A stretch of 64,000 nucleotides of DNA from Pedobacter sp. HDW13 (GTDB lineage Bacteria > Bacteroidota > Bacteroidia > Sphingobacteriales > Sphingobacteriaceae): contig NZ_CP049868.1 of the NCBI RefSeq assembly GCF_011303555.1, positions 682,001 to 746,000 of the forward strand, in the 5' to 3' direction. Made by a program: the position numbers and the translations under genes. Numbering within the stretch: the first letter of the stretch is position 1; each line of letters starts with the position of its first letter. The notes under the pieces are model-generated. The model did not search any database, was not told where the DNA came from, and was given only the letters and a program-made list of their open reading frames with translations. This document shows positions 1 to 64,000 of this stretch, in pieces.

Positions 1-15
1 CAGCCTTGAATTTAA

Positions 16-89
16 GGTCGAGTGGCCGAGTGGCTAGGCAGAGGTCTGCAAAACCTTCTACAGCGGTTCGAATCCGCTCTCGACCTCCA
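16..89 (+). tRNA. tRNA-Cys (GCA)
   Basis: Complete cloverleaf: a 7-bp acceptor stem (GGTCGAG at 16-22 with CTCGACC at 79-85), anticodon loop CTGCAAA giving anticodon GCA, a T arm with GGTTCGAATCC, discriminator U and an encoded CCA end. The U discriminator and GCA anticodon are the identity elements of cysteine tRNA. It lies 33 bp before a small conserved-looking ORF. Confidence 0.97.
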
Positions 90-122
90 TTTGTACAAAT
101 AAAATAATAAAAGGTTATTACC

Positions 123-293
123 ATGGCAGTTACCAGATTAAAAAGAAAAGACAGAAGAAATAAAAATACAGCTCACCAAGAGGTAGCATTTTTAAAAAGA
201 GCAACTAACATCGAGTTAGGAAGCCGTTCTGCACAACCTAAAAACGATCAATTAGCTAAAAACAATGCTGTTTTAGCTGCTTTGGCAAAATAG
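123..293 (+). CDS. Small basic hypothetical protein (56 aa)
   Basis: ATG at 123 to TAG at 291-293 encodes a 56-residue protein. The first half is strongly basic (LKRKDRRNKN), and the C-terminal half is Ala/Asn-rich and likely helical (QLAKNNAVLAALAK). It follows tRNA-Cys closely and is followed after 23 bp by a strong intrinsic terminator, so it looks like a real short transcription unit. I do not recognise a named family; small basic proteins of this style recur in Sphingobacteriaceae, which is memory rather than a search. The charge suggests nucleic-acid or ribosome contact, but that is inference. Confidence 0.7.
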   Translation: MAVTRLKRKDRRNKNTAHQEVAFLKRATNIELGSRSAQPKNDQLAKNNAVLAALAK

Positions 294-316
294 TTTTTAG
301 AGACTCTAAAAAATTT

Positions 317-349
317 AAAGCATTCCTCTGATCAAGGGATGCTTTTTTT
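317..349 (+). terminator. Rho-independent terminator
   Basis: A 9-bp stem (AAGCATTCC at 318-326 with GGGATGCTT at 336-344, one G-U pair), a 9-nt loop and a T-run follow the 56-aa ORF. Confidence 0.85.
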
Positions 350-513
350 GTGCCTTATATTTTTTGAAATCACATTGAAAGTTTATCATGTTAACTCAGC
401 TTGTACTGAGCTTGACGAAGTATCGAAACACATCGCACAGTATTACATGAGCCTTTCTACAAGCTATCAGTGACAGCGTAACAAAGGAGATTCCATCAAG
501 CCCAATCCCCAGC

Positions 514-593
514 CGTCCCCCTGAACTTGCTTCAGGGTTTCTTATTAGCAAACGCACACTATATAGAGGTACTGAAATAAATTCAGCATGACG
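514..593. repeat. Dispersed intergenic palindromic repeat, copy 1
   Basis: In the 378-bp gene-free stretch 350-727. It has two inverted-repeat halves: CCTGAACTTGCTTCAGG at the left and CTGAAATAAATTCAG at the right, ending CAGCATGACG. A second copy with the same order of elements lies at 10660-10739. This is a REP/BIME-like element of the kind scattered through Pedobacter-type genomes. The rest of the gap holds no convincing gene. Confidence 0.6.
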
Positions 594-727
594 ATTTAAA
601 GCCTGCCATCATTACTCCAATGTTTTACTAAATGAAATACTCCTCGCAAGCCCCCTAATTCCCTCCCTTAACCTCCTCATTCATCATTAAAAATCTTAAC
701 TTTATAAGGTCACCATTTTTACTGAAC

Positions 728-1393
728 ATGAACATCGAAGAAATATTAAAACAGCTTGAATCCCTTGCCGACGAGAAAGTACGCAAACAGCACATTAAAA
801 ATGGCGCACGAGAGAATCTTTATGGTGTAAAAATGGGAGATATCAGGACCCTGGCTAAAAAAATTAAAACCAACCATGCCTTAGCGCTCGAACTTTGGAA
901 AACCGAAAACATTGATGCACGGATGCTTGCCATTTTAATTCTTAAACCAAAGGAGCTATCTACCGTAGAAATAGAGAAAATGGTTGCGTCAGAACAATTT
1001 GCCTGGGCCGCTGACTGGTTTTATAATTACGTAGTTAAAGAATATCCTGATAAAGAGCAATTCCGCGAAAAATGGATGAACTCAGGCGATAAGATGCTGG
1101 CCCGTGCTGGCTGGAGTTTAACCAGTGGCCGTATTACCAGAACACCTGAAGGGATTGACATTCCTGCTATTCTTAACCGCATTGAAAGCGAAATGACCAA
1201 TGAAGCACCAGAAGTGCAATGGACCATGAATACCGTTTTAGCCCAAATTGGGATCAACCATCCAGCGTACAGAAACCTGGCATTAGCAATAGGTGAAAAG
1301 CTGGGTATTTACCGAGATTATCCCGTTTCTAAAGGCTGCACCTCTCCCTTTGCCCCAATCTGGATCAACGCAATGGTTAGCAGACAAGGCTAG
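728..1393 (+). CDS. DNA alkylation repair protein, AlkD-like
   Basis: This 221-aa protein has the HEAT-like all-helical signature of the AlkD/DNA alkylation repair family: an N-terminal YGVKMGDIRTLAKKI segment, a central EQFAWAADWFYNYVV segment and a late RAGWSLTSGRI segment. AlkD proteins excise N3- and N7-alkylated bases without base flipping. Length is typical of the family. No signal peptide, so cytoplasmic. It is followed 45 bp later by a DUF1801 gene on the same strand, possibly co-transcribed. I did not map catalytic residues one by one, so family is firm but activity is inferred. Confidence 0.85.
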   Translation: MNIEEILKQLESLADEKVRKQHIKNGARENLYGVKMGDIRTLAKKIKTNHALALELWKTENIDARMLAILILKPKELSTVEIEKMVASEQFAWAADWFYNYVVKEYPDKEQFREKWMNSGDKMLARAGWSLTSGRITRTPEGIDIPAILNRIESEMTNEAPEVQWTMNTVLAQIGINHPAYRNLALAIGEKLGIYRDYPVSKGCTSPFAPIWINAMVSRQG

Positions 1394-1438
1394 AAAAACA
1401 CTGCCCAGGAGCTAAAATTTACCAATCCCACAAAGAAC

Positions 1439-1924
1439 ATGAGTAAAGAACAAACTAAAGACCTGCTAATATTTTTAAAACCATTCGGTGAAGATATTAC
1501 CACACTGGTAATGTGGTTACGCAATTTTGTTTGGGAACTGTACCCGCAAACCAATGAGCTGATTTACGATAATTATAATGCAGTAGCCTTTGGTTGGTCG
1601 CCAACAGATAAGGTTGGGCACACCTTCTGCTCAATTGCAGTTGGACGGACGAGTAAAAATATTCACTTCGGTTTTTATTGGGGCAGTGAACTTACTGATA
1701 CCAACAAGATTCTTTTAGGAAAAGGAAATCAATACCGATATATTTTGGTAGCAGATAAAAATAGTTTCCCTCTCGCCTACATCCAAAACCTGATGAAAGA
1801 AGCATATCTAAATGCTGAAGCAAAAGTTAAGGATAAAAAACAGATTCAACATGGGCTAACCATCGTAAAATCAATTTCAGACAAAAAGCGTGAGAAAAAT
1901 ATTAAAATACCAAAACAGAATTGA
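1439..1924 (+). CDS. DUF1801 domain protein (YdhG-like)
   Basis: A 161-aa cytoplasmic protein matching the DUF1801/YdhG fold by pattern: an N-terminal helix ending WLRNFVWELYPQTNELIYDNYNAVAF, a central IAVGRTSKNIHFGFYWG strand pair, and a helical C-terminus with a Lys-rich tail. The biochemical role of this family is not established. It sits just downstream of the AlkD-like gene, which may mean a shared promoter. No stop-interrupted extension or unusual composition is seen. Confidence 0.65.
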   Translation: MSKEQTKDLLIFLKPFGEDITTLVMWLRNFVWELYPQTNELIYDNYNAVAFGWSPTDKVGHTFCSIAVGRTSKNIHFGFYWGSELTDTNKILLGKGNQYRYILVADKNSFPLAYIQNLMKEAYLNAEAKVKDKKQIQHGLTIVKSISDKKREKNIKIPKQN

Positions 1925-1998
1925 GCCTGCAAATAAGCTATAAGGATGCTAACAAAAAAAGCTAAACGTTATTTTACAGATATTTTTCGCAACGAAAT

Positions 1999-3045
1999 TT
2001 AACTTATTGCTTTAACATTCACCAGTGCTTTACAAATGCTTTTAATCAGTCCCGGTCCTTCGTAAATGAAGCCCGTATACAATTGTACCAAAGAAGCACC
2101 TGCATCTAATTTCTCTTGCGCATCTTCTGCTGAGTGAATTCCCCCTACACCAATAATAGGAAAAGCTTTATTCGATTTTTCCGAAAGATAACGAATCACC
2201 TCTGTTGAGCGTTCTTTTACAGGTTTACCACTTAGACCGCCTGTTTCTTCTGCCAAAACTTTCTCTGTAGCCAGGTTTTCGCGACTAATGGTAGTATTGG
2301 TAGCAATAATACCTGCAATTTTGGTTTCAGCAACAATCTCAATAATATCATCAAGCTGCGCATCGGTTAAATCGGGAGCAATTTTCAGCAGTATCGGACG
2401 CGAGATATTATTTTTTAGATTTCGTTGCTGTAAGGTATTTAGGATATTTTTTAAAGGCTCTTTCTCCTGCAATTCGCGCAGGCCAGGCGTATTGGGCGAA
2501 CTTACATTTACCACAAAATAATCTACCACATCAAAAAGCCTGTCGAAACATTTAATGTAATCGTTAACCGCATCTTCGTTAGGTGTGGCTTTATTTTTAC
2601 CAATGTTTCCTCCTACAACAATATCAGGGTGTTTATCTTTTAGCAAGCGCAAACGCTCAGCCATCACATCTACCCCTTTATTATTGAAACCCATGCGATT
2701 AATCAAAGCCTCATCGTTTGGCAGGCGGAACATACGCGGTTTATCGTTACCTGGTTGCGGCATTGGAGTAACCGTTCCTACTTCGATAAATCCGAAGCCC
2801 AAATTGCTCAGTGCTTCTACATACTCGCCGTTTTTATCAAAACCGGCAGCCAAGCCAACAGGATTTCTGAATTTTATACCAAAAACTTCTTTTTCGAGGC
2901 CTTTTATATGAACATCGAAGCTGCTACGGATAATGGTTTTACCCAAAGGAAACTTATCGTTAAACCATTTTAACCGCTTTACTACAAAATAATGTACATT
3001 TTCGGGGTCAAACTTGAAGAATATTGGTTTAATAAGGCGATACAT
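1999..3045 (-). CDS. pyrD: Dihydroorotate dehydrogenase (quinone), class 2
   Basis: A 348-aa protein oxidising dihydroorotate to orotate in pyrimidine synthesis, using FMN and membrane quinone. Recognisable class-2 features are the N-terminal helical extension before the barrel, [14 protein letters not shown] for substrate and FMN contacts, IEVGTVTP, the [11 protein letters not shown] loop with the catalytic-base serine region, IATNTT, and the GVGGI phosphate-binding motif near the C-terminus. Length matches class 2. The gene is convergent with the DUF1801 gene and stands alone. Confidence 0.97.
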
Positions 3046-3136
3046 GCCACGAAGATAAGTAAAATATGGAAAATGTAAAAAATATGGAGGATGGAAGAAG
3101 AAATGTTCTCCACCCCCATCTTACATCCTCCATCCC

Positions 3137-3787
3137 TTAATATGCTGCTGTAAACTGCTCCTGGTGATGTGCGTTATTTTCAAGCTCATCAACAATTACA
3201 ATAGCCAGATCTTCTACTGAAAGGATAGAACGGCCAGCTTCGTTAAACACCGGACTGGTTTTACCCAAACGGTACTTACCTGTACGACCTGTGGTAATGC
3301 CATGGTGCATTTCGATAGCCGGACTAAAAAATAACCAGTCTAGCTCAGTTTCTTGTTTCAGTGTATTGAAATAATCACGCACTGCCGATGCGCCTGGTTT
3401 AAACTCAGCCGGGAAATTCGGACCATCTACCAACTGGTGACCATCGATTTGCAGGGTACCTGCTCCACCAATAAAGATATAACGTTTAACACCCGATGCT
3501 TTAACCGCAGCCTGAATCGCTTCGGCACCTGTAACGGTATCATTGTACAGGTTAGGGTTTGCCCAACCGGCATTAAATGCACTTACAACCGCATCTGCAC
3601 CGCTTAAAGCCCCAGCTAGTTTTTCGATATCAAGTACATCTACAGCTACTTTGGTTACTTTTTCATCCGAACTTTCGATCTTGTCCGTATCGCGGGCAAT
3701 GGCTGTTACATCATTTCCACGGTTTACCAATTCGTTTAAAATGGCTTTGCCTACAAATCCTGAGGCTCCTATTAATGCTACTTTCAT
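3137..3787 (-). CDS. NAD(P)-binding Rossmann oxidoreductase (YwnB-like)
   Basis: A 216-aa atypical short-chain dehydrogenase/NmrA-like protein. It opens with KVALIGASGFVGKAI, the GxxGxxG dinucleotide-binding motif, continues with the ADAVVSAFNAG strand, and has RYIFIGGAGTL in place of a classical active-site YxxxK. Proteins of this kind are stress- or redox-linked reductases. An Rrf2 regulator gene lies upstream on the same strand, and a palindromic site identical in design to that regulator's own promoter site lies at 3991-4009. The pairing resembles the ywnA/ywnB arrangement in Bacillus. Substrate unknown. Confidence 0.8.
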   Translation of the reverse strand: MKVALIGASGFVGKAILNELVNRGNDVTAIARDTDKIESSDEKVTKVAVDVLDIEKLAGALSGADAVVSAFNAGWANPNLYNDTVTGAEAIQAAVKASGVKRYIFIGGAGTLQIDGHQLVDGPNFPAEFKPGASAVRDYFNTLKQETELDWLFFSPAIEMHHGITTGRTGKYRLGKTSPVFNEAGRSILSVEDLAIVIVDELENNAHHQEQFTAAY

Positions 3788-3881
3788 ATTATTTTAATTA
3801 AATTACACAGATTAGGGGATTACACCGATTTTGATAACCCCAACATCTGCTTATTGTTTATTATTTTGTTTATTAGTTAAT

Positions 3882-3965
3882 GGTTCATAGTCCATAGCCC
3901 GATCCAACTGGAAACTGAGAACTGTAAACTGAAAATTGGTTCATAGTCCAAAGCCTGATCCAACT
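3882..3965. repeat. Two-copy tandem intergenic repeat
   Basis: A 28-bp unit beginning GGTTCATAGTCCA occurs at 3882-3909 and again at 3938-3965 with two mismatches and a 56-bp period. It lies between the oxidoreductase gene and the Rrf2 gene. Loosely similar CTGCCAACT/CCAAACTG-rich sequence lies at 20880-20955. Confidence 0.6.
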
Positions 3966-3990
3966 ACAAACTGACGATCAAACTTAAAAT

Positions 3991-4009
3991 TGTAACATTT
4001 TTTATTACA
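3991..4009. promoter_or_regulatory. Probable Rrf2 operator upstream of the oxidoreductase
   Basis: Inverted repeat TGTAA-N9-TTACA, about 205 bp upstream of the oxidoreductase start. The same half-sites with the same 9-nt AT-rich spacer occur at 4440-4458, immediately before the Rrf2 gene itself. Confidence 0.6.
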
Positions 4010-4026
4010 GTTATAATCAAATTTTT

Positions 4027-4437
4027 TTAATCAAATCCCATACTAAAATCTTTTAAGGTTTTTAACGAAAGATCTTTAATTAAAGCGTTTTCGGCATCGC
4101 TATATAACTGTGTTAACTGTTTGGCAATTTGCTTTCCTACAGGGCAATCGGGATTGGGTTCGTTTTTGCTTTCGCCAAGTAAACCTTTTTGTTTCACGGC
4201 TTTATACACTTCACCCAAATTAATATCAGCAGGTTTTTTAGCCAGGGTAGAGCCTCCGCCCTTCCCTTCTTTACTTTGCACAAAGCCATGTTTATGCAGG
4301 TTGGCCAGCTCTTTACGTACCAAAACAGGGTTACAATTAATGCTTCCGGCAATGTATTCAGAATTCAATAGCTGCCCGTTCACCTTATCGAGGAGAGTTA
4401 AAATGTGAAGCGATATGGAAAAATGACTGCTATTCAT
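4027..4437 (-). CDS. Rrf2-family transcriptional regulator
   Basis: A winged-helix regulator of 136 aa from the ATG at 4437. A longer frame reaches 4482, but its first 15 codons overlap the palindrome at 4440-4458, so I prefer the internal start MNSSHFSISLHILTLL. The body shows the Rrf2 helix-turn-helix (YIAGSINCNPVLVRKELANLHKHGFV) and the wing segment KGGGSTLAKKPADINLGEVYKAV. There is one Cys in the usual sensor region (NPDCPVGK) rather than three, so Fe-S binding is not supported. This matches the YwnA-like branch. Likely autoregulated and controlling the reductase gene downstream. Confidence 0.88.
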   Translation of the reverse strand: MNSSHFSISLHILTLLDKVNGQLLNSEYIAGSINCNPVLVRKELANLHKHGFVQSKEGKGGGSTLAKKPADINLGEVYKAVKQKGLLGESKNEPNPDCPVGKQIAKQLTQLYSDAENALIKDLSLKTLKDFSMGFD

Positions 4438-4439
4438 AC

Positions 4440-4458
4440 TGTAACTTTTATTATTACA
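4440..4458. promoter_or_regulatory. Probable Rrf2 autoregulatory operator
   Basis: TGTAA-N9-TTACA, extended to CTGTAA...TTACAG at 4439-4459, lying 2 bp before the preferred Rrf2 start codon. It is the twin of the site at 3991-4009. Confidence 0.65.
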
Positions 4459-4527
4459 GAACAAAGGTATTAAAAAAAACAATAAAACAAAAAATGTTAA
4501 ATTTTTATTCCTAATTCATCTAAAACG

Positions 4528-4535
4528 TATCTTTG
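4528..4535 (+). promoter_or_regulatory. Bacteroidota -7 element (TATCTTTG)
   Basis: Exact match to TAnnTTTG, 28 bp before the TTG start of the AsmA-like gene. No clear -33 TTTG partner is seen. Confidence 0.5.
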
Positions 4536-4563
4536 CAACCGAAACTCCCTTTATATTAATATC

Positions 4564-7500
4564 TTGAAAAAGTTCTTAAAAATTTCGGCCATAACGCTTG
4601 CGGCATTATTGGCGCTTTTATTTATTATCCCTTATTTAATCCCACAAACCATTAATAAAGAGATTACCCAAATCATTAATAAAAACATAAAAGGCGAAGT
4701 AAAGTTTCAAAGTACCAATATTTCTTTTTTCAACCACTTCCCTTCGTTAACCTTAAACTTAAATGAATTTTTACTGAAAGGATCGGCTCCGTTCCAACAG
4801 GATACGCTCATTTACACCAAAAAACTGGCACTGGGCATTAACCTGCTTTCAATATTCTCCAAACAGGTTAAAATCGATGAGTTTTACCTCGATGATGCAC
4901 GCATAAACATCCTTACCGATGAAAAAGGTCATGCCAATTACAACGTTTACGAAAGCAAAAAAGAAAACGATACACAGAATGAAGAAAGCTCAACAGCCAT
5001 AAAAATTGAGGGTATTTTTATCAATAACAGTAATCTTACCTATAGCGATAAGTCAATCCCGATGATTATCCGTACACAAGGGCTCAACTATAGCGGAAAA
5101 GGCGATTTAAGCAATGCCATTTTTGATTTAAAGAGTAATCTTTCGATCAACCAAATGGACGTTTACTACGCCAATACCCCTTACCTGGTAAAGAAAAAAA
5201 TAAACGCCAAGCTAATTACCAAGGTAAATACCAACTCCTTGAATTTGATTTTTGACGAAAACAACCTGATGATTAACTCGCTGCCCATCCGTTTTGTTGG
5301 TCATTTTTCGTTTTTAAAGGATGGCTATGATATCGATTTCAGAACTAACGCAAAAGAAACTGATCTGCAAAATATTTTCACAGCCTTACCTGCTGAAATT
5401 GCAGACAGGCTGGAAAAAACCAAGATTAAGGGTTATGCAGAAATTAATGCCTCATTGATTGGAAAATACCTGGCGGCAACGCATACCATGCCCACACTTG
5501 CTTTTAACATGAAGGTGCGCGAGGGTAACATCTCAAATCCCAATGCTCCTGAGCCCATCAGCAACATTTTTTTAAACCTCAAAACCAAACTCCCCAGCCT
5601 TAATCCAGATAGTTTGTTAATTGATATGGACAGCCTTTATTTTAACGTAGGCAAAGACTATGTAGCTTCGGTTACTAAAATTAAAGGTTTATCGGCACCA
5701 GAAATTTATACCGACACCCGCTCCAATATCGATTTAGCCAAATGGGCCAAAGTAGTAAACATGGACGATCTGCAGCTTAAAGGCCGTTTGAACATCAACC
5801 TCAAAGCCGATGGAAAATATACTAAAAAGGTACAGCGTTCGGGCATCAGGCAGGTTGATACCGTTATTGCTACAGTACCCAAATTTTCGTTGAAAGCCAG
5901 TTTGGCGGGTGGCTATTTCAAATACCCTGCCCTACCTGCTGCTATTGATAAAATCAACTTCAACATTAACGGTTCTAATACCGATGGTGATTATAAAACC
6001 ACAAAACTGGCGATCGAAAACATCGATATCCAGGCGCTGAACAATTACATCAGAGGTTTTGCTAAGCTGCAAACCGCAGCTGATATGCCGATAGATATCC
6101 AGCTGAAATCGCTGATCAACTTTGCCGATATTAAAAACATTTATCCGGTTAAAGGCTACGAATTAAGCGGCATCATGAATATCGACCTGCAAAGTAAAGG
6201 TCCGTACAATAAAGTAAAAAAGCTTTTCCCGGTTACTGCAGCCAGTATTAAACTAAATAATGGCCGCATTAAAACGCCAAGTTTCGACCAGCCTTTAGAG
6301 CAGATTGAAATTGATGCCGATCTGATTAACACCGACGGAACTTTAAAAAACACCAAACTGAACATTAAACCCATTGCCTTTAAAATGGCTGGGCAACCGT
6401 TTATGCTGAAGGCCGATGTGAATAATTTCGAGAATATCGCCTACAACGTTTCATCAAAAGGTACGGTTGATATCGGTAAAATGTACAAGCTTTTTGCCGT
6501 TAAAGGTTACCACGTGAATGGAATAATCTTCGCCGATGTTTCTTTTAAAGGTTTACAGCACGATGCAATGGCAGGCAGGTATAACAAACTGCAAAACAAC
6601 GGCTCTATGAGTATTAAAGACCTGAATATCCAGTCTGACTTATTCCCTAAAAGCTTTTTAATCAAAAACGGTGTATTCTCTTTCCGTCAGGATAAGATGA
6701 ATTTTGATGAATTTAATGCCACTTATGGCCAGTCTGATTTTAAACTAAATGGCAGTCTGAACAATGTAATCAACTATGTTTTAAATGACAAAGCTAAACT
6801 GGAAGGGAATTTTAAGCTGACCAGTAAACAAATTTTAGCTGATGAATTTATGGTTTACTCAGCCGGTGCAGCCAACAATCCGACAACCTCAAATGGGGTA
6901 ATCCTGATTCCCGATAACCTGAATGTTACTTTTTCGGCCAATGCCAACGAGGTAAAATACAACGGCCTTAACATCAAAAACGCAAAGGGAACCATGCGCA
7001 TTAACAACGGTGCACTAACCTTACAGCAAACCGGTTTTAACATTGCCGGCGCACAGGTAGGAATGGATGCTTCCTACAAAAGCACAAGTCCGAAGAGTGG
7101 TTTATTTGATTTTCACCTAACTGCTAAAGAATTTGACATTGCCAGAGCTTACAAAGAAATTAAGCTGTTCAGGGAAATGGCCAGCTCTGCATCGAAAATT
7201 AAAGGTATTGTAGGTTTAGATTATCAGCTTTCGGGCAAGTTAAACGACCAGATGTTCCCTGTATTCCCATCCCTGAAAGGTGGTGGTGTTTTAAGTCTGA
7301 AAAAGGTAAGCTTAATGGGTTTTAAAATGATGAACGCAGTGAGTAAGGCTACCAAAAGAGACAGCTTAACTAACCCCGATTTATCCGATGTACAGGTAAA
7401 ATCGACCATCAAAAATAACATCATTACCATCGAACAAACTAAAATGAAGGTTGCCGGTTTTAGGCCGCGCTTTGAAGGTCAGGTAAGTTTTGATGGCCGT

Positions 7501-7644
7501 TTAAATTTAAGCGGACGTTTAGGCCTTCCCCCTTTTGGTTTATTTGGCATCCCGCTAAGCATTACCGGTACGCAGGAAAAACCTGTTGTTAAACTGAAAA
7601 GAAATAAAGAAGGGAAACTGGAAGAAAGCCCTGAAGGGAAATAA
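4564..7644 (+). CDS. AsmA-like envelope protein
   Basis: A very large (1026 aa) protein starting at TTG 4564. An N-terminal membrane anchor (ISAITLAALLALLFIIPYLIP) is followed by KEITQIINKNIKGEVKFQS, the start typical of AsmA proteins. The long body is repetitive beta-strand sequence with recurring LxLxG and DIxxLxxL patterns. Near the C-terminus comes the AsmA_2-type segment with FRPRFEGQVSFDGRLNLSGRLGLPPFGLFGIPLSITGT. AsmA/TamB-type proteins bridge the envelope and are linked to phospholipid transport or outer-membrane assembly. It stands alone with its own -7 promoter element. Confidence 0.85.
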   Translation: MKKFLKISAITLAALLALLFIIPYLIPQTINKEITQIINKNIKGEVKFQSTNISFFNHFPSLTLNLNEFLLKGSAPFQQDTLIYTKKLALGINLLSIFSKQVKIDEFYLDDARINILTDEKGHANYNVYESKKENDTQNEESSTAIKIEGIFINNSNLTYSDKSIPMIIRTQGLNYSGKGDLSNAIFDLKSNLSINQMDVYYANTPYLVKKKINAKLITKVNTNSLNLIFDENNLMINSLPIRFVGHFSFLKDGYDIDFRTNAKETDLQNIFTALPAEIADRLEKTKIKGYAEINASLIGKYLAATHTMPTLAFNMKVREGNISNPNAPEPISNIFLNLKTKLPSLNPDSLLIDMDSLYFNVGKDYVASVTKIKGLSAPEIYTDTRSNIDLAKWAKVVNMDDLQLKGRLNINLKADGKYTKKVQRSGIRQVDTVIATVPKFSLKASLAGGYFKYPALPAAIDKINFNINGSNTDGDYKTTKLAIENIDIQALNNYIRGFAKLQTAADMPIDIQLKSLINFADIKNIYPVKGYELSGIMNIDLQSKGPYNKVKKLFPVTAASIKLNNGRIKTPSFDQPLEQIEIDADLINTDGTLKNTKLNIKPIAFKMAGQPFMLKADVNNFENIAYNVSSKGTVDIGKMYKLFAVKGYHVNGIIFADVSFKGLQHDAMAGRYNKLQNNGSMSIKDLNIQSDLFPKSFLIKNGVFSFRQDKMNFDEFNATYGQSDFKLNGSLNNVINYVLNDKAKLEGNFKLTSKQILADEFMVYSAGAANNPTTSNGVILIPDNLNVTFSANANEVKYNGLNIKNAKGTMRINNGALTLQQTGFNIAGAQVGMDASYKSTSPKSGLFDFHLTAKEFDIARAYKEIKLFREMASSASKIKGIVGLDYQLSGKLNDQMFPVFPSLKGGGVLSLKKVSLMGFKMMNAVSKATKRDSLTNPDLSDVQVKSTIKNNIITIEQTKMKVAGFRPRFEGQVSFDGRLNLSGRLGLPPFGLFGIPLSITGTQEKPVVKLKRNKEGKLEESPEGK

Positions 7645-7684
7645 ATTGATCATTGCTGTTGACTAAAGCCAACAGCAATGATCA

Positions 7685-8269
7685 TTAATCCAACAAGTGG
7701 TTAATCTGTGCATACTGTAAAAGCATAATCGTTTTACCGTCTTTTATTTCGCCGGTGCTAATCATATTCAGGGCTTCATTAAAGCTTGTTTCTAAAACCT
7801 CAATGTTTTCTTGCTCGTCGTGATGGCCTCCGCCGGCGCTAACTTTCATATCTTTGGTGTATTCGGCCACAAAGAAATACAGGATTTCGGTTACCGAACC
7901 CGGCGACATATAAGCTTCGAATACCTTTTTAACCTCTCTTATCTGGTAACCTGTTTCTTCTTCTGTTTCGCGCTTTATTGCCGTCTCCGGATTGTCTTTA
8001 TCCAATAAACCAGCGCAGGTTTCAATCAGCATACCATCATCATTGCCGTTAATATAAGTTGGCAAACGAAATTGTCTGGTTAAGATAACCGTTTGCTGTT
8101 CCTTGTTATAAAGCAAAATTGTTGCTCCGTTTCCCCTGTCGTAAGCTTCACGGTTCTGAATCTCGCTGCTACCGTCTTTTTTACAGTACTCGAAAGTTAT
8201 TTTGTTTAACGTGTACCAATTATCCGAAAGGATTTCTTTACTGATTATCTTAATGTTTTCGTTGCTCAT
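7685..8269 (-). CDS. nudK: NUDIX hydrolase, NudK-like
   Basis: A 194-aa cytoplasmic pyrophosphatase. The Nudix box [22 protein letters not shown] fits GX5EX7REUXEEXGU exactly, and the upstream [16 protein letters not shown] and downstream [18 protein letters not shown] segments are those of the ADP-ribose/GDP-mannose pyrophosphatase (NudK) branch. Expected activity is hydrolysis of GDP-mannose or a similar nucleoside diphosphate sugar. The gene is convergent with the AsmA-like gene. Confidence 0.9.
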
Positions 8270-8593
8270 ATTGTAGTGGTGTAGCCCAAAAATACATTTT
8301 ACCAGCTATGCCGGTTAAACACCACGGTAATAAATATATCATATTCGTTGTTGGTTGCTTTAACAAGCTCAGTCCTATCTCTTTTGAAGAGCAGAGACAA
8401 CAGCTTTTTTTAACGTCAGCCCCGCTATCACTTCAATTCCGTCCATTACACGGTCCCTCCCGCTTCGGGCTTTCCGTTCTATCGGATCTATTTAACACCA
8501 TACCCAGCTAAAATGAACGCATGGGCAAGCCGTTTTGAAAAGTCCAATCATTTCTATTTGAGTACCAGGGTTAAAAAAGCCTTTTAAAATTTG
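8270..8593. other. Gene-free stretch with a REP-like hairpin
   Basis: No convincing gene. Around 8457-8482 the sequence CCTCCCGCTTCGGGCTTTCC contains a small CCCG-CTT-CGGG hairpin that resembles intergenic repeats seen in related genomes. A 67-codon ORF here has no family features and is not called. Confidence 0.4.
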
Positions 8594-8601
8594 TACTTTT
8601 G
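8594..8601 (+). promoter_or_regulatory. Bacteroidota -7 element (TACTTTTG)
   Basis: Exact TAnnTTTG match 9 bp before the ATG of the ABC-F gene, implying a near-leaderless transcript. Confidence 0.5.
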
Positions 8602-8609
8602 CAGCCGAA

Positions 8610-10517
8610 ATGATTTCAATAAATAATTTAACATTCCTGATAGGATCGAGAGCCTTATACGATGATGCCAACTGGCACATTAAACCGGGCGACAGAGCGG
8701 GCTTGATTGGCGCTAACGGAACAGGAAAATCGACACTTTTAAAATTAATTGTAGGTGAGTATGCCCCAAGTTCGGGTACTATTTCGATGTCGAAAGACCT
8801 GAAAATAGGTTACCTGAACCAGGATTTACTGTCTTACGATTCGCACCATAGCATTTTGCACGTGGCCATGGAAGCTTTTGAGCGCCAGAACCAGCTGCAC
8901 GATGAAATTGAAGAATTGCTTAAAAAAATCGAAACCGATTACAGTGAAGAGGTTTTATATAAACTGAGTGATAAACAACAGGAATTTGAGGCTTTAGATG
9001 GTTACAACATCGAATACAGGGCCAACGAAATCCTGGCCGGTTTAGGTTTTAGCACAGCCGATCAGCTCCGTCCGTTAAATACCTTCTCCGGAGGTTGGCG
9101 GATGCGGGTAATGCTGGCCAAAATCCTTTTACAAGATCCGGACATCTTATTACTCGATGAGCCAACCAACCACATGGATTTACCCTCTATCAAGTGGTTA
9201 GAGAACTATTTAATGGGTTTTGAAGGTGCAATCGTTATTGTATCGCACGACAGGTATTTCTTAGATAAGATTGTAAACCGTACGGTTGAATCGCGTAAAG
9301 GAAAATTAACTGTTTATGCAGGTAACTACAGCTTTTATGTAGAAGAAAAAGCACTGCGTGGAGAGATACAGAAAGGTGAATTTAAAAACCAGCAGGCTAA
9401 AATTAAACAGGAAGAGCGTTTAATTGAGCGTTTTAAAGCCAAAGCATCTAAAGCGAAGATGGCGCAATCGCGCATGAAAGCTTTAGATAGAATGGAACGT
9501 GTGGAGGATGTGGACGACGAAAACCCAACCGTTAATTTCGCCTTTAAATTTACGAAACCATCGGGCAGGCACGTAGTGCGCATAGAGCATGCTACCAAGC
9601 ATTATCCAAATGTACATATCCTGGAAGATGCAGAAGCTGTGATTGAAAAAGGCGATAAAATTGCTTTGATTGGTGCAAACGGTAAAGGTAAATCGACCTT
9701 ACTACGGATGATTGCCGGGACGGAAAAATTTGAGGGTTTCTGCGAAACCGGTCATAATGTTTCTACCACCTTCTTTGCCCAGCACCAATTAGAATCGTTG
9801 CACTTAGGCAATTCGATTTTAGAAGAGCTACAGGCTTTTGCACCTAAACACAGTGATACAGAATTACGTAGTATTTTAGGTTGCTTCTTGTTTACCGGCG
9901 ATGATGTTTTCAAGAAAATCAAAGTACTATCGGGAGGTGAAAAATCTCGTGTGGCCCTGGCTAAATCGCTAACTACCGATTCAAATTTCCTGATTCTGGA
10001 TGAGCCTACCAACCACCTGGATATCCAGTCGGTAAATATTCTTATTCAGGCATTAGATCAGTTTGAAGGTACTTTTATTGCAGTATCTCACGACAGGTAT
10101 TTCCTGGATAACGTAGCCAACAAAATCTGGTTTATCGAGAACGAGAAAATTAAACAATACCCGGGTACCTACGAGGAATACGAAGAGTGGAACAGCAAAC
10201 GCGTAATTCCGGCATCGAAACCTATTCCAGTTAAAATGCCTGATAAACCAAAGGAAGCACCAAAACCAGCGAGTCCTAATACAGCTAATCAGTTAAAAAA
10301 GCTGAACGATGAGCTGAAAAAAATCGAAGCACTGATTGCTGAACTGGAAACAACTGTTTTAAGCATCGAAACTGAACTGGCTGATGAAAATGTTTACAGC
10401 AACGCCGATAAGCTGGCCGAAGCGAATAAACGTTACCTGGCCGCTAAACAGGATTTAGATAACAGTCAAACCAAATGGGAAACCCTGGCTACCGAAATTA
10501 TGGAGCTGGAAGGGTAA
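8610..10517 (+). CDS. ABC-F family ATPase (Uup-like)
   Basis: A 635-aa soluble protein with two ABC cassettes and no membrane domain. Cassette 1 has Walker A GANGTGKST, signature FSGGWRMRV and Walker B DILLLDEPTNHMD. Cassette 2 has GANGKGKST, LSGGEKSRV and FLILDEPTNHLD. An interdomain linker (about 235-310) is rich in Lys/Arg and Glu, and a C-terminal coiled coil (about 560-635) follows a Pro/Lys-rich hinge. That architecture is Uup-like ABC-F: translation- or replication-linked ATPases acting on ribosomes or branched DNA. Its short leader and downstream terminator make it a single-gene unit. Confidence 0.93.
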   Translation: MISINNLTFLIGSRALYDDANWHIKPGDRAGLIGANGTGKSTLLKLIVGEYAPSSGTISMSKDLKIGYLNQDLLSYDSHHSILHVAMEAFERQNQLHDEIEELLKKIETDYSEEVLYKLSDKQQEFEALDGYNIEYRANEILAGLGFSTADQLRPLNTFSGGWRMRVMLAKILLQDPDILLLDEPTNHMDLPSIKWLENYLMGFEGAIVIVSHDRYFLDKIVNRTVESRKGKLTVYAGNYSFYVEEKALRGEIQKGEFKNQQAKIKQEERLIERFKAKASKAKMAQSRMKALDRMERVEDVDDENPTVNFAFKFTKPSGRHVVRIEHATKHYPNVHILEDAEAVIEKGDKIALIGANGKGKSTLLRMIAGTEKFEGFCETGHNVSTTFFAQHQLESLHLGNSILEELQAFAPKHSDTELRSILGCFLFTGDDVFKKIKVLSGGEKSRVALAKSLTTDSNFLILDEPTNHLDIQSVNILIQALDQFEGTFIAVSHDRYFLDNVANKIWFIENEKIKQYPGTYEEYEEWNSKRVIPASKPIPVKMPDKPKEAPKPASPNTANQLKKLNDELKKIEALIAELETTVLSIETELADENVYSNADKLAEANKRYLAAKQDLDNSQTKWETLATEIMELEG

Positions 10518-10532
10518 CTATAATTTATAATG

Positions 10533-10564
10533 AAGCCGCAGATAAAACCTGTGGCTTTTTTTTG
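10533..10564 (+). terminator. Rho-independent terminator of the ABC-F gene
   Basis: Stem GCCGCAG (10535-10541) with CTGTGGC (10549-10555), one G-U pair, followed by nine T residues. Confidence 0.85.
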
Positions 10565-10659
10565 CTGTGCTGTCAGGTGTTTCCACCTGACTCTAACAAA
10601 ATCAAGCAATGGAGGCACTGATTTACACGGAATGTTTTTATGCGATTTTTCATAGTGGA

Positions 10660-10739
10660 CGTCCTGAATTTATTTCAGGGTCTCTTTCCTACTAAAGAGA
10701 TGCTGAAACAAATCCAATAGCTATCGGATCAGCATGACG
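10660..10739. repeat. Dispersed intergenic palindromic repeat, copy 2
   Basis: CCTGAATTTATTTCAGG palindrome at the left and CAGCATGACG at the right, with CTGAAACAAATCC between. It shares order and ends with the element at 514-593. The remaining gap between the ABC-F and plug-protein genes shows nothing else. Confidence 0.6.
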
Positions 10740-10832
10740 GTAAGTGAGCTATGGCTTCCGGGCATCCGTGGCTGAACTAAGCACAAAACAAAATTTCTTT
10801 TTATCTCTGCCGAATACTATGTAGCTTTATCC

Positions 10833-12110
10833 ATGCAAAAACTAATCGCTGTACTACTTTTCTTTATTCCGACACTCACCTTTGCCCAAAACGATAAAAC
10901 GTTTACCAGCGAAAACAAAATTTACCTTCCCAACATTAAAACTGTGCTGTGTTACAACAGCAATAAAGAGCAGAGCTTGCCTGTTATTATGCTCAACTCG
11001 TCAGAAACCATTACTTTTTCTTTTGATGATTTACTGGCGGGCACTAAAAATTACTGGTACACCATCGAACATTGTACTGCCGAGTGGAAGTCTTCACAAA
11101 TCTCAACTATAGATTATCTGGGCAGCTTTAACGACGACCGCATCATCAATTACCGCTACTCTTCTAACACTGCCCGAAAATATACCCATTACGAAATTAG
11201 CCTGCCCAACACACAGATACAACCTAAAATTGGTGGTAATTACGTGTTAAAGGTTTATTTGGATGGCGACAAAAACAAGCCGGTAATTTCTCAGCGATTC
11301 TATGTGTTAGATAGTCAGGTTGCCATAGCAGCTGAAATAACCAACTCCTTACAGGTAGAATTTCGCAATAACAAGCAAAAAATCAACTTCACGGTTAATC
11401 ATGCCTTCCCAATCCCAAACCCCTACCAGGATTTAAAAGCAGTGGTGATGCAGAACTTTAATGCCAATACCATTCAGCTTAATTCGAGGCCATCTTTTGT
11501 ACGCCCAAATCAATTGGTGTATAACGATTTAAATACCAACGATTTTTGGGGCGATAACGAATTCCGGAAGTTCGATACGCGTAGTTTAAGGTACAAAGCC
11601 GATAATGTGAAAGATATTTACCGCGATAAAGAATCGGTAAACGTGATGCTTTTTCAGGATGCGCCCCGCAGCGTTGGTGCCTTTGGCAACCAGTTCGATG
11701 AAAATGGCAACTTCTTTATCCGCAATACCGATGGCCGTGATGATAAAACAGAAGCCGAATACATGGGTGTGCTTTTTACCTTAAACGCTGCCGCGCCAAG
11801 CTCTAACGGCGATGCTTACGTAGTAGGCCGTTTCAATAATTACACCATGAGCAACGAAAACAAACTGTTGTACGATGCCAGTCGCAAACAGTTTTATGGG
11901 AATATTATGCTTAAACAAGGCTTATACGATTATGAATTTGCCTGGTTTAACAAAGATACCCAGCAAATGGAAACCAGGGCATTTGAAGGTGCTTTCTTTC
12001 AAACAGAAAACAGTTACCAGATTTTCGTCTATTACCGCCGTCCGGGTGCCCGCTGGGATACCCTGGTAGGTTTTACCAACCTCAGCAATAAGGTTAGCGA
12101 CAGAAGATAA
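10833..12110 (+). CDS. Type IX secretion plug-domain protein (DUF5103)
   Basis: A 425-aa exported protein. The signal peptide MQKLIAVLLFFIPTLTFAQ is followed by the DUF5103 beta-sandwich pattern: WYTIEHCTAEWKSSQISTIDYLGSFNDDRI, then HYEISLPN, then GNYVLKVY, and in the second half GRFNNYTMSNENKLLYD and QGLYDYEFAW. In Bacteroidota this family acts as a plug at the outer-membrane face of the T9SS translocon; that role is family knowledge. Length is normal and no frameshift is seen. It is a lone gene between two intergenic repeats and the SUMF1 operon. Confidence 0.85.
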   Translation: MQKLIAVLLFFIPTLTFAQNDKTFTSENKIYLPNIKTVLCYNSNKEQSLPVIMLNSSETITFSFDDLLAGTKNYWYTIEHCTAEWKSSQISTIDYLGSFNDDRIINYRYSSNTARKYTHYEISLPNTQIQPKIGGNYVLKVYLDGDKNKPVISQRFYVLDSQVAIAAEITNSLQVEFRNNKQKINFTVNHAFPIPNPYQDLKAVVMQNFNANTIQLNSRPSFVRPNQLVYNDLNTNDFWGDNEFRKFDTRSLRYKADNVKDIYRDKESVNVMLFQDAPRSVGAFGNQFDENGNFFIRNTDGRDDKTEAEYMGVLFTLNAAAPSSNGDAYVVGRFNNYTMSNENKLLYDASRKQFYGNIMLKQGLYDYEFAWFNKDTQQMETRAFEGAFFQTENSYQIFVYYRRPGARWDTLVGFTNLSNKVSDRR

Positions 12111-12154
12111 ATTAACCCCTTCATAAACACATTAATTGTCAACTTGACTTTTAA

Positions 12155-12182
12155 TGTTACAATACTTACCTTTATTGTTACA
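12155..12182. promoter_or_regulatory. Twin TGTTACA boxes, 21 bp apart
   Basis: TGTTACA occurs at 12155-12161 and 12176-12182, exactly two helical turns apart, just upstream of the promoter-like element at 12192-12220. Possible regulator site for the operon that starts at 12277. Confidence 0.35.
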
Positions 12183-12191
12183 TTAATTTTC

Positions 12192-12220
12192 TTTGTTTTA
12201 TCTGCTGTTCTTTACTTTAG
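12192..12220 (+). promoter_or_regulatory. Putative Bacteroidota promoter
   Basis: TTTG at 12192-12195, a 17-nt spacer, then TACTTTAG at 12213-12220, close to TTTG/TAnnTTTG. It lies 57 bp before the first gene of the SUMF1/Gfo-Idh-MocA/ApbE operon. Confidence 0.5.
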
Positions 12221-12276
12221 CGAAACCGGAGTAACCAGATAAACACCTAGATAATAAGTGTTTCTAACCAAAAATT

Positions 12277-13242
12277 ATGTTTAAAAAATTAATTGCCGTA
12301 GCATTATTAGCCCATCCCTGTGCACATATTTTTGCACAAAGCACAAACAGCCCGTACACCCAATCTATCAATGGGACTAAATTAAAATTTGATATGCAGG
12401 CCATTCCTGCAGGCAAATTCAAAATGGGAAGTAAAACGGGTAAACCCGACGAACAACCTGTACACGAAGTAAAACTCGATGCTTTCTGGATCGGGAAACA
12501 CGAAGTAACATGGGATATTTTCGAACCTTTCTTATACCGCGATTACGAAAAGAAAGCCAGCGAAGGTGCCATTCCTGCTGATGTTGATGCGGTAACGCGT
12601 CCAACCAAACCTTATCTGGATATGACTTTCGGTATGGGCAAGGAACACCAGCCAGCGGTAGCCATGACCCAATATAACGCCATTCAGTTTTGTAAATGGT
12701 TATACGTACGTACCGGCGTTTTTTACCGCTTACCTACCGAGGCTGAGTGGGAATATGCCTGTAAAGCCGGTGCCGAAACCACTTACGGCTTTGGCAATGA
12801 TGCCAGCAAACTGGGCGATTATGCCTGGTATAAAGATAACAGCGATAATAAAACCCATCAGGTTGGGCTTAAAAAGCCAAATGCCTGGGGCTTATTCGAT
12901 ATGCATGGTAATGTTAGCGAATGGACTTACGACCAATACATAGCCGATTTTTATGCTAAAAGCGCAGGCAAAACAGCCGAAAACCCTGTAGCAACACCCG
13001 AAAAACTTTACCCCAATGCCGTTCGTGGTGGGTCTTACGATGAAACACCCGATAACCTAACTTCAACCGCAAGGCTGGCTTCAAATCCAACCTGGAAACA
13101 ATTAGATCCGCAAATCCCGAAAAGTAACTGGTGGTTCCCTGAAGCACCGTTTGTGGGGATGCGTTTAGTTAGGCCGGCAAAAACTCCTTCAAAGGCAGAA
13201 ATAGACGCCTATTACAACAAGTTACCTATCAAAGACTATTAA
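12277..13242 (+). CDS. Exported SUMF1/FGE-fold protein
   Basis: A 321-aa protein with signal peptide (MFKKLIAVALLAHPCAHIFAQ) and a full SUMF1 (formylglycine-generating enzyme-like) fold: IPAGKFKMGS, HEVKLDAFWIGKHEVTW, YRLPTEAEWEYACKAG, WGLFDMHGNVSEWTYD, VRGGSYD and the terminal GMRLVRPA. The C-terminal region that carries the two catalytic cysteines in true sulfatase activators has none here (SNWWFPEAPFVGMRL), and there is no sulfatase in the window, so a sulfatase-maturing role is unlikely. First gene of a four-gene operon. Confidence 0.85.
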   Translation: MFKKLIAVALLAHPCAHIFAQSTNSPYTQSINGTKLKFDMQAIPAGKFKMGSKTGKPDEQPVHEVKLDAFWIGKHEVTWDIFEPFLYRDYEKKASEGAIPADVDAVTRPTKPYLDMTFGMGKEHQPAVAMTQYNAIQFCKWLYVRTGVFYRLPTEAEWEYACKAGAETTYGFGNDASKLGDYAWYKDNSDNKTHQVGLKKPNAWGLFDMHGNVSEWTYDQYIADFYAKSAGKTAENPVATPEKLYPNAVRGGSYDETPDNLTSTARLASNPTWKQLDPQIPKSNWWFPEAPFVGMRLVRPAKTPSKAEIDAYYNKLPIKDY

Positions 13243-13278
13243 TTAAAATCACCCTAACCACAATAAAGAACTAAACAC

Positions 13279-14598
13279 ATGAAAAAACCAATTAATCAAC
13301 AAGATCGTCGCGATTTTTTAAAGGCAACAGCCATGCTTGCCGGTGGAGCTATGTTGAGCAGCATCCCATTGGCCGGAGCATACGCTTCAGGATCGGACAC
13401 CATTAAAATAGCCTTAATTGGCTGTGGCGACCGCGGTACCGGAGCAGCATTTCAGGCTTTAAGCACTAAATTTAACATTAAACTGGTAGCCATGGCCGAT
13501 GCTTTTCAGGATCGGTTGGATAGCAGCTACCAATCTTTAAGCTCGAAATTCGGCGCAAAGGTAGAAGTTCCAAAAGAACGTCAGTTTGTAGGTTTTGATG
13601 CTTATTTAAAGGCTATTCCATTAGCCGATGTAGTATTGCTAACTACGCCTCCGGGTTTCCGCCCTATCCATTTCGAAGAAGCGGTAAAACAAAACAAGCA
13701 GATTTTTATGGAGAAACCGGTTGCTGTTGATGCACCTGGAATCAGAAAAGTACTTGCAGCTGCCGAAGAAGCTAAAAAGAAGAAACTAAACGTGGTGGTG
13801 GGTTTACAACGCCGTTACCAAACCAATTATCGCGAATCGATTAAACGCATTAACGATGGTGCCATAGGCGATATTATGGCAGGCCAGGTGTACTGGAACA
13901 GCGGTGGCGTTTGGGTACGTCCGCGTACAGCCAATCAAACTGAAATGGAATACCAAATGAGAAACTGGTATTACTTTAACTGGTTATGCGGCGATCATAT
14001 TGTAGAACAGCACGTACACAACATCGATATTGCCAACTGGGTAAAAAATGCACACCCAATTTCGGTACAGGGTACCGGAAGCCGTGCATGGCGTACCGGT
14101 AAAGATTATGGCGAAATTTACGATAACCACTCTATAGAGTTAACCTATGCTGATGGCGCAATTATCCATAGCCAGTGCAGGCACTTTGAGGGGATCAGCA
14201 ACCGCGTTGATGAATCATTCCAGGGCACTAAAGGTAAAATATATCTATCGGGCAGCAACCAGGCCATTATGAAAGATTACAGTGGCAAGGAGCTGTACAA
14301 CCACAATACCAAAGGAAATGCCAACCCTTATCAAACCGAGCACGATGAACTTTTCGAAGCGGTTTCTAAAGGCGAATACAAATTCAGCAATGTAGATTAT
14401 GCTGCAACCAGTACATTTTCATCAATTATTGGCCGTTATGCAACTTATTCTGGCCAAACCATTAAATGGGATGAAGCATTGGCATCGAACATCAGTTTAA
14501 TGCCCGAGCGTTTTGCCTGGGATGCCAACCCTAAATTAATGCCTGATGAGAAAGGCTTGTATCCGATAGCTATGCCCGGACAGGCCAAAGTAATTTAA
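13279..14598 (+). CDS. Exported Gfo/Idh/MocA oxidoreductase
   Basis: A 439-aa NAD(P)-dependent sugar oxidoreductase with a twin-arginine signal (RRDFLKATAMLAGGAML) sending it folded to the periplasm. The Rossmann motif IALIGCGDRGTG, the ADVVLLTTP strand and the family EKPVAVD motif, with the catalytic Lys in the EKP stretch, are all present. The later NWLCGDHIVEQHVHNIDIANW segment contains the conserved substrate-pocket His/Asp pattern. Periplasmic members often oxidise glycosides with a tightly bound cofactor. It sits between a SUMF1 gene and apbE, 36 bp after the former. Confidence 0.9.
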   Translation: MKKPINQQDRRDFLKATAMLAGGAMLSSIPLAGAYASGSDTIKIALIGCGDRGTGAAFQALSTKFNIKLVAMADAFQDRLDSSYQSLSSKFGAKVEVPKERQFVGFDAYLKAIPLADVVLLTTPPGFRPIHFEEAVKQNKQIFMEKPVAVDAPGIRKVLAAAEEAKKKKLNVVVGLQRRYQTNYRESIKRINDGAIGDIMAGQVYWNSGGVWVRPRTANQTEMEYQMRNWYYFNWLCGDHIVEQHVHNIDIANWVKNAHPISVQGTGSRAWRTGKDYGEIYDNHSIELTYADGAIIHSQCRHFEGISNRVDESFQGTKGKIYLSGSNQAIMKDYSGKELYNHNTKGNANPYQTEHDELFEAVSKGEYKFSNVDYAATSTFSSIIGRYATYSGQTIKWDEALASNISLMPERFAWDANPKLMPDEKGLYPIAMPGQAKVI

Positions 14599-14609
14599 CG
14601 AATAGCGTA

Positions 14610-15623
14610 ATGCCTTATAAATTGCTATTCCTGCTCATCCCCTTGTTTTTAGGTTTTTCTGTTCAGCAGGAACTTAAACCATATAAAATAAGCGGTTATG
14701 CACAGGGAACTGATTATGCAATTACCTATTATGCCAGCGATAGTTTGGCAACCAAACAAGGCATAGATAGCTTGTTGAATGAAATCGATTTATCCATGTC
14801 GCTTTACAAAAAGGGATCGTTGATCAATCAGTTTAACGCTTCCAAAAGCGGGGTCAAATTAGACCATTTTATGAGCGCTGTGCTGAAAAGAAGCTTTGAA
14901 ATTAACCAGGATACCAAAGGTGTTTTCGATATTACGGTAGCACCTTTGGTACAAGCCTGGGGCTTTGGACCAAAAGAAACCAGAACGGAACCTGATCCGG
15001 CAACCATCAAATCTATACTGGCCAATGTTGGCATGCAGCAGTTAAAATTAAAAGGTGGCTGGCTCAGTAAGTTAAACCCAGCTGTACAGATCGATTTAAA
15101 CGGAATTGCGCAGGGCTACAGTGTCGATCTTATTGCCGCTTACCTTGCCCAAAAAGGCATTAAGCAATATGTAGCCGAACTGGGTGGCGAAATCCGCATT
15201 GCAGGACCTAAACCCGATGGACAAGCCATGAAAATAGGTATCGAAGGACCTGATAAAGACGGTACGCCGGTAATCAGGCATATTGCCGCCATTAATACCG
15301 GTGCCGTTACCACTTCGGGCAATTACCGCAAATTTCACCAAAGCGGGAAAAAGAAAATCTCTCACCTGATTAATCCTAAAACCGGATATCCGCTGGATAA
15401 CGAAATGATCAGTGTAACGGTTTATGCCAACGATGCCATTACCGCCGATGGCTACGACAATGCACTGATGGCCATGCACCTCAAAGATGCCATGGCCTTT
15501 GTTGAAAGCCGCAAAAACCTCGAAGCTTATTTTGTATACCATAAAAAAGATGGTACCGTTGCCGACACCCTGACAACAGGGTTTAAAAAATTGATTATCC
15601 CCTCCCCTCAGTTTAAAAACTAA
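14610..15623 (+). CDS. apbE: FAD:protein FMN transferase
   Basis: A 337-aa exported ApbE family protein with an N-terminal hydrophobic signal. It shows GTDYAITYYA, LNEIDLSMSLYKKGSLINQFN, GVFDITVAPLVQAWGFG, VQIDLNGIAQGYSVDLIA, LGGEIRIAG, NTGAVTTSGNYRKF, HLINPKTGYPL, and the metal-binding TADGYDNALMAM segment. ApbE links FMN covalently to Thr/Ser of target flavoproteins outside the cytoplasm. No obvious flavinylated partner is encoded next door, so the client is elsewhere or unrecognised. It lies 11 bp after the oxidoreductase gene and abuts the next start codon. Confidence 0.93.
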   Translation: MPYKLLFLLIPLFLGFSVQQELKPYKISGYAQGTDYAITYYASDSLATKQGIDSLLNEIDLSMSLYKKGSLINQFNASKSGVKLDHFMSAVLKRSFEINQDTKGVFDITVAPLVQAWGFGPKETRTEPDPATIKSILANVGMQQLKLKGGWLSKLNPAVQIDLNGIAQGYSVDLIAAYLAQKGIKQYVAELGGEIRIAGPKPDGQAMKIGIEGPDKDGTPVIRHIAAINTGAVTTSGNYRKFHQSGKKKISHLINPKTGYPLDNEMISVTVYANDAITADGYDNALMAMHLKDAMAFVESRKNLEAYFVYHKKDGTVADTLTTGFKKLIIPSPQFKN

Positions 15624-16553
15624 ATGATGAAAAGAAGTGAATTTATCAGAAATAGCCTGCTCACCGCCGGTGCTATAACCACAGGTGCGGGAATTACCAA
15701 TACTTTTGCAGCCGAAAAGCCTAGTACTGCTCTTGGCGATAAGACCTTTAATCTCGATTACGCTCCGCACCAGGGCATGTTCGAAAACCATGCCGGCAAA
15801 AGCTTTTTAGATCAGATCCAGTTTATGTACGATAAAGGTTTCCGCTCAATAGAAGATAACGGTTACCTGAACCGCCCTGTTGAAGAACAGGAAAAAATTG
15901 GTAAGCTGCTGTCGAAATTAGGTATGCGCATGGGGGTATTTGTGGTTGATGGTGGTGATAACTGGAAAACATCGCTCACTACCGGTAAAAAAGAGTTTAA
16001 AGATAAGTTTGTAGAAACCTGCAAAAAATCAGTAGAAGCCGCTAAACGATGCAATGCCAAATGGTTAACCGTAGTACCCGGCTTTTACGAACGTAATTTA
16101 CCTTACGGCAACCAGTTTGCCAACGTAATAGATGCCATGCGTGCAGGCGCTGAGGTTTTTGAGCCACATGGCTTAATTATGGTACTCGAAACTTTAAGCG
16201 ATACCCCGGAGCTTTTTCTGCAAAAAACCAACGAAACATACGCGGTATGTAAGGCTGTTAAAAGTCCGTCGTGCAAAATCCTTTACGATATTTACCACAT
16301 GCAGCGCACCGAAGGTGATCTGATCAAAACCATCGACCGCTGCTGGGATGAAATTGCCTACATCCAGATCGGTGACAACCCGGGCCGAAAAGAGCCAACC
16401 ACAGGCGAAATCAACTATAAAAACCTGTTCAAACACCTTCATAAAAAAGGTTATAAAGGTGTTATGGGGATGGAGCATGGTAACTCGAAAGGTGGTAAGG
16501 AAGGTGAGCTGGCAGTAATTTCGGCCTACCGTACTGAGGACAACTTTTTGTAA
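15624..16553 (+). CDS. Exported TIM-barrel sugar isomerase/epimerase
   Basis: A 309-aa xylose-isomerase-like TIM barrel of the hydroxypyruvate-isomerase type. The N-terminus MMKRSEFIRNSLLTAGAITTGAGI looks like a Tat-type exported leader with a single Arg rather than a twin Arg. Barrel motifs include DKGFRSIEDNG, NAKWLTVVPGFYERNL, LIMVLETL, ILYDIYHMQ, YIQIGDNPGRKEP and GVMGMEHGNSK; the Glu, Asp/His and Glu metal ligands are present. The start codon directly follows the apbE stop; a second ATG one codon later is equally possible. With the Gfo/Idh/MocA enzyme it suggests keto-sugar processing in the periplasm. Confidence 0.85.
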   Translation: MMKRSEFIRNSLLTAGAITTGAGITNTFAAEKPSTALGDKTFNLDYAPHQGMFENHAGKSFLDQIQFMYDKGFRSIEDNGYLNRPVEEQEKIGKLLSKLGMRMGVFVVDGGDNWKTSLTTGKKEFKDKFVETCKKSVEAAKRCNAKWLTVVPGFYERNLPYGNQFANVIDAMRAGAEVFEPHGLIMVLETLSDTPELFLQKTNETYAVCKAVKSPSCKILYDIYHMQRTEGDLIKTIDRCWDEIAYIQIGDNPGRKEPTTGEINYKNLFKHLHKKGYKGVMGMEHGNSKGGKEGELAVISAYRTEDNFL

Positions 16554-16555
16554 TT

Positions 16556-16659
16556 AAAATCCGTCATTTTCAACCGCGAAGCAGTTTTAATGCTTGCGCT
16601 ACCAGCGCTCAAAGATTGCTTCGCCGGCTGAAAAAGCCTTCTCAGCAATGACGGATTTT
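16556..16659. repeat. 104-bp MITE-like element with 13-bp perfect terminal inverted repeats
   Basis: Starts AAAATCCGTCATT (16556-16568) and ends with its exact reverse complement AATGACGGATTTT (16647-16659). No coding capacity. Lies right after the TIM-barrel gene. Confidence 0.65.
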
Positions 16660-16702
16660 CTAAAGCCATGGTCGTCTCTGTACAAAACAACCCCATTTCC
16701 AC

Positions 16703-18193
16703 TTAACCAGCCTTCAAAACCCATACCGAAACACTACCAGCATTACAGTAAAACTCTGCCCAGCCGTTTTCATCTATGGTTATCTCCTCTTCCCGGTTGC
16801 CCAAAGCATCAACAAAGGTTTTCCCTGCAAAATGAGCGCCTAATTCCATTTGTTTAAAGCCATCATCTCCCGTGCTCAAAAGCACCGCTAAACCACTGTT
16901 TTCATGTTCCTCATCGCCGGCGCGTGTCCAGCCTATGCAATCGCTGTGATCAAAATAATCGCGCTGCTCACCATAAGCCAGAGCTGTACGGATTTTACTC
17001 ATCGTTTCTACTTCAGGTATCCCAACAAGCTCCACATGTACATCCTCGCCCGCTTCATTCTTGTCATCATAAATCCCTCCGTATAAATCCGGGAAAAACA
17101 AGCAAGGAATGCCCTGCTCTCGCAATAAAATCAACGCATAGGCCAATGGCCTGAACCAAAATTCTACATACGATTCCAGGGCTTGTAAAGGTTGCGAATC
17201 GTGATTATCGACAAAAGTAACCGCCAGCTCAGGTTTAACCTGAACCAGTGTACCCTCAAAAATTGCACTCATGTCGAATTCACCGCCGGCTTTGCTGGCC
17301 AGGAAAAAATTGTGGTGTAAAAGTGAATCAAAAATCTGCGTGCGGCCTCCTGTAGTTTCGATATAAGCCAGCTGACCTTCAATATCTTCAACATTCCAGT
17401 CTTCGGCTACGATAAAGAATTCGCGACTATATTTATGATTCAGGTGGTCAATCCATTCGATAATGAAATCGGGGTTAATGTGCTTAACTGCATCCAGCCT
17501 GAAACCGTCTATTCCTGTGGTTTCTACCACCCATTCGCCCCAGTATTTCAACTCTTCAATCACTGCTCGGTTGCGGTAATCAATATCGTTAAACATTAGG
17601 TAATCGTAATTACCAAATTCGGTTGAGGGCACCTCTTCGAAGCCTTCCCCGTAGGTATTTTGAATTGAATAAATAGCTGTTTCCTGCAGGTCTTCCGCCC
17701 AATCTACCCCGCTAAAACATTCTTGGGTCCAGATAAATTCCGAGTATTTACCCTGGCGGCCGGGAAAAGTAAACTTTGTCCAGGCTTCAATTTCAAAAAC
17801 ATCGCTGGTAAATTCGTTCCGGTTATCAGGGTTAACCCTGCGCACGGCTATTTTCTCCAGCTCATCGCCCCCAGCTTTATGGTTAAATACCACGTCGGCC
17901 AAAGCCGCAATTCCTTCTTTGTGCAGGGCTTCAATGGCTTGTACATATTCGTCTTTCGATCCATATTTCGTCGGCAAGCTGCCTTTCTGGTCAAACTCAC
18001 CCAAATCAAACAAATCGTAAACGGCGTAGCCTACATCGTAAGCCGCATTGTGCGATTTGTAGGCAGGCGGCAACCACACTGAGGTAACACCAAGCGACTT
18101 TAAATGACTGGCTTCTTTGGCCACTTTAGTCCATAATTTTTGTTCTTCGTTATAATACCAATGGAAAAATTGGATCAGGGTCTGGTTCTGCAT
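16703..18193 (-). CDS. Cytoplasmic alpha-amylase (GH13)
   Basis: A 496-aa GH13 alpha-amylase without a signal peptide, similar in layout to the cytoplasmic AmyA/AmyS group. Conserved regions: ALADVVFNHKAG (region I), GFRLDAVKHI with the nucleophile Asp, VAEDWNVED with the Glu acid/base, and TFVDNHDSQP with the third catalytic Asp. Expected to cleave internal alpha-1,4 bonds of stored or imported glucan. Standalone gene, convergent with the exported sugar operon. Confidence 0.92.
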   Translation of the reverse strand: MQNQTLIQFFHWYYNEEQKLWTKVAKEASHLKSLGVTSVWLPPAYKSHNAAYDVGYAVYDLFDLGEFDQKGSLPTKYGSKDEYVQAIEALHKEGIAALADVVFNHKAGGDELEKIAVRRVNPDNRNEFTSDVFEIEAWTKFTFPGRQGKYSEFIWTQECFSGVDWAEDLQETAIYSIQNTYGEGFEEVPSTEFGNYDYLMFNDIDYRNRAVIEELKYWGEWVVETTGIDGFRLDAVKHINPDFIIEWIDHLNHKYSREFFIVAEDWNVEDIEGQLAYIETTGGRTQIFDSLLHHNFFLASKAGGEFDMSAIFEGTLVQVKPELAVTFVDNHDSQPLQALESYVEFWFRPLAYALILLREQGIPCLFFPDLYGGIYDDKNEAGEDVHVELVGIPEVETMSKIRTALAYGEQRDYFDHSDCIGWTRAGDEEHENSGLAVLLSTGDDGFKQMELGAHFAGKTFVDALGNREEEITIDENGWAEFYCNAGSVSVWVLKAG

Positions 18194-18441
18194 TAATTGG
18201 ATTTTAGATTACATAACATGTTTAATATGCAATTGTTTTTTTTTAGATTTACAGGAATAACCCTGTACGCTTTTTCTGCTGTTTGCGCAGATCACCGCAG
18301 AAAAACAAAACAATCACTCTGCGCGCTAGTCTGTTTCATCTGCGGGAAAAATCTTACCCATAATTTTCCTGCTGGTTGCAGAGATTTCCATGGAAATAGC
18401 ATAGCTGCCCGTTTTAAATACAACTTTAACAACAATTTCCT

Positions 18442-18449
18442 TATTTTTG
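18442..18449 (+). promoter_or_regulatory. Bacteroidota -7 element (TATTTTTG)
   Basis: TAnnTTTG match ending 7 bp before the ATG of the thioesterase gene, implying a very short or absent leader, as at the ABC-F gene. Confidence 0.45.
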
Positions 18450-18456
18450 CGGGCAA

Positions 18457-18978
18457 ATGAGCTTAAAAAAGAAATTTGCCAGAGAGAGTTTTACCATCAT
18501 GAACGAGTTGGTATTGCCGAACGATACCAATACGCTAAACAATCTGATGGGTGGTCGCCTGCTCCACTGGATGGATATTGCAGCGGCAATTTCAGCGCAA
18601 AAGCACTGCAACCGCATTGTGGTAACCGCATCGGTTGATAATGTTTCTTTTAAGCAACCCATTAAACTCGGCGACGTAATTACTATTGAAGCCAAGGTTA
18701 CTCGCGCCTTTAATACTTCGGTAGAGGTTCGTTTAGATGTTTGGGCAGAGAACATTCCCAGTGGTGCACGCCAGAAAAGCAATGAGGCCTATTACACCTT
18801 TGTAGCCGTAGATCAGAGTGCACGTACCATTCCTGTACCCGAGCTTATACCCGAAACACCTGAGGAAAAAGACCTGTATGATGGTGCCCTGCGCCGTCGC
18901 CAGTTACGTCTGGTTTTAGGTGGTAAAATGGATCCTGATGATGCCAGCGAACTGAAGGCACTTTTCTTTAAAGCCTAA
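18457..18978 (+). CDS. Acyl-CoA thioesterase (hotdog fold)
   Basis: A 173-aa cytoplasmic hotdog thioesterase of the YciA/acyl-CoA hydrolase type: NTLNNLMGGRLLHWMDIAAAISAQKHC holds the active-site helix, followed by VVTASVDNVSFKQPIKLGDVITIEAKV and VEVRLDVWAENIPSG. Hydrolyses acyl-CoA to free fatty acid and CoA. Length fits a single hotdog domain. It stands upstream of the antiporter gene on the same strand, 71 bp away. Confidence 0.88.
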   Translation: MSLKKKFARESFTIMNELVLPNDTNTLNNLMGGRLLHWMDIAAAISAQKHCNRIVVTASVDNVSFKQPIKLGDVITIEAKVTRAFNTSVEVRLDVWAENIPSGARQKSNEAYYTFVAVDQSARTIPVPELIPETPEEKDLYDGALRRRQLRLVLGGKMDPDDASELKALFFKA

Positions 18979-19049
18979 TTTTTACACTAAAACTTCTTGG
19001 TAGTTAAACGGTTTGTTTTATTTTAGCAGCTTACCCTGCGCTGAAAAAT

Positions 19050-20239
19050 ATGACAACCTATACCATACTTATTATTTTAAGCGGATTGGTGATCTTCTCC
19101 TATCTGTTTGATCTGGTGGCCAGTAAAACCAAAGTACCATCGGTTTTATTGTTACTTTTATTAGGCATAGGCCTGCGGTTTCTGGTCGATTATCTCCAGA
19201 TCCATACCTTCAATTTTCTGTCTATTTTACCTATGCTGGGTACTGTTGGGCTAATTCTGATTGTTTTCGAGGGTTCGCTCGAGCTGAAATACGACCAGCA
19301 TAAAAACAAGGTCATCCGTACCGCTTTATTATCGGCGCTAAGCGTTTTACTCGGTTCCATTGCTGTTATTACCGCTATTATTTATCAAATCACACATCAG
19401 GATTTATACACCTGCATGGCCAATGCCATTCCTTTTAGCGTAATTAGTTCTGCCATTGCCATCCCTTCGGCAGCGGCACTGGGCAATAAAGACCGCGAGT
19501 TTGTAATTTACGAATCTTCCTTTTCCGATATCCTGGGGTTATTATCTTTAACTTTGCCATTACCAACCATGGTTTTAGTACTTCGGCAGTGATTGGCCTC
19601 GGCTTAAGCACTTTTTTAATTGTACTGCTCTCGGCCATTGCCTGCGTGGTATTGCTTTATATCATGGGCAGGCTTGTACACCACATTAAATTCTTTTTAA
19701 TTATTGCCATACTCATACTCGTTTACGCCATAGGTCAGTCGTACCATTTATCTTCGCTGGTGCTCATATTAAGTACCGGTTTATTCCTCAACAATGCCGA
19801 TACCATCAGGAATGCCTGGTTCAGGAGTGTGTTTTTGTATAAAAATCTGTCAGCAGATTTATCTCAGCTTTACCAACTCTCTGCCGAGAGTGCTTTCATT
19901 TTACGCACCTTCTTTTTTGTGATATTTGGATTTACCATGAACCTGAACGAGCTGAACAACCAGAATGTACTAGCCAACGGATTTTTCATCCTGCTCGCTA
20001 TTTATCTCATCAGGTTAGTGTTTCTAAAAGTATTTAAAAAAGAAAGCCTGAGTCCCATTTTATACATTGCTCCGCGTGGTTTAATCAGTATATTGCTGTA
20101 TTTGCACCTACCTGATAGCCTGAAAATACCCGGAGTAGGCACGCCGTTTTTATTCCTGGTGGTATTGGGCTCCAGTATCATAATGACGTTGGGCATTACC
20201 CTCAGCAAAAGAAAAACAGCCGAAATACCTAAGGTCTAA
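19050..20239 (+). pseudogene. Cation:proton antiporter, broken by a frameshift
   Basis: One CPA1-type Na+(K+)/H+ antiporter read in two frames. The first part (19050-19592) covers about five membrane helices through SSFSDILGLL. In the next frame the protein resumes as GVIIFNFAITNHGFSTSAVIGLG and runs to 20239 with the remaining helices. Joining the frames at the GGGG run 19535-19538 with one more G gives DILG-VIIFNF, the expected family sequence; the frame change therefore falls inside a helix. Two separate proteins are unlikely because ORF 2 alone would start in the middle of a helix. It is either a sequence error or a real inactivating deletion. Confidence 0.85.
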
Positions 20240-20792
20240 AGCTGCCTGAAATGGCTTTGAGCTGTTGCAGCTCGGCCAAAGTGTTGGGGTTGGCCTGGTA
20301 ATAAATAGAATAATAACTCAGCTCGTTTACCTGCTTGGGGGCTTTATCACTGAACTTAAAACGTGCAACATTAGGGTTAATGGCATGAATAGGCAAAGCA
20401 ATGGCATTGCCCAATGCAGTAAAAATAACCGAAAATACAGTGGCCGATACATCTTCCTTAAAAGTTGGTTCTTCTTTGCCCCATTTATCTACCATTTTAC
20501 CACTGGCATCCATTTTATATTCTTCAGCGCGGTCTTCACCAATTTTAATTAAACTAAATCCTTCATAGCCTTTTTTGACCGTCCTGATTTGCACCGTTTT
20601 AATTTCATTAAGCAGCACCGGAATAAGCGTACCTTCATGATTTAAAACCACCTTTACCGAATCTACCCTTTGTAAAATACCTTTGTACTTAACATTTTCG
20701 GTTTTAACAATGGCGATATAGGGTTTAATGCTTTGACCCATAGCCAGAGTAGCGGTAAGCAAAAGAGAGAGGGTAAAAAAGATGGTTTTCAT
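20229..20792 (-). CDS. Exported hypothetical protein (187 aa)
   Basis: Signal peptide MKTIFFTLSLLLTATLAMGQ, then a small mixed domain beginning KPYIAIVKTENVKYKGILQRVDSVKVVLNHEGTLIPVLLNEIKTVQIR, which has an SH3/PRC-barrel-like strand pattern, and a C-terminal half with one hydrophobic stretch (ATVFSVIFTALGNAIALPIH). I do not recognise a family. It overlaps the antiporter 3' end by 11 bp in convergent orientation. Confidence 0.65.
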   Translation of the reverse strand: MKTIFFTLSLLLTATLAMGQSIKPYIAIVKTENVKYKGILQRVDSVKVVLNHEGTLIPVLLNEIKTVQIRTVKKGYEGFSLIKIGEDRAEEYKMDASGKMVDKWGKEEPTFKEDVSATVFSVIFTALGNAIALPIHAINPNVARFKFSDKAPKQVNELSYYSIYYQANPNTLAELQQLKAISGSFRP

Positions 20793-20959
20793 ATGAAAGC
20801 GTTAAGATTGCTCAAGATAGTAAGATCTCATGTAAAAGCGTAATGCACGGAGCATGGCCTCAGGCGCTTAGCGTTAGGCTTTAGTTCAGTAACTGCCAAC
20901 TAAAAACTCCAAACTTAGAACTGCCACCTCCAAACTGAAAAGTCCCCTCTGCAAACTGC

Positions 20960-21364
20960 CTAGCTTCCCATCTCCAGGATCTTATCAAACTCGGCAGCTT
21001 TTAAAGGCATAACCGAAAGACGGCCCTGGCGCACCAGCGAAATATCAACCAAACTTGGTTCGGCTTTGATCTGCTCTAACGAAACCGGTTTTTTTAAGCT
21101 TTCAACAGGCGATAAATCAACCACCACCCAGTTGGTATCATCGGTTGTAGGGTCCTGATAAAACTCTTTTACTACTTTGGCAATACCCACTACGTTTTTA
21201 CCCTCGTTACTGTGGTAAAAAAGTACTAAATCGCCTTCCTGCATTGCTTTGAGGTTATTCCGGGCCTGGTAATTGCGCACACCATCCCAAAAGGTGCGGC
21301 CATCTTCATTAAATTTCTCCCAGCTGTATTTAAAAGGTTCTGATTTCACTAACCAATGATTCAT
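20960..21364 (-). CDS. EVE domain protein
   Basis: A complete 134-aa EVE (PUA-like) protein: NHWLVKSEPFKYSWEKFNEDGRTFWDGVRNYQARNNLKAMQEGDLVLFYHS and a C-terminal PLKAAEFDKIL. EVE domains bind modified bases in DNA or RNA. The first 90 bp of the gene are duplicated at 31802-31891 on the far side of the genomic island, so the element joined the chromosome at the 5' end of this gene; its present upstream region comes from the island. Confidence 0.93.
   Translation of the reverse strand: MNHWLVKSEPFKYSWEKFNEDGRTFWDGVRNYQARNNLKAMQEGDLVLFYHSNEGKNVVGIAKVVKEFYQDPTTDDTNWVVVDLSPVESLKKPVSLEQIKAEPSLVDISLVRQGRLSVMPLKAAEFDKILEMGS
21275..21364. repeat. Left copy of the 90-bp island-flanking direct repeat
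   Basis: This is the 5' end of the EVE gene. It matches 31802-31891 at 86 of 90 positions without gaps by my alignment. A shared 13-mer ATTGGCGACAAAA follows at 21417-21429 and recurs at 31688-31700; this is a candidate attachment core. Confidence 0.75.
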
Positions 21365-21418
21365 GTATTGTATTGTTTAAAGGGCTTTAAAGACATATTA
21401 TTAGTTCTATTTTCGGAT

Positions 21419-21603
21419 TGGCGACAAAAGTGGCGACAAAAGCAAATTATGAAACAGTCAAAACAATCCCAATTGATACACATTTGGGAAGATTATGAGT
21501 TCTATCTAAGCATTCCGAAAACATTTACTGGCTCTAATAAGCCCTATGTTTATTTCTATTATTTAGACTCCAAAACTAAGAAAAGGGAATGGATTAGGAA
21601 ATA
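21419..21603 (+). pseudogene. Tyrosine integrase N-terminal remnant (left)
   Basis: The frame reading FYLSIPKTFTGSNKPYVYFYYLDSKTKKREWIRK resembles the arm-binding N-terminus of Bacteroidota tyrosine integrases. It ends at TAA 21602-21604 after about 50 codons with no catalytic domain. A parallel fragment with YCYCLNFKTKKREWNRK lies at 31930-31998. Confidence 0.6.
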
Positions 21604-21681
21604 ATTATCGAAAGAAGGCAAGATAAAGATCCGTTGCAATGTTGTGCTTTTTTATTATACTTGAATTCTAAGTTAACGCTA

Positions 21682-21972
21682 ATGGAAATCACAGGTTACA
21701 CAGTAGGCGAGGTTTTAGGTACTACCGCGGTTACAGGCACATTTATATATTTCATAATTAAAGGTTTTATCAATCCAAAAGCTGATTGGCTTACCATTTA
21801 TACCATCACCTTTATTGCAATGTTTCTTCTATGGTATCTCAGCAGCCCAGTAGCTTTATACGATAATATATTATTTAATGCTTTTAATGCAATACTCTTT
21901 TTAAGCGGTATTGCCGGATGTGTAAAATACTATTGGCAGATGTGGAAGAGAAAAAAACAAGCGCAACCGTAA
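21682..21972 (+). CDS. Small membrane protein (about 96 aa)
   Basis: Start placed at ATG 21682 (MEITGYTVGEVLG); the longer frame from 21634 adds a Cys/Leu-rich segment with no sign of function. Three hydrophobic segments are seen: GTTAVTGTFIYFIIKGFI, TIYTITFIAMFLLWYL, and ILFNAFNAILFLSGIAGCV, followed by a basic C-terminus (MWKRKKQAQP). Family unknown. First intact gene in the island. Confidence 0.6.
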   Translation: MEITGYTVGEVLGTTAVTGTFIYFIIKGFINPKADWLTIYTITFIAMFLLWYLSSPVALYDNILFNAFNAILFLSGIAGCVKYYWQMWKRKKQAQP

Positions 21973-22182
21973 AACAAACTTCTTTTGTAATTGAATTTCG
22001 TCAATTCCACAGTTATTACAGAATACTATTTCCCTATACTCTTAATATTTGGAATTGCTGAACCCCATTAACTTCTATGAAGCTGACAAAAAACACGGCC
22101 TACCTGCTATCAAACTGCTATAGTACCATAGCATCTTAAATCCATTCCACTCACTAAAACTGTGGCGCAATACATAAAGTAC

Positions 22183-22842
22183 TTAATCTTCGGGTTGTTT
22201 AGTCCTAAAAGCTCTACAAAGCCAGATAATAAAAGCAATTATAAAGATATAACCAAACGATCGTTCTAATATGTAACTGAAGCCTTGCTTTTCTTCCACT
22301 TGACGATTGATCGTTTCTTGTTTCAAATCAGTTTTCTTTCCGATAATCGAAAATGAATTGAAGAATAATTCTCGTTCTGCTTGGGTTTGGAGTTTATTTT
22401 TTGCAGACGTCATAAAATCTATGCTAATCACAATGCCATTGATAAATATCGCCCGCTTAAATTTTAAATCGGGAAGACTTGGGGTTGACCCCAAATAAAC
22501 CATTTCTATACCCTCAAGCCCGTTTACGATAAATGTCCTTTTGCTGATTAATTTAGCCTTATCACCTTTCAATGTGCTTTCCTCTAAGCCTCTATAAAAA
22601 TCCTTTAAATTTTCAGCTTTTAAGTAAAAGCCGTCTAATTTAGTCATGTCCTTCATAGCAACAAGGTATTCAGCATCATCATTAGAGTACCTGTAAGTTT
22701 TAACACCTAGAGTATCGAAGGTTATTGGAAGTGACGGAAAGTCAATGGTCGCGAATTTCGTTAAAGCAATTTTATGTGTGCTTTGTGCTTTAGTTAGAGT
22801 CGATGATATGATAATCAAAGCGACTAGATACAATTTATACAT
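22183..22842 (-). CDS. Exported protein with C-terminal membrane anchor
   Basis: From the preferred ATG at 22842 it has a signal peptide (MYKLYLVALIIISSTLTKAQ), a soluble body with TFDTLGVKTYRYSNDDAEYLVAMKDM and NGIVISIDFMTSAKNK, then a transmembrane segment (SFGYIFIIAFIIWLCRAF) and a short polar tail. The layout suggests a periplasmic domain tethered to a membrane. I do not recognise a family. Confidence 0.6.
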   Translation of the reverse strand: MYKLYLVALIIISSTLTKAQSTHKIALTKFATIDFPSLPITFDTLGVKTYRYSNDDAEYLVAMKDMTKLDGFYLKAENLKDFYRGLEESTLKGDKAKLISKRTFIVNGLEGIEMVYLGSTPSLPDLKFKRAIFINGIVISIDFMTSAKNKLQTQAERELFFNSFSIIGKKTDLKQETINRQVEEKQGFSYILERSFGYIFIIAFIIWLCRAFRTKQPED

Positions 22843-22854
22843 CTTTGGGAGCAT

Positions 22855-23445
22855 TACAATCCAAATATGCAGATAATCATTGACATCCTAAAGCCATTCC
22901 TCTCTCCAAAACTGTGGCTTAAGCGGAGAAAGGAATGGTTTAGTCTTTAAATCAGTGATTTGGCAACAATCAGCTTTCTTTTAAGCTTCTGCTGTTACTT
23001 TTAGCCAGTAATTCTTAGCTCAGGGCACTGCAAATCCGATTAGGGAGATCGGTACTACGCCATGTCTAATGCCACTTAAAACACACGCCATTCACTACGT
23101 TTCTGTCATGGTTTTAATTTTGGCAAAGCGGATGGCTTCGTGAAAGCTCACTTACATTTATCTAGGATTTGCTTCGCTTGCATCCTGGATAAATCTAACC
23201 GCTTTCCTAGTTCAGCGTACCTGCGTGGTCACTCAGGCTTCAGCTTGTCATGATTATTGAGGACTTACCATACATGAATTTAAAATTCAATAATCTCGCC
23301 AAAGCATCGTGTTTTATTACATAAAACATATCGTTGCATCGTTCTGCGAACTTTACTGCAACGACCCTCGTTCCATACGCATGTCGGTACGCAAATTATC
23401 ATTCCAAATCATTATGTTTACATATCTAATAATAAAACTCTCATA
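22855..23445. other. Gene-free island segment with inverted repeats
   Basis: Two strong palindromes. CCATTCCTCTCTCC at 22894-22907 pairs with 22925-22938 (one mismatch); a related CCATTCCACTCACT sequence followed by the same AAAACTGTGGC lies at 22143-22171, so this is a dispersed repeat. ATTTATCTAGGAT at 23156-23168 pairs with 23182-23194 with one G-U pair across a 13-nt loop. No gene is recognised. Confidence 0.5.
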
Positions 23446-25392
23446 ATGAAAATAGAATCAATACGCATTGAGAACTTTCGTTCTTTTAAAGACCAAACAA
23501 TAACTCTAGATGATTATACATGTTTCGTCGGGCCTAATGGGGCTGGCAAATCAACTGTGTTTAATGCATTAAACATCTTCTTCAGGCAATCAAAAGATAG
23601 CAGGACGGATCTAAGCAAACTTGTGGATAGTGATTTTCATCATAAGAACACAAATAATGAAATCAAGATCACAGTTACCTTTACTGAACTTTCAGATCAA
23701 GCTAAAGCAGATTTAAGCAACTATGTTCGACATGACAAATTAATTGTATCCGCTGTCGCAGTATATGATCCACAAACGCAAAGGGCGGAGATAAAACAGT
23801 ATGGCAATAGACTTGCCATGGAGGATTTTAAACCCTTCTTCGATGCTTTGAAAGCCGGGGCAAGCGTTTCAGATCTTCAAGCAATATACTTACAGTTAAA
23901 AGAAAAGTATGCTGATTTACCAAAGCCTGGAACAAAAACAGCAATGACCCAGAGTCTAAATGATTTTGAAAATGCTAATTCAAAGTTATGTGTCTTGATA
24001 CCAAGTGAAGACCAATTTTATGGAATTACCAAAGGGAGTAACAAACTTGCTCCTTATATTCAATGGGTATTTGTTTCTGCATCCAAAGATGCCTCAGATG
24101 AAGGGGAAGAATCTAAGACCAGCGCATTAGGTCAACTGCTTGCAAGAACTGTAAGATCTAAAGTTAATTTCAATGAAAGGCTCACGGAAATGCGTTTAGC
24201 CGCCAAAGCACATTACCAGCAAATGCTAGAGAATGAGCAAGGGGCTCTTAATGAAATTTCAGCTTCATTACAGAAAAGACTTGCAGCTTGGTCACATCCA
24301 AATATTACAGCCAAGGTACTTTGGAAGGAAGATCAAGAGAAATCAATTAGAATTGACGAGCCATATGCTTTCATAAAAATTGGAGAACGTGGTTTCGAAG
24401 CAGAATTGGCTAGATTTGGTCATGGTCTGCAACGATCCTATATGCTTGCCTTATTACAAGAGTTGGCACTTATAGATGACACTTCAGCTCCTACCTTAAT
24501 TATGGGAATTGAAGAACCAGAATTATATCAGCATCCACCGCAGGCAAGATATCTAGCCGAGACCTTAATTGAATTATCAGGAAAAGATTCACAGCTTCTA
24601 GTTTGTACGCACAATCCATTATTTATCCCCGGAGAGAACTTTGATAAGATTAGAATTGTTCGTGAAAATGGAAACCCTAGTTTCACAGTAATATCATCAT
24701 TAGCTTATACTAAGCTTGCAGAGGAATTGGAAAGTGTTGGGGAAAAACTAAATAAAGAAATGGGGATGGTTGCAAAGCTATATCCGTCACTGAATCCAGT
24801 CATGAACGAGATGTTCTTTTGTAAAGTATTGGTATTAGTTGAAGGATATGAAGATATAGCATATCTAACAACCTACTTAATTCTTACTGGACGACTGAAT
24901 GACTTTCGTAAATATGGATGCCATATTGTTCCTGTTGAAGGAAAAAATAATTTGATTAAACCTCTAACCATGGCAAAACTTCTTAGCATACCTGCATTCG
25001 TGATATTTGATGCTGACACTGACAAAGACCAAATTGAGGAAGAAGCGCGCAGAACCAATGAGGTTAGGCTACATAAAAAAGAAAACAAAACAATCTTAGC
25101 TATACAGGGTGTATATGATAACAATGAGTGGCCAGATGATCATTTGTTTATGCAAAATACAGTCTGTTGGAAAACAAATATAACCAACACCATAAGAGAG
25201 GAGATTGGGGATGACTGGAAGGAACACTGGAATCAAGCGTGTGCATTTTACGGTAATGCAGCTGGTCTTCATAAAAATCCACTAGCAGTTGCTAGGTGTT
25301 TAGAAAGTTCATGGATTAAGGGGCTTAAATCAAAATCTCTTGAAAGATTAGTTGACGTGGTTATAGAATTTGCAAAAAGAGGTAACGAATAA
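23446..25392 (+). CDS. OLD-family ATP-dependent nuclease (AAA15-TOPRIM)
   Basis: A 648-aa protein with an N-terminal SMC-like ATPase and a C-terminal TOPRIM nuclease. MKIESIRIENFRSF is the usual opening; Walker A is GPNGAGKST (residues 29-37); the signature is RFGHGLQRSYMLA; Walker B is TLIMGIEEPELYQHP; the H-loop is LVCTHNPLFIP. TOPRIM motifs are VLVEGYEDIAYL (Glu) and VIFDADTDKDQ (DxD). OLD proteins are phage-defence nucleases; those paired with a UvrD helicase form Gabija, but no helicase follows here, so this is a solo (class 1-like) OLD. A tRNA-like gene lies 39 bp beyond the stop on the opposite strand. Confidence 0.93.
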   Translation: MKIESIRIENFRSFKDQTITLDDYTCFVGPNGAGKSTVFNALNIFFRQSKDSRTDLSKLVDSDFHHKNTNNEIKITVTFTELSDQAKADLSNYVRHDKLIVSAVAVYDPQTQRAEIKQYGNRLAMEDFKPFFDALKAGASVSDLQAIYLQLKEKYADLPKPGTKTAMTQSLNDFENANSKLCVLIPSEDQFYGITKGSNKLAPYIQWVFVSASKDASDEGEESKTSALGQLLARTVRSKVNFNERLTEMRLAAKAHYQQMLENEQGALNEISASLQKRLAAWSHPNITAKVLWKEDQEKSIRIDEPYAFIKIGERGFEAELARFGHGLQRSYMLALLQELALIDDTSAPTLIMGIEEPELYQHPPQARYLAETLIELSGKDSQLLVCTHNPLFIPGENFDKIRIVRENGNPSFTVISSLAYTKLAEELESVGEKLNKEMGMVAKLYPSLNPVMNEMFFCKVLVLVEGYEDIAYLTTYLILTGRLNDFRKYGCHIVPVEGKNNLIKPLTMAKLLSIPAFVIFDADTDKDQIEEEARRTNEVRLHKKENKTILAIQGVYDNNEWPDDHLFMQNTVCWKTNITNTIREEIGDDWKEHWNQACAFYGNAAGLHKNPLAVARCLESSWIKGLKSKSLERLVDVVIEFAKRGNE

Positions 25393-25430
25393 TGTATCAC
25401 AACTGATTTAAATTATATTCTCAACTAATG

Positions 25431-25507
25431 GACATTAGGTTGGGTTCGAACCAACAACCTCTTAAATCAGCTTTATTTAAGTGTTCTACCCGTTGAACTA
25501 CTAATGC
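25431..25507 (-). tRNA. tRNA-like gene with enlarged anticodon arm
   Basis: Read on the minus strand from 25507: acceptor GCATTAG pairing with CTAATGT, TA at positions 8-9, D arm GTTC-AACGGGTA-GAAC, five-nt variable loop AGGTT, and a perfect T arm GTTGG-TTCGAAC-CCAAC. The anticodon arm is abnormal: 21 nt instead of 17, forming a 7-bp stem (CTTAAAT with ATTTAAG) and loop AAAGCTG with no U33. No CCA is encoded. The fold is too good for chance, but it cannot be assigned an amino acid. Either a decayed tRNA or a specialised decoy. Confidence 0.6.
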
Positions 25508-25528
25508 CATTGGCTGTCACTCTATAAT

Positions 25529-25771
25529 ATTCTAGGTAACCAGAGTGCCCGACCTTTAGAAGGATCCTCCTTTTCAACCAATTCAAAGGTAATCAATGTT
25601 TTGATTTGGCAAACACTTGAAGAGTTTATAGAGCTTGAAAGGAGAATATCCGGTGGAGATCCAAAACGATTGGAACGTTTACAGATAAAAGATCCTATAG
25701 AGGGAATTAATGCAGCTTATGAACAATTACAGTCATTAAAGGAAGGATGGAGGTTTTTGTTAAAAGGGTGA
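25529..25771 (+). pseudogene. N-truncated gene remnant
   Basis: An open frame without an ATG start ends at TGA 25769-25771 and reads WQTLEEFIELERRIS, then KRLERLQIKDPIEGINAAYEQL, which looks like a genuine soluble helical protein C-terminus. A TTG near 25597 is the only usable start. Family unknown. Confidence 0.4.
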
Positions 25772-25820
25772 TTGAATATTATAGAACTTGTAAATAGCAT
25801 TATAAAGCGATTTTGATTCT

Positions 25821-25828
25821 TATATTTG
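25821..25828 (+). promoter_or_regulatory. Bacteroidota -7 element (TATATTTG)
   Basis: Exact TAnnTTTG match 19 bp before the Fic ATG at 25847. Confidence 0.5.
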
Positions 25829-25846
25829 TTTTATATCATAATTAAT

Positions 25847-27202
25847 ATGCTTCAATCAACAGAACTCAAAAACAAACTCGCTCATACAATCGCCGAATTC
25901 AAAAGTGCACAACCATTCACTCAAGAAGTGAAACAGCAAATTGATGATAAATTCAGATTAGAATTTAACTTCAATTCCAACCATCTTGAGGGCAATACAT
26001 TAACCTACACAGAAACAGAACTATTACTTCGTTTTGACAGAACCGAAGGCAATCATGAATTTAGGGAATACGAAGAAATGCAAGCACATGATGTTGCATA
26101 TCTTATGATTGAAACTGAAGCTCAAGACAAGGAACGCCCTTTAACAGAAAACTTAGTTAGAACACTAAATCAAACATTGTTGGTTAAGCCCTATTGGAAA
26201 GATGCCAGAACACAAGGTGGGGATTCTACCCGCAAACAGATTATCCCCGGAGAATATAAGTCAACTCCTAACTCGGTTATACTTACTAACGGAACAATTT
26301 TTCATTATACCGCACCCGCAGATGTACCTAATGAAATGAATAAGCTTATTACTTGGTATAATGATAATGAAGAACTTGAAGACCCGATAACCTTAGCAGC
26401 CACTTTACATTATAAGTTTGTTAGGATTCATCCATTCGATGATGGAAACGGGAGGACCGCACGCTTACTCATGAATTATGTTTTGCTTAGATCTGGTCTT
26501 CCGGTTGTGATCATTAAAGCTGAAGAAAAGAAAGATTATCTCTCAGCTCTAAATAAGGCAGATTCAGGCGATATCCAATATTTTGTCGATTACATCGCCA
26601 ATCAGCTACTTTGGAGCATCAATATCCAATTAAAAGCATCAAGAGGAGAAACAATAGAGGAAGAGGATGATGTTGAGAAAGAGCTTTCTATCTTACGACG
26701 AAAACTTGCTTCTTTACCAGATGAGTTTGATCAGGAAAAGAGCAAGGCTACAATACTTGAAATGGTCAATAAAAGTATATTTCCGTTATTCGACAGTGCA
26801 AGTGAATTGGTTGATAGCATTTCTGATTTATTCGTGAGTACAAGCTTTTACTTATTTGCATATTATCCAGAATCAAGCGACAAGTTGGAGCCTCATACTG
26901 TCCAAAGAACGGCAAGCGAGGATTTCTTGAAGAAATTAATTGATACGCAACCTAAGCTTGCCAAATTTAGTTTCTGGTTTAGATTTAATGCGTTAAAGAA
27001 GGCAACTACATCAATTGACTTCAAACATGAAATTAACGTAACTCTAGAGAGATATCACTATAGAATAACATTAGAAGATACAAAGTTAGAGACAAGATTG
27101 CCTTATGGAAGAGTTATTTCAAACAGTGATATTAATATGCTAATTAAAGGCCTTAAGAAAGAAATAATACAGGAGGTTAAAAATGCCATTAACATTGATT
27201 AA
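25847..27202 (+). CDS. Fic family protein with N-terminal autoinhibitory motif
   Basis: Start placed at ATG 25847 because the longer frame uses a TTG inside the -7 element. The protein is about 451 aa. It has the Fic core HPFDDGNGRTAR (about residues 194-205), which carries the catalytic His and the phosphate-binding loop, and an inhibitory helix motif NSNHLEGN near residues 44-51 matching (S/T)xxxE(G/N), so it is a self-restrained class II-type Fic. Fic enzymes AMPylate protein hydroxyls. The C-terminal 200 residues are helical and unassigned. Confidence 0.9.
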   Translation: MLQSTELKNKLAHTIAEFKSAQPFTQEVKQQIDDKFRLEFNFNSNHLEGNTLTYTETELLLRFDRTEGNHEFREYEEMQAHDVAYLMIETEAQDKERPLTENLVRTLNQTLLVKPYWKDARTQGGDSTRKQIIPGEYKSTPNSVILTNGTIFHYTAPADVPNEMNKLITWYNDNEELEDPITLAATLHYKFVRIHPFDDGNGRTARLLMNYVLLRSGLPVVIIKAEEKKDYLSALNKADSGDIQYFVDYIANQLLWSINIQLKASRGETIEEEDDVEKELSILRRKLASLPDEFDQEKSKATILEMVNKSIFPLFDSASELVDSISDLFVSTSFYLFAYYPESSDKLEPHTVQRTASEDFLKKLIDTQPKLAKFSFWFRFNALKKATTSIDFKHEINVTLERYHYRITLEDTKLETRLPYGRVISNSDINMLIKGLKKEIIQEVKNAINID

Positions 27203-27350
27203 CTACAATAGAAATTGATTAAATCAAGTGCAAATTTAAGCTTCTAATCTCCTCACCCTTCGAGAAATTTGATATATATGTTACCTCAGCGATGATATAT
27301 CGCTTTAAAATGAAAAGGCTAGGCTCCGTCTCACTAAATATGAGTATTTT

Positions 27351-27362
27351 ACGGTTTACCGT
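27351..27362. promoter_or_regulatory. Palindrome ACGGTTTACCGT before the lipoprotein gene
   Basis: Perfect inverted repeat 52 bp before the ATG at 27414. Its GGTTTACC core is the reverse complement of the GGTAAACC core in the 16-bp palindrome at 34421-34436. Confidence 0.3.
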
Positions 27363-27413
27363 ATGGTAACTAACCTTTAACTATATACATTAGTAACAAA
27401 TTAACCTTTCATA

Positions 27414-27830
27414 ATGAAGAGAACTCCCTTAATATCGATAGCTGTACTATTAATGGTCGCGCTATTAACGTTTACATCCTGTAATCATAAAGAAAAACCC
27501 TTACATATCCTTACAACAAAGGTTGTTGGAATGGATGAAAAACAGATAAGAAAAGACACCACTACTACTGTCGAATCAGAATACTTTGAAGTCAAACTAT
27601 CATCTGTTAGCAATGGGGAATTTTATGTTGCAGGCAAACAACTTCTAAAGCCTCAAATTGGCAAAGAATATAAGACGGAGTTCTTTAAAGTCATTGATGA
27701 ACAAGGTAAAGAACTTGAATTTAAGACCCCTACTGATTTCCTAAACTTTATGAGCAAAGCAGGCTATGAATTAAAAGAACAGGAAAAGCAGAAGTTTGGT
27801 ATTGATTACACTTTTAAGAAGAAGCCCTAA
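27414..27830 (+). CDS. Lipoprotein (138 aa)
   Basis: A clear lipobox signal peptide (LLMVALLTFTSC) gives a lipidated Cys followed by NHKEKP. The mature part is a small soluble domain with KDTTTTVESEYFEVKLSSVSNGEFYVAG and a Lys-rich tail. It resembles single-domain cargo lipoproteins of mobile elements, but I do not recognise a family. It precedes a small putative membrane protein by 30 bp, so the two may be co-transcribed. Confidence 0.65.
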   Translation: MKRTPLISIAVLLMVALLTFTSCNHKEKPLHILTTKVVGMDEKQIRKDTTTTVESEYFEVKLSSVSNGEFYVAGKQLLKPQIGKEYKTEFFKVIDEQGKELEFKTPTDFLNFMSKAGYELKEQEKQKFGIDYTFKKKP

Positions 27831-27860
27831 TATATCTTTTAAACGTTAAATTAATCAGCG

Positions 27861-28337
27861 ATGAATGCTTTATCGGGTTCAATATTCGGAGCAATCCTAG
27901 GCTTCATATCCTCTTTTGGATTTATGGCAATGAACATCAAGAAGAGCCAACGATCGCAGTTATTTCCAATAATAGCAGTAATTACTACAGTATTCGGAGC
28001 TGTTGGCGGTGGCCGTATTGGCTACAACCTCGATAAATCAGATAAGATCGCCAGAAGTTTGGGTTTAGATAACATAAAACACACTCACTATAAAGTTGGC
28101 CGACTTTGGGAATCCCAATCAACATGGAATGATGTTAAAGGGGCTCGCCATATGGTTACAACCTTAAAGCGCAACAATAATATAGTTTCCCTTTACAATG
28201 GTGGCGTAATATCCACACATGGCACTTCCGCATCATCAGTCAATATTACTAGATACCATAATGAGGCAAGGAACATTACATTTGCGAAGCTAAAGGAAAG
28301 GGTTGGAGATGGTTATATTAAATACTTAAGCAAGTGA
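27861..28337 (+). CDS. Hypothetical membrane-associated protein (158 aa)
   Basis: Two N-terminal hydrophobic, glycine-rich segments (SGSIFGAILGFISSFGFMAMNI and LFPIIAVITTVFGAVGGGRIG) form a likely membrane hairpin, followed by a soluble basic C-terminal domain (about residues 70-158). No family recognised. Its stop lies 5 bp before the ATG of the HNH gene, which suggests one operon. Confidence 0.6.
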   Translation: MNALSGSIFGAILGFISSFGFMAMNIKKSQRSQLFPIIAVITTVFGAVGGGRIGYNLDKSDKIARSLGLDNIKHTHYKVGRLWESQSTWNDVKGARHMVTTLKRNNNIVSLYNGGVISTHGTSASSVNITRYHNEARNITFAKLKERVGDGYIKYLSK

Positions 28338-28342
28338 TATTG

Positions 28343-29131
28343 ATGGCATCTGAACCGAATTTAACAAGTTTAAGAGTTTCTGTAAGATATAACTATAAAA
28401 CCATAATTACATATATTAGAGATAACTTTATCCGAAGAGATAACAAGGGAAAAGCGATTAGGACAGATGAATTGCCCATATGTTACTTTTGTGGTTCAAA
28501 CCATGGTTTAACCAAAGAACATATTATACCTCGTTGGGTATTTAACAAAGACAATGAGTTAAGCTTTGATATAACATTAAATGGTCATCTACAAACTTAT
28601 AACAGATCAACAATAAGAGCATGTGCTAAGTGCAACTCGGAATTGTTAAACTCACTGGAAAAGCACATTCAGCTAATCTTAAAGTATTTCAAAGATAATG
28701 GCAGACTATTGATGAGGGATGATTCCTCAAATATAATTCGATGGCTAGAGATCATAGATTATAAGTTTCATATCATGAATATTACTATGAAATTCTTAAG
28801 CCCAATGAATGGTAAACATATTCCATATCTTGCTGATTTTCCTTTATCTATGTTACTTCAGAACAAAAACAGTTCTCCAAGTAAAGTTACTAATGAAATC
28901 AGAAAAACTTTGTTAAGACTAAGTATTAGAACAAAGGATAATCAAGTCAATTCATTAGTTGTATTTAAGACGAGTAATGACAATAACCACTTCTTTCACA
29001 ACTTAAATGAATTTATCTTTCTGGAGATAGCACAATTCAGCATAGCTTTATTCTATTTTTATGAAAGATCTTTTCAAACGATAGAAGAGGCAAGAGATGA
29101 AGCAATGTTAATTATCAGGCGGCTATACTAG
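28343..29131 (+). CDS. HNH endonuclease domain protein
   Basis: From ATG 28343 (a GTG at 28334 would overlap the preceding stop) it encodes about 262 aa. A zinc-ribbon HNH module spans about residues 45-105: CYFCGSNHGLTKEHIIPRWVF gives the first CxxC and the His of the EHIIP catalytic segment; CAKCNSELL gives the second CxxC and the conserved Asn. The rest is helical with no second domain I can name. HNH proteins of this size in islands are commonly restriction or defence effectors; that role is inference. Confidence 0.75.
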   Translation: MASEPNLTSLRVSVRYNYKTIITYIRDNFIRRDNKGKAIRTDELPICYFCGSNHGLTKEHIIPRWVFNKDNELSFDITLNGHLQTYNRSTIRACAKCNSELLNSLEKHIQLILKYFKDNGRLLMRDDSSNIIRWLEIIDYKFHIMNITMKFLSPMNGKHIPYLADFPLSMLLQNKNSSPSKVTNEIRKTLLRLSIRTKDNQVNSLVVFKTSNDNNHFFHNLNEFIFLEIAQFSIALFYFYERSFQTIEEARDEAMLIIRRLY

Positions 29132-29175
29132 ACATTATTAAATAATTATATTTGGCTATAACTAAATAACACCTC

Positions 29176-29463
29176 ATGATTAAAAAGTATTTACTTGACG
29201 CTACTGCTACACTTCCTAATGGAGAATTAGTTGTCGGCCCCATAGTAACAGCTAATGACACAGAATACCTATTCGTAAATAAGTATAGTGATTTAGACTT
29301 CTATTTAACAATGCAAAAGAACCAGAATGGATGGTATCAAAGTGGAGGACCCAATATAATCCATCCTCAATCAATGGTGGACGAATTAGGTCTACAGATA
29401 GACAAATTTCTTATTGAGAATCCAGCTCTGAGTAAAACAAACCTTAAGGATAATAATGACTAA
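29176..29463 (+). CDS. Small hypothetical protein (95 aa), partner of the next gene
   Basis: A short soluble protein with ANDTEYLFVNKYSDLDFYLTMQKNQNGWYQSGGPN; no signal peptide, acidic C-terminus. Its stop overlaps the next ATG by 8 bp, a tight coupling typical of two-gene modules such as toxin-antitoxin or immunity pairs. No family recognised. Confidence 0.6.
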   Translation: MIKKYLLDATATLPNGELVVGPIVTANDTEYLFVNKYSDLDFYLTMQKNQNGWYQSGGPNIIHPQSMVDELGLQIDKFLIENPALSKTNLKDNND

Positions 29464-30409
29464 GCGACTACCTTCTGAGTTTGCTATAAACATGTATCTA
29501 GAGAAGATGATGATTCTACAGCAAACAGATCTTCATATGGTGGGCGATCTGAATTACTTTGACGAGCAAGATCCTTGTCATTTGTATTTTATTGGCAAGA
29601 GGCCTAGGGTTACAGTCGTACCTGATAAGTTTAAGCATGACGAGAGTTTGTTATATATAACGTTTAAGATTCAGAAGCAGAATTCATTTGAAGAGGTGGA
29701 ATTGAAATTAGGCCATAAGTTTAAGGATAAAGAATTGACGATTGAAAGCAAATATCCATTCAATATATTCGACATCATGGTTGATGGTGTTCAGAATTAT
29801 CACATCAAAGCTTCTACGTTGATCCAGAAGGCTAGTACTGGCATAGATACAGAATTCCTAGATTTCGATGTGTTATATGTCGGTCAATCCTATGGTGTGG
29901 ATGGAGCAAGAACTGCGCCTGACAGATTAGTGAATCATTCTACTCTGCAGGGGATTTATGCAGAAGCAATGATAAACAATCCTGATTATGAAGTTTGGTT
30001 AGCCCTAGCTTCATTCAGGCAATTGAATTTGATGATGTTTGATGGACGAACTAAGTTCAGCAACGAAGAAAGAAAGGCCGATAAAAAGAGGTTTAAGAAA
30101 GTTTTCAATAAGATACAAAATGTTGGTCTTAATGAACAACAAGTCATCAATTTTACAGAGGCTGCTTTAATAAAGTATTTTCAACCACCCTATAATAAGA
30201 TATATAAGGATTCATTCCCTAATCCAGCCCACAAGACATACGCTGAATGCTATGAATTAGATATTAACTCTGTTTGTATTGAGATGCAAACCGACGATCT
30301 TGTCAATTGCAGTTTCTTTTCCGACACAGTTAAAAGAGCCCCTTGGAACATGGAAAGTTTCTTTCTCCATTCTTCAGCTGATCGGAAAAGCATGTTCGAC
30401 TTTATATAG
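29456..30409 (+). CDS. Divergent GIY-YIG-like protein
   Basis: A 317-aa protein with no signal peptide. In its second half, FDVLYVGQSYG (about 137-147) followed by RLVNHSTLQ (about 156-164) looks like the YVG..RxxxH core of a GIY-YIG nuclease, and EAALIKYFQPPYN (about 235-247) matches the usual metal-binding Glu and terminal Pro-x-Tyr-Asn of that family. The first 120 residues are beta-rich and unassigned and may be a recognition domain. Tight overlap with the 95-aa gene suggests a paired effector. The nuclease call is inference. Confidence 0.5.
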   Translation: MTKRLPSEFAINMYLEKMMILQQTDLHMVGDLNYFDEQDPCHLYFIGKRPRVTVVPDKFKHDESLLYITFKIQKQNSFEEVELKLGHKFKDKELTIESKYPFNIFDIMVDGVQNYHIKASTLIQKASTGIDTEFLDFDVLYVGQSYGVDGARTAPDRLVNHSTLQGIYAEAMINNPDYEVWLALASFRQLNLMMFDGRTKFSNEERKADKKRFKKVFNKIQNVGLNEQQVINFTEAALIKYFQPPYNKIYKDSFPNPAHKTYAECYELDINSVCIEMQTDDLVNCSFFSDTVKRAPWNMESFFLHSSADRKSMFDFI

Positions 30410-30537
30410 AAATTAACCATTACTCAAATTCAGGCCTATAATCTCATCACACCTAAGGGAATCCGCCATAAACTTACAAAGCAAACACTATCCACTTAAT
30501 GCATTGCTCTTTATGTAATGTCTAAAATTTAACTAAC

Positions 30538-30930
30538 ATGAAAAGTATATTCATCTTTCTAACTCTTGGTTTGTTATCAATTGCAGCTAGCGCTCAAAGC
30601 ACATCGGAACCGCCTGTACAAAATATTTCACCAGACAGCACTGTCGTGTATCGACTCTTTTCCACTAGGAACATGTATACATTTATAAAACTGAACACTA
30701 GAAATGGCCAAATGTGGCAAGTTCAATGGGGCACAGAGAGCAAGTATAGATTTGAAAGTACACTTTCGGATGTCTCTCAGGTAAGTCCTGCCGAAGAGAA
30801 AAATGGCAGATTCTTCCTCTATCCTACTACGAACACATATAACTTTATTTTGCTTGACCAAGTAAATGGTAAGTCGTGGCAAGTACAGTGGGGAAAAGAA
30901 GGAGAAAAAATGGTTCTTCGTATAAATTAG
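30538..30930 (+). CDS. Secreted protein with two internal repeats (130 aa)
   Basis: Signal peptide MKSIFIFLTLGLLSIAASAQ, then a duplicated unit of about 30 residues: VVYRLFSTRNMYTFIKLNTRNGQMWQVQWG and RFFLYPTTNTYNFILLDQVNGKSWQVQWG (written apart here as two separate copies). The shared NG-x-x-WQVQWG ends suggest a beta-propeller-blade or beta-hairpin repeat. Family unknown. A CAAATT-type intergenic repeat flanks it on both sides (30411-30475 and 30963-31030). Confidence 0.6.
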   Translation: MKSIFIFLTLGLLSIAASAQSTSEPPVQNISPDSTVVYRLFSTRNMYTFIKLNTRNGQMWQVQWGTESKYRFESTLSDVSQVSPAEEKNGRFFLYPTTNTYNFILLDQVNGKSWQVQWGKEGEKMVLRIN

Positions 30931-31122
30931 AGTGTTTTACAGATCATGCGAGATGGTACACATAATTATTAATCATTACACAAATTTAAGCTTGTAATCT
31001 CAACACGCCTAAAGGAACTACGGCATAAACGCTCCAATGGCCACCACACAACCAATTTATTCCGTTCCTCCTTTGCTTAGTTGCGATTAAAGCTTGCCAT
31101 CGTACCATAATTAATAAATCAT

Positions 31123-31584
31123 ATGGTACAAGAACAAACCTCATTTAGAGTGACTGAAGTTGAAGTAAGCTACAGATCAAACTACAACATTACGGAACGA
31201 CCAAAAATTAACAGTTCAAAGGATGCTTACCAAATATTGATGCAACATTGGCAATTAGGCAGAATCGAGCTGTTAGAGGAATTTAAGGTGATTTTACTGA
31301 ATACCAGTAACCGCGTATTAGGAATAGTCGATATTTCGGTTGGTGGAGTGGCTGGAACGTTGGCTGATCCTAAAATCATCTTTGCGATTGCGTTAAAGAC
31401 GAATAGCAGCAAATTAATACTGGCTCACAACCATCCGAGTGGAGGATTGATACCAAGTGAAGCTGATAAACGGTTAACTCAGAAATTGAAAGAAGGAGGA
31501 AAGCTACTTGATATTGAGGTCTCTGACCATTTGATTATTACAAATCATGGCTATTACAGTTTTGCTGATGATAACGAGATTTAA
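31123..31584 (+). CDS. RadC-like JAB-domain protein
   Basis: A 153-aa protein consisting of the RadC C-terminal JAB/MPN domain alone: a leading QILMQHWQLGRIELLEEFKVILLNTSNRVLG, then the metal-binding HNHPSGGLIPSEADKRLTQKL (JAMM-like H-x-H...S..D) and DHLIITNHGYYSFAD. It lacks the HhH N-terminus of chromosomal RadC, as is usual for copies carried by Bacteroidota integrative elements. Last gene of the island before the right-hand repeat. Confidence 0.88.
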   Translation: MVQEQTSFRVTEVEVSYRSNYNITERPKINSSKDAYQILMQHWQLGRIELLEEFKVILLNTSNRVLGIVDISVGGVAGTLADPKIIFAIALKTNSSKLILAHNHPSGGLIPSEADKRLTQKLKEGGKLLDIEVSDHLIITNHGYYSFADDNEI

Positions 31585-31801
31585 CTAACTTAGCGACAAA
31601 TAACAAATTATTAACTCCGCTACGCTTGTCGATAAGCGTGTTCCAAGTTCTTTAAACGAATATATACTGAATCATTTTGAGCCACAAATTGGCGACAAAA
31701 CAGCCGACAAAATGAGCTAAAAGAGGCGATTTTAGGGCAAAATCAGTGGAAATTAGAAGCAGAAATACGCTTGAACCAAATCTTAAAACGGTTCAAAAAC
31801 A

Positions 31802-31891
31802 GCGCACAACATCCCAAAAGGTGCGGCCATCCGCATTAAATTTCTCCCAGCTGTATTTAAAGGGTTCTGATTTCACTAACCAATGATTCAT
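31802..31891. repeat. Right copy of the 90-bp flanking direct repeat (displaced EVE 5' end)
   Basis: Repeats the first 30 codons of the EVE gene antisense, 4 mismatches in 90. The candidate core ATTGGCGACAAAA lies just inside at 31688-31700. Confidence 0.75.
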
Positions 31892-31917
31892 TATTTTCTA
31901 TTTTTAAAGGGCTTAAA

Positions 31918-31998
31918 CGGTACCGATAAGCAGTTTGTGTATTGTTATTGTTTAAACTTCAAAACTAAGAAAAGGGAATGGAATAGGAAGAATGAGTA
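31918..31998 (+). pseudogene. Tyrosine integrase N-terminal remnant (right)
   Basis: Frame reading DKQFVYCYCLNFKTKKREWNRKNE, parallel to the left remnant's NKPYVYFYYLDSKTKKREWIRK. It ends at TGA 31994-31996 with no catalytic domain. Confidence 0.5.
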
Positions 31999-32201
31999 AA
32001 ATATAAAAAGATTTAGATGATGATTTAATTAAGCGGCTAAGCCAGAAACCTAAAGGCAAGCATTAATTTAGTTCTCCAACGCCTCATTTCGGCCTGTAAA
32101 CCGATGGGATGCTTTTTCTAGCCTACCGGATCTTCATCCCGATGGTTTTACTTTCATTTTTTGTTATTTAAGTAGACTCACTTATTTTTTTAATCAATAG
32201 T

Positions 32202-32396
32202 GCCCATAGATATTGTACCATCTTGTCAGATTCGGCAGTTATAACCATGACCCGCCCTGCGGCTGTACAAGCAGCCTCTTATATTTTCAACAGTAGTATG
32301 CATTTTTATTTCTTCTCTAACATGAAGTCCGCCATTGCAACGCCTAGTTTAATCGGCTTGTGAGGATATTGCTATCTCACCCTACGGTTCTGCAAA
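32202..32396 (-). ncRNA. Candidate guide RNA for the dCas12f homologue
   Basis: Downstream of the dCas12f stop on the same strand. Hairpins in order: GTGAGATA/TATCCTCAC (32380-32360), GCC/GGC with a 10-nt loop (32357-32342), GGCTG-CTTGTA-CAGCC (32276-32261), and GGCGG/CTGCC (32256-32234). GTTAGA (32321-32316) pairs with TCTGAC (32230-32225) and flanking CTT with AAG, giving a tracr-repeat-like closing helix. The GGCTGCTTGTACAGCC hairpin resembles the GGCUGCUUGCAUCAGCC hairpin I recall in a Cas12f1 tracrRNA. The 20 nt after the helix, ATGGTACAATATCTATGGGC (32221-32202), are the predicted guide. Ends and guide length are inferred. Confidence 0.65.
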
Positions 32397-32411
32397 AAAC
32401 CTCTTAATATC

Positions 32412-33509
32412 TTACTCAACAATCATCTGGATGCCTGCCATTTCTGCCTTATAGTTGATTTTGTCCTTAAGGCTATAATAGCTCCAGTTCTGCAACAGGT
32501 AATGATCTTCTTTCGCTATTTCCTCTTTTTCCTGCTGGTTAATCAGTAATAATGTTGCCGCCCGGTGTTTCACACAGAAATCGATCAGCATCCGGCTGTA
32601 GACATGTAGTTTATACTCCACATACCGTTTTTCCATATTGCGGTAATCTTCAACGCTTTTCATTTTCCGCTTCCTGCCATGGCCGCCACGGTTAAAAGTT
32701 ACGGCTTTTTTGCCCCTGTTTACCGCCGACTGTATTGCTAGCCTCCTATATAGGAATTCTTCCCTGTTTCCAATTGCATGCTCGTGCCTACCGATCTTAA
32801 CCGTTACCGGGTGCTCTATTGAAAGTGAGGCTTCGGCAATGATCATGGGATCAAGTACATGTTGTTCTTTTTCGATCGCTATAGCAGCTAGCAAAAATAC
32901 CTTACCCTTATCGAGCTGAATGTGGCTGGCGCGGAGTTTCAATGTACCGCCCAAGATCCTTTCCAGCATGATCTTTTTGTCCGACCTGTCTTTTCCAAGA
33001 TAAGTTCTAAAGGGAATCTGAAAAAGCCTGAAGGTAAAATTCCTGTGGTCAGAAGTTTTGGCCAGTTTGGAAATTACCTCTGCCCCAAAAGGCAGTGGGA
33101 TATTGCGTTTGTAGTTCCTCAATGACTTTTCTCCTTTCCAATAAGCATCCTTCTCTTTGTTGAAAGAGGATATTAAAGTATTGTTGAGGTTACTTAGGAT
33201 ATTGGTAGGAATCTGCCCCTTGAAATGATTGGAAAGCAGTTTGTAGGTAGTATTCTGGCGTGAGGAATTCAGTATCCCGTTCGCTTCCTTTTTCTCATCG
33301 GCTATTTTCAGCTTGATCTCCTCGGTCAGGTAAAAGAAATCCTTTACCTGTTCCTGCACAAAATGGTGGCTCATGATCATATTGGCAGCACGGAAACAAA
33401 TGCGTTGCCAGTCGTATAGCTGATCCTTCGCAGCTCTGATCACTTCTTTATCGTCCGAGTCAATCAGTAGCTGGATTTTACGGGTGACAATCATCGTTTC
33501 TTTTTCCAT
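32412..33509 (-). CDS. Nuclease-dead Cas12f homologue
   Basis: A 365-aa protein aligning by eye along its length with miniature Cas12f1. Shared marks: YKRNIPLP (133-140), MLERILGG (181-188), the Arg-rich NRGGHGRKRKMK (273-284), LQNWSYY (339-345) and INYKAEMAGI (351-360). Every RuvC catalytic position is lost: MIIAEASL (222-229) replaces the GIDLG-type motif; LLLINQQ (320-326) replaces the xxEDL motif; and the chain ends at 365, before the zinc finger and third Asp. The conserved body with a wholly removed active site indicates selection for RNA-guided binding. It starts 4 bp after the sigma gene stop, so they are co-transcribed. Confidence 0.85.
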   Translation of the reverse strand: MEKETMIVTRKIQLLIDSDDKEVIRAAKDQLYDWQRICFRAANMIMSHHFVQEQVKDFFYLTEEIKLKIADEKKEANGILNSSRQNTTYKLLSNHFKGQIPTNILSNLNNTLISSFNKEKDAYWKGEKSLRNYKRNIPLPFGAEVISKLAKTSDHRNFTFRLFQIPFRTYLGKDRSDKKIMLERILGGTLKLRASHIQLDKGKVFLLAAIAIEKEQHVLDPMIIAEASLSIEHPVTVKIGRHEHAIGNREEFLYRRLAIQSAVNRGKKAVTFNRGGHGRKRKMKSVEDYRNMEKRYVEYKLHVYSRMLIDFCVKHRAATLLLINQQEKEEIAKEDHYLLQNWSYYSLKDKINYKAEMAGIQMIVE

Positions 33510-33513
33510 GGCA

Positions 33514-34329
33514 TTAATTTTTTATCCTTTTTACTTTGGTATAGGCTAGCACAAAAGCTCTTTTGATATGCTCCTGGCTTAAATTCAATGCTCTGGCGAT
33601 CTCTTCAAAACTGTACTGGAGTTCATACCGCATGTGCAGAATACGGGATTGTTCCTCACAGAGATCGCCCTCAAATTTGAATTTCTTGGCTTTTCCGGTA
33701 GACTCAAGTTTTTGTGAGCTGGTCAGAATTGATTTTAATGTTTCCAGTGTTTTTTCCACGGTTCGGGCCACCTGATAATCCGAAATGCCACCAATATGCC
33801 AGGCAATGCGTTCATAGTTGAAATTATATTTAAGGCATAGCTGAATAAACAGCTGCTGGTTTTCGTTAAGGTTAGGCATGACCGCCTCGACTTGCCGCCA
33901 TTTTAGCTTTAAGCGTTCATCCAATTCTTCCTGATATATTACATCTTCGGGATCCGGTTCAGTCTCCGGATCGTAGCCTCCGATGAACTCCTGATAGTTT
34001 TCGATCTCGTCGAGTTTGAGCATATTCCGTTGAAAATTGTGGCTGGAGATCTTATAGTAAGCTTTGCAGGCCTTTAGGGTGGTGCTATGGAGAAAGCTTT
34101 TAAGGTGGTTCGGACAGGTTATACTATTTCTGATGAGCCAAAGACGAAGAAAAGCTTCGCTAACGATACAGTCCGCGTTAACGTCATCTTTGATGTACCT
34201 TCTCCTTTGATAAAATAACGAAGGATAGAGCTGATTATAAAAGTATTCAAGGCCTCTTTCATCACCACTGCTGAATTTGTTGAAATAAAAACTCTTCTCG
34301 TTTATGTTATATGTGGTTTCTGCTCTCAT
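33514..34329 (-). CDS. ECF-like sigma factor linked to dCas12f
   Basis: A 271-aa sigma-70 family protein. Residues about 14-100 form region 2: FSSGDERGLEYFYNQLYPSLFYQRRRYI, SEAFLRLWLIRNSITCPNHLKSFLHSTTLKACKAYYK, close to Bacteroidota ECF factors. The family normally has one region 4 and is about 180-200 aa; this one has two helix-turn-helix segments, NLNENQQLFIQLCLKYNFNYERIAWHIGGISDYQVARTVEKTLETL (about 155-200) and CEEQSRILHMRYELQYSFEEIARALNLSQEHIKRAFVLAY (about 225-265). First gene of the operon with dCas12f. The extra C-terminal domain could be the contact surface for dCas12f; that is inference. Confidence 0.85.
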   Translation of the reverse strand: MRAETTYNINEKSFYFNKFSSGDERGLEYFYNQLYPSLFYQRRRYIKDDVNADCIVSEAFLRLWLIRNSITCPNHLKSFLHSTTLKACKAYYKISSHNFQRNMLKLDEIENYQEFIGGYDPETEPDPEDVIYQEELDERLKLKWRQVEAVMPNLNENQQLFIQLCLKYNFNYERIAWHIGGISDYQVARTVEKTLETLKSILTSSQKLESTGKAKKFKFEGDLCEEQSRILHMRYELQYSFEEIARALNLSQEHIKRAFVLAYTKVKRIKN

Positions 34330-34392
34330 AAATCAGTGTTTATGTTCTGATTCAAATTATTATTAAGATAATGGGGGCGAAATAAAGCAAAA

Positions 34393-34521
34393 ACCAGCCC
34401 TTCCGCGTTAATATCTGCGGATATGGTAAACCATATTTGTTATTAGAAAAAAGATACTTACCTTGGGATTGCGAAAAACCATTGTGCTGCACCTTTGCCT
34501 AATTAGCAATAAAGGGCTGGT
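34393..34521. ncRNA. Multibranched fold upstream of the sigma gene
   Basis: A 10-bp closing stem (ACCAGCCCTT 34393-34402 with AAGGGCTGGT 34512-34521) encloses a CCGC/GCGG hairpin, the perfect 16-bp palindrome at 34421-34436, and a long helix TTGTTATTAG/CTAATTAGCAA. Strand unknown. It could be the 5' leader of the sigma-dCas12f mRNA, or an independent RNA. Confidence 0.4.
34421..34436. promoter_or_regulatory. Palindrome ATATGGTAAACCATAT upstream of the sigma gene
   Basis: Perfect inverted repeat (7-bp arms, 2-nt centre) 92 bp upstream of the sigma start; possible operator of the sigma-dCas12f operon, or a hairpin within the folded region 34393-34521. Confidence 0.4.
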
Positions 34522-34780
34522 AACAAGCTAAATTAACCTGCTGGGCTTTGTGCGCTCTCTTCACACTAGCCTCTGCTTTTTTGGGCTATATTTTAACTTG
34601 GAATTCTGGCACGTATTACGATGGAGAACAAATAACGTTCTTTAATAATAGTTGTAGGGAATAATTACGAATCACTTCCTGGAGGTGAATGATTTTGATG
34701 GCGCTTAATTTTTTCGTTTTCATAACCGGTTAATTTTTATGTAAAACGATGTAAACTCTACAAAGCAGAAGGCAAACCAG

Positions 34781-34983
34781 ATTGGTATCAACCAATAGGG
34801 CGAAACTCAATGCTTTTGAAAGAGGTACCGTCAAGAACCACTTAAGCCAAGGCTTAAGTTCCACAAAAGACTGACATGAGTTGCGCCCTATTGAATATGA
34901 TATCACGAAGATAACAAAACTCAATAGATACGGCGAACTCACGATCGGCTCATGTGGAAAGTTTGACGGTTTTCTTTCATGAG
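34781..34983. ncRNA. Long structured RNA candidate of unknown class
   Basis: On the plus strand: hairpin ATTGGT-ATCA-ACCAAT (34781-34796); a long helix between CAATAGGGCGAAACTCAATG (34792-34811) and CATGAGTTGCGCCCTATTG (34875-34893) closing a CTTTTG/CAAAAG stem and the perfect hairpin CTTAAGCC-AA-GGCTTAAG (34841-34858); and a distal hairpin CTCATG...CATGAG (34949-34982). Pairing is far above background. No protein family is seen. It might be another guide RNA, an element remnant or a regulatory RNA. Confidence 0.45.
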
Positions 34984-35060
34984 AGACATCGTAAAAAGCA
35001 AGATATAATCCTTACTCTATTTGTCGCTATTAAACTAATTATTAAACAAATATAAATATT

Positions 35061-35079
35061 ACTTGACTATTATGCAAGT
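35061..35079. promoter_or_regulatory. Operator-like repeat ACTTG-N9-CAAGT
   Basis: Perfect inverted repeat ending 15 bp before the HTH gene ATG, with a third half-site CAAGA at 35086-35090; probable autoregulatory site. Confidence 0.5.
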
Positions 35080-35094
35080 TTTTATCAAGATAAA

Positions 35095-35478
35095 ATGTCT
35101 AAGAAAATAAATGATATAGCAAAAGCCATTAAGGATTCGCCTCTTCAAGTTGCTGCGTTGGCATTATATCTAGATGTTGATGATACAACAATAAGCAAAT
35201 GGAATTCAAATATTGCCCAGCCTAGTTTAAAACGACTAAACGAAGTTGGTGAAATTTTAGAAATTGATAATAAAGAGCTACTTATTTCACAGCCAAGAAA
35301 ACAAACAGGGCTTGCTGGAGCGCTACAAGTCGAATATAAAAGATTATTATCTATTGGATTGACCAAAAAAATAATAATAAAGGAGGATAATGGCGGCCAT
35401 AAAGAGGTTAATAATCCGGAAATGGTAAAAAAACTGAGGGAGTTTGCTTCTAAATATGAAAATAATGCTAAACCATAA
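35095..35478 (+). CDS. XRE-type HTH regulator (127 aa)
   Basis: A Cro/CI-type helix-turn-helix at residues about 10-60 (LQVAALALYLDVDDTTISKWNSNIAQPSLKRLNEVGEILEIDNKELL) followed by a short C-terminal region with LTKKIIIKEDNGGHKEVNNPEMVKKL. Such regulators control restriction or mobile-element modules. It precedes a broken SRA gene by about 100 bp and may have been its regulator. A 19-bp inverted repeat lies in its promoter region. Confidence 0.8.
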   Translation: MSKKINDIAKAIKDSPLQVAALALYLDVDDTTISKWNSNIAQPSLKRLNEVGEILEIDNKELLISQPRKQTGLAGALQVEYKRLLSIGLTKKIIIKEDNGGHKEVNNPEMVKKLREFASKYENNAKP

Positions 35479-35575
35479 GCAATTTTATTTCATCATATAC
35501 CAATTGCAAGAAGGATAGATAATCAACAAGCTCATATTAAAAATTAACCGTAACTAATTTAAGCTGTAACTTTTC

Positions 35576-35942
35576 ATGACTAAGCCAATAATATTTGGAG
35601 AGATAAAAGGTATCGCAGAAGGCTATCAATTTGAAGATAGAAGAATTATGATGAAGGATAGTTTCCATAGAAACTGGGCCGGAGGAATAGATGGGACAGG
35701 GATAACAGGCATTGCAGCAATAGTACTTTCAGGGGGCTACGCAGATGACAAGGATCTTGGTGATACAATCATTTATACCGGTGCTGGCGGTAACGAAGGT
35801 GACAGTAAAAAGCAAACTAAAGACCAAGACTGGAATAACCGAGGCAACGCTGGGCTATTGAAAAAGCATGGAGGAAGGATTACCCGTGAGAGTAATTAGG
35901 GGTGCAAACACAAAAGCCCATTTTCTCCAAAACAAGGCTTAG
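35576..35942 (+). pseudogene. SRA (YDG) domain fragment with a frameshift
   Basis: FGEIKGIAEGYQFEDRRIMMKDSFHR, then IAAIVLSGGYADDKDLGDTIIYTGAGG and KQTKDQDWNNRGNAGLL match the SRA/YDG fold that binds methylated cytosine in restriction enzymes. After NAGLL the frame is lost at an A5 run (35861-35865); with one A fewer it continues KSMEEGLPVRVIRGANTK, the expected SRA sequence, and then stops at 35940-35942. The rest of the SRA domain and any nuclease domain are missing. A dead restriction gene. Confidence 0.8.
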
Positions 35943-36294
35943 AGATGATTTCAATATCGCTTATATGAATTTCTATAAAAACTTTCATTCCGAACTCGGC
36001 CATTATTTCAGGTACCTGTATAACCTACTCCAGTTTACGTTAAAAACCAGAAAACCGACTAATGACCATTTGAATTACATTAACCTCATACAGGCGCAGT
36101 TATCCAATAACGAATTGGCCCTGATCTATTACAACGTACTGAGTGATAAAGGACTAAACAGAAACAAAACCTTCAATTCCCATAATCTATTGGATGAATA
36201 TAATTTCTTCGAAAAAACTAAGCTAAATCTGTCTCCCCTAAAACGTTTCAAACCCCATCTCATAGATCTAAACACCATATTTGATGCTATTTAA
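35902..36294 (+). pseudogene. AbiC-like phage abortive-infection protein, C-terminal fragment
   Basis: From a GTG at 35902 it reads FHSELGHYFRYLYNLLQFTLK and YINLIQAQLSNNELALIYYNVLSDKG, the recognisable middle and C-terminal part of putative phage abortive infection (putAbiC) proteins, which usually begin with membrane helices that are missing here. The SRA remnant runs into it, so a deletion seems to have fused two defence genes. Confidence 0.6.
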
Positions 36295-36403
36295 TCCCGG
36301 GGCCTGTACTCTGATCTAAACTTAAAAAATGTAATACCAGTAACTATTGGAGAAAGCCGGATATACAGTTTGGAATGAGATTCGTTACACAATTCATAAA
36401 GCT

Positions 36404-37009
36404 CTAATTACAGTCCCGTTTAATGATATTTGCGGTCTTAATGGTTTCTGTATTAAAATTTTCATTGCGAAACCGGTTCATTTTTGCAATGGCAATATAT
36501 TTATCCGCATCTTCGCAGTTGCCGATTTTATAACTATAGATCGCTAAATTAAAGCTCAATACATAATACTCAAACTGATCTTGTTTTGATCTTTCAAAAC
36601 CTTTCTTTAAGATTGCCATAGCCTCGGGATATCTTTTAACTTCCCCGAGTATAGTTCCATAACTGGCATAGGCCTGTAAATAATTGCTATCTAATTGAAT
36701 TACCTTTTTGAAATGAACGATAGATTCGTCCGTTTTTCCCATGTGACCTTCAATATTGGCCAGCGCATTTAAGACATTAGGATTATTAGGTTCTACTGAA
36801 TCCGCTTTTAAATAGCAATCCAATGCATTCCCGAAGTCCTGGTTACGTGCGTTGCTGTCACCAAGCCTTGCCAACCTTTTGACCGTTAGCGACTTCATTC
36901 CCTTGTATTCATTTCCGATGATCACCCTTTCGTTCTCCTCCTGGCCAGATTGGCCACAGGCGCTTAGGATTGTACAAACCAAGATAATCAAATAGCATTT
37001 GAGCCTCAT
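36404..37009 (-). CDS. TPR-repeat lipoprotein (201 aa)
   Basis: A lipobox signal (LIILVCTILSAC) and then tetratricopeptide repeats from about residue 50: ALDCYLKADSVEPNNPNVLNALANIEGHMGKTDESIVHFKKVIQLDSNYLQAYASYGTILGEVKRYPEAMAILKKG. A helical scaffold held at a membrane, typical of adaptor lipoproteins. It lies 68 bp downstream of the Ntn-hydrolase-like gene on the same strand. Confidence 0.8.
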   Translation of the reverse strand: MRLKCYLIILVCTILSACGQSGQEENERVIIGNEYKGMKSLTVKRLARLGDSNARNQDFGNALDCYLKADSVEPNNPNVLNALANIEGHMGKTDESIVHFKKVIQLDSNYLQAYASYGTILGEVKRYPEAMAILKKGFERSKQDQFEYYVLSFNLAIYSYKIGNCEDADKYIAIAKMNRFRNENFNTETIKTANIIKRDCN

Positions 37010-37076
37010 TTATCTACTTTTTATTAATGTTTTTTAGCAAAATTCAGCTTTTTTCTATCCTCGACCTTTACTTGCT

Positions 37077-38135
37077 TCATTGAATATCCATAAATTGCTT
37101 CAACCCCTTATTCACTGCCTCATTGTATTCTTGTTTAAAGGCATAACGAAAACTGTCCTCTGATTTTATTCCGATAAACATAGGCTTTTCATCAGACTCC
37201 CATTCTTTAATTAGCAAAGCAACTCGTACAATCTCATCATTGAGTTTCCTAATGAAAAGTCCTGTTATCACATCGTGGCTTTTACAGGCTAGTGTAATAC
37301 CTTGAATACTCAAACTTTCTTTAACTCCAAATGGAGGAATTAAAGAAAATTTGAATTTTCCGTAGAAATCATAATTCATGACCAGTACATTTTCATCTTC
37401 GTATCTGTTATGGTTTAAAGAGACAATTTTTACCGCATCCAAATTATCTTCCCGAACATACAAAAACGAATAAGTGACATTGTCATATCGATGAAATTTA
37501 CCACCTTCATAATAGACTATATCAAATCCAGCACCCCAGCCGTCAAGTAGATTTTCTTCGCTGCCAAATTCTAAACTGATGTATTTAATGCAAGCTGTCA
37601 GCGCCCTAAATATACAATCAGTGCGTCTATCTCCCATGCTTTGGGAATAACCTTCGTTTTCGACAAAATGCTTTACCCATTCAGAAGCGCCACTTCCCGT
37701 AGCCAAAATATCCAAATTGGTTTTACTGTGATCCTGGAGCCAATTACCTAAACACACGACCATAAGCTTATTATCTTCCAATTCCGGACCGCCAAGTGCC
37801 AAAAGGACAGACACGCTGGAGTATTCCTCGAAATTATCACTAATGTCATCTACAAGGATGAGTAAAGATTGTTTATTGATGTCCCTATGCGTAAAATAAT
37901 CTACAATATAGCTGCGCAGGGCTTCAATCTGTGAAACCAACCCTGCAAATGCAACACATAAAATATCTTTAATAATAGTAGATTTAACCCGAAACTCGAC
38001 CACCGGTACTGGGGATCCTGTTTCCTTACCTGTAGAAGGAATAACAATGTTTTCCAAAATATCAGGGTCTGAAATCGCACGATCACTGATGATAATCGGG
38101 TAGGCATTGCCATAAATAATTGAGATAAGGCTCAT
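37077..38135 (-). CDS. Proteasome-like Ntn-hydrolase candidate
   Basis: The long frame starts at 38159; I prefer ATG 38135, giving MSLISIIYGNAYPIIISDRAIS. Read this way it lines up with HslV/proteasome beta subunits: Ser2 at the N-terminal nucleophile, SDRA at the conserved Asp, STIIKDILCVAFAGLVSQIEALRSYI for the AGF(A)G strand and helix, and ILATGSGASEWVKHFV for the GSG motif. The protein is about 352 aa, longer than HslV, with a beta-rich C-terminus. No recognition of a named family; the fold call is inference. Confidence 0.5.
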   Translation of the reverse strand: MSLISIIYGNAYPIIISDRAISDPDILENIVIPSTGKETGSPVPVVEFRVKSTIIKDILCVAFAGLVSQIEALRSYIVDYFTHRDINKQSLLILVDDISDNFEEYSSVSVLLALGGPELEDNKLMVVCLGNWLQDHSKTNLDILATGSGASEWVKHFVENEGYSQSMGDRRTDCIFRALTACIKYISLEFGSEENLLDGWGAGFDIVYYEGGKFHRYDNVTYSFLYVREDNLDAVKIVSLNHNRYEDENVLVMNYDFYGKFKFSLIPPFGVKESLSIQGITLACKSHDVITGLFIRKLNDEIVRVALLIKEWESDEKPMFIGIKSEDSFRYAFKQEYNEAVNKGLKQFMDIQ

Positions 38136-38305
38136 TGCTAGAATAAATAAAGATGCCAAAATATTAAATCCATAAAAATATTCAACAAGCTGTCTATTTT
38201 TATTTATTATTTACCATAAGATATTGCTCTTATACCAGGAAAGTTAAAAAGAAAGCGGAAATGAATGCTAAATTCGTTTCCGCTTGAATTTGATATAACT
38301 AAAAC

Positions 38306-39676
38306 CTAAAAAAAGGAATCTTTTAAATCCAGGATTAAACGTTTAACACCAATACTAAACGAGACCTGCGGCCTATCTGCAATTCTACTTAGCCCCGCTT
38401 TCCCCGGACTGAACAAATATGCTCCTCCGGTTGGAATCACCCAATTTTGCTTATCATCAGATATATTTACCTCTCCTAGAGGACAACTAAGCTTCAAACT
38501 CCTGTTTAGATTAGAACGTCCTACCAGAAGATCATTTCCAGGTTGCCTGCCAGGCCGGTCAACCCCGTTCATCCACTTCGCACTGATAAACTCGAAAGTG
38601 TCTTCAATCGAAGTCTGATAGGAAACAAACATTAATCCCTTTTCTCCCTGGGGTTCTTCTTCGAAAGGCTTCCCATAGGGAATACCCCTTCTTAATAACC
38701 TGGGCACATCAACGACATCTTTGGGGCCTTTACGGGGATTAACTTTCCTGATATGCCCACCAAAGGGGCAGCCTTTTCCATCCTGATCGTCAGAAAAATC
38801 GAACACATTATCATCTGGGATTGCTCCGGGATCTGCCGATTGCGTGAAAGAAACCAGGGCCCCGTTAGGCCAACGACCAACAATCAATGCCTGAACATGT
38901 TCTCCTGTAACACCAGGCAGATGCAGCTGTAACTCAAGTGCCTTCTGATCGCAAAATGAACGGAATTTTTGAACATCCTGATTTAGCCTGCGAATGACGA
39001 GCAATGAACCATTTGCTGTTAACTGCCTGGGATCCGTACCGGCAAATTCAGCAGTCCCTCCTTCAACCTTGGGGTATCCAAAAACAAAGTTCCCCATTTC
39101 CAATTCTCCATCCAGATCAAAGCCTTTGACCGTAGGCTGTGAAATCCCATCCCTGAACCCAAAGTGCTCCAAGTCCTTATTGCGTTCAGCGGTCTCAAAA
39201 TAAGTTTGTTTTAAGCCCGCCAATTTAGCACTGTTAATTAGTTCAGTTGCCCGCTCCTCGGCGGTATTTCTATCGTTAGCCCCTATGGTTAAAAGAATAT
39301 CAATTGGATTATTCTCCCCGCCTATTTTCCAGCTAGTTTGAGGAGTTCGGTCGCCTAAAAGCGGACCTGCACGTCTCACCATGCCAAGCCGGAAAGCCGC
39401 ATCATTAAATAACACATCAGGTGATGTTTTTGAAAAAACCTTATAGCTTAAGGCCAGCGAAAGCCATGAAATATCCTGCAAGCGATCCATATCCCGAATC
39501 GGCCTCCGCTGCTCCCGCACTTGATTAACTGAGGTTAGCTCTGGAGCGCGCGCTGCCAGCCAGAAAGCAATTTCCTGCCAGGCATCCTCTGTATTATTGG
39601 TTAAGCCAGCAAACACCTGAAAATTCGTATTAAACCCTGCAAGGATGTTTCCCTGAATGTCATCAAGATTACTCAT
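38306..39676 (-). CDS. Dye-decolourising (DyP-type) peroxidase
   Basis: Start placed at ATG 39676 (MSNLDDIQGNILAGF), 10 bp after the preceding stop; a longer frame would begin inside the upstream gene. About 456 aa. It shows the DyP distal motif FGFRDGISQP (GxxDG) and, in the C-terminal half, FGGHIRKVNPR with the proximal haem His. Cytoplasmic, no signal. DyP enzymes oxidise aromatic substrates with peroxide. Its tight pairing with the unknown 462-aa gene suggests a common substrate or cofactor route. Confidence 0.92.
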   Translation of the reverse strand: MSNLDDIQGNILAGFNTNFQVFAGLTNNTEDAWQEIAFWLAARAPELTSVNQVREQRRPIRDMDRLQDISWLSLALSYKVFSKTSPDVLFNDAAFRLGMVRRAGPLLGDRTPQTSWKIGGENNPIDILLTIGANDRNTAEERATELINSAKLAGLKQTYFETAERNKDLEHFGFRDGISQPTVKGFDLDGELEMGNFVFGYPKVEGGTAEFAGTDPRQLTANGSLLVIRRLNQDVQKFRSFCDQKALELQLHLPGVTGEHVQALIVGRWPNGALVSFTQSADPGAIPDDNVFDFSDDQDGKGCPFGGHIRKVNPRKGPKDVVDVPRLLRRGIPYGKPFEEEPQGEKGLMFVSYQTSIEDTFEFISAKWMNGVDRPGRQPGNDLLVGRSNLNRSLKLSCPLGEVNISDDKQNWVIPTGGAYLFSPGKAGLSRIADRPQVSFSIGVKRLILDLKDSFF

Positions 39677-39686
39677 AAACCAATAG

Positions 39687-41075
39687 CTAAAGCCTAGTAA
39701 TGGATTTAAAAGCACTAGCTTTCACTTCGATCTCTTTAGGTTTTGGCAGTAAGCCCTCAAAGGCCAGCTCATAACCAGGTACACAGGCTCCTGTACTATT
39801 CAAAACCAATATTTTGGTTCCTGTTTTTCTACAGCAGGTGCATTCACAGTTTACAACAGGACCAACTGAATTTGTAGTACGCTTCCATCGGGTAACAAAG
39901 AGATGAACAGAAAGCAACTGGGCCAATTGTGCGCCATAAACAACCGGGTTTCCATCAATTAATAAATCTGCCAATATTAAGCCTTCGCTGGCTGGAACTT
40001 CCAATTCCAAACGTAAAACCCTGCTTTCTGCGGGAATCCAAAGGTCCGAGCCTCGCACTACTTTCCACCATTCACGTGGTATAGGTTCTCCGTTTGGCAA
40101 AGTCAATCGCTGCTCTTCAACTGCCGCAATATAGAGTCCCACCGGATCTGCCAGTGTATAGTGATAAGCTGCTAAAACCTGCGCGTATGCCTGTTCTCCA
40201 ATAAGCGGATCGCTATTCCGATTGGGATTTCCGCCATTTGAACAGCAAAGCAATAGTTCAGGTTTTCCAACTTTAAGGATATTCCCATCCGTTCCTTTAC
40301 GTGCAATCCCTGATACGCCTGCCAAATTAACTTCAGCACCAAGGGAATTCGCACGATGCGAAAGGTGGACGATTCCAGGATCAATATTGTAGCCATTCCT
40401 CCAGTTGAACCCACCTTTTTCAACCAAGGTTACAGGCTTGGTTTTACCTGGATACAAAACTTGCAACCCTTCCAGTGCCCTGAGCTCATCCACCTGAATA
40501 CTGTTAATCCCCGTGAATTCGCGGTACATATCCCTCACCAAGGTTGGGTCATTTTCGAATAAAGTAGCATAATAATCATAACCTTCGGCTACAAATATCG
40601 CTTTGGTGATCTTACCATCCTGGTTGCGGCGAACTGTCCATTCCAGGTATTCATCCTGCCTGTGCCGAACCGGAAAAGTGAGTGGATTTCCATTCAGGTC
40701 ACTCAACTGGCCATTATGGATATCTTCATTACCGGATTGTTCAGATGCCCTGAAATTCCCTTTGAAATCGATATCATCCGGTGGAAACGGCCACGGTGCA
40801 TTTCTTTCCACAGCTCGCGGAAAGGCTCCCCAGGGAGATATCCCAATAGTTTCTGCATCAGCCGGTGGTGCGGTAACAGTTGGATCTACATAGGCAAGCT
40901 CAGGTCCCACAGCCAGAATATCTTCCGGGGTAATGTCTTCATAATCTTTCCCAAGGGTTTGACCTACAAGAATTCTGATAATGTCTTTGGCTTCTTTTTC
41001 CATGGCATCATGCCATTTAGATGGGTCTTTAAAATCATGCACGTTTCCAGGTGCATTAAATTTCCAGGCGCTCAT
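39687..41075 (-). CDS. Hypothetical protein encoded with DyP peroxidase (462 aa)
   Basis: A soluble protein without a signal peptide. Distinct segments are SPWGAFPRAVERNAPWPFP, FPVRHRQDEYLEWTVRRNQDGKITKAIFVAEGYDYYATLF, and NIDPGIVHLSHRANSLGAEVNLAG. The last 70 residues carry a cysteine cluster (VNCECTCCRKTGTK) that could bind a metal. I have no reliable family name. Its stop and the DyP start are 10 bp apart, so it is the first gene of a two-gene operon. Confidence 0.7.
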   Translation of the reverse strand: MSAWKFNAPGNVHDFKDPSKWHDAMEKEAKDIIRILVGQTLGKDYEDITPEDILAVGPELAYVDPTVTAPPADAETIGISPWGAFPRAVERNAPWPFPPDDIDFKGNFRASEQSGNEDIHNGQLSDLNGNPLTFPVRHRQDEYLEWTVRRNQDGKITKAIFVAEGYDYYATLFENDPTLVRDMYREFTGINSIQVDELRALEGLQVLYPGKTKPVTLVEKGGFNWRNGYNIDPGIVHLSHRANSLGAEVNLAGVSGIARKGTDGNILKVGKPELLLCCSNGGNPNRNSDPLIGEQAYAQVLAAYHYTLADPVGLYIAAVEEQRLTLPNGEPIPREWWKVVRGSDLWIPAESRVLRLELEVPASEGLILADLLIDGNPVVYGAQLAQLLSVHLFVTRWKRTTNSVGPVVNCECTCCRKTGTKILVLNSTGACVPGYELAFEGLLPKPKEIEVKASAFKSITRL

Positions 41076-41215
41076 AAAATTTGAGATTTGTTAATTGATT
41101 AGTTTGTTTATTTATTGGTTTACTTAAAGTTATAAATCATACTTGAAATCAGGAAATCCTATGTTGATAAAATCAGGACATTGAAATTTATAAATGCCGC
41201 TTTAAAAATGACTTC

Positions 41216-41249
41216 GAAAAAACGGCTCTTTCTATCCAGAAAGAACCGT
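41216..41249 (-). terminator. Rho-independent terminator (minus strand)
   Basis: On the minus strand ACGGTTCTTTCT-GGAT-AGAAAGAGCCGT is followed by TTTTTT. It lies between the N-acetylhexosamine kinase gene and the DyP-linked gene; the stem has one mismatch. Confidence 0.7.
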
Positions 41250-41556
41250 CAACTAACTAAAACCTATTTTTCGCCATTTGAAATGACGACAAATACTACT
41301 AGGGCATCCCCCGCAATCACCATTAGAGGTAATTATCTTAGCTGATCCTCAATTGATCATCAAAACCATGGGCTTACTTACCTTTTTCCCTTGGTCTTAT
41401 TTTTTTGAAGCTAAATTTCTGTAATTTTCGATAAAACAACCGTCTGCAAAAATTACTTAGAAATCCCGCGCTTAATGGCTGCAATCCCTGAATAACCATT
41501 TTTCAGCCACCACTAATACGATCAAAATAATCAGGATAGTAAAAAAAGGGAATAGT
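41250..41556. other. Gene-free stretch after the kinase gene
   Basis: About 300 bp between the kinase stop and the terminator above. I see no gene or strong repeat; it could be a 3' untranslated region. Confidence 0.4.
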
Positions 41557-42702
41557 TTATAACACTTTTGAACCATTGAAATTTTTTATAATTACTGAAT
41601 CCATGATAATACCATAAAGTGTGCTGTGGCTTTCTTCGAGTTTCTCTACCAACTTAAATTGTGCCCTTGCACGCTGCAGATTATGATCAGAAAACTGCGT
41701 CTTGTAGTAGGTATCACCATTTAGATAGTCCGTTAAAAATCGAACTCCCATGAGAAAAGGCAATAGCAAGACACCATCTACAAGTGAATAAATTTCAGTT
41801 GTATGCATATGATGTATTGTTTGTTGCATAAATCCCTCTGTAAAAGCCCTGAACAAGTCTATATTGAGCTGTATCTTTTCAAGGTCCGGTTCATCCTCCG
41901 GGGCAGTACTGATAATGGTGCGTACTGCATCACCAAAATCAAATGCAGCATATCCAGGCATCACAGTATCTAAATCTATCACGCACTGCGCTTCATCCTG
42001 CTCGTTGAGTAATACATTGTTAAATTTTGTATCATTATGGGTTACCCGCAACGGAAGGAAGCCAAGCTGGGCCAGACGGTCAATCTGGTGCATTTTATCT
42101 ACTCTTTGATTGATAAATTCAAGTTCGGCTGCCACACACAATACGCGCATGCAAAGATCGGCCTCCCTAGCCGTCTTTAACTGCTTCAACCGAAACGGGA
42201 GGTGGTGGAAATTCGGAATGGTAATCACAAGTTTATTGGCATCCATGTCCGATAACATAGTTTGAAAACTTCCAAAAGCTTTCCCCCCTTCAAATGCCTG
42301 CTTAGGTGTGGTTACCAGATCATAACTTTTGGTCCCTGCCAAAAATAGATAAAGCCGCCAATAGCAGCCGTCCTGGTCACAATAATAATATTCCCCATCC
42401 TTACACTGGATCAGGGTAAGTACACTTTGGAAAACATTATCACAACCAATTTGACCAAGCTTATCCTTTATGTGGTTAGTCACATGCATTATATTGTTGA
42501 TCAGACCGGGAACATCTTTAAAAATGTTGTGGTTAATTTTTTGGAGAAGGAAATCCGGGGTAGCCTTATCTAACGTACAGACTTTGTAAGTATCATTTAT
42601 GTGTCCCGATCCAAACGGAACCGCGCTGTCAATCTCTTCTTCTATGTTGAAATTTGAAATAATATTAAGGATATCAGAATAAGTTAAATTGTTTTTTTCC
42701 AT
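41557..42702 (-). CDS. nahK: N-acetylhexosamine 1-kinase-like phosphotransferase
   Basis: An APH-fold kinase of about 381 aa from ATG 42702. Motifs: the nucleotide loop AVPFGSGHINDTYKV, the catalytic RVTHNDTKFNNVLL, and the metal site CVIDLDTVMPGYAAFDFGDAVR. The HNDTKxNNVL and IDLDTVMPG pattern is that of NahK, which phosphorylates GlcNAc/GalNAc at C1. Located at the downstream end of the polysaccharide locus, so it probably captures the N-acetylhexosamine released there. Confidence 0.85.
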   Translation of the reverse strand: MEKNNLTYSDILNIISNFNIEEEIDSAVPFGSGHINDTYKVCTLDKATPDFLLQKINHNIFKDVPGLINNIMHVTNHIKDKLGQIGCDNVFQSVLTLIQCKDGEYYYCDQDGCYWRLYLFLAGTKSYDLVTTPKQAFEGGKAFGSFQTMLSDMDANKLVITIPNFHHLPFRLKQLKTAREADLCMRVLCVAAELEFINQRVDKMHQIDRLAQLGFLPLRVTHNDTKFNNVLLNEQDEAQCVIDLDTVMPGYAAFDFGDAVRTIISTAPEDEPDLEKIQLNIDLFRAFTEGFMQQTIHHMHTTEIYSLVDGVLLLPFLMGVRFLTDYLNGDTYYKTQFSDHNLQRARAQFKLVEKLEESHSTLYGIIMDSVIIKNFNGSKVL

Positions 42703-43003
42703 TAAAATTAAGTTGTTATTTTTATTGTTAAGGGTCACTACTTTATAATTTCTCCAAATGGACCCTGCGCTAGAAGTAGCTCAATGTTTACTTACAACCA
42801 TTAACACTAAGCGCTTGAAGTCTCCGAAATGTCCTGCCGTATCTCACCAGTTATCGAAACGAATCAACCGATTGGTTTTTAGCATATTGACCGATTTATA
42901 ATCTTACTACGACCCAACCAACTGATAATCGTTTTGCATTGAATACCACAAACTTTCTTTTCATCGTGCCAGTGGATTTCAAAATCAAAAAAAGGCACTC
43001 CGA

Positions 43004-43351
43004 TTAAGGTAACAGTGTATAACCACGCTCTTGCAAAATTCTTTGTAAAGACAGAAAACTACTGATGCCAATCCCATGGATTTTTTTTAATTCACTAAAA
43101 GAATAACTTTCTACAAAAAATTTGCATGGGACATCAGCAACACATGAAAAAGGAATTTTCCGGTTTCTTATTTCCGAACCCAAAAAAAAGCGTAGGGCGT
43201 TTATAGTCCTTATATTGGAATGTTTTTGTAAAAGATCCAAAATAGATTCATTAGAATTTTTAATTTGAAAATTTTCAATAGTTGTTTTAATATTCAGTTC
43301 TTCATTTTTCAACTGAAGATGGAAACGGTTAACTTTTTCGAGCGCTTTCAA
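43004..43351 (-). CDS. RNA polymerase alpha-CTD/HhH-like small protein
   Basis: A 115-aa protein beginning at TTG 43351; there is no ATG in frame before a stop. The N-terminal half is charged and helical. The C-terminal half, SCVADVPCKFFVESYSFSELKKIHGIGISSFLSLQRILQERGYTL, has the helix-hairpin-helix pattern of the RNA polymerase alpha C-terminal domain. No beta strands or catalytic motifs. Function unknown; a DNA- or polymerase-contacting factor is a fair inference. It precedes the kinase by about 300 bp on the same strand. Confidence 0.5.
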   Translation of the reverse strand: MKALEKVNRFHLQLKNEELNIKTTIENFQIKNSNESILDLLQKHSNIRTINALRFFLGSEIRNRKIPFSCVADVPCKFFVESYSFSELKKIHGIGISSFLSLQRILQERGYTLLP

Positions 43352-43681
43352 ATATTCCTCATAACCGATCTTTTTAATTTTTTACTTGTTTACTGATTTA
43401 TAAACATCAATCATTTGACCTCGATATGAACCATGCTATGTTGCGGGGCTGCAAGCCTGACAATCTAAAGCTTAAAGTAGCCTACAGGACAGTTAAAAGA
43501 CCGCTGAAAACGCAAGGGACGATGACATCCTTTAAATTAAAGGCATGTAGATAGATTAATTTTACGTTTAACAAACGGAATTTAACTGCCTGTGAGGCAT
43601 AACAAATCCCCAAGGATTTCAAGAATTTCCCCAGATTCTCACTGCGTTATATCCTAATTAGGGCTTAACTAAGAAATGCTG
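43352..43681. other. Gene-free stretch upstream of the alpha-CTD-like gene
   Basis: 330 bp between GH16 and the 115-aa gene. I see no gene, promoter match or strong repeat. Confidence 0.4.
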
Positions 43682-44938
43682 TTACTGTGTTTCGAGATAA
43701 AAGTCATCACCATACACCGTTCCGTTTACAGCAGATTTATATAAGAAAATTGTTGCTGAAGTGTTTGTCGAACCAGTGGTAAAAGTGATTAGCTTTTGCT
43801 GATAGGATGTGGTTGTAATTGCTTGTTCCAAGTTTGCACCTCCATAACCTTTGACTCCCATCGATGCCCCCAACGCTGTTGAGGCCAATTTAGCATATCC
43901 GCCAAAGACATAAGTTGTGTTTGGCTGTAATCCTGTAATGGTTTGCTCTACCGAAGTTTGTCCACCCTGAAGGCTTACTGCCCTACTTCCTGAGCGTGCA
44001 TTACTTGCAACAACCGAGACTGTCCCACCACCCACTGGCTGCCAGGCCGTCCATGGAGATAAACTTGCGGTTTCAAAACTGCCATTAACGGCTTGAGTAA
44101 GTTTGTACACCCGAATATAATCTACGTGCATGGTAAAAGGTAACTGGGAGTTTGTTATTGGACCTGGCCAGCCAAGGCCTCCAGACTGATTCAAAATAAT
44201 ATAGAAAGGTCTATCAAATGGCCATTGCCTCCAGTCACCACCAACGGTTTTGTTATAGGTATAAGCCAACACATTGTTGGTATACATTTTTATTGATGTA
44301 GGAGTCCAGTCTAACCGGTAAATGTTATAATCATTTTTAACATGACCATAGGATGTGGAAGACGAACCATTATTTCGGTGCAGAGAGTGCCATACTACGT
44401 TTTCATTATTTACATGTTCCATTAGATCTATTTCTCCTCCATCAGGATTTGGGCCATGCTGAGTAGCTGGTTCTGGGAGTAGCCAGATTGCAGGCCATGA
44501 ACCTTGCCCTTCTTTCATTTTTGCCCGCACCTCTATCCTACCGTATTTTAAGTTAATTTTTCCACGGGAGGTTACCCCGCCTGCATGATACGGCTGCGAG
44601 TTACCCGCCACTGTAGCATTATCCATCCTTAACACAAGATTACTGCCATCCTGATAGGCATAATTTGGATTAGAAATTAAGTAACTGCTCCATGGTGAGC
44701 CATCATTTTGTGCGTATGCCCAATTGGAAGCATTAAAAGAACCAGATGAATTAAACTCATCTCCCCACATTTGTATAAATGTCGGCGTAGCAGCAACTGA
44801 GCTAACTGCTGAGATTGCTTCAGGACGAATTAATTTTTCTGTTTCCAAATCACCAATGTTTTCGTTTTTCCGACAGGAAGTCATGGCAAGGATAGCCAGA
44901 CTGGCCAGCCATAGTGAAGGTTGCATTTTTTGTTTCAT
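43682..44938 (-). CDS. GH16 glycoside hydrolase with C-terminal carbohydrate-binding module
   Basis: A 418-aa surface lipoprotein (SLAILAMTSC lipobox). The GH16 domain, about residues 50-275, has WGDEFNSSG, the catalytic GGEIDLMEHV (ExDxxE) and FYIILNQSGGLGWPGP before a jelly-roll domain of about 140 residues (NGSFETASLSPWTAWQPVGGGTVSVV), which resembles CBM4/9-type modules. GH16 enzymes cut beta-1,3(4)-linked backbones. First of the enzyme genes in the locus as read from the kinase end. Confidence 0.93.
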   Translation of the reverse strand: MKQKMQPSLWLASLAILAMTSCRKNENIGDLETEKLIRPEAISAVSSVAATPTFIQMWGDEFNSSGSFNASNWAYAQNDGSPWSSYLISNPNYAYQDGSNLVLRMDNATVAGNSQPYHAGGVTSRGKINLKYGRIEVRAKMKEGQGSWPAIWLLPEPATQHGPNPDGGEIDLMEHVNNENVVWHSLHRNNGSSSTSYGHVKNDYNIYRLDWTPTSIKMYTNNVLAYTYNKTVGGDWRQWPFDRPFYIILNQSGGLGWPGPITNSQLPFTMHVDYIRVYKLTQAVNGSFETASLSPWTAWQPVGGGTVSVVASNARSGSRAVSLQGGQTSVEQTITGLQPNTTYVFGGYAKLASTALGASMGVKGYGGANLEQAITTTSYQQKLITFTTGSTNTSATIFLYKSAVNGTVYGDDFYLETQ

Positions 44939-45211
44939 AGTTTTTCTTTTTGTTTTGTGGTTAGATTATTATACTTATTTAGATTACCTGCAGAACCAAA
45001 AAATAGAAGTTCGTTTTACTATTTAGAGATATCGATTGGATCTGGTCTGAAATCATCAGAAGTTATTAATGTGCCACTCTCGCGCTGATGGGCGATTAGC
45101 CTGGTCAGGGCCTACCTAAAATCGTTAATGGCACAGTATCCGTCCAATTCTCGCTCAGTCTCCAAAGTTTGAGTGTTTATGTTAGTTCAGCAGGCAAACT
45201 GTTTGGGTCTT

Positions 45212-46945
45212 TTAGTGATTAATCAGGGACTTTGTTTCTTCCATCATGTCCTGAGCTGTGAACTCTGCCAAAGATCTTATCTCAAACTTCTTTAATGCCC
45301 GGTCAAGTTGAATCAGTTTATCAGTTTGACCATTTTTTTTGTACAATGATTTCAGATACCTGATCTTTTCAAAATCTTGCGCACCTTCCAATAGCTTTTC
45401 AAACCTTACCGAACTTAAGGGGCCTGGATAAACCAGGTAGGTGTCGCCTGCCGGCCATGAAGTAAACCGACTATCCAATAATGGTTTCTCTGTCCAGCTA
45501 TTATATGCCCACCGCAGGTAACCATCCATATTTTTTCCAGCGGTATACCAGCCTATCCATACGGACTCGGCTGGCGAAGAGAAGGTAAACCCATTTGGGT
45601 AAGGTTCAATACAACAGGTGTACCATGTGCTAATCTTGCCTTCTGACCGCCTTCTTTGCAGGACACTATCCGGAAAACTCCACTTCGAGGCAATGCAGTA
45701 ATTATCGATATCTCTTTCTATCTCCGCATGATAATCACCTGCCAAAGCTATTTTCCAATTTTTATCAATATCTTTCAAAAGTCTGATCACGGATTTCATT
45801 GCCTCCATTGGCCTTTCATCCATTGCTATATAAGTTTTATCAAACCAATTCTTTCCTTTAAGATGCCCCGTAAAATCTACGAGCATAGTCTTCCAAAAAG
45901 TGTTGTAGGTATTTGTGCCAATGGCATCGGTGAATACACCTTCCTTGTTAAGCGCTTCGTCGAAATAGGTGAATGCAATTTTCCATGGCACCATACTGTA
46001 ACAGTTGATACGCTCAGAAATACCGCATTTCATAACAAATGCAACATACTTGTCGAAAAGCCTATAATCATATTTCCAGGTTCCATCTTTTTTCTTTATC
46101 CATTTTACTAAAGAGGGATAATCATCATAAGTTTGGTGTCCCCAAGGCTCATTCACTATACTGGCAGTAATTGTTTTCTGCCCAGCTTCTGCAAGCATTG
46201 TATAGTATCCTTTCATCAATGAAAAATGCTCATCACTCCATAGGGGTACGTTATGTACACGGGCAATTGCTGCCGGATGTTGCCAAAGATCTAAATCATA
46301 TTGCGATTTACCGGGTGGAATCAGCGTCTTATCAATAACCTTCACATTAATTCCCATATTATAGTTCTTGTCACCCCGAACGGTAATGGTACCTTTATAG
46401 CTCCCAGGTTTTGTGTTAGCTGGCACCCTCAAACTAACCCAAATTGGTTGTGTACTATTTTTCGCTATAGATACTGATGCAATTTTCGTATCGATTATAT
46501 CAGCAACATATGAAGAGTCATAGTCCTTCTTCTGACGTTTACTGCACCCGTCTTTAAATTCATCGGTAATCACATATTTTAAGAAACCCGTGGAAATATT
46601 TTCTTTCCGAATGGTGCCGCCTTCAATGTTTTTAAGATCCGACACTTCTAAAGTAATCCTGGCAATATCCCTACCAGCCCATAACAGTAACTGGGTACTT
46701 ATTTTTTCACCCTTCCAGGCCTTTGCTTCCCAGGTTGACTGGAACGTACCTTTTGGTGGCAGTTCTCTGGCATAGCGAACATCTGATGAGGCAAAGCCCA
46801 GGTTTAGTTCTTTTGAAACTTCAGTCCATTTATTAATAATTGCTTGAGCGGAAATTTGCGGTTCCTTTTGTAAACTAAGGCTTACATCCTGAGACCTAAC
46901 ATCCAAACAGAAGAGAGACAAGTAGATAATAACTAGGTACTTCAT
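45212..46945 (-). CDS. GH123-like (DUF4091) glycoside hydrolase
   Basis: An exported 577-aa protein (MKYLVIIYLSLFCLDVRSQ). An N-terminal beta domain (about 20-200) is followed by a catalytic TIM barrel with SIVNEPWGHQTYDDYPSLVKW, and FDKTYIAMDERPMEAMKSVI carrying an adjacent Asp-Glu pair, as in the substrate-assisted beta-N-acetylgalactosaminidases of GH123. The tail has GYLRWAYNSWTEKPLLDSRF and FEKLLEGAQDFEKIRYL, standard for the DUF4091 family. Consistent with N-acetylhexosamine in the target glycan. Confidence 0.8.
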   Translation of the reverse strand: MKYLVIIYLSLFCLDVRSQDVSLSLQKEPQISAQAIINKWTEVSKELNLGFASSDVRYARELPPKGTFQSTWEAKAWKGEKISTQLLLWAGRDIARITLEVSDLKNIEGGTIRKENISTGFLKYVITDEFKDGCSKRQKKDYDSSYVADIIDTKIASVSIAKNSTQPIWVSLRVPANTKPGSYKGTITVRGDKNYNMGINVKVIDKTLIPPGKSQYDLDLWQHPAAIARVHNVPLWSDEHFSLMKGYYTMLAEAGQKTITASIVNEPWGHQTYDDYPSLVKWIKKKDGTWKYDYRLFDKYVAFVMKCGISERINCYSMVPWKIAFTYFDEALNKEGVFTDAIGTNTYNTFWKTMLVDFTGHLKGKNWFDKTYIAMDERPMEAMKSVIRLLKDIDKNWKIALAGDYHAEIERDIDNYCIASKWSFPDSVLQRRRSEGKISTWYTCCIEPYPNGFTFSSPAESVWIGWYTAGKNMDGYLRWAYNSWTEKPLLDSRFTSWPAGDTYLVYPGPLSSVRFEKLLEGAQDFEKIRYLKSLYKKNGQTDKLIQLDRALKKFEIRSLAEFTAQDMMEETKSLINH

Positions 46946-47024
46946 ATTAAAAAATTTTACAGTTGATGATCGTTTTTGTAAATAATTTGGGCGTTGAATT
47001 CACTGTCTACGTTAATTGGATACA

Positions 47025-49439
47025 TTAAGGATTTGTCTTCGTTGACGCAGCAATATTGATCCTAGCCCTGGCTGGTTTACCGCAATCTTTAGCGGTCGGA
47101 AGCTCTATCACATGCGATGTTCCGTTTATAGTAAGTTCAATCCTTTGCAGTGCGGTATTCATCTTTGGATCTGACAAGGATACATCAACACTGCTCCCCC
47201 TATCTTCTATTAGCACTACACAAGGAGCGGATGAAGAGAATTTAATCCTCCCTGCCTTTATTTCAATGCCTGGGGTGTAAAATACAGCTTCAGTTATCTT
47301 TTGATCCACAGATTGTACGCATTGAACAAGCGTATCGTTACGAACAATTTTAAAGGGCAACTCTACTGCCGGCAGACCCTTCCCTGCGTAAACAGCATAT
47401 GCATATCGACCATTGAGGGCCTCACGGCCGTGATCGATCCATATTCTGAAAATATTCGAATGAGTGGGAAGTCCTGTTTTATTTCTATTAACAAGATTCC
47501 TTTTTTCCCATTCATTTGCTTTTCTCTGCGAAGTAAAATATGCGTTGGAGGAATTGCCAGGCAGTACAGTATAAGAAAATCCTCCTTCCTGTCCTATCCA
47601 TATAGGCTTTTTAAGTACTGGAATCAGTTGCAGACCATTTCCAACAACCGACTTTTTGCCATTTTCAAATCTAAACGGTGCTCCGCTAACGGCGGTTTGA
47701 TCGATTGAGGTGCGGATATTCCCCTCCAACTCCGGCTGTTTATTTGAAATGCCAGCGCCCAGCGCGATGATGTAGTCTCCGATAATAAAATAACCTTTAT
47801 GTGCCTTTACTCCATACATTACGCTGTTACCATCATTCGTTATTTTTCCCTTCTGTTCAGCGTTCATTTTTTCGAAAATGAAAGCACCAACCGCATTCTC
47901 TCCACCAAAAGTGGCACCACCTGCAAAATTATATTTGCTGCAATATCCTCTCCAGTTGGTCACTGGCTTTAGCTTTTCCGCCCCTTCTCTCGCGGTAACA
48001 CCTGGGGTCGCCGTGATATCCATAGCTCCAATTATCTTTCTGTACTCGTTTCCATTTTTTTGGTAAAAAGTAAGTCCGTCATTTGCAAAGAAATTATACT
48101 CATCGGCAAAGTCTTTGGCACTTTCCAAGCCATCACAACGGTTTGAGGCCATGTTTACCATTACATAATAGTCCTTTGTGTTTTTCACAAGATCATCATT
48201 ATTGTAAAACCATCGCGTGCCGCTATAGTCACCCTGGGTAAAATTCTGCATCCTAATATCATTTCTCAGCACTTCTACCTCCAATTGTTTTAGCTCTTTG
48301 AGCTGCTCTTGAGAAAAAATACCAGGCCAATTTTGTAAACATGACTGTAGCATCTCCAAATAGGGAATATGGTAGCTCTTTTCCTGAAAATAGACTGTTG
48401 AATACCTGTCCAGGCATGGAGGAATAAATCCCTTATAATAATAAAAACTACTCCCGCGCAGAAAATTCAAAATTGCATCTGCATTTTCCCGGTCGAGTTG
48501 TTTTGCCCAATACGATCCCTTGAGCATGTTTAATATGCCCAGGGCGCTTATTCCCCCATGAATTGGATATCCCCATACCAAAGACTGAAATCCATGCCCC
48601 CATCCTGCGCCATCTGCGGTGAACCCTTCAATCCAAAATGCTTCATTGTAGGTGGATTGTGATACATTACTAAGGCTCCGTTTTGCTACCTCAGCCACGA
48701 CTTCGGCCATCCTGGTTGATTTTACCATCATCGCGGTCTTGAGTAGCGGTCTGTAGGCAAGTGCATTACCGCCAACCCACCAAACATGGTTTCTGAAGCG
48801 TTCTACCTGAACAACATCCTTATCAGTATCATCCCCGCGATAAGGTTGTGTCCAGGACTGCATGGCCAGCTTCTTCAAGATTGCATTGGCCTGCTGAATA
48901 ACCGGGTTAGCCTGCTCACTTTTTTCAACCTCCTCCATAGCTTTGAAAAGCGTAAAATAGATGCCGCATGCTGCCTGTGGAATGGCAAAACAAGAAGCAT
49001 GAAATCTATGCTTATCGTTTAACCTGCTAAGTTCTAAAGTGCCATAGTGTTCAATCGCCTTCCAAAATTTTTCAGGTATGGAACCTTGGTTGGATTTGAA
49101 TTGCCCGGAAATAGCATGAAGTCTGTTCATATTGGCAGCAAGGAAAAAGCCCATGCGCTGTTGATCTTCAAAACCCGCCTTTTCCAAAAGTTTAGTGGCA
49201 TGGATATGGTTCTCATATTCGATCTTATCTTTAAATATCCCCCGATCATCCAGCAGCCCCAGAAACAGCAATCCGCTGTCAGCAAGTTTCGTTTTCTTTT
49301 CCAGGGAAGCTTCCTGGGCATATTCCAAACGAAGTCTGCCAATACTTTCATCTGCAGATTCCTGACCTGAAGCCGCTATTGTACAAGTAAATGAAAGCAG
49401 CAGAATACCTATAACATTGACTAAAATCCTTGCGGGCAT
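47025..49439 (-). CDS. PL8 family polysaccharide lyase
   Basis: An exported 804-aa enzyme from ATG 49439 (MPARILVNVIGILLLSFTC); the longer frame would overlap the GH105 stop. The alpha/alpha toroid holds FRNHVWWVGGNALAYRP, WIEGFTADGAGWGHGFQSLVWGYPIHGG with the catalytic His region, and GDYSGTRWFYNND; the C-terminal beta domains have NFFANDGLTFYQKNGNEY and KIIGAMDITATPGVT. PL8 lyases cut uronic-acid polysaccharides (hyaluronan, chondroitin, xanthan), leaving an unsaturated uronyl end, which the next gene product would remove. Confidence 0.88.
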   Translation of the reverse strand: MPARILVNVIGILLLSFTCTIAASGQESADESIGRLRLEYAQEASLEKKTKLADSGLLFLGLLDDRGIFKDKIEYENHIHATKLLEKAGFEDQQRMGFFLAANMNRLHAISGQFKSNQGSIPEKFWKAIEHYGTLELSRLNDKHRFHASCFAIPQAACGIYFTLFKAMEEVEKSEQANPVIQQANAILKKLAMQSWTQPYRGDDTDKDVVQVERFRNHVWWVGGNALAYRPLLKTAMMVKSTRMAEVVAEVAKRSLSNVSQSTYNEAFWIEGFTADGAGWGHGFQSLVWGYPIHGGISALGILNMLKGSYWAKQLDRENADAILNFLRGSSFYYYKGFIPPCLDRYSTVYFQEKSYHIPYLEMLQSCLQNWPGIFSQEQLKELKQLEVEVLRNDIRMQNFTQGDYSGTRWFYNNDDLVKNTKDYYVMVNMASNRCDGLESAKDFADEYNFFANDGLTFYQKNGNEYRKIIGAMDITATPGVTAREGAEKLKPVTNWRGYCSKYNFAGGATFGGENAVGAFIFEKMNAEQKGKITNDGNSVMYGVKAHKGYFIIGDYIIALGAGISNKQPELEGNIRTSIDQTAVSGAPFRFENGKKSVVGNGLQLIPVLKKPIWIGQEGGFSYTVLPGNSSNAYFTSQRKANEWEKRNLVNRNKTGLPTHSNIFRIWIDHGREALNGRYAYAVYAGKGLPAVELPFKIVRNDTLVQCVQSVDQKITEAVFYTPGIEIKAGRIKFSSSAPCVVLIEDRGSSVDVSLSDPKMNTALQRIELTINGTSHVIELPTAKDCGKPARARINIAASTKTNP

Positions 49440-49443
49440 ACTT

Positions 49444-50562
49444 TCAATTACCATTAAATTTCACCTTAAACATTTCGCATCCTGCAAGCAAGAATGCACC
49501 TGTACCGAAGACATCGGTATCCTCTGGCCCTACCTGTTGTGGATCTGCACCCTGGGCCTGGACATATCCAAGTTTTCCGTCGGGATGAATACAGGATACC
49601 AGGCAATTCCACGCCTTTTCAATCTTCGGAAGATACTCCTTACGCTCAAGGATCCCCTCATTTATTCCCCAAGCGAGGGCGAAGCAGTATAATGCTGTGC
49701 CACTTGTTTCCTTAGAATTATAATTTTGAGGATCCAATAAACTTGCACGCCAGGAACCATCAGATAATTGCAATTCTGAAACCCGTTTTGCCATCTCCCT
49801 GAATTGCTTAATAAAACGGTCTCTGTCCGGAAAATTTTTAGGCATTGCGGTCATAAATCTGGCAAGACCAGCGAGTACCCAGCCATTTCCCCTGCTCCAA
49901 AACACCTTTTGGCCATTCTTTTCCTTTTTTTCAAAGTATCTGCTATCTCGGTAAAAAAGTCGCTCTTTCGGATCATACAGGTGATCAGAAGTTTTCCACC
50001 AAAGTTCAGCGGCTTTTTTCAAGTAACGGGGATCATCCAGCGATCTTGAAAGATAGGCGAGTGATGGTGGTCCCATGAACAAAGCGTCACACCATGCCCA
50101 TTCCTTTAGATAAATCTCGTTTTGCCATGTCAGGGACCGATCGTGTGAAACACTCAAAATACTATCAGACTGTTTCTTGAAGTCTTTGATAAAATCATAA
50201 TTCCCTAATAAATTATAACAGTCGATATAAGTCTGCGCAATACAATAATCATCAGCGAAGAGACGCTCTTTTCCGGTACTCCAATTCATTTCTTCACATG
50301 CACTAATTATTTTATGGTAGTTATTCCATCCGCTTAACCGTGCAAATTCGGTCATTCCAGCTAACATTACACCATAGGTCCAATCGGTCTTTGCAGTTTT
50401 CCATCCTTTTTTATCGATCTCCTTCCATTGCCAGTCATTTACTCGATTCATGCTTCTGAAGATAGAATCCACACTATCCTGTGCCGTGGAATTGAACCCG
50501 ATAAGCAATAAAATAGCGAAAAGGGAACAAGAAACTTTATTTTTGATGATGTTTAAATTCAT
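49444..50562 (-). CDS. GH105-type unsaturated uronyl hydrolase
   Basis: A 372-aa exported alpha/alpha-barrel enzyme (signal to about residue 27). DWTYGVMLAGMTEFARLSG, LFADDYCIAQTYIDCY, EWAWCDALFMGPPSLAYLS with the catalytic Asp, and SRGNGWVLAGLARFM are GH105/88 marks; the WCDALFMGPP signature is GH105. It removes the 4,5-unsaturated uronic acid formed by the neighbouring PL8 lyase. Its stop lies 4 bp before the PL8 start. Confidence 0.9.
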   Translation of the reverse strand: MNLNIIKNKVSCSLFAILLLIGFNSTAQDSVDSIFRSMNRVNDWQWKEIDKKGWKTAKTDWTYGVMLAGMTEFARLSGWNNYHKIISACEEMNWSTGKERLFADDYCIAQTYIDCYNLLGNYDFIKDFKKQSDSILSVSHDRSLTWQNEIYLKEWAWCDALFMGPPSLAYLSRSLDDPRYLKKAAELWWKTSDHLYDPKERLFYRDSRYFEKKEKNGQKVFWSRGNGWVLAGLARFMTAMPKNFPDRDRFIKQFREMAKRVSELQLSDGSWRASLLDPQNYNSKETSGTALYCFALAWGINEGILERKEYLPKIEKAWNCLVSCIHPDGKLGYVQAQGADPQQVGPEDTDVFGTGAFLLAGCEMFKVKFNGN

Positions 50563-50599
50563 AGGGCATCGCTTTTATTTTCGCAAGACTGCAAATTGG

Positions 50600-51901
50600 T
50601 TAAAGGGTTAATAAATAAATATGTGTTTCATTGGGCTTGAAGCTATCAGATAGGTTCCCGTTTTCAACCTGAACCGACCTGTTTTCGCCATTAACCTGAA
50701 ATGTCTTTGAAGAATACCCAGACAAAGCAGGAATTTTTGTTTGAACATTGATTACAGATTCACTTTCGTTTACTGCAATGATGGTAATCTGGTTTCCACT
50801 TTTACGGAACCAGAAAAAAACTTCACTCGAAGGGCCTGATAGCCAATTAGACGAATTTTGAAGGGGTGTGTGAACCCTGGGCCAAAGGTCGGTAACCTCT
50901 TTCAGTGTTTCTGCAAATGCTGTCCTGAGCGCGGGGCGTAAAAAAAATGTGTAATATCCCCAACGTTCGTGGAGGCTGTTTTCAGGCTGTAACAACCAAT
51001 ACCATAAGCCATTGGAACCGCGAGCAATCAAGTCCCATGCTTGCCCCCTAATTTTATCCCGGGTATCGGGAAAGGTGCCCAATGTTTGGTAAGGCGGATT
51101 TTGCAGGTTTGCTTGAATGTTTCGTATCTTCTGTAAAACCGTTGCCTCTTCAGGACTTCCAGGGGTGACCTTGGAGCGCATAAAGTCAGGGCTGAGCACC
51201 TCGGCACCTGGCAAATGGTATGCTGCAAAATCGATACAGTCATGCGTATTGGCAATACCTACCCACTTTACGCCTAACCTGGCAGCGCGTGCCATGTATC
51301 CGTTTAGGTAATTCCCTTTACGTAGCGCAGAGGGCGGCCCATTGTAGAACTGAGGCATATCGTAATCTAAAGCCGTTTTAAAGTTTTCCAATTCCCAATT
51401 GGAAGTATATACGGGATGTTCCCTGTCGGTCTGTTTAATCCAATCGTACACTGACTTAAGTTCAGCTACAGATATCTCTTTGACAGATGGCTCATCAGAC
51501 AAATACCAGGAGTAAATTGCCGGGTGGTTCTTGTATTGGCTTACCTGTGCTTTAACCCGGTCAAAAATTGTCGCGCTATAGGTCTTAACCCCCAGGTGAA
51601 AATGAACTTTCAAATTGTACCTTGCAGCCGAATCCATGTAGGCCTTAATTTGATCATTATTCATACTGCTAAACTGATAGGAATGAACGACATTAAAACC
51701 ATAGCTGGCAGCGCGTCTCATATCTGGAATATTTGCTGCAAAAATACCTTTGACTAAAAAAGGTACTGGAGTAGCAACGGTATCTGTTACCACAGTGGTT
51801 GGAGTGGTTGGGGTTTCTTTTACTTCAAGCCTATTGCGCTTACAGGCGAAGACTGAAATGACCACAGAAATAAGCAATACTTGATTTAAGATCGTTTTCA
51901 T
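50600..51901 (-). CDS. TIM-barrel lipoprotein, probable glycoside hydrolase
   Basis: A 433-aa lipoprotein (ISVVISVFAC lipobox) with a Thr/Pro-rich spacer. The barrel shows AASYGFNVVHSYQF, YNLKVHFHLGV, NHPAIYSWYLSDEP with a likely acid Asp-Glu at the end of strand 4, and GLWYWLLQPENSLHERWGYYTFF. The C-terminal beta domain (about residues 345-433) has ITIIAVNESESVINVQTKIP. The overall design is that of GH2/GH5-clan hydrolases; the exact family is not clear to me. Confidence 0.65.
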   Translation of the reverse strand: MKTILNQVLLISVVISVFACKRNRLEVKETPTTPTTVVTDTVATPVPFLVKGIFAANIPDMRRAASYGFNVVHSYQFSSMNNDQIKAYMDSAARYNLKVHFHLGVKTYSATIFDRVKAQVSQYKNHPAIYSWYLSDEPSVKEISVAELKSVYDWIKQTDREHPVYTSNWELENFKTALDYDMPQFYNGPPSALRKGNYLNGYMARAARLGVKWVGIANTHDCIDFAAYHLPGAEVLSPDFMRSKVTPGSPEEATVLQKIRNIQANLQNPPYQTLGTFPDTRDKIRGQAWDLIARGSNGLWYWLLQPENSLHERWGYYTFFLRPALRTAFAETLKEVTDLWPRVHTPLQNSSNWLSGPSSEVFFWFRKSGNQITIIAVNESESVINVQTKIPALSGYSSKTFQVNGENRSVQVENGNLSDSFKPNETHIYLLTL

Positions 51902-51962
51902 ACGTTTAGGTTAATTTTCAATAATTGTTTTTCGTAGGGTAATTCGTGTTTTTATATCTCAG

Positions 51963-53818
51963 TTATTCTAAGGGGCTAAGATTGAGCTCCAAAATTTTCA
52001 TCAGTTCCTTGCCTTTTATCTCAACAGGTATCATGCTAATGGTATGTAAACCCGGTTTGAGTGTGATTTCGCCTATCTGGATGGTTTCCCGGATCCCCTT
52101 TCCATCTTTTCCTTGTTTCACATCGTGCTGCGTTTTTACCCCATCGACAGCTAAAAGGTAGCTGCCTCCGGTTTGGTTATCCACTATGTAATCAGCAGAA
52201 AGCTTAAACTTGCCAGGCTCAATAGTCCTGAAAGTCCAACTAATTTCCTGGTTGTTGTTTGTCCATCCATATAAGTAGTAGGAGTCCTTTTGCCCAGATG
52301 ATTTCTTAAGCGGATCGCCTTTTTGTTCTGCATCGTAGGCAAGAAATTGGGTAGATAAATTAGCGTCGACAAAGCGTTTCAGGTCAGTTTTGGCACTTCC
52401 CTTCAATTCCAGAACAATTACGGTACTGATGCTATCTGGTGCCGATTTTGGCAAGCTAACCATCAAATCCTGTTGATTAAGCCTATTCACGACCAAAGTG
52501 TTTTTGCTAGAAAGCAGGTAAGCCTTTCCAATTTCACTTTGCAAACCTCCAACAATTAGTCTCCCGTTTTTAGGCCATTGAAGTACGTGCAGATAAATAA
52601 AATTTGCCTTCGCTGTACTCACCCCCAGTTCTGCAGCGGCAAACCAGACGCCCCTGTGCCATATATGCTTTCTCCATTTTTACTCATCCATTTCCCGATA
52701 CCTCCTAAAATATTTTTGTCAGGGGCATCAATGGTTCCATCACCTTTAGGGCCTATATTCATCAGTAAATTGCCTCCCCGGGAAGCAGCTTTTATGAGTA
52801 AACGCACAAAGAAGGAAACCGACTTGTAGTTTTTATCTGCTCTCGAATAGCCGTAAGAATCATTTGTAGTAGGGATTCCTTCCCAATCTGCCCCTTTGGA
52901 CGAAAACTCGACAGGCTGATCATCGGTACTTTTGTAATCTCCCCACTCTCCATATGGCCAACTATCGGTTATTCTTCCATTTACTACAATGTTCTTGTCT
53001 TTTATCCAAATAGCTTTTAAAATCCTTAGGTTCTCAGAATATGGTAGCTTATGTGGCGTATCAAACCATAATATATCCGGATGGTATTTATCGATCAATT
53101 CATTTAATTGTGGAATCGCTTTCTCATCAACATATTTTGCAGCCTTTGCCACCAACTCGGGGTGCTCGTCATACCACCTGCGACCTCCATAAAGATTTTT
53201 ATCTCCACCAGGGTTATTAAACTCCCAATCGTTACCAGGTGCATCCGGGTGTTCCCAATCAAAGGCATGAGAGTAGTAAAACCCGAACTTAACGCCATAC
53301 CTTCTACAAGCGGACGAAAGTTCAGCCATAGGGTCTCTTTTAAATTCGGTTGTTTTTCCCAGTGTAAACTGAGAAACCGCTGAAGGATACATGGCGAAAC
53401 CATCATGATGTTTAGCGGTAATTACAAAATACCGCATTCCCGCATCCCTTGCGGTTTTGATCCATTTATCTGCATCAAAATTGGTGGGGTTAAAACCTTC
53501 GGCGATCTTTAAGTATTCTGCTTTGGTAATCTTTTCCCGGCGCATCAGGTGTTCGCTATAGCCACCCAATGAGCGGTCCTTCCAGTCGTTTGCAGGTAAT
53601 GCGTAAATTCCCCAGTGGACAAACATGCCGAATTTACCTTCACGCCACCAGCGCATCCGCTCTTGGTGACTTGCCATAGCCTCTTTCCACCAGCCATTTT
53701 TGGCCTCTTCTATTGCTATCAGGTCTCTCTTTTTTGCTATATCAGCAGGTTTTTCCTGGGCAAGAATGACATTGCCCAGGAAAAAGAAGACCATAGTAAT
53801 TGTTACTTTAATTCTCAT
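51963..53818 (-). pseudogene. GH29 alpha-L-fucosidase, frame broken near the C-terminal domain
   Basis: Exported alpha-L-fucosidase in two frames. The first (from ATG 53818) has the GH29 barrel: WWREGKFGMFVHWGIYALPANDW, YFVITAKHHDGFAMYPS, FGFYYSHAFDWEHPD, ILWFDTPHKL with the nucleophile Asp, and LLMNIGPKGDGTID. It ends LQNWG at TGA 52621-52619. The second frame continues STAKANFIYLHVLQWP and the usual C-terminal beta domain to 51963. One more G in the run at 52626-52622 gives LQNWGVSTAKANFIY, the expected junction. Probably one intact gene with a sequence error, otherwise a truncated enzyme. Confidence 0.85.
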
Positions 53819-53927
53819 TAGCACACATTTTAATGGGTCCTTATCAATATTTACTTGGTTTAGCGCCCGAGATAAAAATGAGGTAGGCTAAAGAGATCTC
53901 TATTAAATACATTACTCATCCGGATTC

Positions 53928-54965
53928 TTATTTAATTACAAGTTGTAACTCCTTTATCATCTCTTTCTGATGGTCTGCATTGATGTTTGACGCTTCAAAA
54001 ACAGCTTTATAGGTAGCTTTCGAACTGTAATTATTAACCTTTGGTATAGTATAACTGGTTACGCGATTGGCGATATTTTTCACTACGACTCCCTTATCCG
54101 CCGAGACCTTTCTCAGGTTTATCGGCCCTATGATTGCCCAGGTGTCCGCGTTCTGCGCAGCTGTGGCAAGGTTCGCAGCAGCAGGGACATCGAGGGTAAA
54201 AGGAGCGGCACTGGTTATGGTCCAGCCAACCAAAGGACTAACTGCATTATCTCTGGACATTGACCAACCCGGATTATAAGAATTTACACCATAATTGGTG
54301 AACGGAGCTGTAGGCAGGTTCATATTTGCTATGGTATATTCTGTTCCATCATCAAGCTTGTTTTTAATTAAGAAATCCCGAATAGACCATCTCGGCTGTA
54401 TGCTTCCAGCGTTTGCTTTATAACGGAATCCTACGTAAACGGGCTTGCTGCTTGCAGCGAACTCCTCCAAATTGATTGAGCCAGATGAAATATAATTCGC
54501 ATTGTCACCTGGGGACATAGTTGCCCGACTAGTTATGTCTGTCCAGGTTGCCGATTTTATGTTACTGGTCGTCGCCAGTGTGTCTCTAGTAACCAAAGAC
54601 CATCTGGTTACATTGACAATTCCTGCAAAGTCATTTGAAACCAGCACAGCCAACGAATTCGGTTGGTTTTGGTTTCTCTGGATATGTGAGGTGGTAAAAC
54701 TCAATAGCGGTGTTCCCTTGGCTTCCTTTCTATTTCTGAATTCGTAGCGGCCTCCCGGGGTTCCGGAATAAAAAGTTATCATATCAGGATTACCGGTAAA
54801 GTTGAAATTGATTGTATCACCTAATAAAAACTGATTTGTTTGAACTTGCCTTGTATTATAACTCAATACATCGAATTCAACATCTCTTACTGCAAGTTCC
54901 TTTTTACATCCCGCGAAAACCAGGGCAATTAGGGAACTGAATGCCAAATATTTCTTTAATTTCAT
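53928..54965 (-). CDS. DUF5017-type surface lipoprotein (SusE/F position)
   Basis: From ATG 54965 (MKLKKYLAFSSLIALVFAGC lipobox). DVLSYNTRQVQTNQFLLGDTINFNFTGNPDMITFYSGTPGGRYEFRNR is the DUF5017 opening, and SIRDFLIKNKLDDGT is the central segment; the second half is beta-rich. Lies directly after SusD, where PULs carry a glycan-binding surface protein. Role inferred from position. Confidence 0.8.
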   Translation of the reverse strand: MKLKKYLAFSSLIALVFAGCKKELAVRDVEFDVLSYNTRQVQTNQFLLGDTINFNFTGNPDMITFYSGTPGGRYEFRNRKEAKGTPLLSFTTSHIQRNQNQPNSLAVLVSNDFAGIVNVTRWSLVTRDTLATTSNIKSATWTDITSRATMSPGDNANYISSGSINLEEFAASSKPVYVGFRYKANAGSIQPRWSIRDFLIKNKLDDGTEYTIANMNLPTAPFTNYGVNSYNPGWSMSRDNAVSPLVGWTITSAAPFTLDVPAAANLATAAQNADTWAIIGPINLRKVSADKGVVVKNIANRVTSYTIPKVNNYSSKATYKAVFEASNINADHQKEMIKELQLVIK

Positions 54966-54991
54966 GATTTTTATTGTTAAGAATAAATACG

Positions 54992-57112
54992 TTACCAACC
55001 TGGGTTTTGAACTAATTCCTTATTGGAAGCAATTTCACCGGCAGGGATTGGAAGTAATAGATTACGTGCCGTAGCATTAGTAAATGCCAAATGCCCGTAA
55101 TTAAAATAGTTATTGATAGCCCTTATCCTTTGCGAAAATTCGGACATTGTTGAAACAAAATCGCCCCATCTAACTAAATCCTGCTTTCTCAGCGCTTCGA
55201 AACATAATTCCTTTGATCTCTCCTGCTTCAATGCCTGACGCAATGTGGTCTGAGAAAGCCCGGAAAGATCAACAACGGTTGTTCCCACAATTACGGTGGA
55301 GAAAGTAGCTTGCTGGGCATATTCAAAAATAGCACCTGTCACCCCAACAGCGCTGATGGCACCAACCCCGGTTTGCGTAGGACCTACATTTGTTGACCTA
55401 CCGGCTTTAGTTACATGGTAATAATTTGCCCCATTACGGACGTAGCTATTAATTGCATAGTTAGTATTTGGCTGCCAGTCTGGAGTTGAAGCAGGCCATG
55501 GTGTAGAAAATTGAATCGTAGTGCTAGCACTATATTTTCTACCAGGATTTTCAATATAAACGCCTGATATTTTTCCGTTTGCCTGATCGACTGAAGCTTT
55601 TAGAACCGCACCGGTTCCACCCGAGGGATCGCTAACTGTTACCGTTACATTATCATCTCGAAGGTACCCACTTCCAGAACCTGAACCGCTTCCCTGAAGA
55701 CTTATATGTTGAATACTGGAGAAAGGAGTACTGGAAGTTGCATTTACCGGCTCACCGAAAGCCCTTCTCCTCACCTGGTTTATTGCATCATATGCTACCT
55801 GGGTAGGACCATTAACCTCGTTTTCTGCTTCGGCCAGCATCAATAAAACATCAGAATAGCGCAGAATGGCAAAATTGATCTGAGTATTACTATTGATTTT
55901 GTTATAAGATAATTCCATCTCTCTTCTCCATTTCCCAACCTGGTAGCCAAAATTGCCTTTATCAACCGTATTGTAATCTACATAAACTTTACTCAGTTTG
56001 GTGAGCTGATCTGTTGCATCTGTCGCATCTCCACTTCTTCTTGAGCGCTGATAACCAAATGGAGAAATTGACCAACCCCTCCTTAAATCTCCTGGTTCGT
56101 ACAGGTCAACGAATTGGGGAGAAACATTGAAATTATTGTAATTATAACCGTACAAATTGGTTATCTCATTAACAGAAAACTGTGTAGTAATCCCGGGATT
56201 GTTTCCCAAAGTACCTAAATTACCTTTACCATCTGTTCCATCGCCGAGAAACTCAACCTCCCACATACTTTCACCGATATTATAAACGTTTCGGTGCATA
56301 TTGATAAATACCTGGCTATAAGCAGAATTGGTAAGACTGCTGTTGAACGTTTCCAGGAGCTTATGCTTTCCACTACTAACAACTTCCTTTGCCCATTTTA
56401 AAGCAGCCTGATAATATACTTTACTGTCGCCCGCTGAAGCAAAAGCTGCTCCGGCTCTGGTCAAACAAACTCTTGCTAGAATTCCCTGAACGGCTGTCTT
56501 GGAAACACGTCCTGAATGTCCGATTTTATCGATATCCCTAACCAATGGTATTGCCGTTTCCATATCTGCTATTACCTGGGCAAAAACGTCCCTTGCCGGG
56601 GTTCGGTTACCCTTTAAGTTTGACGGATCTTCAGATCGCGTTAACTTAAGGGGCACATCGCCAAAATAACTCGCTAAAAGAAAATGATAATAAGCTCTTA
56701 AGAAAAGTGCCTCACCTTTGAAAGCGTTTCTATCTTCTTCACTTAACTCCGGAACCTGTATATTATCAAGCAACACGTTGGCTCTTTCAATACCGGTATA
56801 ACATTGAACCCATAAGCCGTTAACCACAGGGCTTCCACTATCAAAACTATTTACCACTACGCCTGTGGTTATATAATTCCATCTGACGAAGGTCTCATCC
56901 GTAATTGCACCAAACTCGTTGATCAGAGAACCTCCATATAGACGATTAGTAGCCAGGGGCTGATACACCCCTGCCAAGGCAACCATCATTTTATCTTTGC
57001 TGTTATAATAATACTTTTCGGCCAAAAAATCGGTTGGCTCTGTATCAAGAAACTTTTTACAGGAAATGAACGATAGGCTCATCACCAGAAACATTAAGAA
57101 TATTTTTTTCAT
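54992..57112 (-). CDS. RagB/SusD surface glycan-binding lipoprotein with an inserted domain
   Basis: A 706-aa lipoprotein (MSLSFISCKKFLDTEPTDF), beginning with the SusD TPR-like scaffold (GEALFLRAYYHFLLASYFGDVPL, ILARVCLTRAGA, FAILRYSDVLLMLAEAENEV) and ending with LRQALKQERSKELCFEALRKQDLVRWGDFVSTM and LLPIPAGEIASNKELVQNPGW. Between about residues 465 and 600 an extra segment appears: a Gly/Ser repeat, NVTVTVSDPSGGTGAVLKASVDQ, and WQPNTNYAINSYVRNGANYYHVTKAG. It resembles a carbohydrate-binding or phage-adhesin-like fold, making the protein longer than usual. It pairs with the SusC upstream. Confidence 0.9.
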   Translation of the reverse strand: MKKIFLMFLVMSLSFISCKKFLDTEPTDFLAEKYYYNSKDKMMVALAGVYQPLATNRLYGGSLINEFGAITDETFVRWNYITTGVVVNSFDSGSPVVNGLWVQCYTGIERANVLLDNIQVPELSEEDRNAFKGEALFLRAYYHFLLASYFGDVPLKLTRSEDPSNLKGNRTPARDVFAQVIADMETAIPLVRDIDKIGHSGRVSKTAVQGILARVCLTRAGAAFASAGDSKVYYQAALKWAKEVVSSGKHKLLETFNSSLTNSAYSQVFINMHRNVYNIGESMWEVEFLGDGTDGKGNLGTLGNNPGITTQFSVNEITNLYGYNYNNFNVSPQFVDLYEPGDLRRGWSISPFGYQRSRRSGDATDATDQLTKLSKVYVDYNTVDKGNFGYQVGKWRREMELSYNKINSNTQINFAILRYSDVLLMLAEAENEVNGPTQVAYDAINQVRRRAFGEPVNATSSTPFSSIQHISLQGSGSGSGSGYLRDDNVTVTVSDPSGGTGAVLKASVDQANGKISGVYIENPGRKYSASTTIQFSTPWPASTPDWQPNTNYAINSYVRNGANYYHVTKAGRSTNVGPTQTGVGAISAVGVTGAIFEYAQQATFSTVIVGTTVVDLSGLSQTTLRQALKQERSKELCFEALRKQDLVRWGDFVSTMSEFSQRIRAINNYFNYGHLAFTNATARNLLLPIPAGEIASNKELVQNPGW

Positions 57113-57174
57113 CTTATTAAATTTTAGAATTGAGAACTAATAGTTCTTATATTTTTTAATCAGGAACTTTCCAG

Positions 57175-60100
57175 TTAAAAAGTAACATCCAAACCAAACG
57201 AAATCACCTTGGCTCTGGGATAAGCACTGTAGTCGAAGCCACCTGTTAATACATTGTTGAATGTGCTTACCTCTGGATCGAATCCTGAATATTTCGTCCA
57301 GGTCAAAAGATTTTGAGCACTCATCGAGAGTCTGGCAGACTTGATTTTAGCTTTTTGCAATAATTTTTGCGAAAAATTATAGCCCAATGAAACCGTCTTA
57401 AGTCTCAAATAGCTTCCGTCTTCTATGGTTCTCGAAGACAAACCAGTTCCATAATAACCGCCGCCCGACACGCCTGCGCGGTAGTTTGGAGAACTTTGAT
57501 TGTCAGGACTCCAACGATCGCTGTAAGAGGCGAACTGTTGAAACCCACTTTTACCTAAAGCATTTCCTTCAAAGACAAACCTGTTGTTATTTTGGATCTG
57601 ATTGCCATATGACCATTGCAAAAAGACATTTAGATCAATAGACTTGTATCTGAAATTATTTGAAAATCCTCCGATATGAATGGGTAATGATCTTCCAATA
57701 ACTGTTCGATCGTTTGCATCAACAACTTTATCTCCGTTAATGTCCTTGTATTTAATATCTCCAGGCCTGATCAGTTCGCGCACATTTCCATTTGTTGTCA
57801 CTTCATCCTTGAGCACATAAACACCTTCAGTAGTTCTGTTAAAATCACTGAACTGATAATTGCCATCCCACATCCAGCCATACATCAGCCCCAAAGGTTC
57901 ATCAACCTTTGCCATATAAGCCGGAACAGTACTATATGCGAAATCCCAATTGACTGCAGATAGCAAAGTTTCCTGACCATCGGCAAGCGCCAGCAGTTTA
58001 TTTTTGTTAAAAGAAATATTGAAATTACTACCCCAACTGAAATCTTTGGTTTTGATGTTTTTGGTAGTAATGGTGAACTCCAAACCTGTATTTTGGACAC
58101 TTCCGATATTGAGCAAGGATCTGGTATATCCAGAATATTGGGGAATACTTGCATTCAGGATTAAATCATGTGTTTTCTTGGTATAAAAATCTACCGTCAG
58201 TCCTATTTTATTGCTAAACAACGATAAATCTATACCGGCGTTGTATTGGGCAGTTGTTTCCCACTTCAACTTTTTATTTCCCATTGAAATATCTCCCCAA
58301 TCGTTCTTTCCCACAAATAGAATTGGAGAAAAAGCATTATTGAAAGAGTAGTTAATATTTCCCGGGAGTTCAAACCTTGCAACATAGGCAAAGTCTGACG
58401 CTCTGTTATTACCAGTCTCTCCATAACTCAGCCTTAACTTACCGTCGGATATGATTTTGTTATCTTTAAGAAAGGATTCTTTTGAAAACCGCCATCCAGC
58501 CGAAACTGCGGGAAAAAATCCCCAGCGGTTCCCTTGGGCGAAACGAGATGTTCCATCAGCCCTATAAGAAACCTCCATCATATATTTATCAGCATAGCTA
58601 TAAGACACGCGGGAATAAACTGAAGAATTCCGCCAAAGGGAACTTTCTGCAGTAGGACCAGGATTTAATGTCCCTTCATTAAGCCCACTTAAGCCAAGCT
58701 GCTCATTAGGCAAAAGCCTTGCAGAATATCCATAAGCCTCAGAATTGCTTCCTAAGGCACTAAAACCTGCCAAAGCCGTAATTCTATGTTTTTCATTAAA
58801 GGTTTCCGAATACGTCAAGGTGTTCTCATTAGCCCAATTCTGATATTTATACAACGTTATTGAGCCATTTACCCCATTCGCAGCATTCCAACCTACAGGG
58901 CTTCCGTATTGGGTAAGCGAATTATTAAAAGACTCATTAGCTTCATTACTTCTATTGTAAATCCCACTTACCCGCAGTTTCAAACTTGGCAGGATGGCAT
59001 ACTCGGCAAATGAGTTGATATTGATGTTTTCCGTTTTATAATTGCTAACCGCATTTTTCTGATGCAATATTGGATTGAAACGATAATCATGGATACCATT
59101 CAATGCCTGGGTCACATCCTGGATCGGCAGTTCACTAATGGTGTCAATTGGACTATAACCCCAAACATTATACAAAATAAATGAACCTGCACCACCTCCT
59201 AAGCCGGCGCTTGCACCCTGGCCGTAACGTATATTATTGGAATAAGATGTATTCATCCCAACCTTTAGTTTGTCATTAACCTTATGGTCTAAATTAAACC
59301 TGCCTTGATATCTTTTATAACCAGTATTAATGATTGTACCGGTCTGCCTGTTAATGTTGCCAGATAAAGAATAAGTTGTCCTGTCAGTACCTCCACGAAG
59401 AGCCAAATCATAGTTCTGTTGGTAACCTGTCTGAAAAAATGGTTTCTGCCAGTCTGCCCCCGAAAAGTTCTTGTAAAAGTCAACATAGTTTTGTTCGTTA
59501 AGCCCTTTAAAATCTACCATATAATAGTAAAATGTATTGGGTCCCTGGATAGGGTTCCGATCGAGATTATATCTGATGAACTCATAGGGCGACATCAGCT
59601 CCATACGCTGATTGTTGCTACTGATATTAACATAGGAGTTAAAGTTCACCACAGAACTACCGGACACCCCTTTTTTGGTGGTAATCACAATTACACCATT
59701 AGCTGCCCTTGCACCATAAATAGCAGTCGCTGCTGCATCTTTTAGTACGTTTATTGATTCTATCTCATTATTACTGATGTTATTCAGGTTAAATCCTTCG
59801 ACCGGAAATCCATCAATCACATATAATGGCGAATTAGACTGTGTCACTGAATTTGCTCCCCTGATTTGAATACTAGCTGATGCTCCAGGCTGTCCGTCTG
59901 TAGAAGTCACCTGAACTCCTGCTACCCTGCCTGCTAGTGCCTCATCCAGAGATCGTACCGGAGCTTTTGTAAAGTCACCCATATCCACCGAGCCTACTGC
60001 TGTTGTCAGGTCTTTTCTACTCTTGGAACCGTATCCAACTACAACGACCTCTGATAACGCTTTTTGATCGACCTCTAGTACGACATCAACCGCAGTTCTC

Positions 60101-60365
60101 TCGCCCACTGCAATTGCCCTTTCCAGATAACCGATATGGCTAAACAACAGTATGTCACTAGCGCCGCTACCGGTAATCGAATACTTTCCGTCTTCATTGG
60201 TTTTTACAGACTGTTTGCCGTCTTTTAAGCGCACTGATGTCCCAGACAAGGGCCTCCCCCATCCCTTGCGGTCACCCTTCCCGTGATTTGTCTTTTAACC
60301 TGGGACTGTGCCATTGACACATACCCTAGCAAAAGAACGATGATTAGTTTAATACAAATTTTCAT
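57175..60365 (-). pseudogene. SusC-type TonB-dependent receptor with a 5' frameshift
   Basis: The true start is ATG 60365 (MKICIKLIIVLLLGYVSMAQS signal peptide, then KRQITGRVTARDGG). Reading stops matching at the G5 run 60260-60256; one more G restores DGGRPLSGTSVRLKDGKQ, the normal carboxypeptidase-like N-domain. From there the SusC body is intact: VVVVGYGSKSRKDLTTAVGSV, GRVAGVQVTSTDGQPG, the plug domain with VIVITTKKG, and a C-terminal beta-barrel ending GLDVTF. It imports oligosaccharides with the SusD protein through TonB. The frameshift may be a sequence error. Confidence 0.85.
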
Positions 60366-61329
60366 AATTTATTATTGGTTTGTTTGTTTTGTTTATTTAT
60401 CTCATTTACCAATGCTTTCGCATTATCCCTGATATCAAAACCAGGTTACATCTTTAGATATGGCGACACAGATTTTTAATTTGCTACCTTCTCCCAATTG
60501 GGGCCAGTTTTAACAATTCATATCCGCGCTCACTATCAAGCTTCCAACGGGTTGTAGAAAAGGATTTCAGCTAACGCACAAATCCCATTTCTGCTTGTAG
60601 CAGGTTTACAGGTAATAGTGGGCTTTCTATCTAAGCTATTTTTCATAATAGTCTGCTGCATGACAACTCCTCTCCACTATAGGATATAGCCTCATCATTT
60701 AGCAAAAAATCCCAGAATAGCACACTTAATTTTTAACAGAAAGCGGGAGGTAGACGACCTTTATCGATATCTTTCTTAAAATTCCTGGGGTGAAATAACT
60801 TGGTATTGGTTCATATATATTTGTCTTTGGTTAGTTATTGAATGGTATAAAACTAGTTGCTAAAACAGCTTTTAGCAGCCAAAATCATACAAAAAAAAGC
60901 CAAAAAAATACATTTTTAAGCCGAACAAAAACAACACAAACAACTGAATAACAGCAACATAATAGAAAACAAACAACTTAACGACTAAATTCAGCACAGA
61001 AATGTATCAGGGAATTGTTTTTATCGGTTTTAAGGGAGTGTAACTGGGAAAATTTTTGAAGATCATTACCTATGTAAAACATAAGGTTAAAGATTACCCT
61101 GGAGAAAAAAAGTAGCCTAAAACCAACGGAAGGAAGCCAGTTACAGGTTTATGTAGAACCGTATTTTCTTTTCTGGTATGCTAGCTTATACTTCCCAGGT
61201 ATTTTCGGCTTTCGCTTTCGATGCTAAAAGCAGATCATTTCCGACAGACTGGCTTTTTAGGATAAGCCATAGCAGAAAAATTCAGGATATACTTCCCTTA
61301 GGGTATCCAGAACAAAGAATATCAAAGGT
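60366..61329. other. Long gene-free region upstream of susC
   Basis: About 960 bp between susC and the IDI-like gene. It holds a perfect hairpin TGCTAAAA-CAGC-TTTTAGCA at 60858-60877. No TAnnTTTG element was found on the susC strand. An 82-codon plus-strand ORF at 61178-61426 overlaps the 3' end of the IDI-like gene and shows no family features. This is the obvious place to search for a dCas12f target. Confidence 0.5.
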
Positions 61330-61881
61330 TTACATGTATTTAGGCACATCAGAAAGTTGCCTCTTCTGCTTCATTGCAGTTGATACATGCCTCACAACCC
61401 TATTTAAAATTAAACCTAAGCCTTGAATATAATTTTCAGGATGAGCATTGATGTCCTTTGCCAATACGTTTATATCCATAAACTTAAAATTTTCCTTCTC
61501 CATGGGATGGATAGCCGGCAGGGTTTCACTCATTCCAAAATAAACGTGACTTACTTTATACTCAGTTAGGCCACCTGAAAATTTGGTATTATGGGTAAAT
61601 TTAAAAAGGAAACTGATATCACAGCCCATTCCCAATTCTGCCCATATTTTTTTAATTGCAATATGAAAATTGCTCTCTCCTACCTTAGCATGGCCTATAC
61701 AAGTATTAGCCCATAAGGCTTTGGAAGAATACTTAGTTTTTTGAAGTAATAACTCACACTTTGAGTTAAAAATAAAAACTGAAAAGCCACGATGCAGCAA
61801 TCCCCTCTCATAAGCTTCCTTTTTTTCGATGTGCCCCTGTGGATTATCATGCTGATCAACCAGTATCACGTGTTTAATCAT
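61330..61881 (-). CDS. Degenerate isopentenyl-diphosphate isomerase-like NUDIX protein
   Basis: A 183-aa protein with a type 1 IDI layout: ILVDQHDNPQG, LHRGFSVFIFN, ALWANTCIGHAKVGESNFHIAIKKIWAELGM and GLTEYKVSHVYFG. Compared with Escherichia coli Idi from memory, the catalytic Cys position is Ile (NTCIGH against NSVCGH) and the second metal-binding Glu of the ExE pair is Lys (TEYK against ENE). The fold is kept but isomerase chemistry is doubtful. Standalone gene inside the polysaccharide locus. Confidence 0.75.
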   Translation of the reverse strand: MIKHVILVDQHDNPQGHIEKKEAYERGLLHRGFSVFIFNSKCELLLQKTKYSSKALWANTCIGHAKVGESNFHIAIKKIWAELGMGCDISFLFKFTHNTKFSGGLTEYKVSHVYFGMSETLPAIHPMEKENFKFMDINVLAKDINAHPENYIQGLGLILNRVVRHVSTAMKQKRQLSDVPKYM

Positions 61882-62149
61882 TTAAATTATTTTTTTTCAA
61901 GCAGAACTATAACTAGAAGCCGGAGCACGATAATTCCCCACATGCAATTGATCAAAATTAGTGCTAGATGGCAACAGCCAAAACGCTTAGCCTACCCATA
62001 GCATCTTCCAGGATAGGACCAAAAGTCCAGCTGCCTAAACAATCAATATTCGCCTTAGATGAGTCTAAAAATGGTATAGGTTTAAGGGGGCTTCCCAGGA
62101 AAGAATTCGCGATTTGGACTTTAGTAACCATATCAATAAGGGAATTAAA

Positions 62150-64000
62150 TTACCCTCCCGGCACTAGCGTTACATTAACATTTTTTTCACCATTAACCAG
62201 TACCTCCTTTGTTTTGAAATTTCGGGCGGAAAAAATCAAAGTATCCCCGATTTTCGCTTCGATGACATATTTTCCGTCCTTATCGGATAATACAGAAGTT
62301 AATTGGTTTTTTACTTTAATAATGGCTTCTGCAACAACCGTTGACTGAACATCCCTAATGACCCCAGATACGGAAATTTTTCGTCCTTCTGGGTTGATCT
62401 CTCCATTTCTTTGGCCACCCGAATGGGTAATATTTTCTTGTCGAACCATGTTTGCAGGGTTCACGAAAACCGATTGCTGTAATTTTATGTCCTGTGAGGA
62501 TGAACCAACCATTAATTTAAATTCCCCTGGCTCAACAACCTTGATGTAGTCTGTATTGTACAAGGCCAGGTCAATAACCGGAACTTTAAAATTAACAGTT
62601 CTTTGTTCTCCAGCTTTAAGATGAATTTTTTCAAACGCTTTTAGTTGTTTCACGGGTGTGGATACTGAACTTACCACATCTCTGATATATAACTGAGGTA
62701 CTTCCTGACCATCGCATTTACCAACATTAATTACATCCGCCGATACTACAATAGTATCAGCGTCCTTAAAATTTAACTTGTTTACTTTGAGATTTTCATA
62801 TTTAAAGTTCGTGTAACTTAATCCAAATCCAAATGGATACAATGCATCGGGAGAAGAAAATACATAATCTCTTCCCGGTTTATCCACAGTGCCACTCCTT
62901 TTATAGTAGCCTTTGTCCGAGGGCAGGTAATTGTAATATGCGGGAAGATGTCCCGCGCTTTGGGGAAAAGACACTGCCAGTTTACCAGAGGGATTAACCT
63001 TGCCGAAAAGTATGTCAGCGATTGCATTCCCCTGTTGTTCGCCCGCATACCACTGCATAATTATCCCCTCGACGTACTCTTTAAACCAGCCAATCGCAAA
63101 CGGCCTTCCGGATACAATGACTGTAACGACTGGTTTACCAGTTGCCTTTACAGCCTTTACAAGGTCCTCCTGCACTCCCGGAATGTTGAGGTCAGAAAGG
63201 TCAAACCCTTCTCCACTGGTAGAGTTAAGGTATTCCCGGGAAAGTGATGCACTTTGCGAACCAACAAACACTATAGCCAGATCGCTCTTACTGGCAGCCA
63301 AAACGGCTTCATTAAAACCACCTTTATCTCTTGAAGTGAGATCACAGCCTTTGGCATAATTTATTTCGACGCTATTTTTTACAAACGCTCTAATACCTTG
63401 CAGGGGTGTGATACCATCCTTATTGTTCCTCGTCCAGGAATAGTCGCCAAACTGAACCTGATCCGCATTGGGACCAATGACCGCAATAGATTTTAGCTTG
63501 CTGGCATCCAAGGGAAGGATTCCGTTGGCATTCTTTAACAGAACGGCACTCTCATTGGCAATCTGCCTGGATAACTGTACCGATTGGGGCGTGTGGATTG
63601 ATTTTTTGTAGTTCAATGTATCCACAGGTTGATCTTCGAAAAGGCCTGAGGCAAATTTAGTATAAAGCACATGAGCCGCTGCAGCGTCGATATATTTGGC
63701 AGCAAACTGCTTATTTTTGACCAAACTTTCCAATTTGGCGTAGTCTTCCCCTGAAGCTTCCAGATCGAGACCGGCTTTGATAGCTTGCATAGCTGCATCT
63801 GTCTGGTTTACTGCGGTTTTATGAAAACTGGAAAGCATTTCTATGGATCCCCAGTCAGAGTAGACATAGCCTTGAAATTTTAGTCGCTTCCTGAGCAGAT
63901 CGGTTAGGAAATAGGCTGATCCGGTAACCGGTTCACCATCATAGGCACTATAGCAGTTCATAATAGATAAAGGACTAAGTGCTTTGATTACCGCCTCGAA
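62150..64000 (-). CDS. GH3 beta-glycosidase with C-terminal regulatory-like domain (5' end outside the window)
   Basis: At least 617 residues; the frame is open to the window edge, so the N-terminal part of the GH3 barrel is missing. GYVYSDWGSIEML (nucleophile Asp region), SVAVIGPNADQVQFGDY-type segment, AGEQQGNAIADILFGKVNPSGKLAVSFP and FGFGLSYTNFKYENLKV, with a fibronectin-III-like tail, are GH3. After that comes an unusual extra domain, ISVSGVIRDVQSTVVAEAIIKVKNQLTSVLSDKDGKYVIEAKIGDTLIFSARNFKTKEVLV, which is the carboxypeptidase D-like regulatory fold normally found at SusC N-termini. Confidence 0.88.
   Translation of the reverse strand, partial: FEAVIKALSPLSIMNCYSAYDGEPVTGSAYFLTDLLRKRLKFQGYVYSDWGSIEMLSSFHKTAVNQTDAAMQAIKAGLDLEASGEDYAKLESLVKNKQFAAKYIDAAAAHVLYTKFASGLFEDQPVDTLNYKKSIHTPQSVQLSRQIANESAVLLKNANGILPLDASKLKSIAVIGPNADQVQFGDYSWTRNNKDGITPLQGIRAFVKNSVEINYAKGCDLTSRDKGGFNEAVLAASKSDLAIVFVGSQSASLSREYLNSTSGEGFDLSDLNIPGVQEDLVKAVKATGKPVVTVIVSGRPFAIGWFKEYVEGIIMQWYAGEQQGNAIADILFGKVNPSGKLAVSFPQSAGHLPAYYNYLPSDKGYYKRSGTVDKPGRDYVFSSPDALYPFGFGLSYTNFKYENLKVNKLNFKDADTIVVSADVINVGKCDGQEVPQLYIRDVVSSVSTPVKQLKAFEKIHLKAGEQRTVNFKVPVIDLALYNTDYIKVVEPGEFKLMVGSSSQDIKLQQSVFVNPANMVRQENITHSGGQRNGEINPEGRKISVSGVIRDVQSTVVAEAIIKVKNQLTSVLSDKDGKYVIEAKIGDTLIFSARNFKTKEVLVNGEKNVNVTLVPGG

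Follow-up and report, generated by a model that had tools for sequence, protein, structure and literature searches.

What does a sigma factor do when its gene is paired with that of a nuclease-dead Cas12f (dCas12f), and where in the genome would such a pair be sent? A locus of this kind lies in Pedobacter sp. HDW13, within the window, by which we mean the whole 64,000-nucleotide stretch of DNA analyzed here (NZ_CP049868.1, positions 682,001 to 746,000). On the evidence laid out below, we put the probability at roughly 0.86 that the locus works as an RNA-guided transcription initiator, with a guide that directs the sigma factor to a site within the leader of redoxin-SusC-SusD (nutrient-uptake) operons. 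RNA-guided sigma factors form a natural counterpart to CRISPR activation. Concrete guide-target pairs, with targets within structured leaders, come from this locus and its relatives and raise the question of what guided initiation bypasses.

Both proteins are encoded on the minus strand, an RpoE/ECF-like sigma factor of 271 aa (33514..34329) and a Cas12f of 365 aa (32412..33509), with 4 bp between their ORFs (33510-33513). These coordinates agree with an earlier sequence-only reading of the locus, and the three motifs it had quoted as retained Cas12f landmarks (RGGHGRKRKMK, LQNWSYY, and INYKAEMAGI) are all found in the translation. The sigma factor matches chain C of PDB entry 9n9q, labeled RpoE (E 2.4e-41), and the NCBIfam sigma70-ECF model (E 6.5e-19), while Pfam recognizes sigma-70 region 4 (E 7e-10) and, below cut-off, region 2 (E 0.013). 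Pfam returned no family for the Cas12f-like protein, residues 2-364 of which align with PDB 9n9c, "Nuclease-deactivated Cas12f" (E 6.7e-135), and which PADLOC assigns to Cas12u3/Cas12f (E 5.8e-51 and 2.6e-49). The 9n9c sequence is also present in PDB 9n9m, 9n9o, and 9n9q; since 9n9q thus contains both the dCas12f sequence and RpoE, one solved entry holds homologues of both window proteins. Because both match 9n9c/9n9q, we regard the locus as a member of the dCas12f-sigmaE kind of RNA-guided transcription system, as had been proposed from the letters alone.

The loss of the RuvC residues and the zinc finger, also claimed earlier, is borne out by alignment with the Cas12f chains 9nzo and 9nzr. 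Of the catalytic residues in these chains, the RuvC-I aspartate (VDLG) aligns with a serine in the window protein (EASLS), and the RuvC-II glutamate (MERL) stands opposite a gap. The alignment extends to residue 362 of 365, about 90 aa short of the end of the two chains (506 and 508 aa), so that neither RuvC-III nor the zinc ribbon is present here. The stretch IAEASLS is unchanged in 7/7 aligned sequences, the other six of which are 58-82% identical to the window protein. A protein search returned 1028 relatives at E<=1e-5, and the 120 of them that were listed measure 311-378 aa, mostly 363-366. The constancy of IAEASLS and the like length of the relatives argue that the short dead Cas12f represents a family and not a broken gene.

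Homologues lacking a linked sigma factor would, according to the sequence-only reading, have spoken against an RNA-guided transcription system. In the 20 related loci that we compared, all from Pedobacter, a relative of the sigma gene is encoded near dcas12f in every case, including two with a longer gap (L013 and L020, about 780 and 340 bp between matches) and two in which the sigma frame is apparently interrupted or shortened (L015 and L016). Reading the translations of the ORFs listed for 26000-40000 by eye, we found no adaptation genes.

A folded RNA had been proposed downstream of the pair as the guide. Indeed, a scaffold with the sequence AGGCTGCTTGTACAGCC-GTAGGGTGAG...CTCAC is common to the regions downstream of dcas12f in the window and most of the 20 loci; in L020, a copy is placed between the two protein genes. 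In an alignment of 19 copies, 94.7% of cells are paired, compared with 25-48% in slid versions, and four pairs are changed on both sides, a level reached by 0/500 shuffles. The covariance model R1, built with both window copies included, finds at least one scaffold in each of the 20 loci, with tandem same-strand copies in relatives (10 in L007, 8 in L006, 6 in L019, and 5 in L011). Two such two-hairpin scaffolds lie on the minus strand of the window, at 32348..32403 (guide RNA 1, 51.6 bits) and 32222..32278 (guide RNA 2, 52.1 bits); only these two reach comparable scores in the whole genome, the next best match having 19.1 bits. It is from this conserved, covarying scaffold that we predict guide RNAs (gRNAs) next to dcas12f. 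The folded RNA of the earlier reading is therefore retained, as two predicted gRNAs instead of one. Folding energy had to be dropped as evidence for it, as region 32190-32411 folds no better than its shuffles (z +0.78; 156/200 fold at least as well). Rfam gave no gRNA or leader match at E up to 1 in 30000-37000; its sole match, to a snoRNA inside dcas12f (E 0.95), was far under the cut-off and was discarded.

Guide 1 reads GGCGGACTTCATGTTAG (32317..32333, minus strand), its boundary being inferred from the scaffold tail; a start six bases further 5' yielded no target, and the boundary was reset using the scaffold tail of the relatives. Guide 1 is conserved in relatives, and P. ghigonis (L001) has exactly the same one; there, gRNA copy 1 is intact (51.6 bits) and copy 2 is degraded (15.5 bits). 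Guide 2 reads ATCTATGGGCACTATTGA (32194..32211, minus strand) and is similar to guides directed at a second family of leaders, to which we return below.

Searching genomes for the guide, as had been suggested, proved informative in relatives. The 18-mer G+GGCGGACTTCATGTTAG occurs with 0 mismatches in 5/7 genomes searched (G001, G002, G003, G005, and G009), an event with a chance of about 2e-4 per genome by our own arithmetic; reversed control patterns, with up to 3 mismatches allowed, gave 1-5 matches in each genome. The exact 18-mer is absent from the HDW13 genome (G000) and from G006. Genomes with the exact site include those of four related loci, L001, L002, L004, and L018, all of which carry an intact gRNA 1 by R1 and whose local guides agree with the exact site at 17, 16, 16, and 16 of 17 positions, respectively. 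G003 also carries the exact site, yet its locus L009 is without gRNA 1; L003, conversely, has a diverged guide-1 copy without an R1 match, and its genome, G006, has no matching site. All exact guide-1 sites fall at one position, termed site A, of a single conserved leader element, about 400 bp upstream of a second position, site B, and a G stands directly before site A in 25/28 aligned leaders, presumably as the target-adjacent motif (TAM). Site B has been lost through an internal deletion in the exact-target leaders of both G005 and G009, which fits the observation that gRNA 2 of L004 and L018 carries no site-B guide. In HDW13 itself, the search fell short of an exact site: the best site A matches guide 1 at 14/17 positions, differing at positions 5, 8, and 15 of the guide. 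It belongs to the element before a redoxin-SusC-SusD operon at 3808 kb of G000, in a region 92.5% identical to its P. ghigonis counterpart over 8850 bp. The operon encodes SusC (TIGR04056, scoring 476 bits where the cut-off is 368), SusD (PF14322, E 2.4e-23), and a redoxin/AhpC-TSA protein.

The leader element that contains these sites is conserved and structured. One copy precedes the sigma-dCas12f operon of the window (34376..34930, minus strand), and a second copy in this genome lies upstream of redoxin-SusC-SusD; counting this genome, the element occurs in 34/119 same-genus genomes at E<=1e-10, in 1-3 copies each. Among the 30 leader loci returned, 19 precede a thioredoxin/redoxin-family protein, three a sigma-dCas12f operon (in the window, in L221, the L001 copy, and in L224, the L003 copy), and two a SusC-like N-terminus (L247 with a Plug domain, L230 by a CarboxypepD_reg-like domain only). 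Orientation is alike throughout these 24, which are the loci in which the next gene was read; left out were L225 and L244, with an ORF scanned without a family, and L237, L238, L248, and L249, with no 120-aa ORF in the flank. SusC and SusD following the redoxin gene were read in the six longer loci L060-L065, the SusD of L063 being cut by a contig end. Several SusCD loci have a tiny ORF, with KPKNP close to the end, between the leader and the redoxin gene. As a further side observation, a divergent HTH gene (DicA/RstR-like by a weak match) occupies 35095..35478 on the plus strand of the window, and a relative of this gene adjoins a SusCD leader in L063.

RNAalifold, run on 28/30 leaders after dropping two partial copies, predicted 87 pairs, 26 of them with changes on both sides; in one hairpin (columns 111-118/123-129), both sides of a pair are changed in up to 12/28 leaders. 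Site A makes up the 3' side of the first long hairpin. In the window it reads GGCGCAACTCATGTCAG (34871..34887, minus strand), agrees with guide 1 at 13/17 positions, and is preceded by a G at 34888. Further down the leader, a leader-peptide-like ORF of 35 codons (34616..34723, minus strand; MKTKKLSAIK...KNVICSPS) is open in 28/28 aligned leaders at 34-36 codons. Site B (CACAATGGTTTTTCGCA, 34470..34486, minus strand) is enclosed by a terminator-like outer hairpin, CCAGCCC...GGGCTGGTTTTT (34389..34520, minus strand). A scan for consensus terminators flagged 3 candidates, where 2.8 were expected, and this hairpin was not among them; being limited to loops of 3-8 bases, the scan could not have detected it. 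Ahead of the leader lies a promoter-like TTG-N20-TATATTTG (35047..35077, minus strand), so named after the Bacteroidota consensus, at a nearly fixed distance: the pattern TTG-N17-23-TAnnTTTG stands 141-152 bases before one point of the leader in 24/29 cases, with 0.8 expected from mononucleotide shuffles. Because the leader covaries, keeps its small ORF, and has this upstream motif, the guide sites very likely lie inside transcribed RNA. The sequence-only reading was thus right to name SusCD operons as likely targets and very likely wrong to expect targets without a normal promoter.

Guides of other relatives point to the same leader. The gRNAs of L002, L008, and L009 carry TACTATGGTTTTTCGCA after the scaffold, a site-B guide with exact non-self matches in 2/4 relative genomes searched (G001, of L002, and G003, of L009), both in the conserved element upstream of redoxin-SusC-SusD operons; in G002, the genome of L008, it finds leader sites with 2 mismatches at best. 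A second leader family stands before SusC genes (L066 and L086); its guide site belongs to the 5' arm of a long hairpin. Relatives of this leader are found ahead of the sigma gene in L019 and, by eye, in L012. Guides matching this family, in register after G, form a class that includes guide 2. Most of these comparisons (13-15/16) cross species: the guides of L005/L006 agree at 15/16 positions with the G003 leader, the guides of L016, L017, and L019 reach 13-14/16 against the leader in G008, their own genome, and window guide 2 reaches 14/16 against the G008 leader, compared with an informal background of 8-10/16 for guide 1. Given these guide-target pairs, SusCD operons are the likely targets of such systems.

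For guide 2, HDW13 offers little. The second leader family has 0 matches in this genome, and a first pattern search gave five non-self matches, each with 3 mismatches and each within an ORF, where the reversed control gave 1. At up to 3 mismatches, a search of low power, G000 holds 35 non-self matches against 15 for the reversed control; 13 of the 14 inspected fall within ORFs (100 aa or longer, both strands considered), and the 14th (L208) is intergenic with three mismatches at its 5' end. G002 similarly gave 28 non-self matches against 14, the 14 inspected all lying within ORFs. No exact k-mers are shared at the guides between the gRNA region and the window or locus flanks. When the gRNA region was compared, without a shuffled control, with the upstream regions of 56 SusC genes (those scored among 208 first-look candidates of this genome), the 3808-kb locus, and the sigma leader, none of the 40 best matches listed covers a guide or is exact over 14 bases. 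Among the matches inspected, we thus found no credible site for guide 2 in this genome.

These results bring up the possibility that the system works in relatives and is here a decaying or target-less copy, either inactive or acting only on SusCD operons gained by transfer. The three mismatches of guide 1 to the best leader of HDW13, the missing site for guide 2, and the degraded gRNA 2 of the sister copy in P. ghigonis would all fit. Against this, both ORFs and both scaffolds are intact, guide 1 has remained the same as in P. ghigonis, and two of its three mismatches are, in our reading, wobble-compatible. We consider decay unlikely on balance; the evidence for an active sigma-dCas12f system in HDW13 itself is weak.

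The presence of the leader ahead of the sigma gene itself, in the window, L001, and L003 and, as the second family, in L019 and L012, invites another reading, in which the local gRNA switches on its own sigma-dCas12f operon in a positive loop. Guide 1, however, agrees with these three sigma leaders of the first family at only 13, 12, and 14 of 17 positions, and a gapless 15-base comparison of gRNA regions with sigma upstream regions (18 loci plus the window, without a shuffled control) gave best matches of 12-14/15 that lie away from the guides. Since the leader of the sigma operon mismatches guide 1, self-activation is unsupported, and we judge it improbable.

With guide sites inside a leader that is probably transcribed and has a promoter-like motif ahead of it, dCas12f could also be a roadblock, that is, an RNA-guided repressor blocking leader transcription in the manner of TldR, with the sigma factor having another job. 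The sigma relative in 20/20 loci and the deposition of the closest solved dCas12f together with RpoE in one entry make this very improbable. Least plausible of all is that the leader is a mobile, MITE-like repeat with incidental guide matches: an inverted repeat (CCAGCCC/GGGCTGG) does lie close to one end, but the constant orientation relative to the redoxin, SusC, or sigma gene that follows in the 24 resolved loci of 30, the nearly fixed promoter-like motif, the covarying helices, the ORF open in 28/28, and the copy number of 1-3 per genome speak against it.

How, then, would guided initiation work on these leaders? In the RNA-guided initiator that we favor, a predicted gRNA would load onto dCas12f, the complex would bind its leader site, and the sigma factor, contacting dCas12f, would recruit RNA polymerase. 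In systems of this kind, dCas12f-gRNA positions the sigma factor together with RNA polymerase, and initiation follows at a set distance downstream, some 40-50 bp past the G. Transcription would accordingly begin a few dozen base pairs downstream of the site, past the upstream leader hairpins, and the SusCD operon would be switched on regardless of what stops ordinary transcription in the leader. At site B, a start 40-50 bp past the G would land between the arms of the outer hairpin; for the second leader family, it would come immediately upstream of the 3' arm. In both cases, the new RNA would be without the terminator-like hairpin. From site A, only the first hairpin would be bypassed, and the later one would be left in place.

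Taken one step further, this suggests RNA-guided re-initiation inside an attenuator, an idea that we offer tentatively and consider somewhat less probable than not. A structured leader with its own promoter and leader peptide would restrain SusCD, and a guided second start beyond the upstream hairpin arms, which could then not form, would open the operon. The guides would be tandem-gRNA copies of the switching segments, and a sigma-dCas12f operon behind such a leader may point to a hierarchy of guided sigma factors.

Among known systems, TldR (PMC13418256) is a TnpB-like, nuclease-dead RNA-guided DNA binder, with an inactivated RuvC, that regulates genes. TldR and the window Cas12f both have RuvC inactivated, the window protein differing in being sigma-linked and closest to dCas12f. 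TldR is close to TnpB and represses; it is not known to have a sigma partner. The NCBIfam TnpB model gives the window Cas12f 34.8 of 100 bits, and with a sigma relative in all loci and dCas12f as the best solved homologue, we do not count the locus among TldRs. Nor is it a type V-F CRISPR nuclease: it shares a homologous body (residues 82-362) with the Cas12f chains 9nzo and 9nzr (506-508 aa), but lacks their intact RuvC and zinc ribbon.

The nearest relatives are the dCas12f-sigmaE RNA-guided transcription systems of Bacteroidota, represented by PDB 9n9c, 9n9m, 9n9o, and 9n9q and reportedly described in a 2025 preprint by Hoffmann, Sternberg, and co-workers. The locus shares with them a dead Cas12f of 365 aa, a linked RpoE-type sigma factor, and a predicted adjacent gRNA. 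A G at the target and SusCD targets, also features of these systems, are seen in four relatives with the same gRNA; in HDW13, guide 1 reaches 14/17 positions, and guide 2 has no credible site among the matches inspected. Possible points of difference are the two full gRNA genes in tandem (up to ten in relatives), guides that coincide with stretches of a structured leader, and the presence of that leader before the sigma-dCas12f operon as well. This anatomy of guide, target, and leader may be new.

The sigma-dCas12f operon is preceded by a conserved structured leader (34376-34930, minus strand), which is present in 34 of 119 genomes of the same genus and carries a promoter-like motif together with an ORF of 34 to 36 codons. 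An Rfam search with the window copy returned no match. Upstream of redoxin or SusC genes, we also observed a tiny conserved ORF with FDxL-Y/F-AxKPKNP close to its end, found in the redoxin-SusC-SusD leader loci L060, L061, L063, L064 and L065, in L165 and L168 and, as read by eye, in L066, where a second leader family precedes SusC.

A divergent HTH gene (35095-35478, plus strand) has a relative in L063, at the equivalent position next to the SusCD leader; this region of the window and L063 share 82.7% DNA identity over 1076 bp. Other neighbours, comprising Fic-like (25826-27202), weakly HNH-like (28334-29131), RadC-like (31123-31584), SAD/SRA (35576-35899) and putative AbiC-type (35902-36294) genes, perhaps constitute a variable island.

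Among related Pedobacter loci carrying dcas12f, the adjoining sigma gene appears to have a frame change or truncation in L015 and L016. Complete predicted guide RNA genes form tandem arrays in L007 (5299-7073), L006 (7111-8588) and L019 (7163-8161), and some arrays, in L006, L007 and L010, contain short CRISPR-like repeats.
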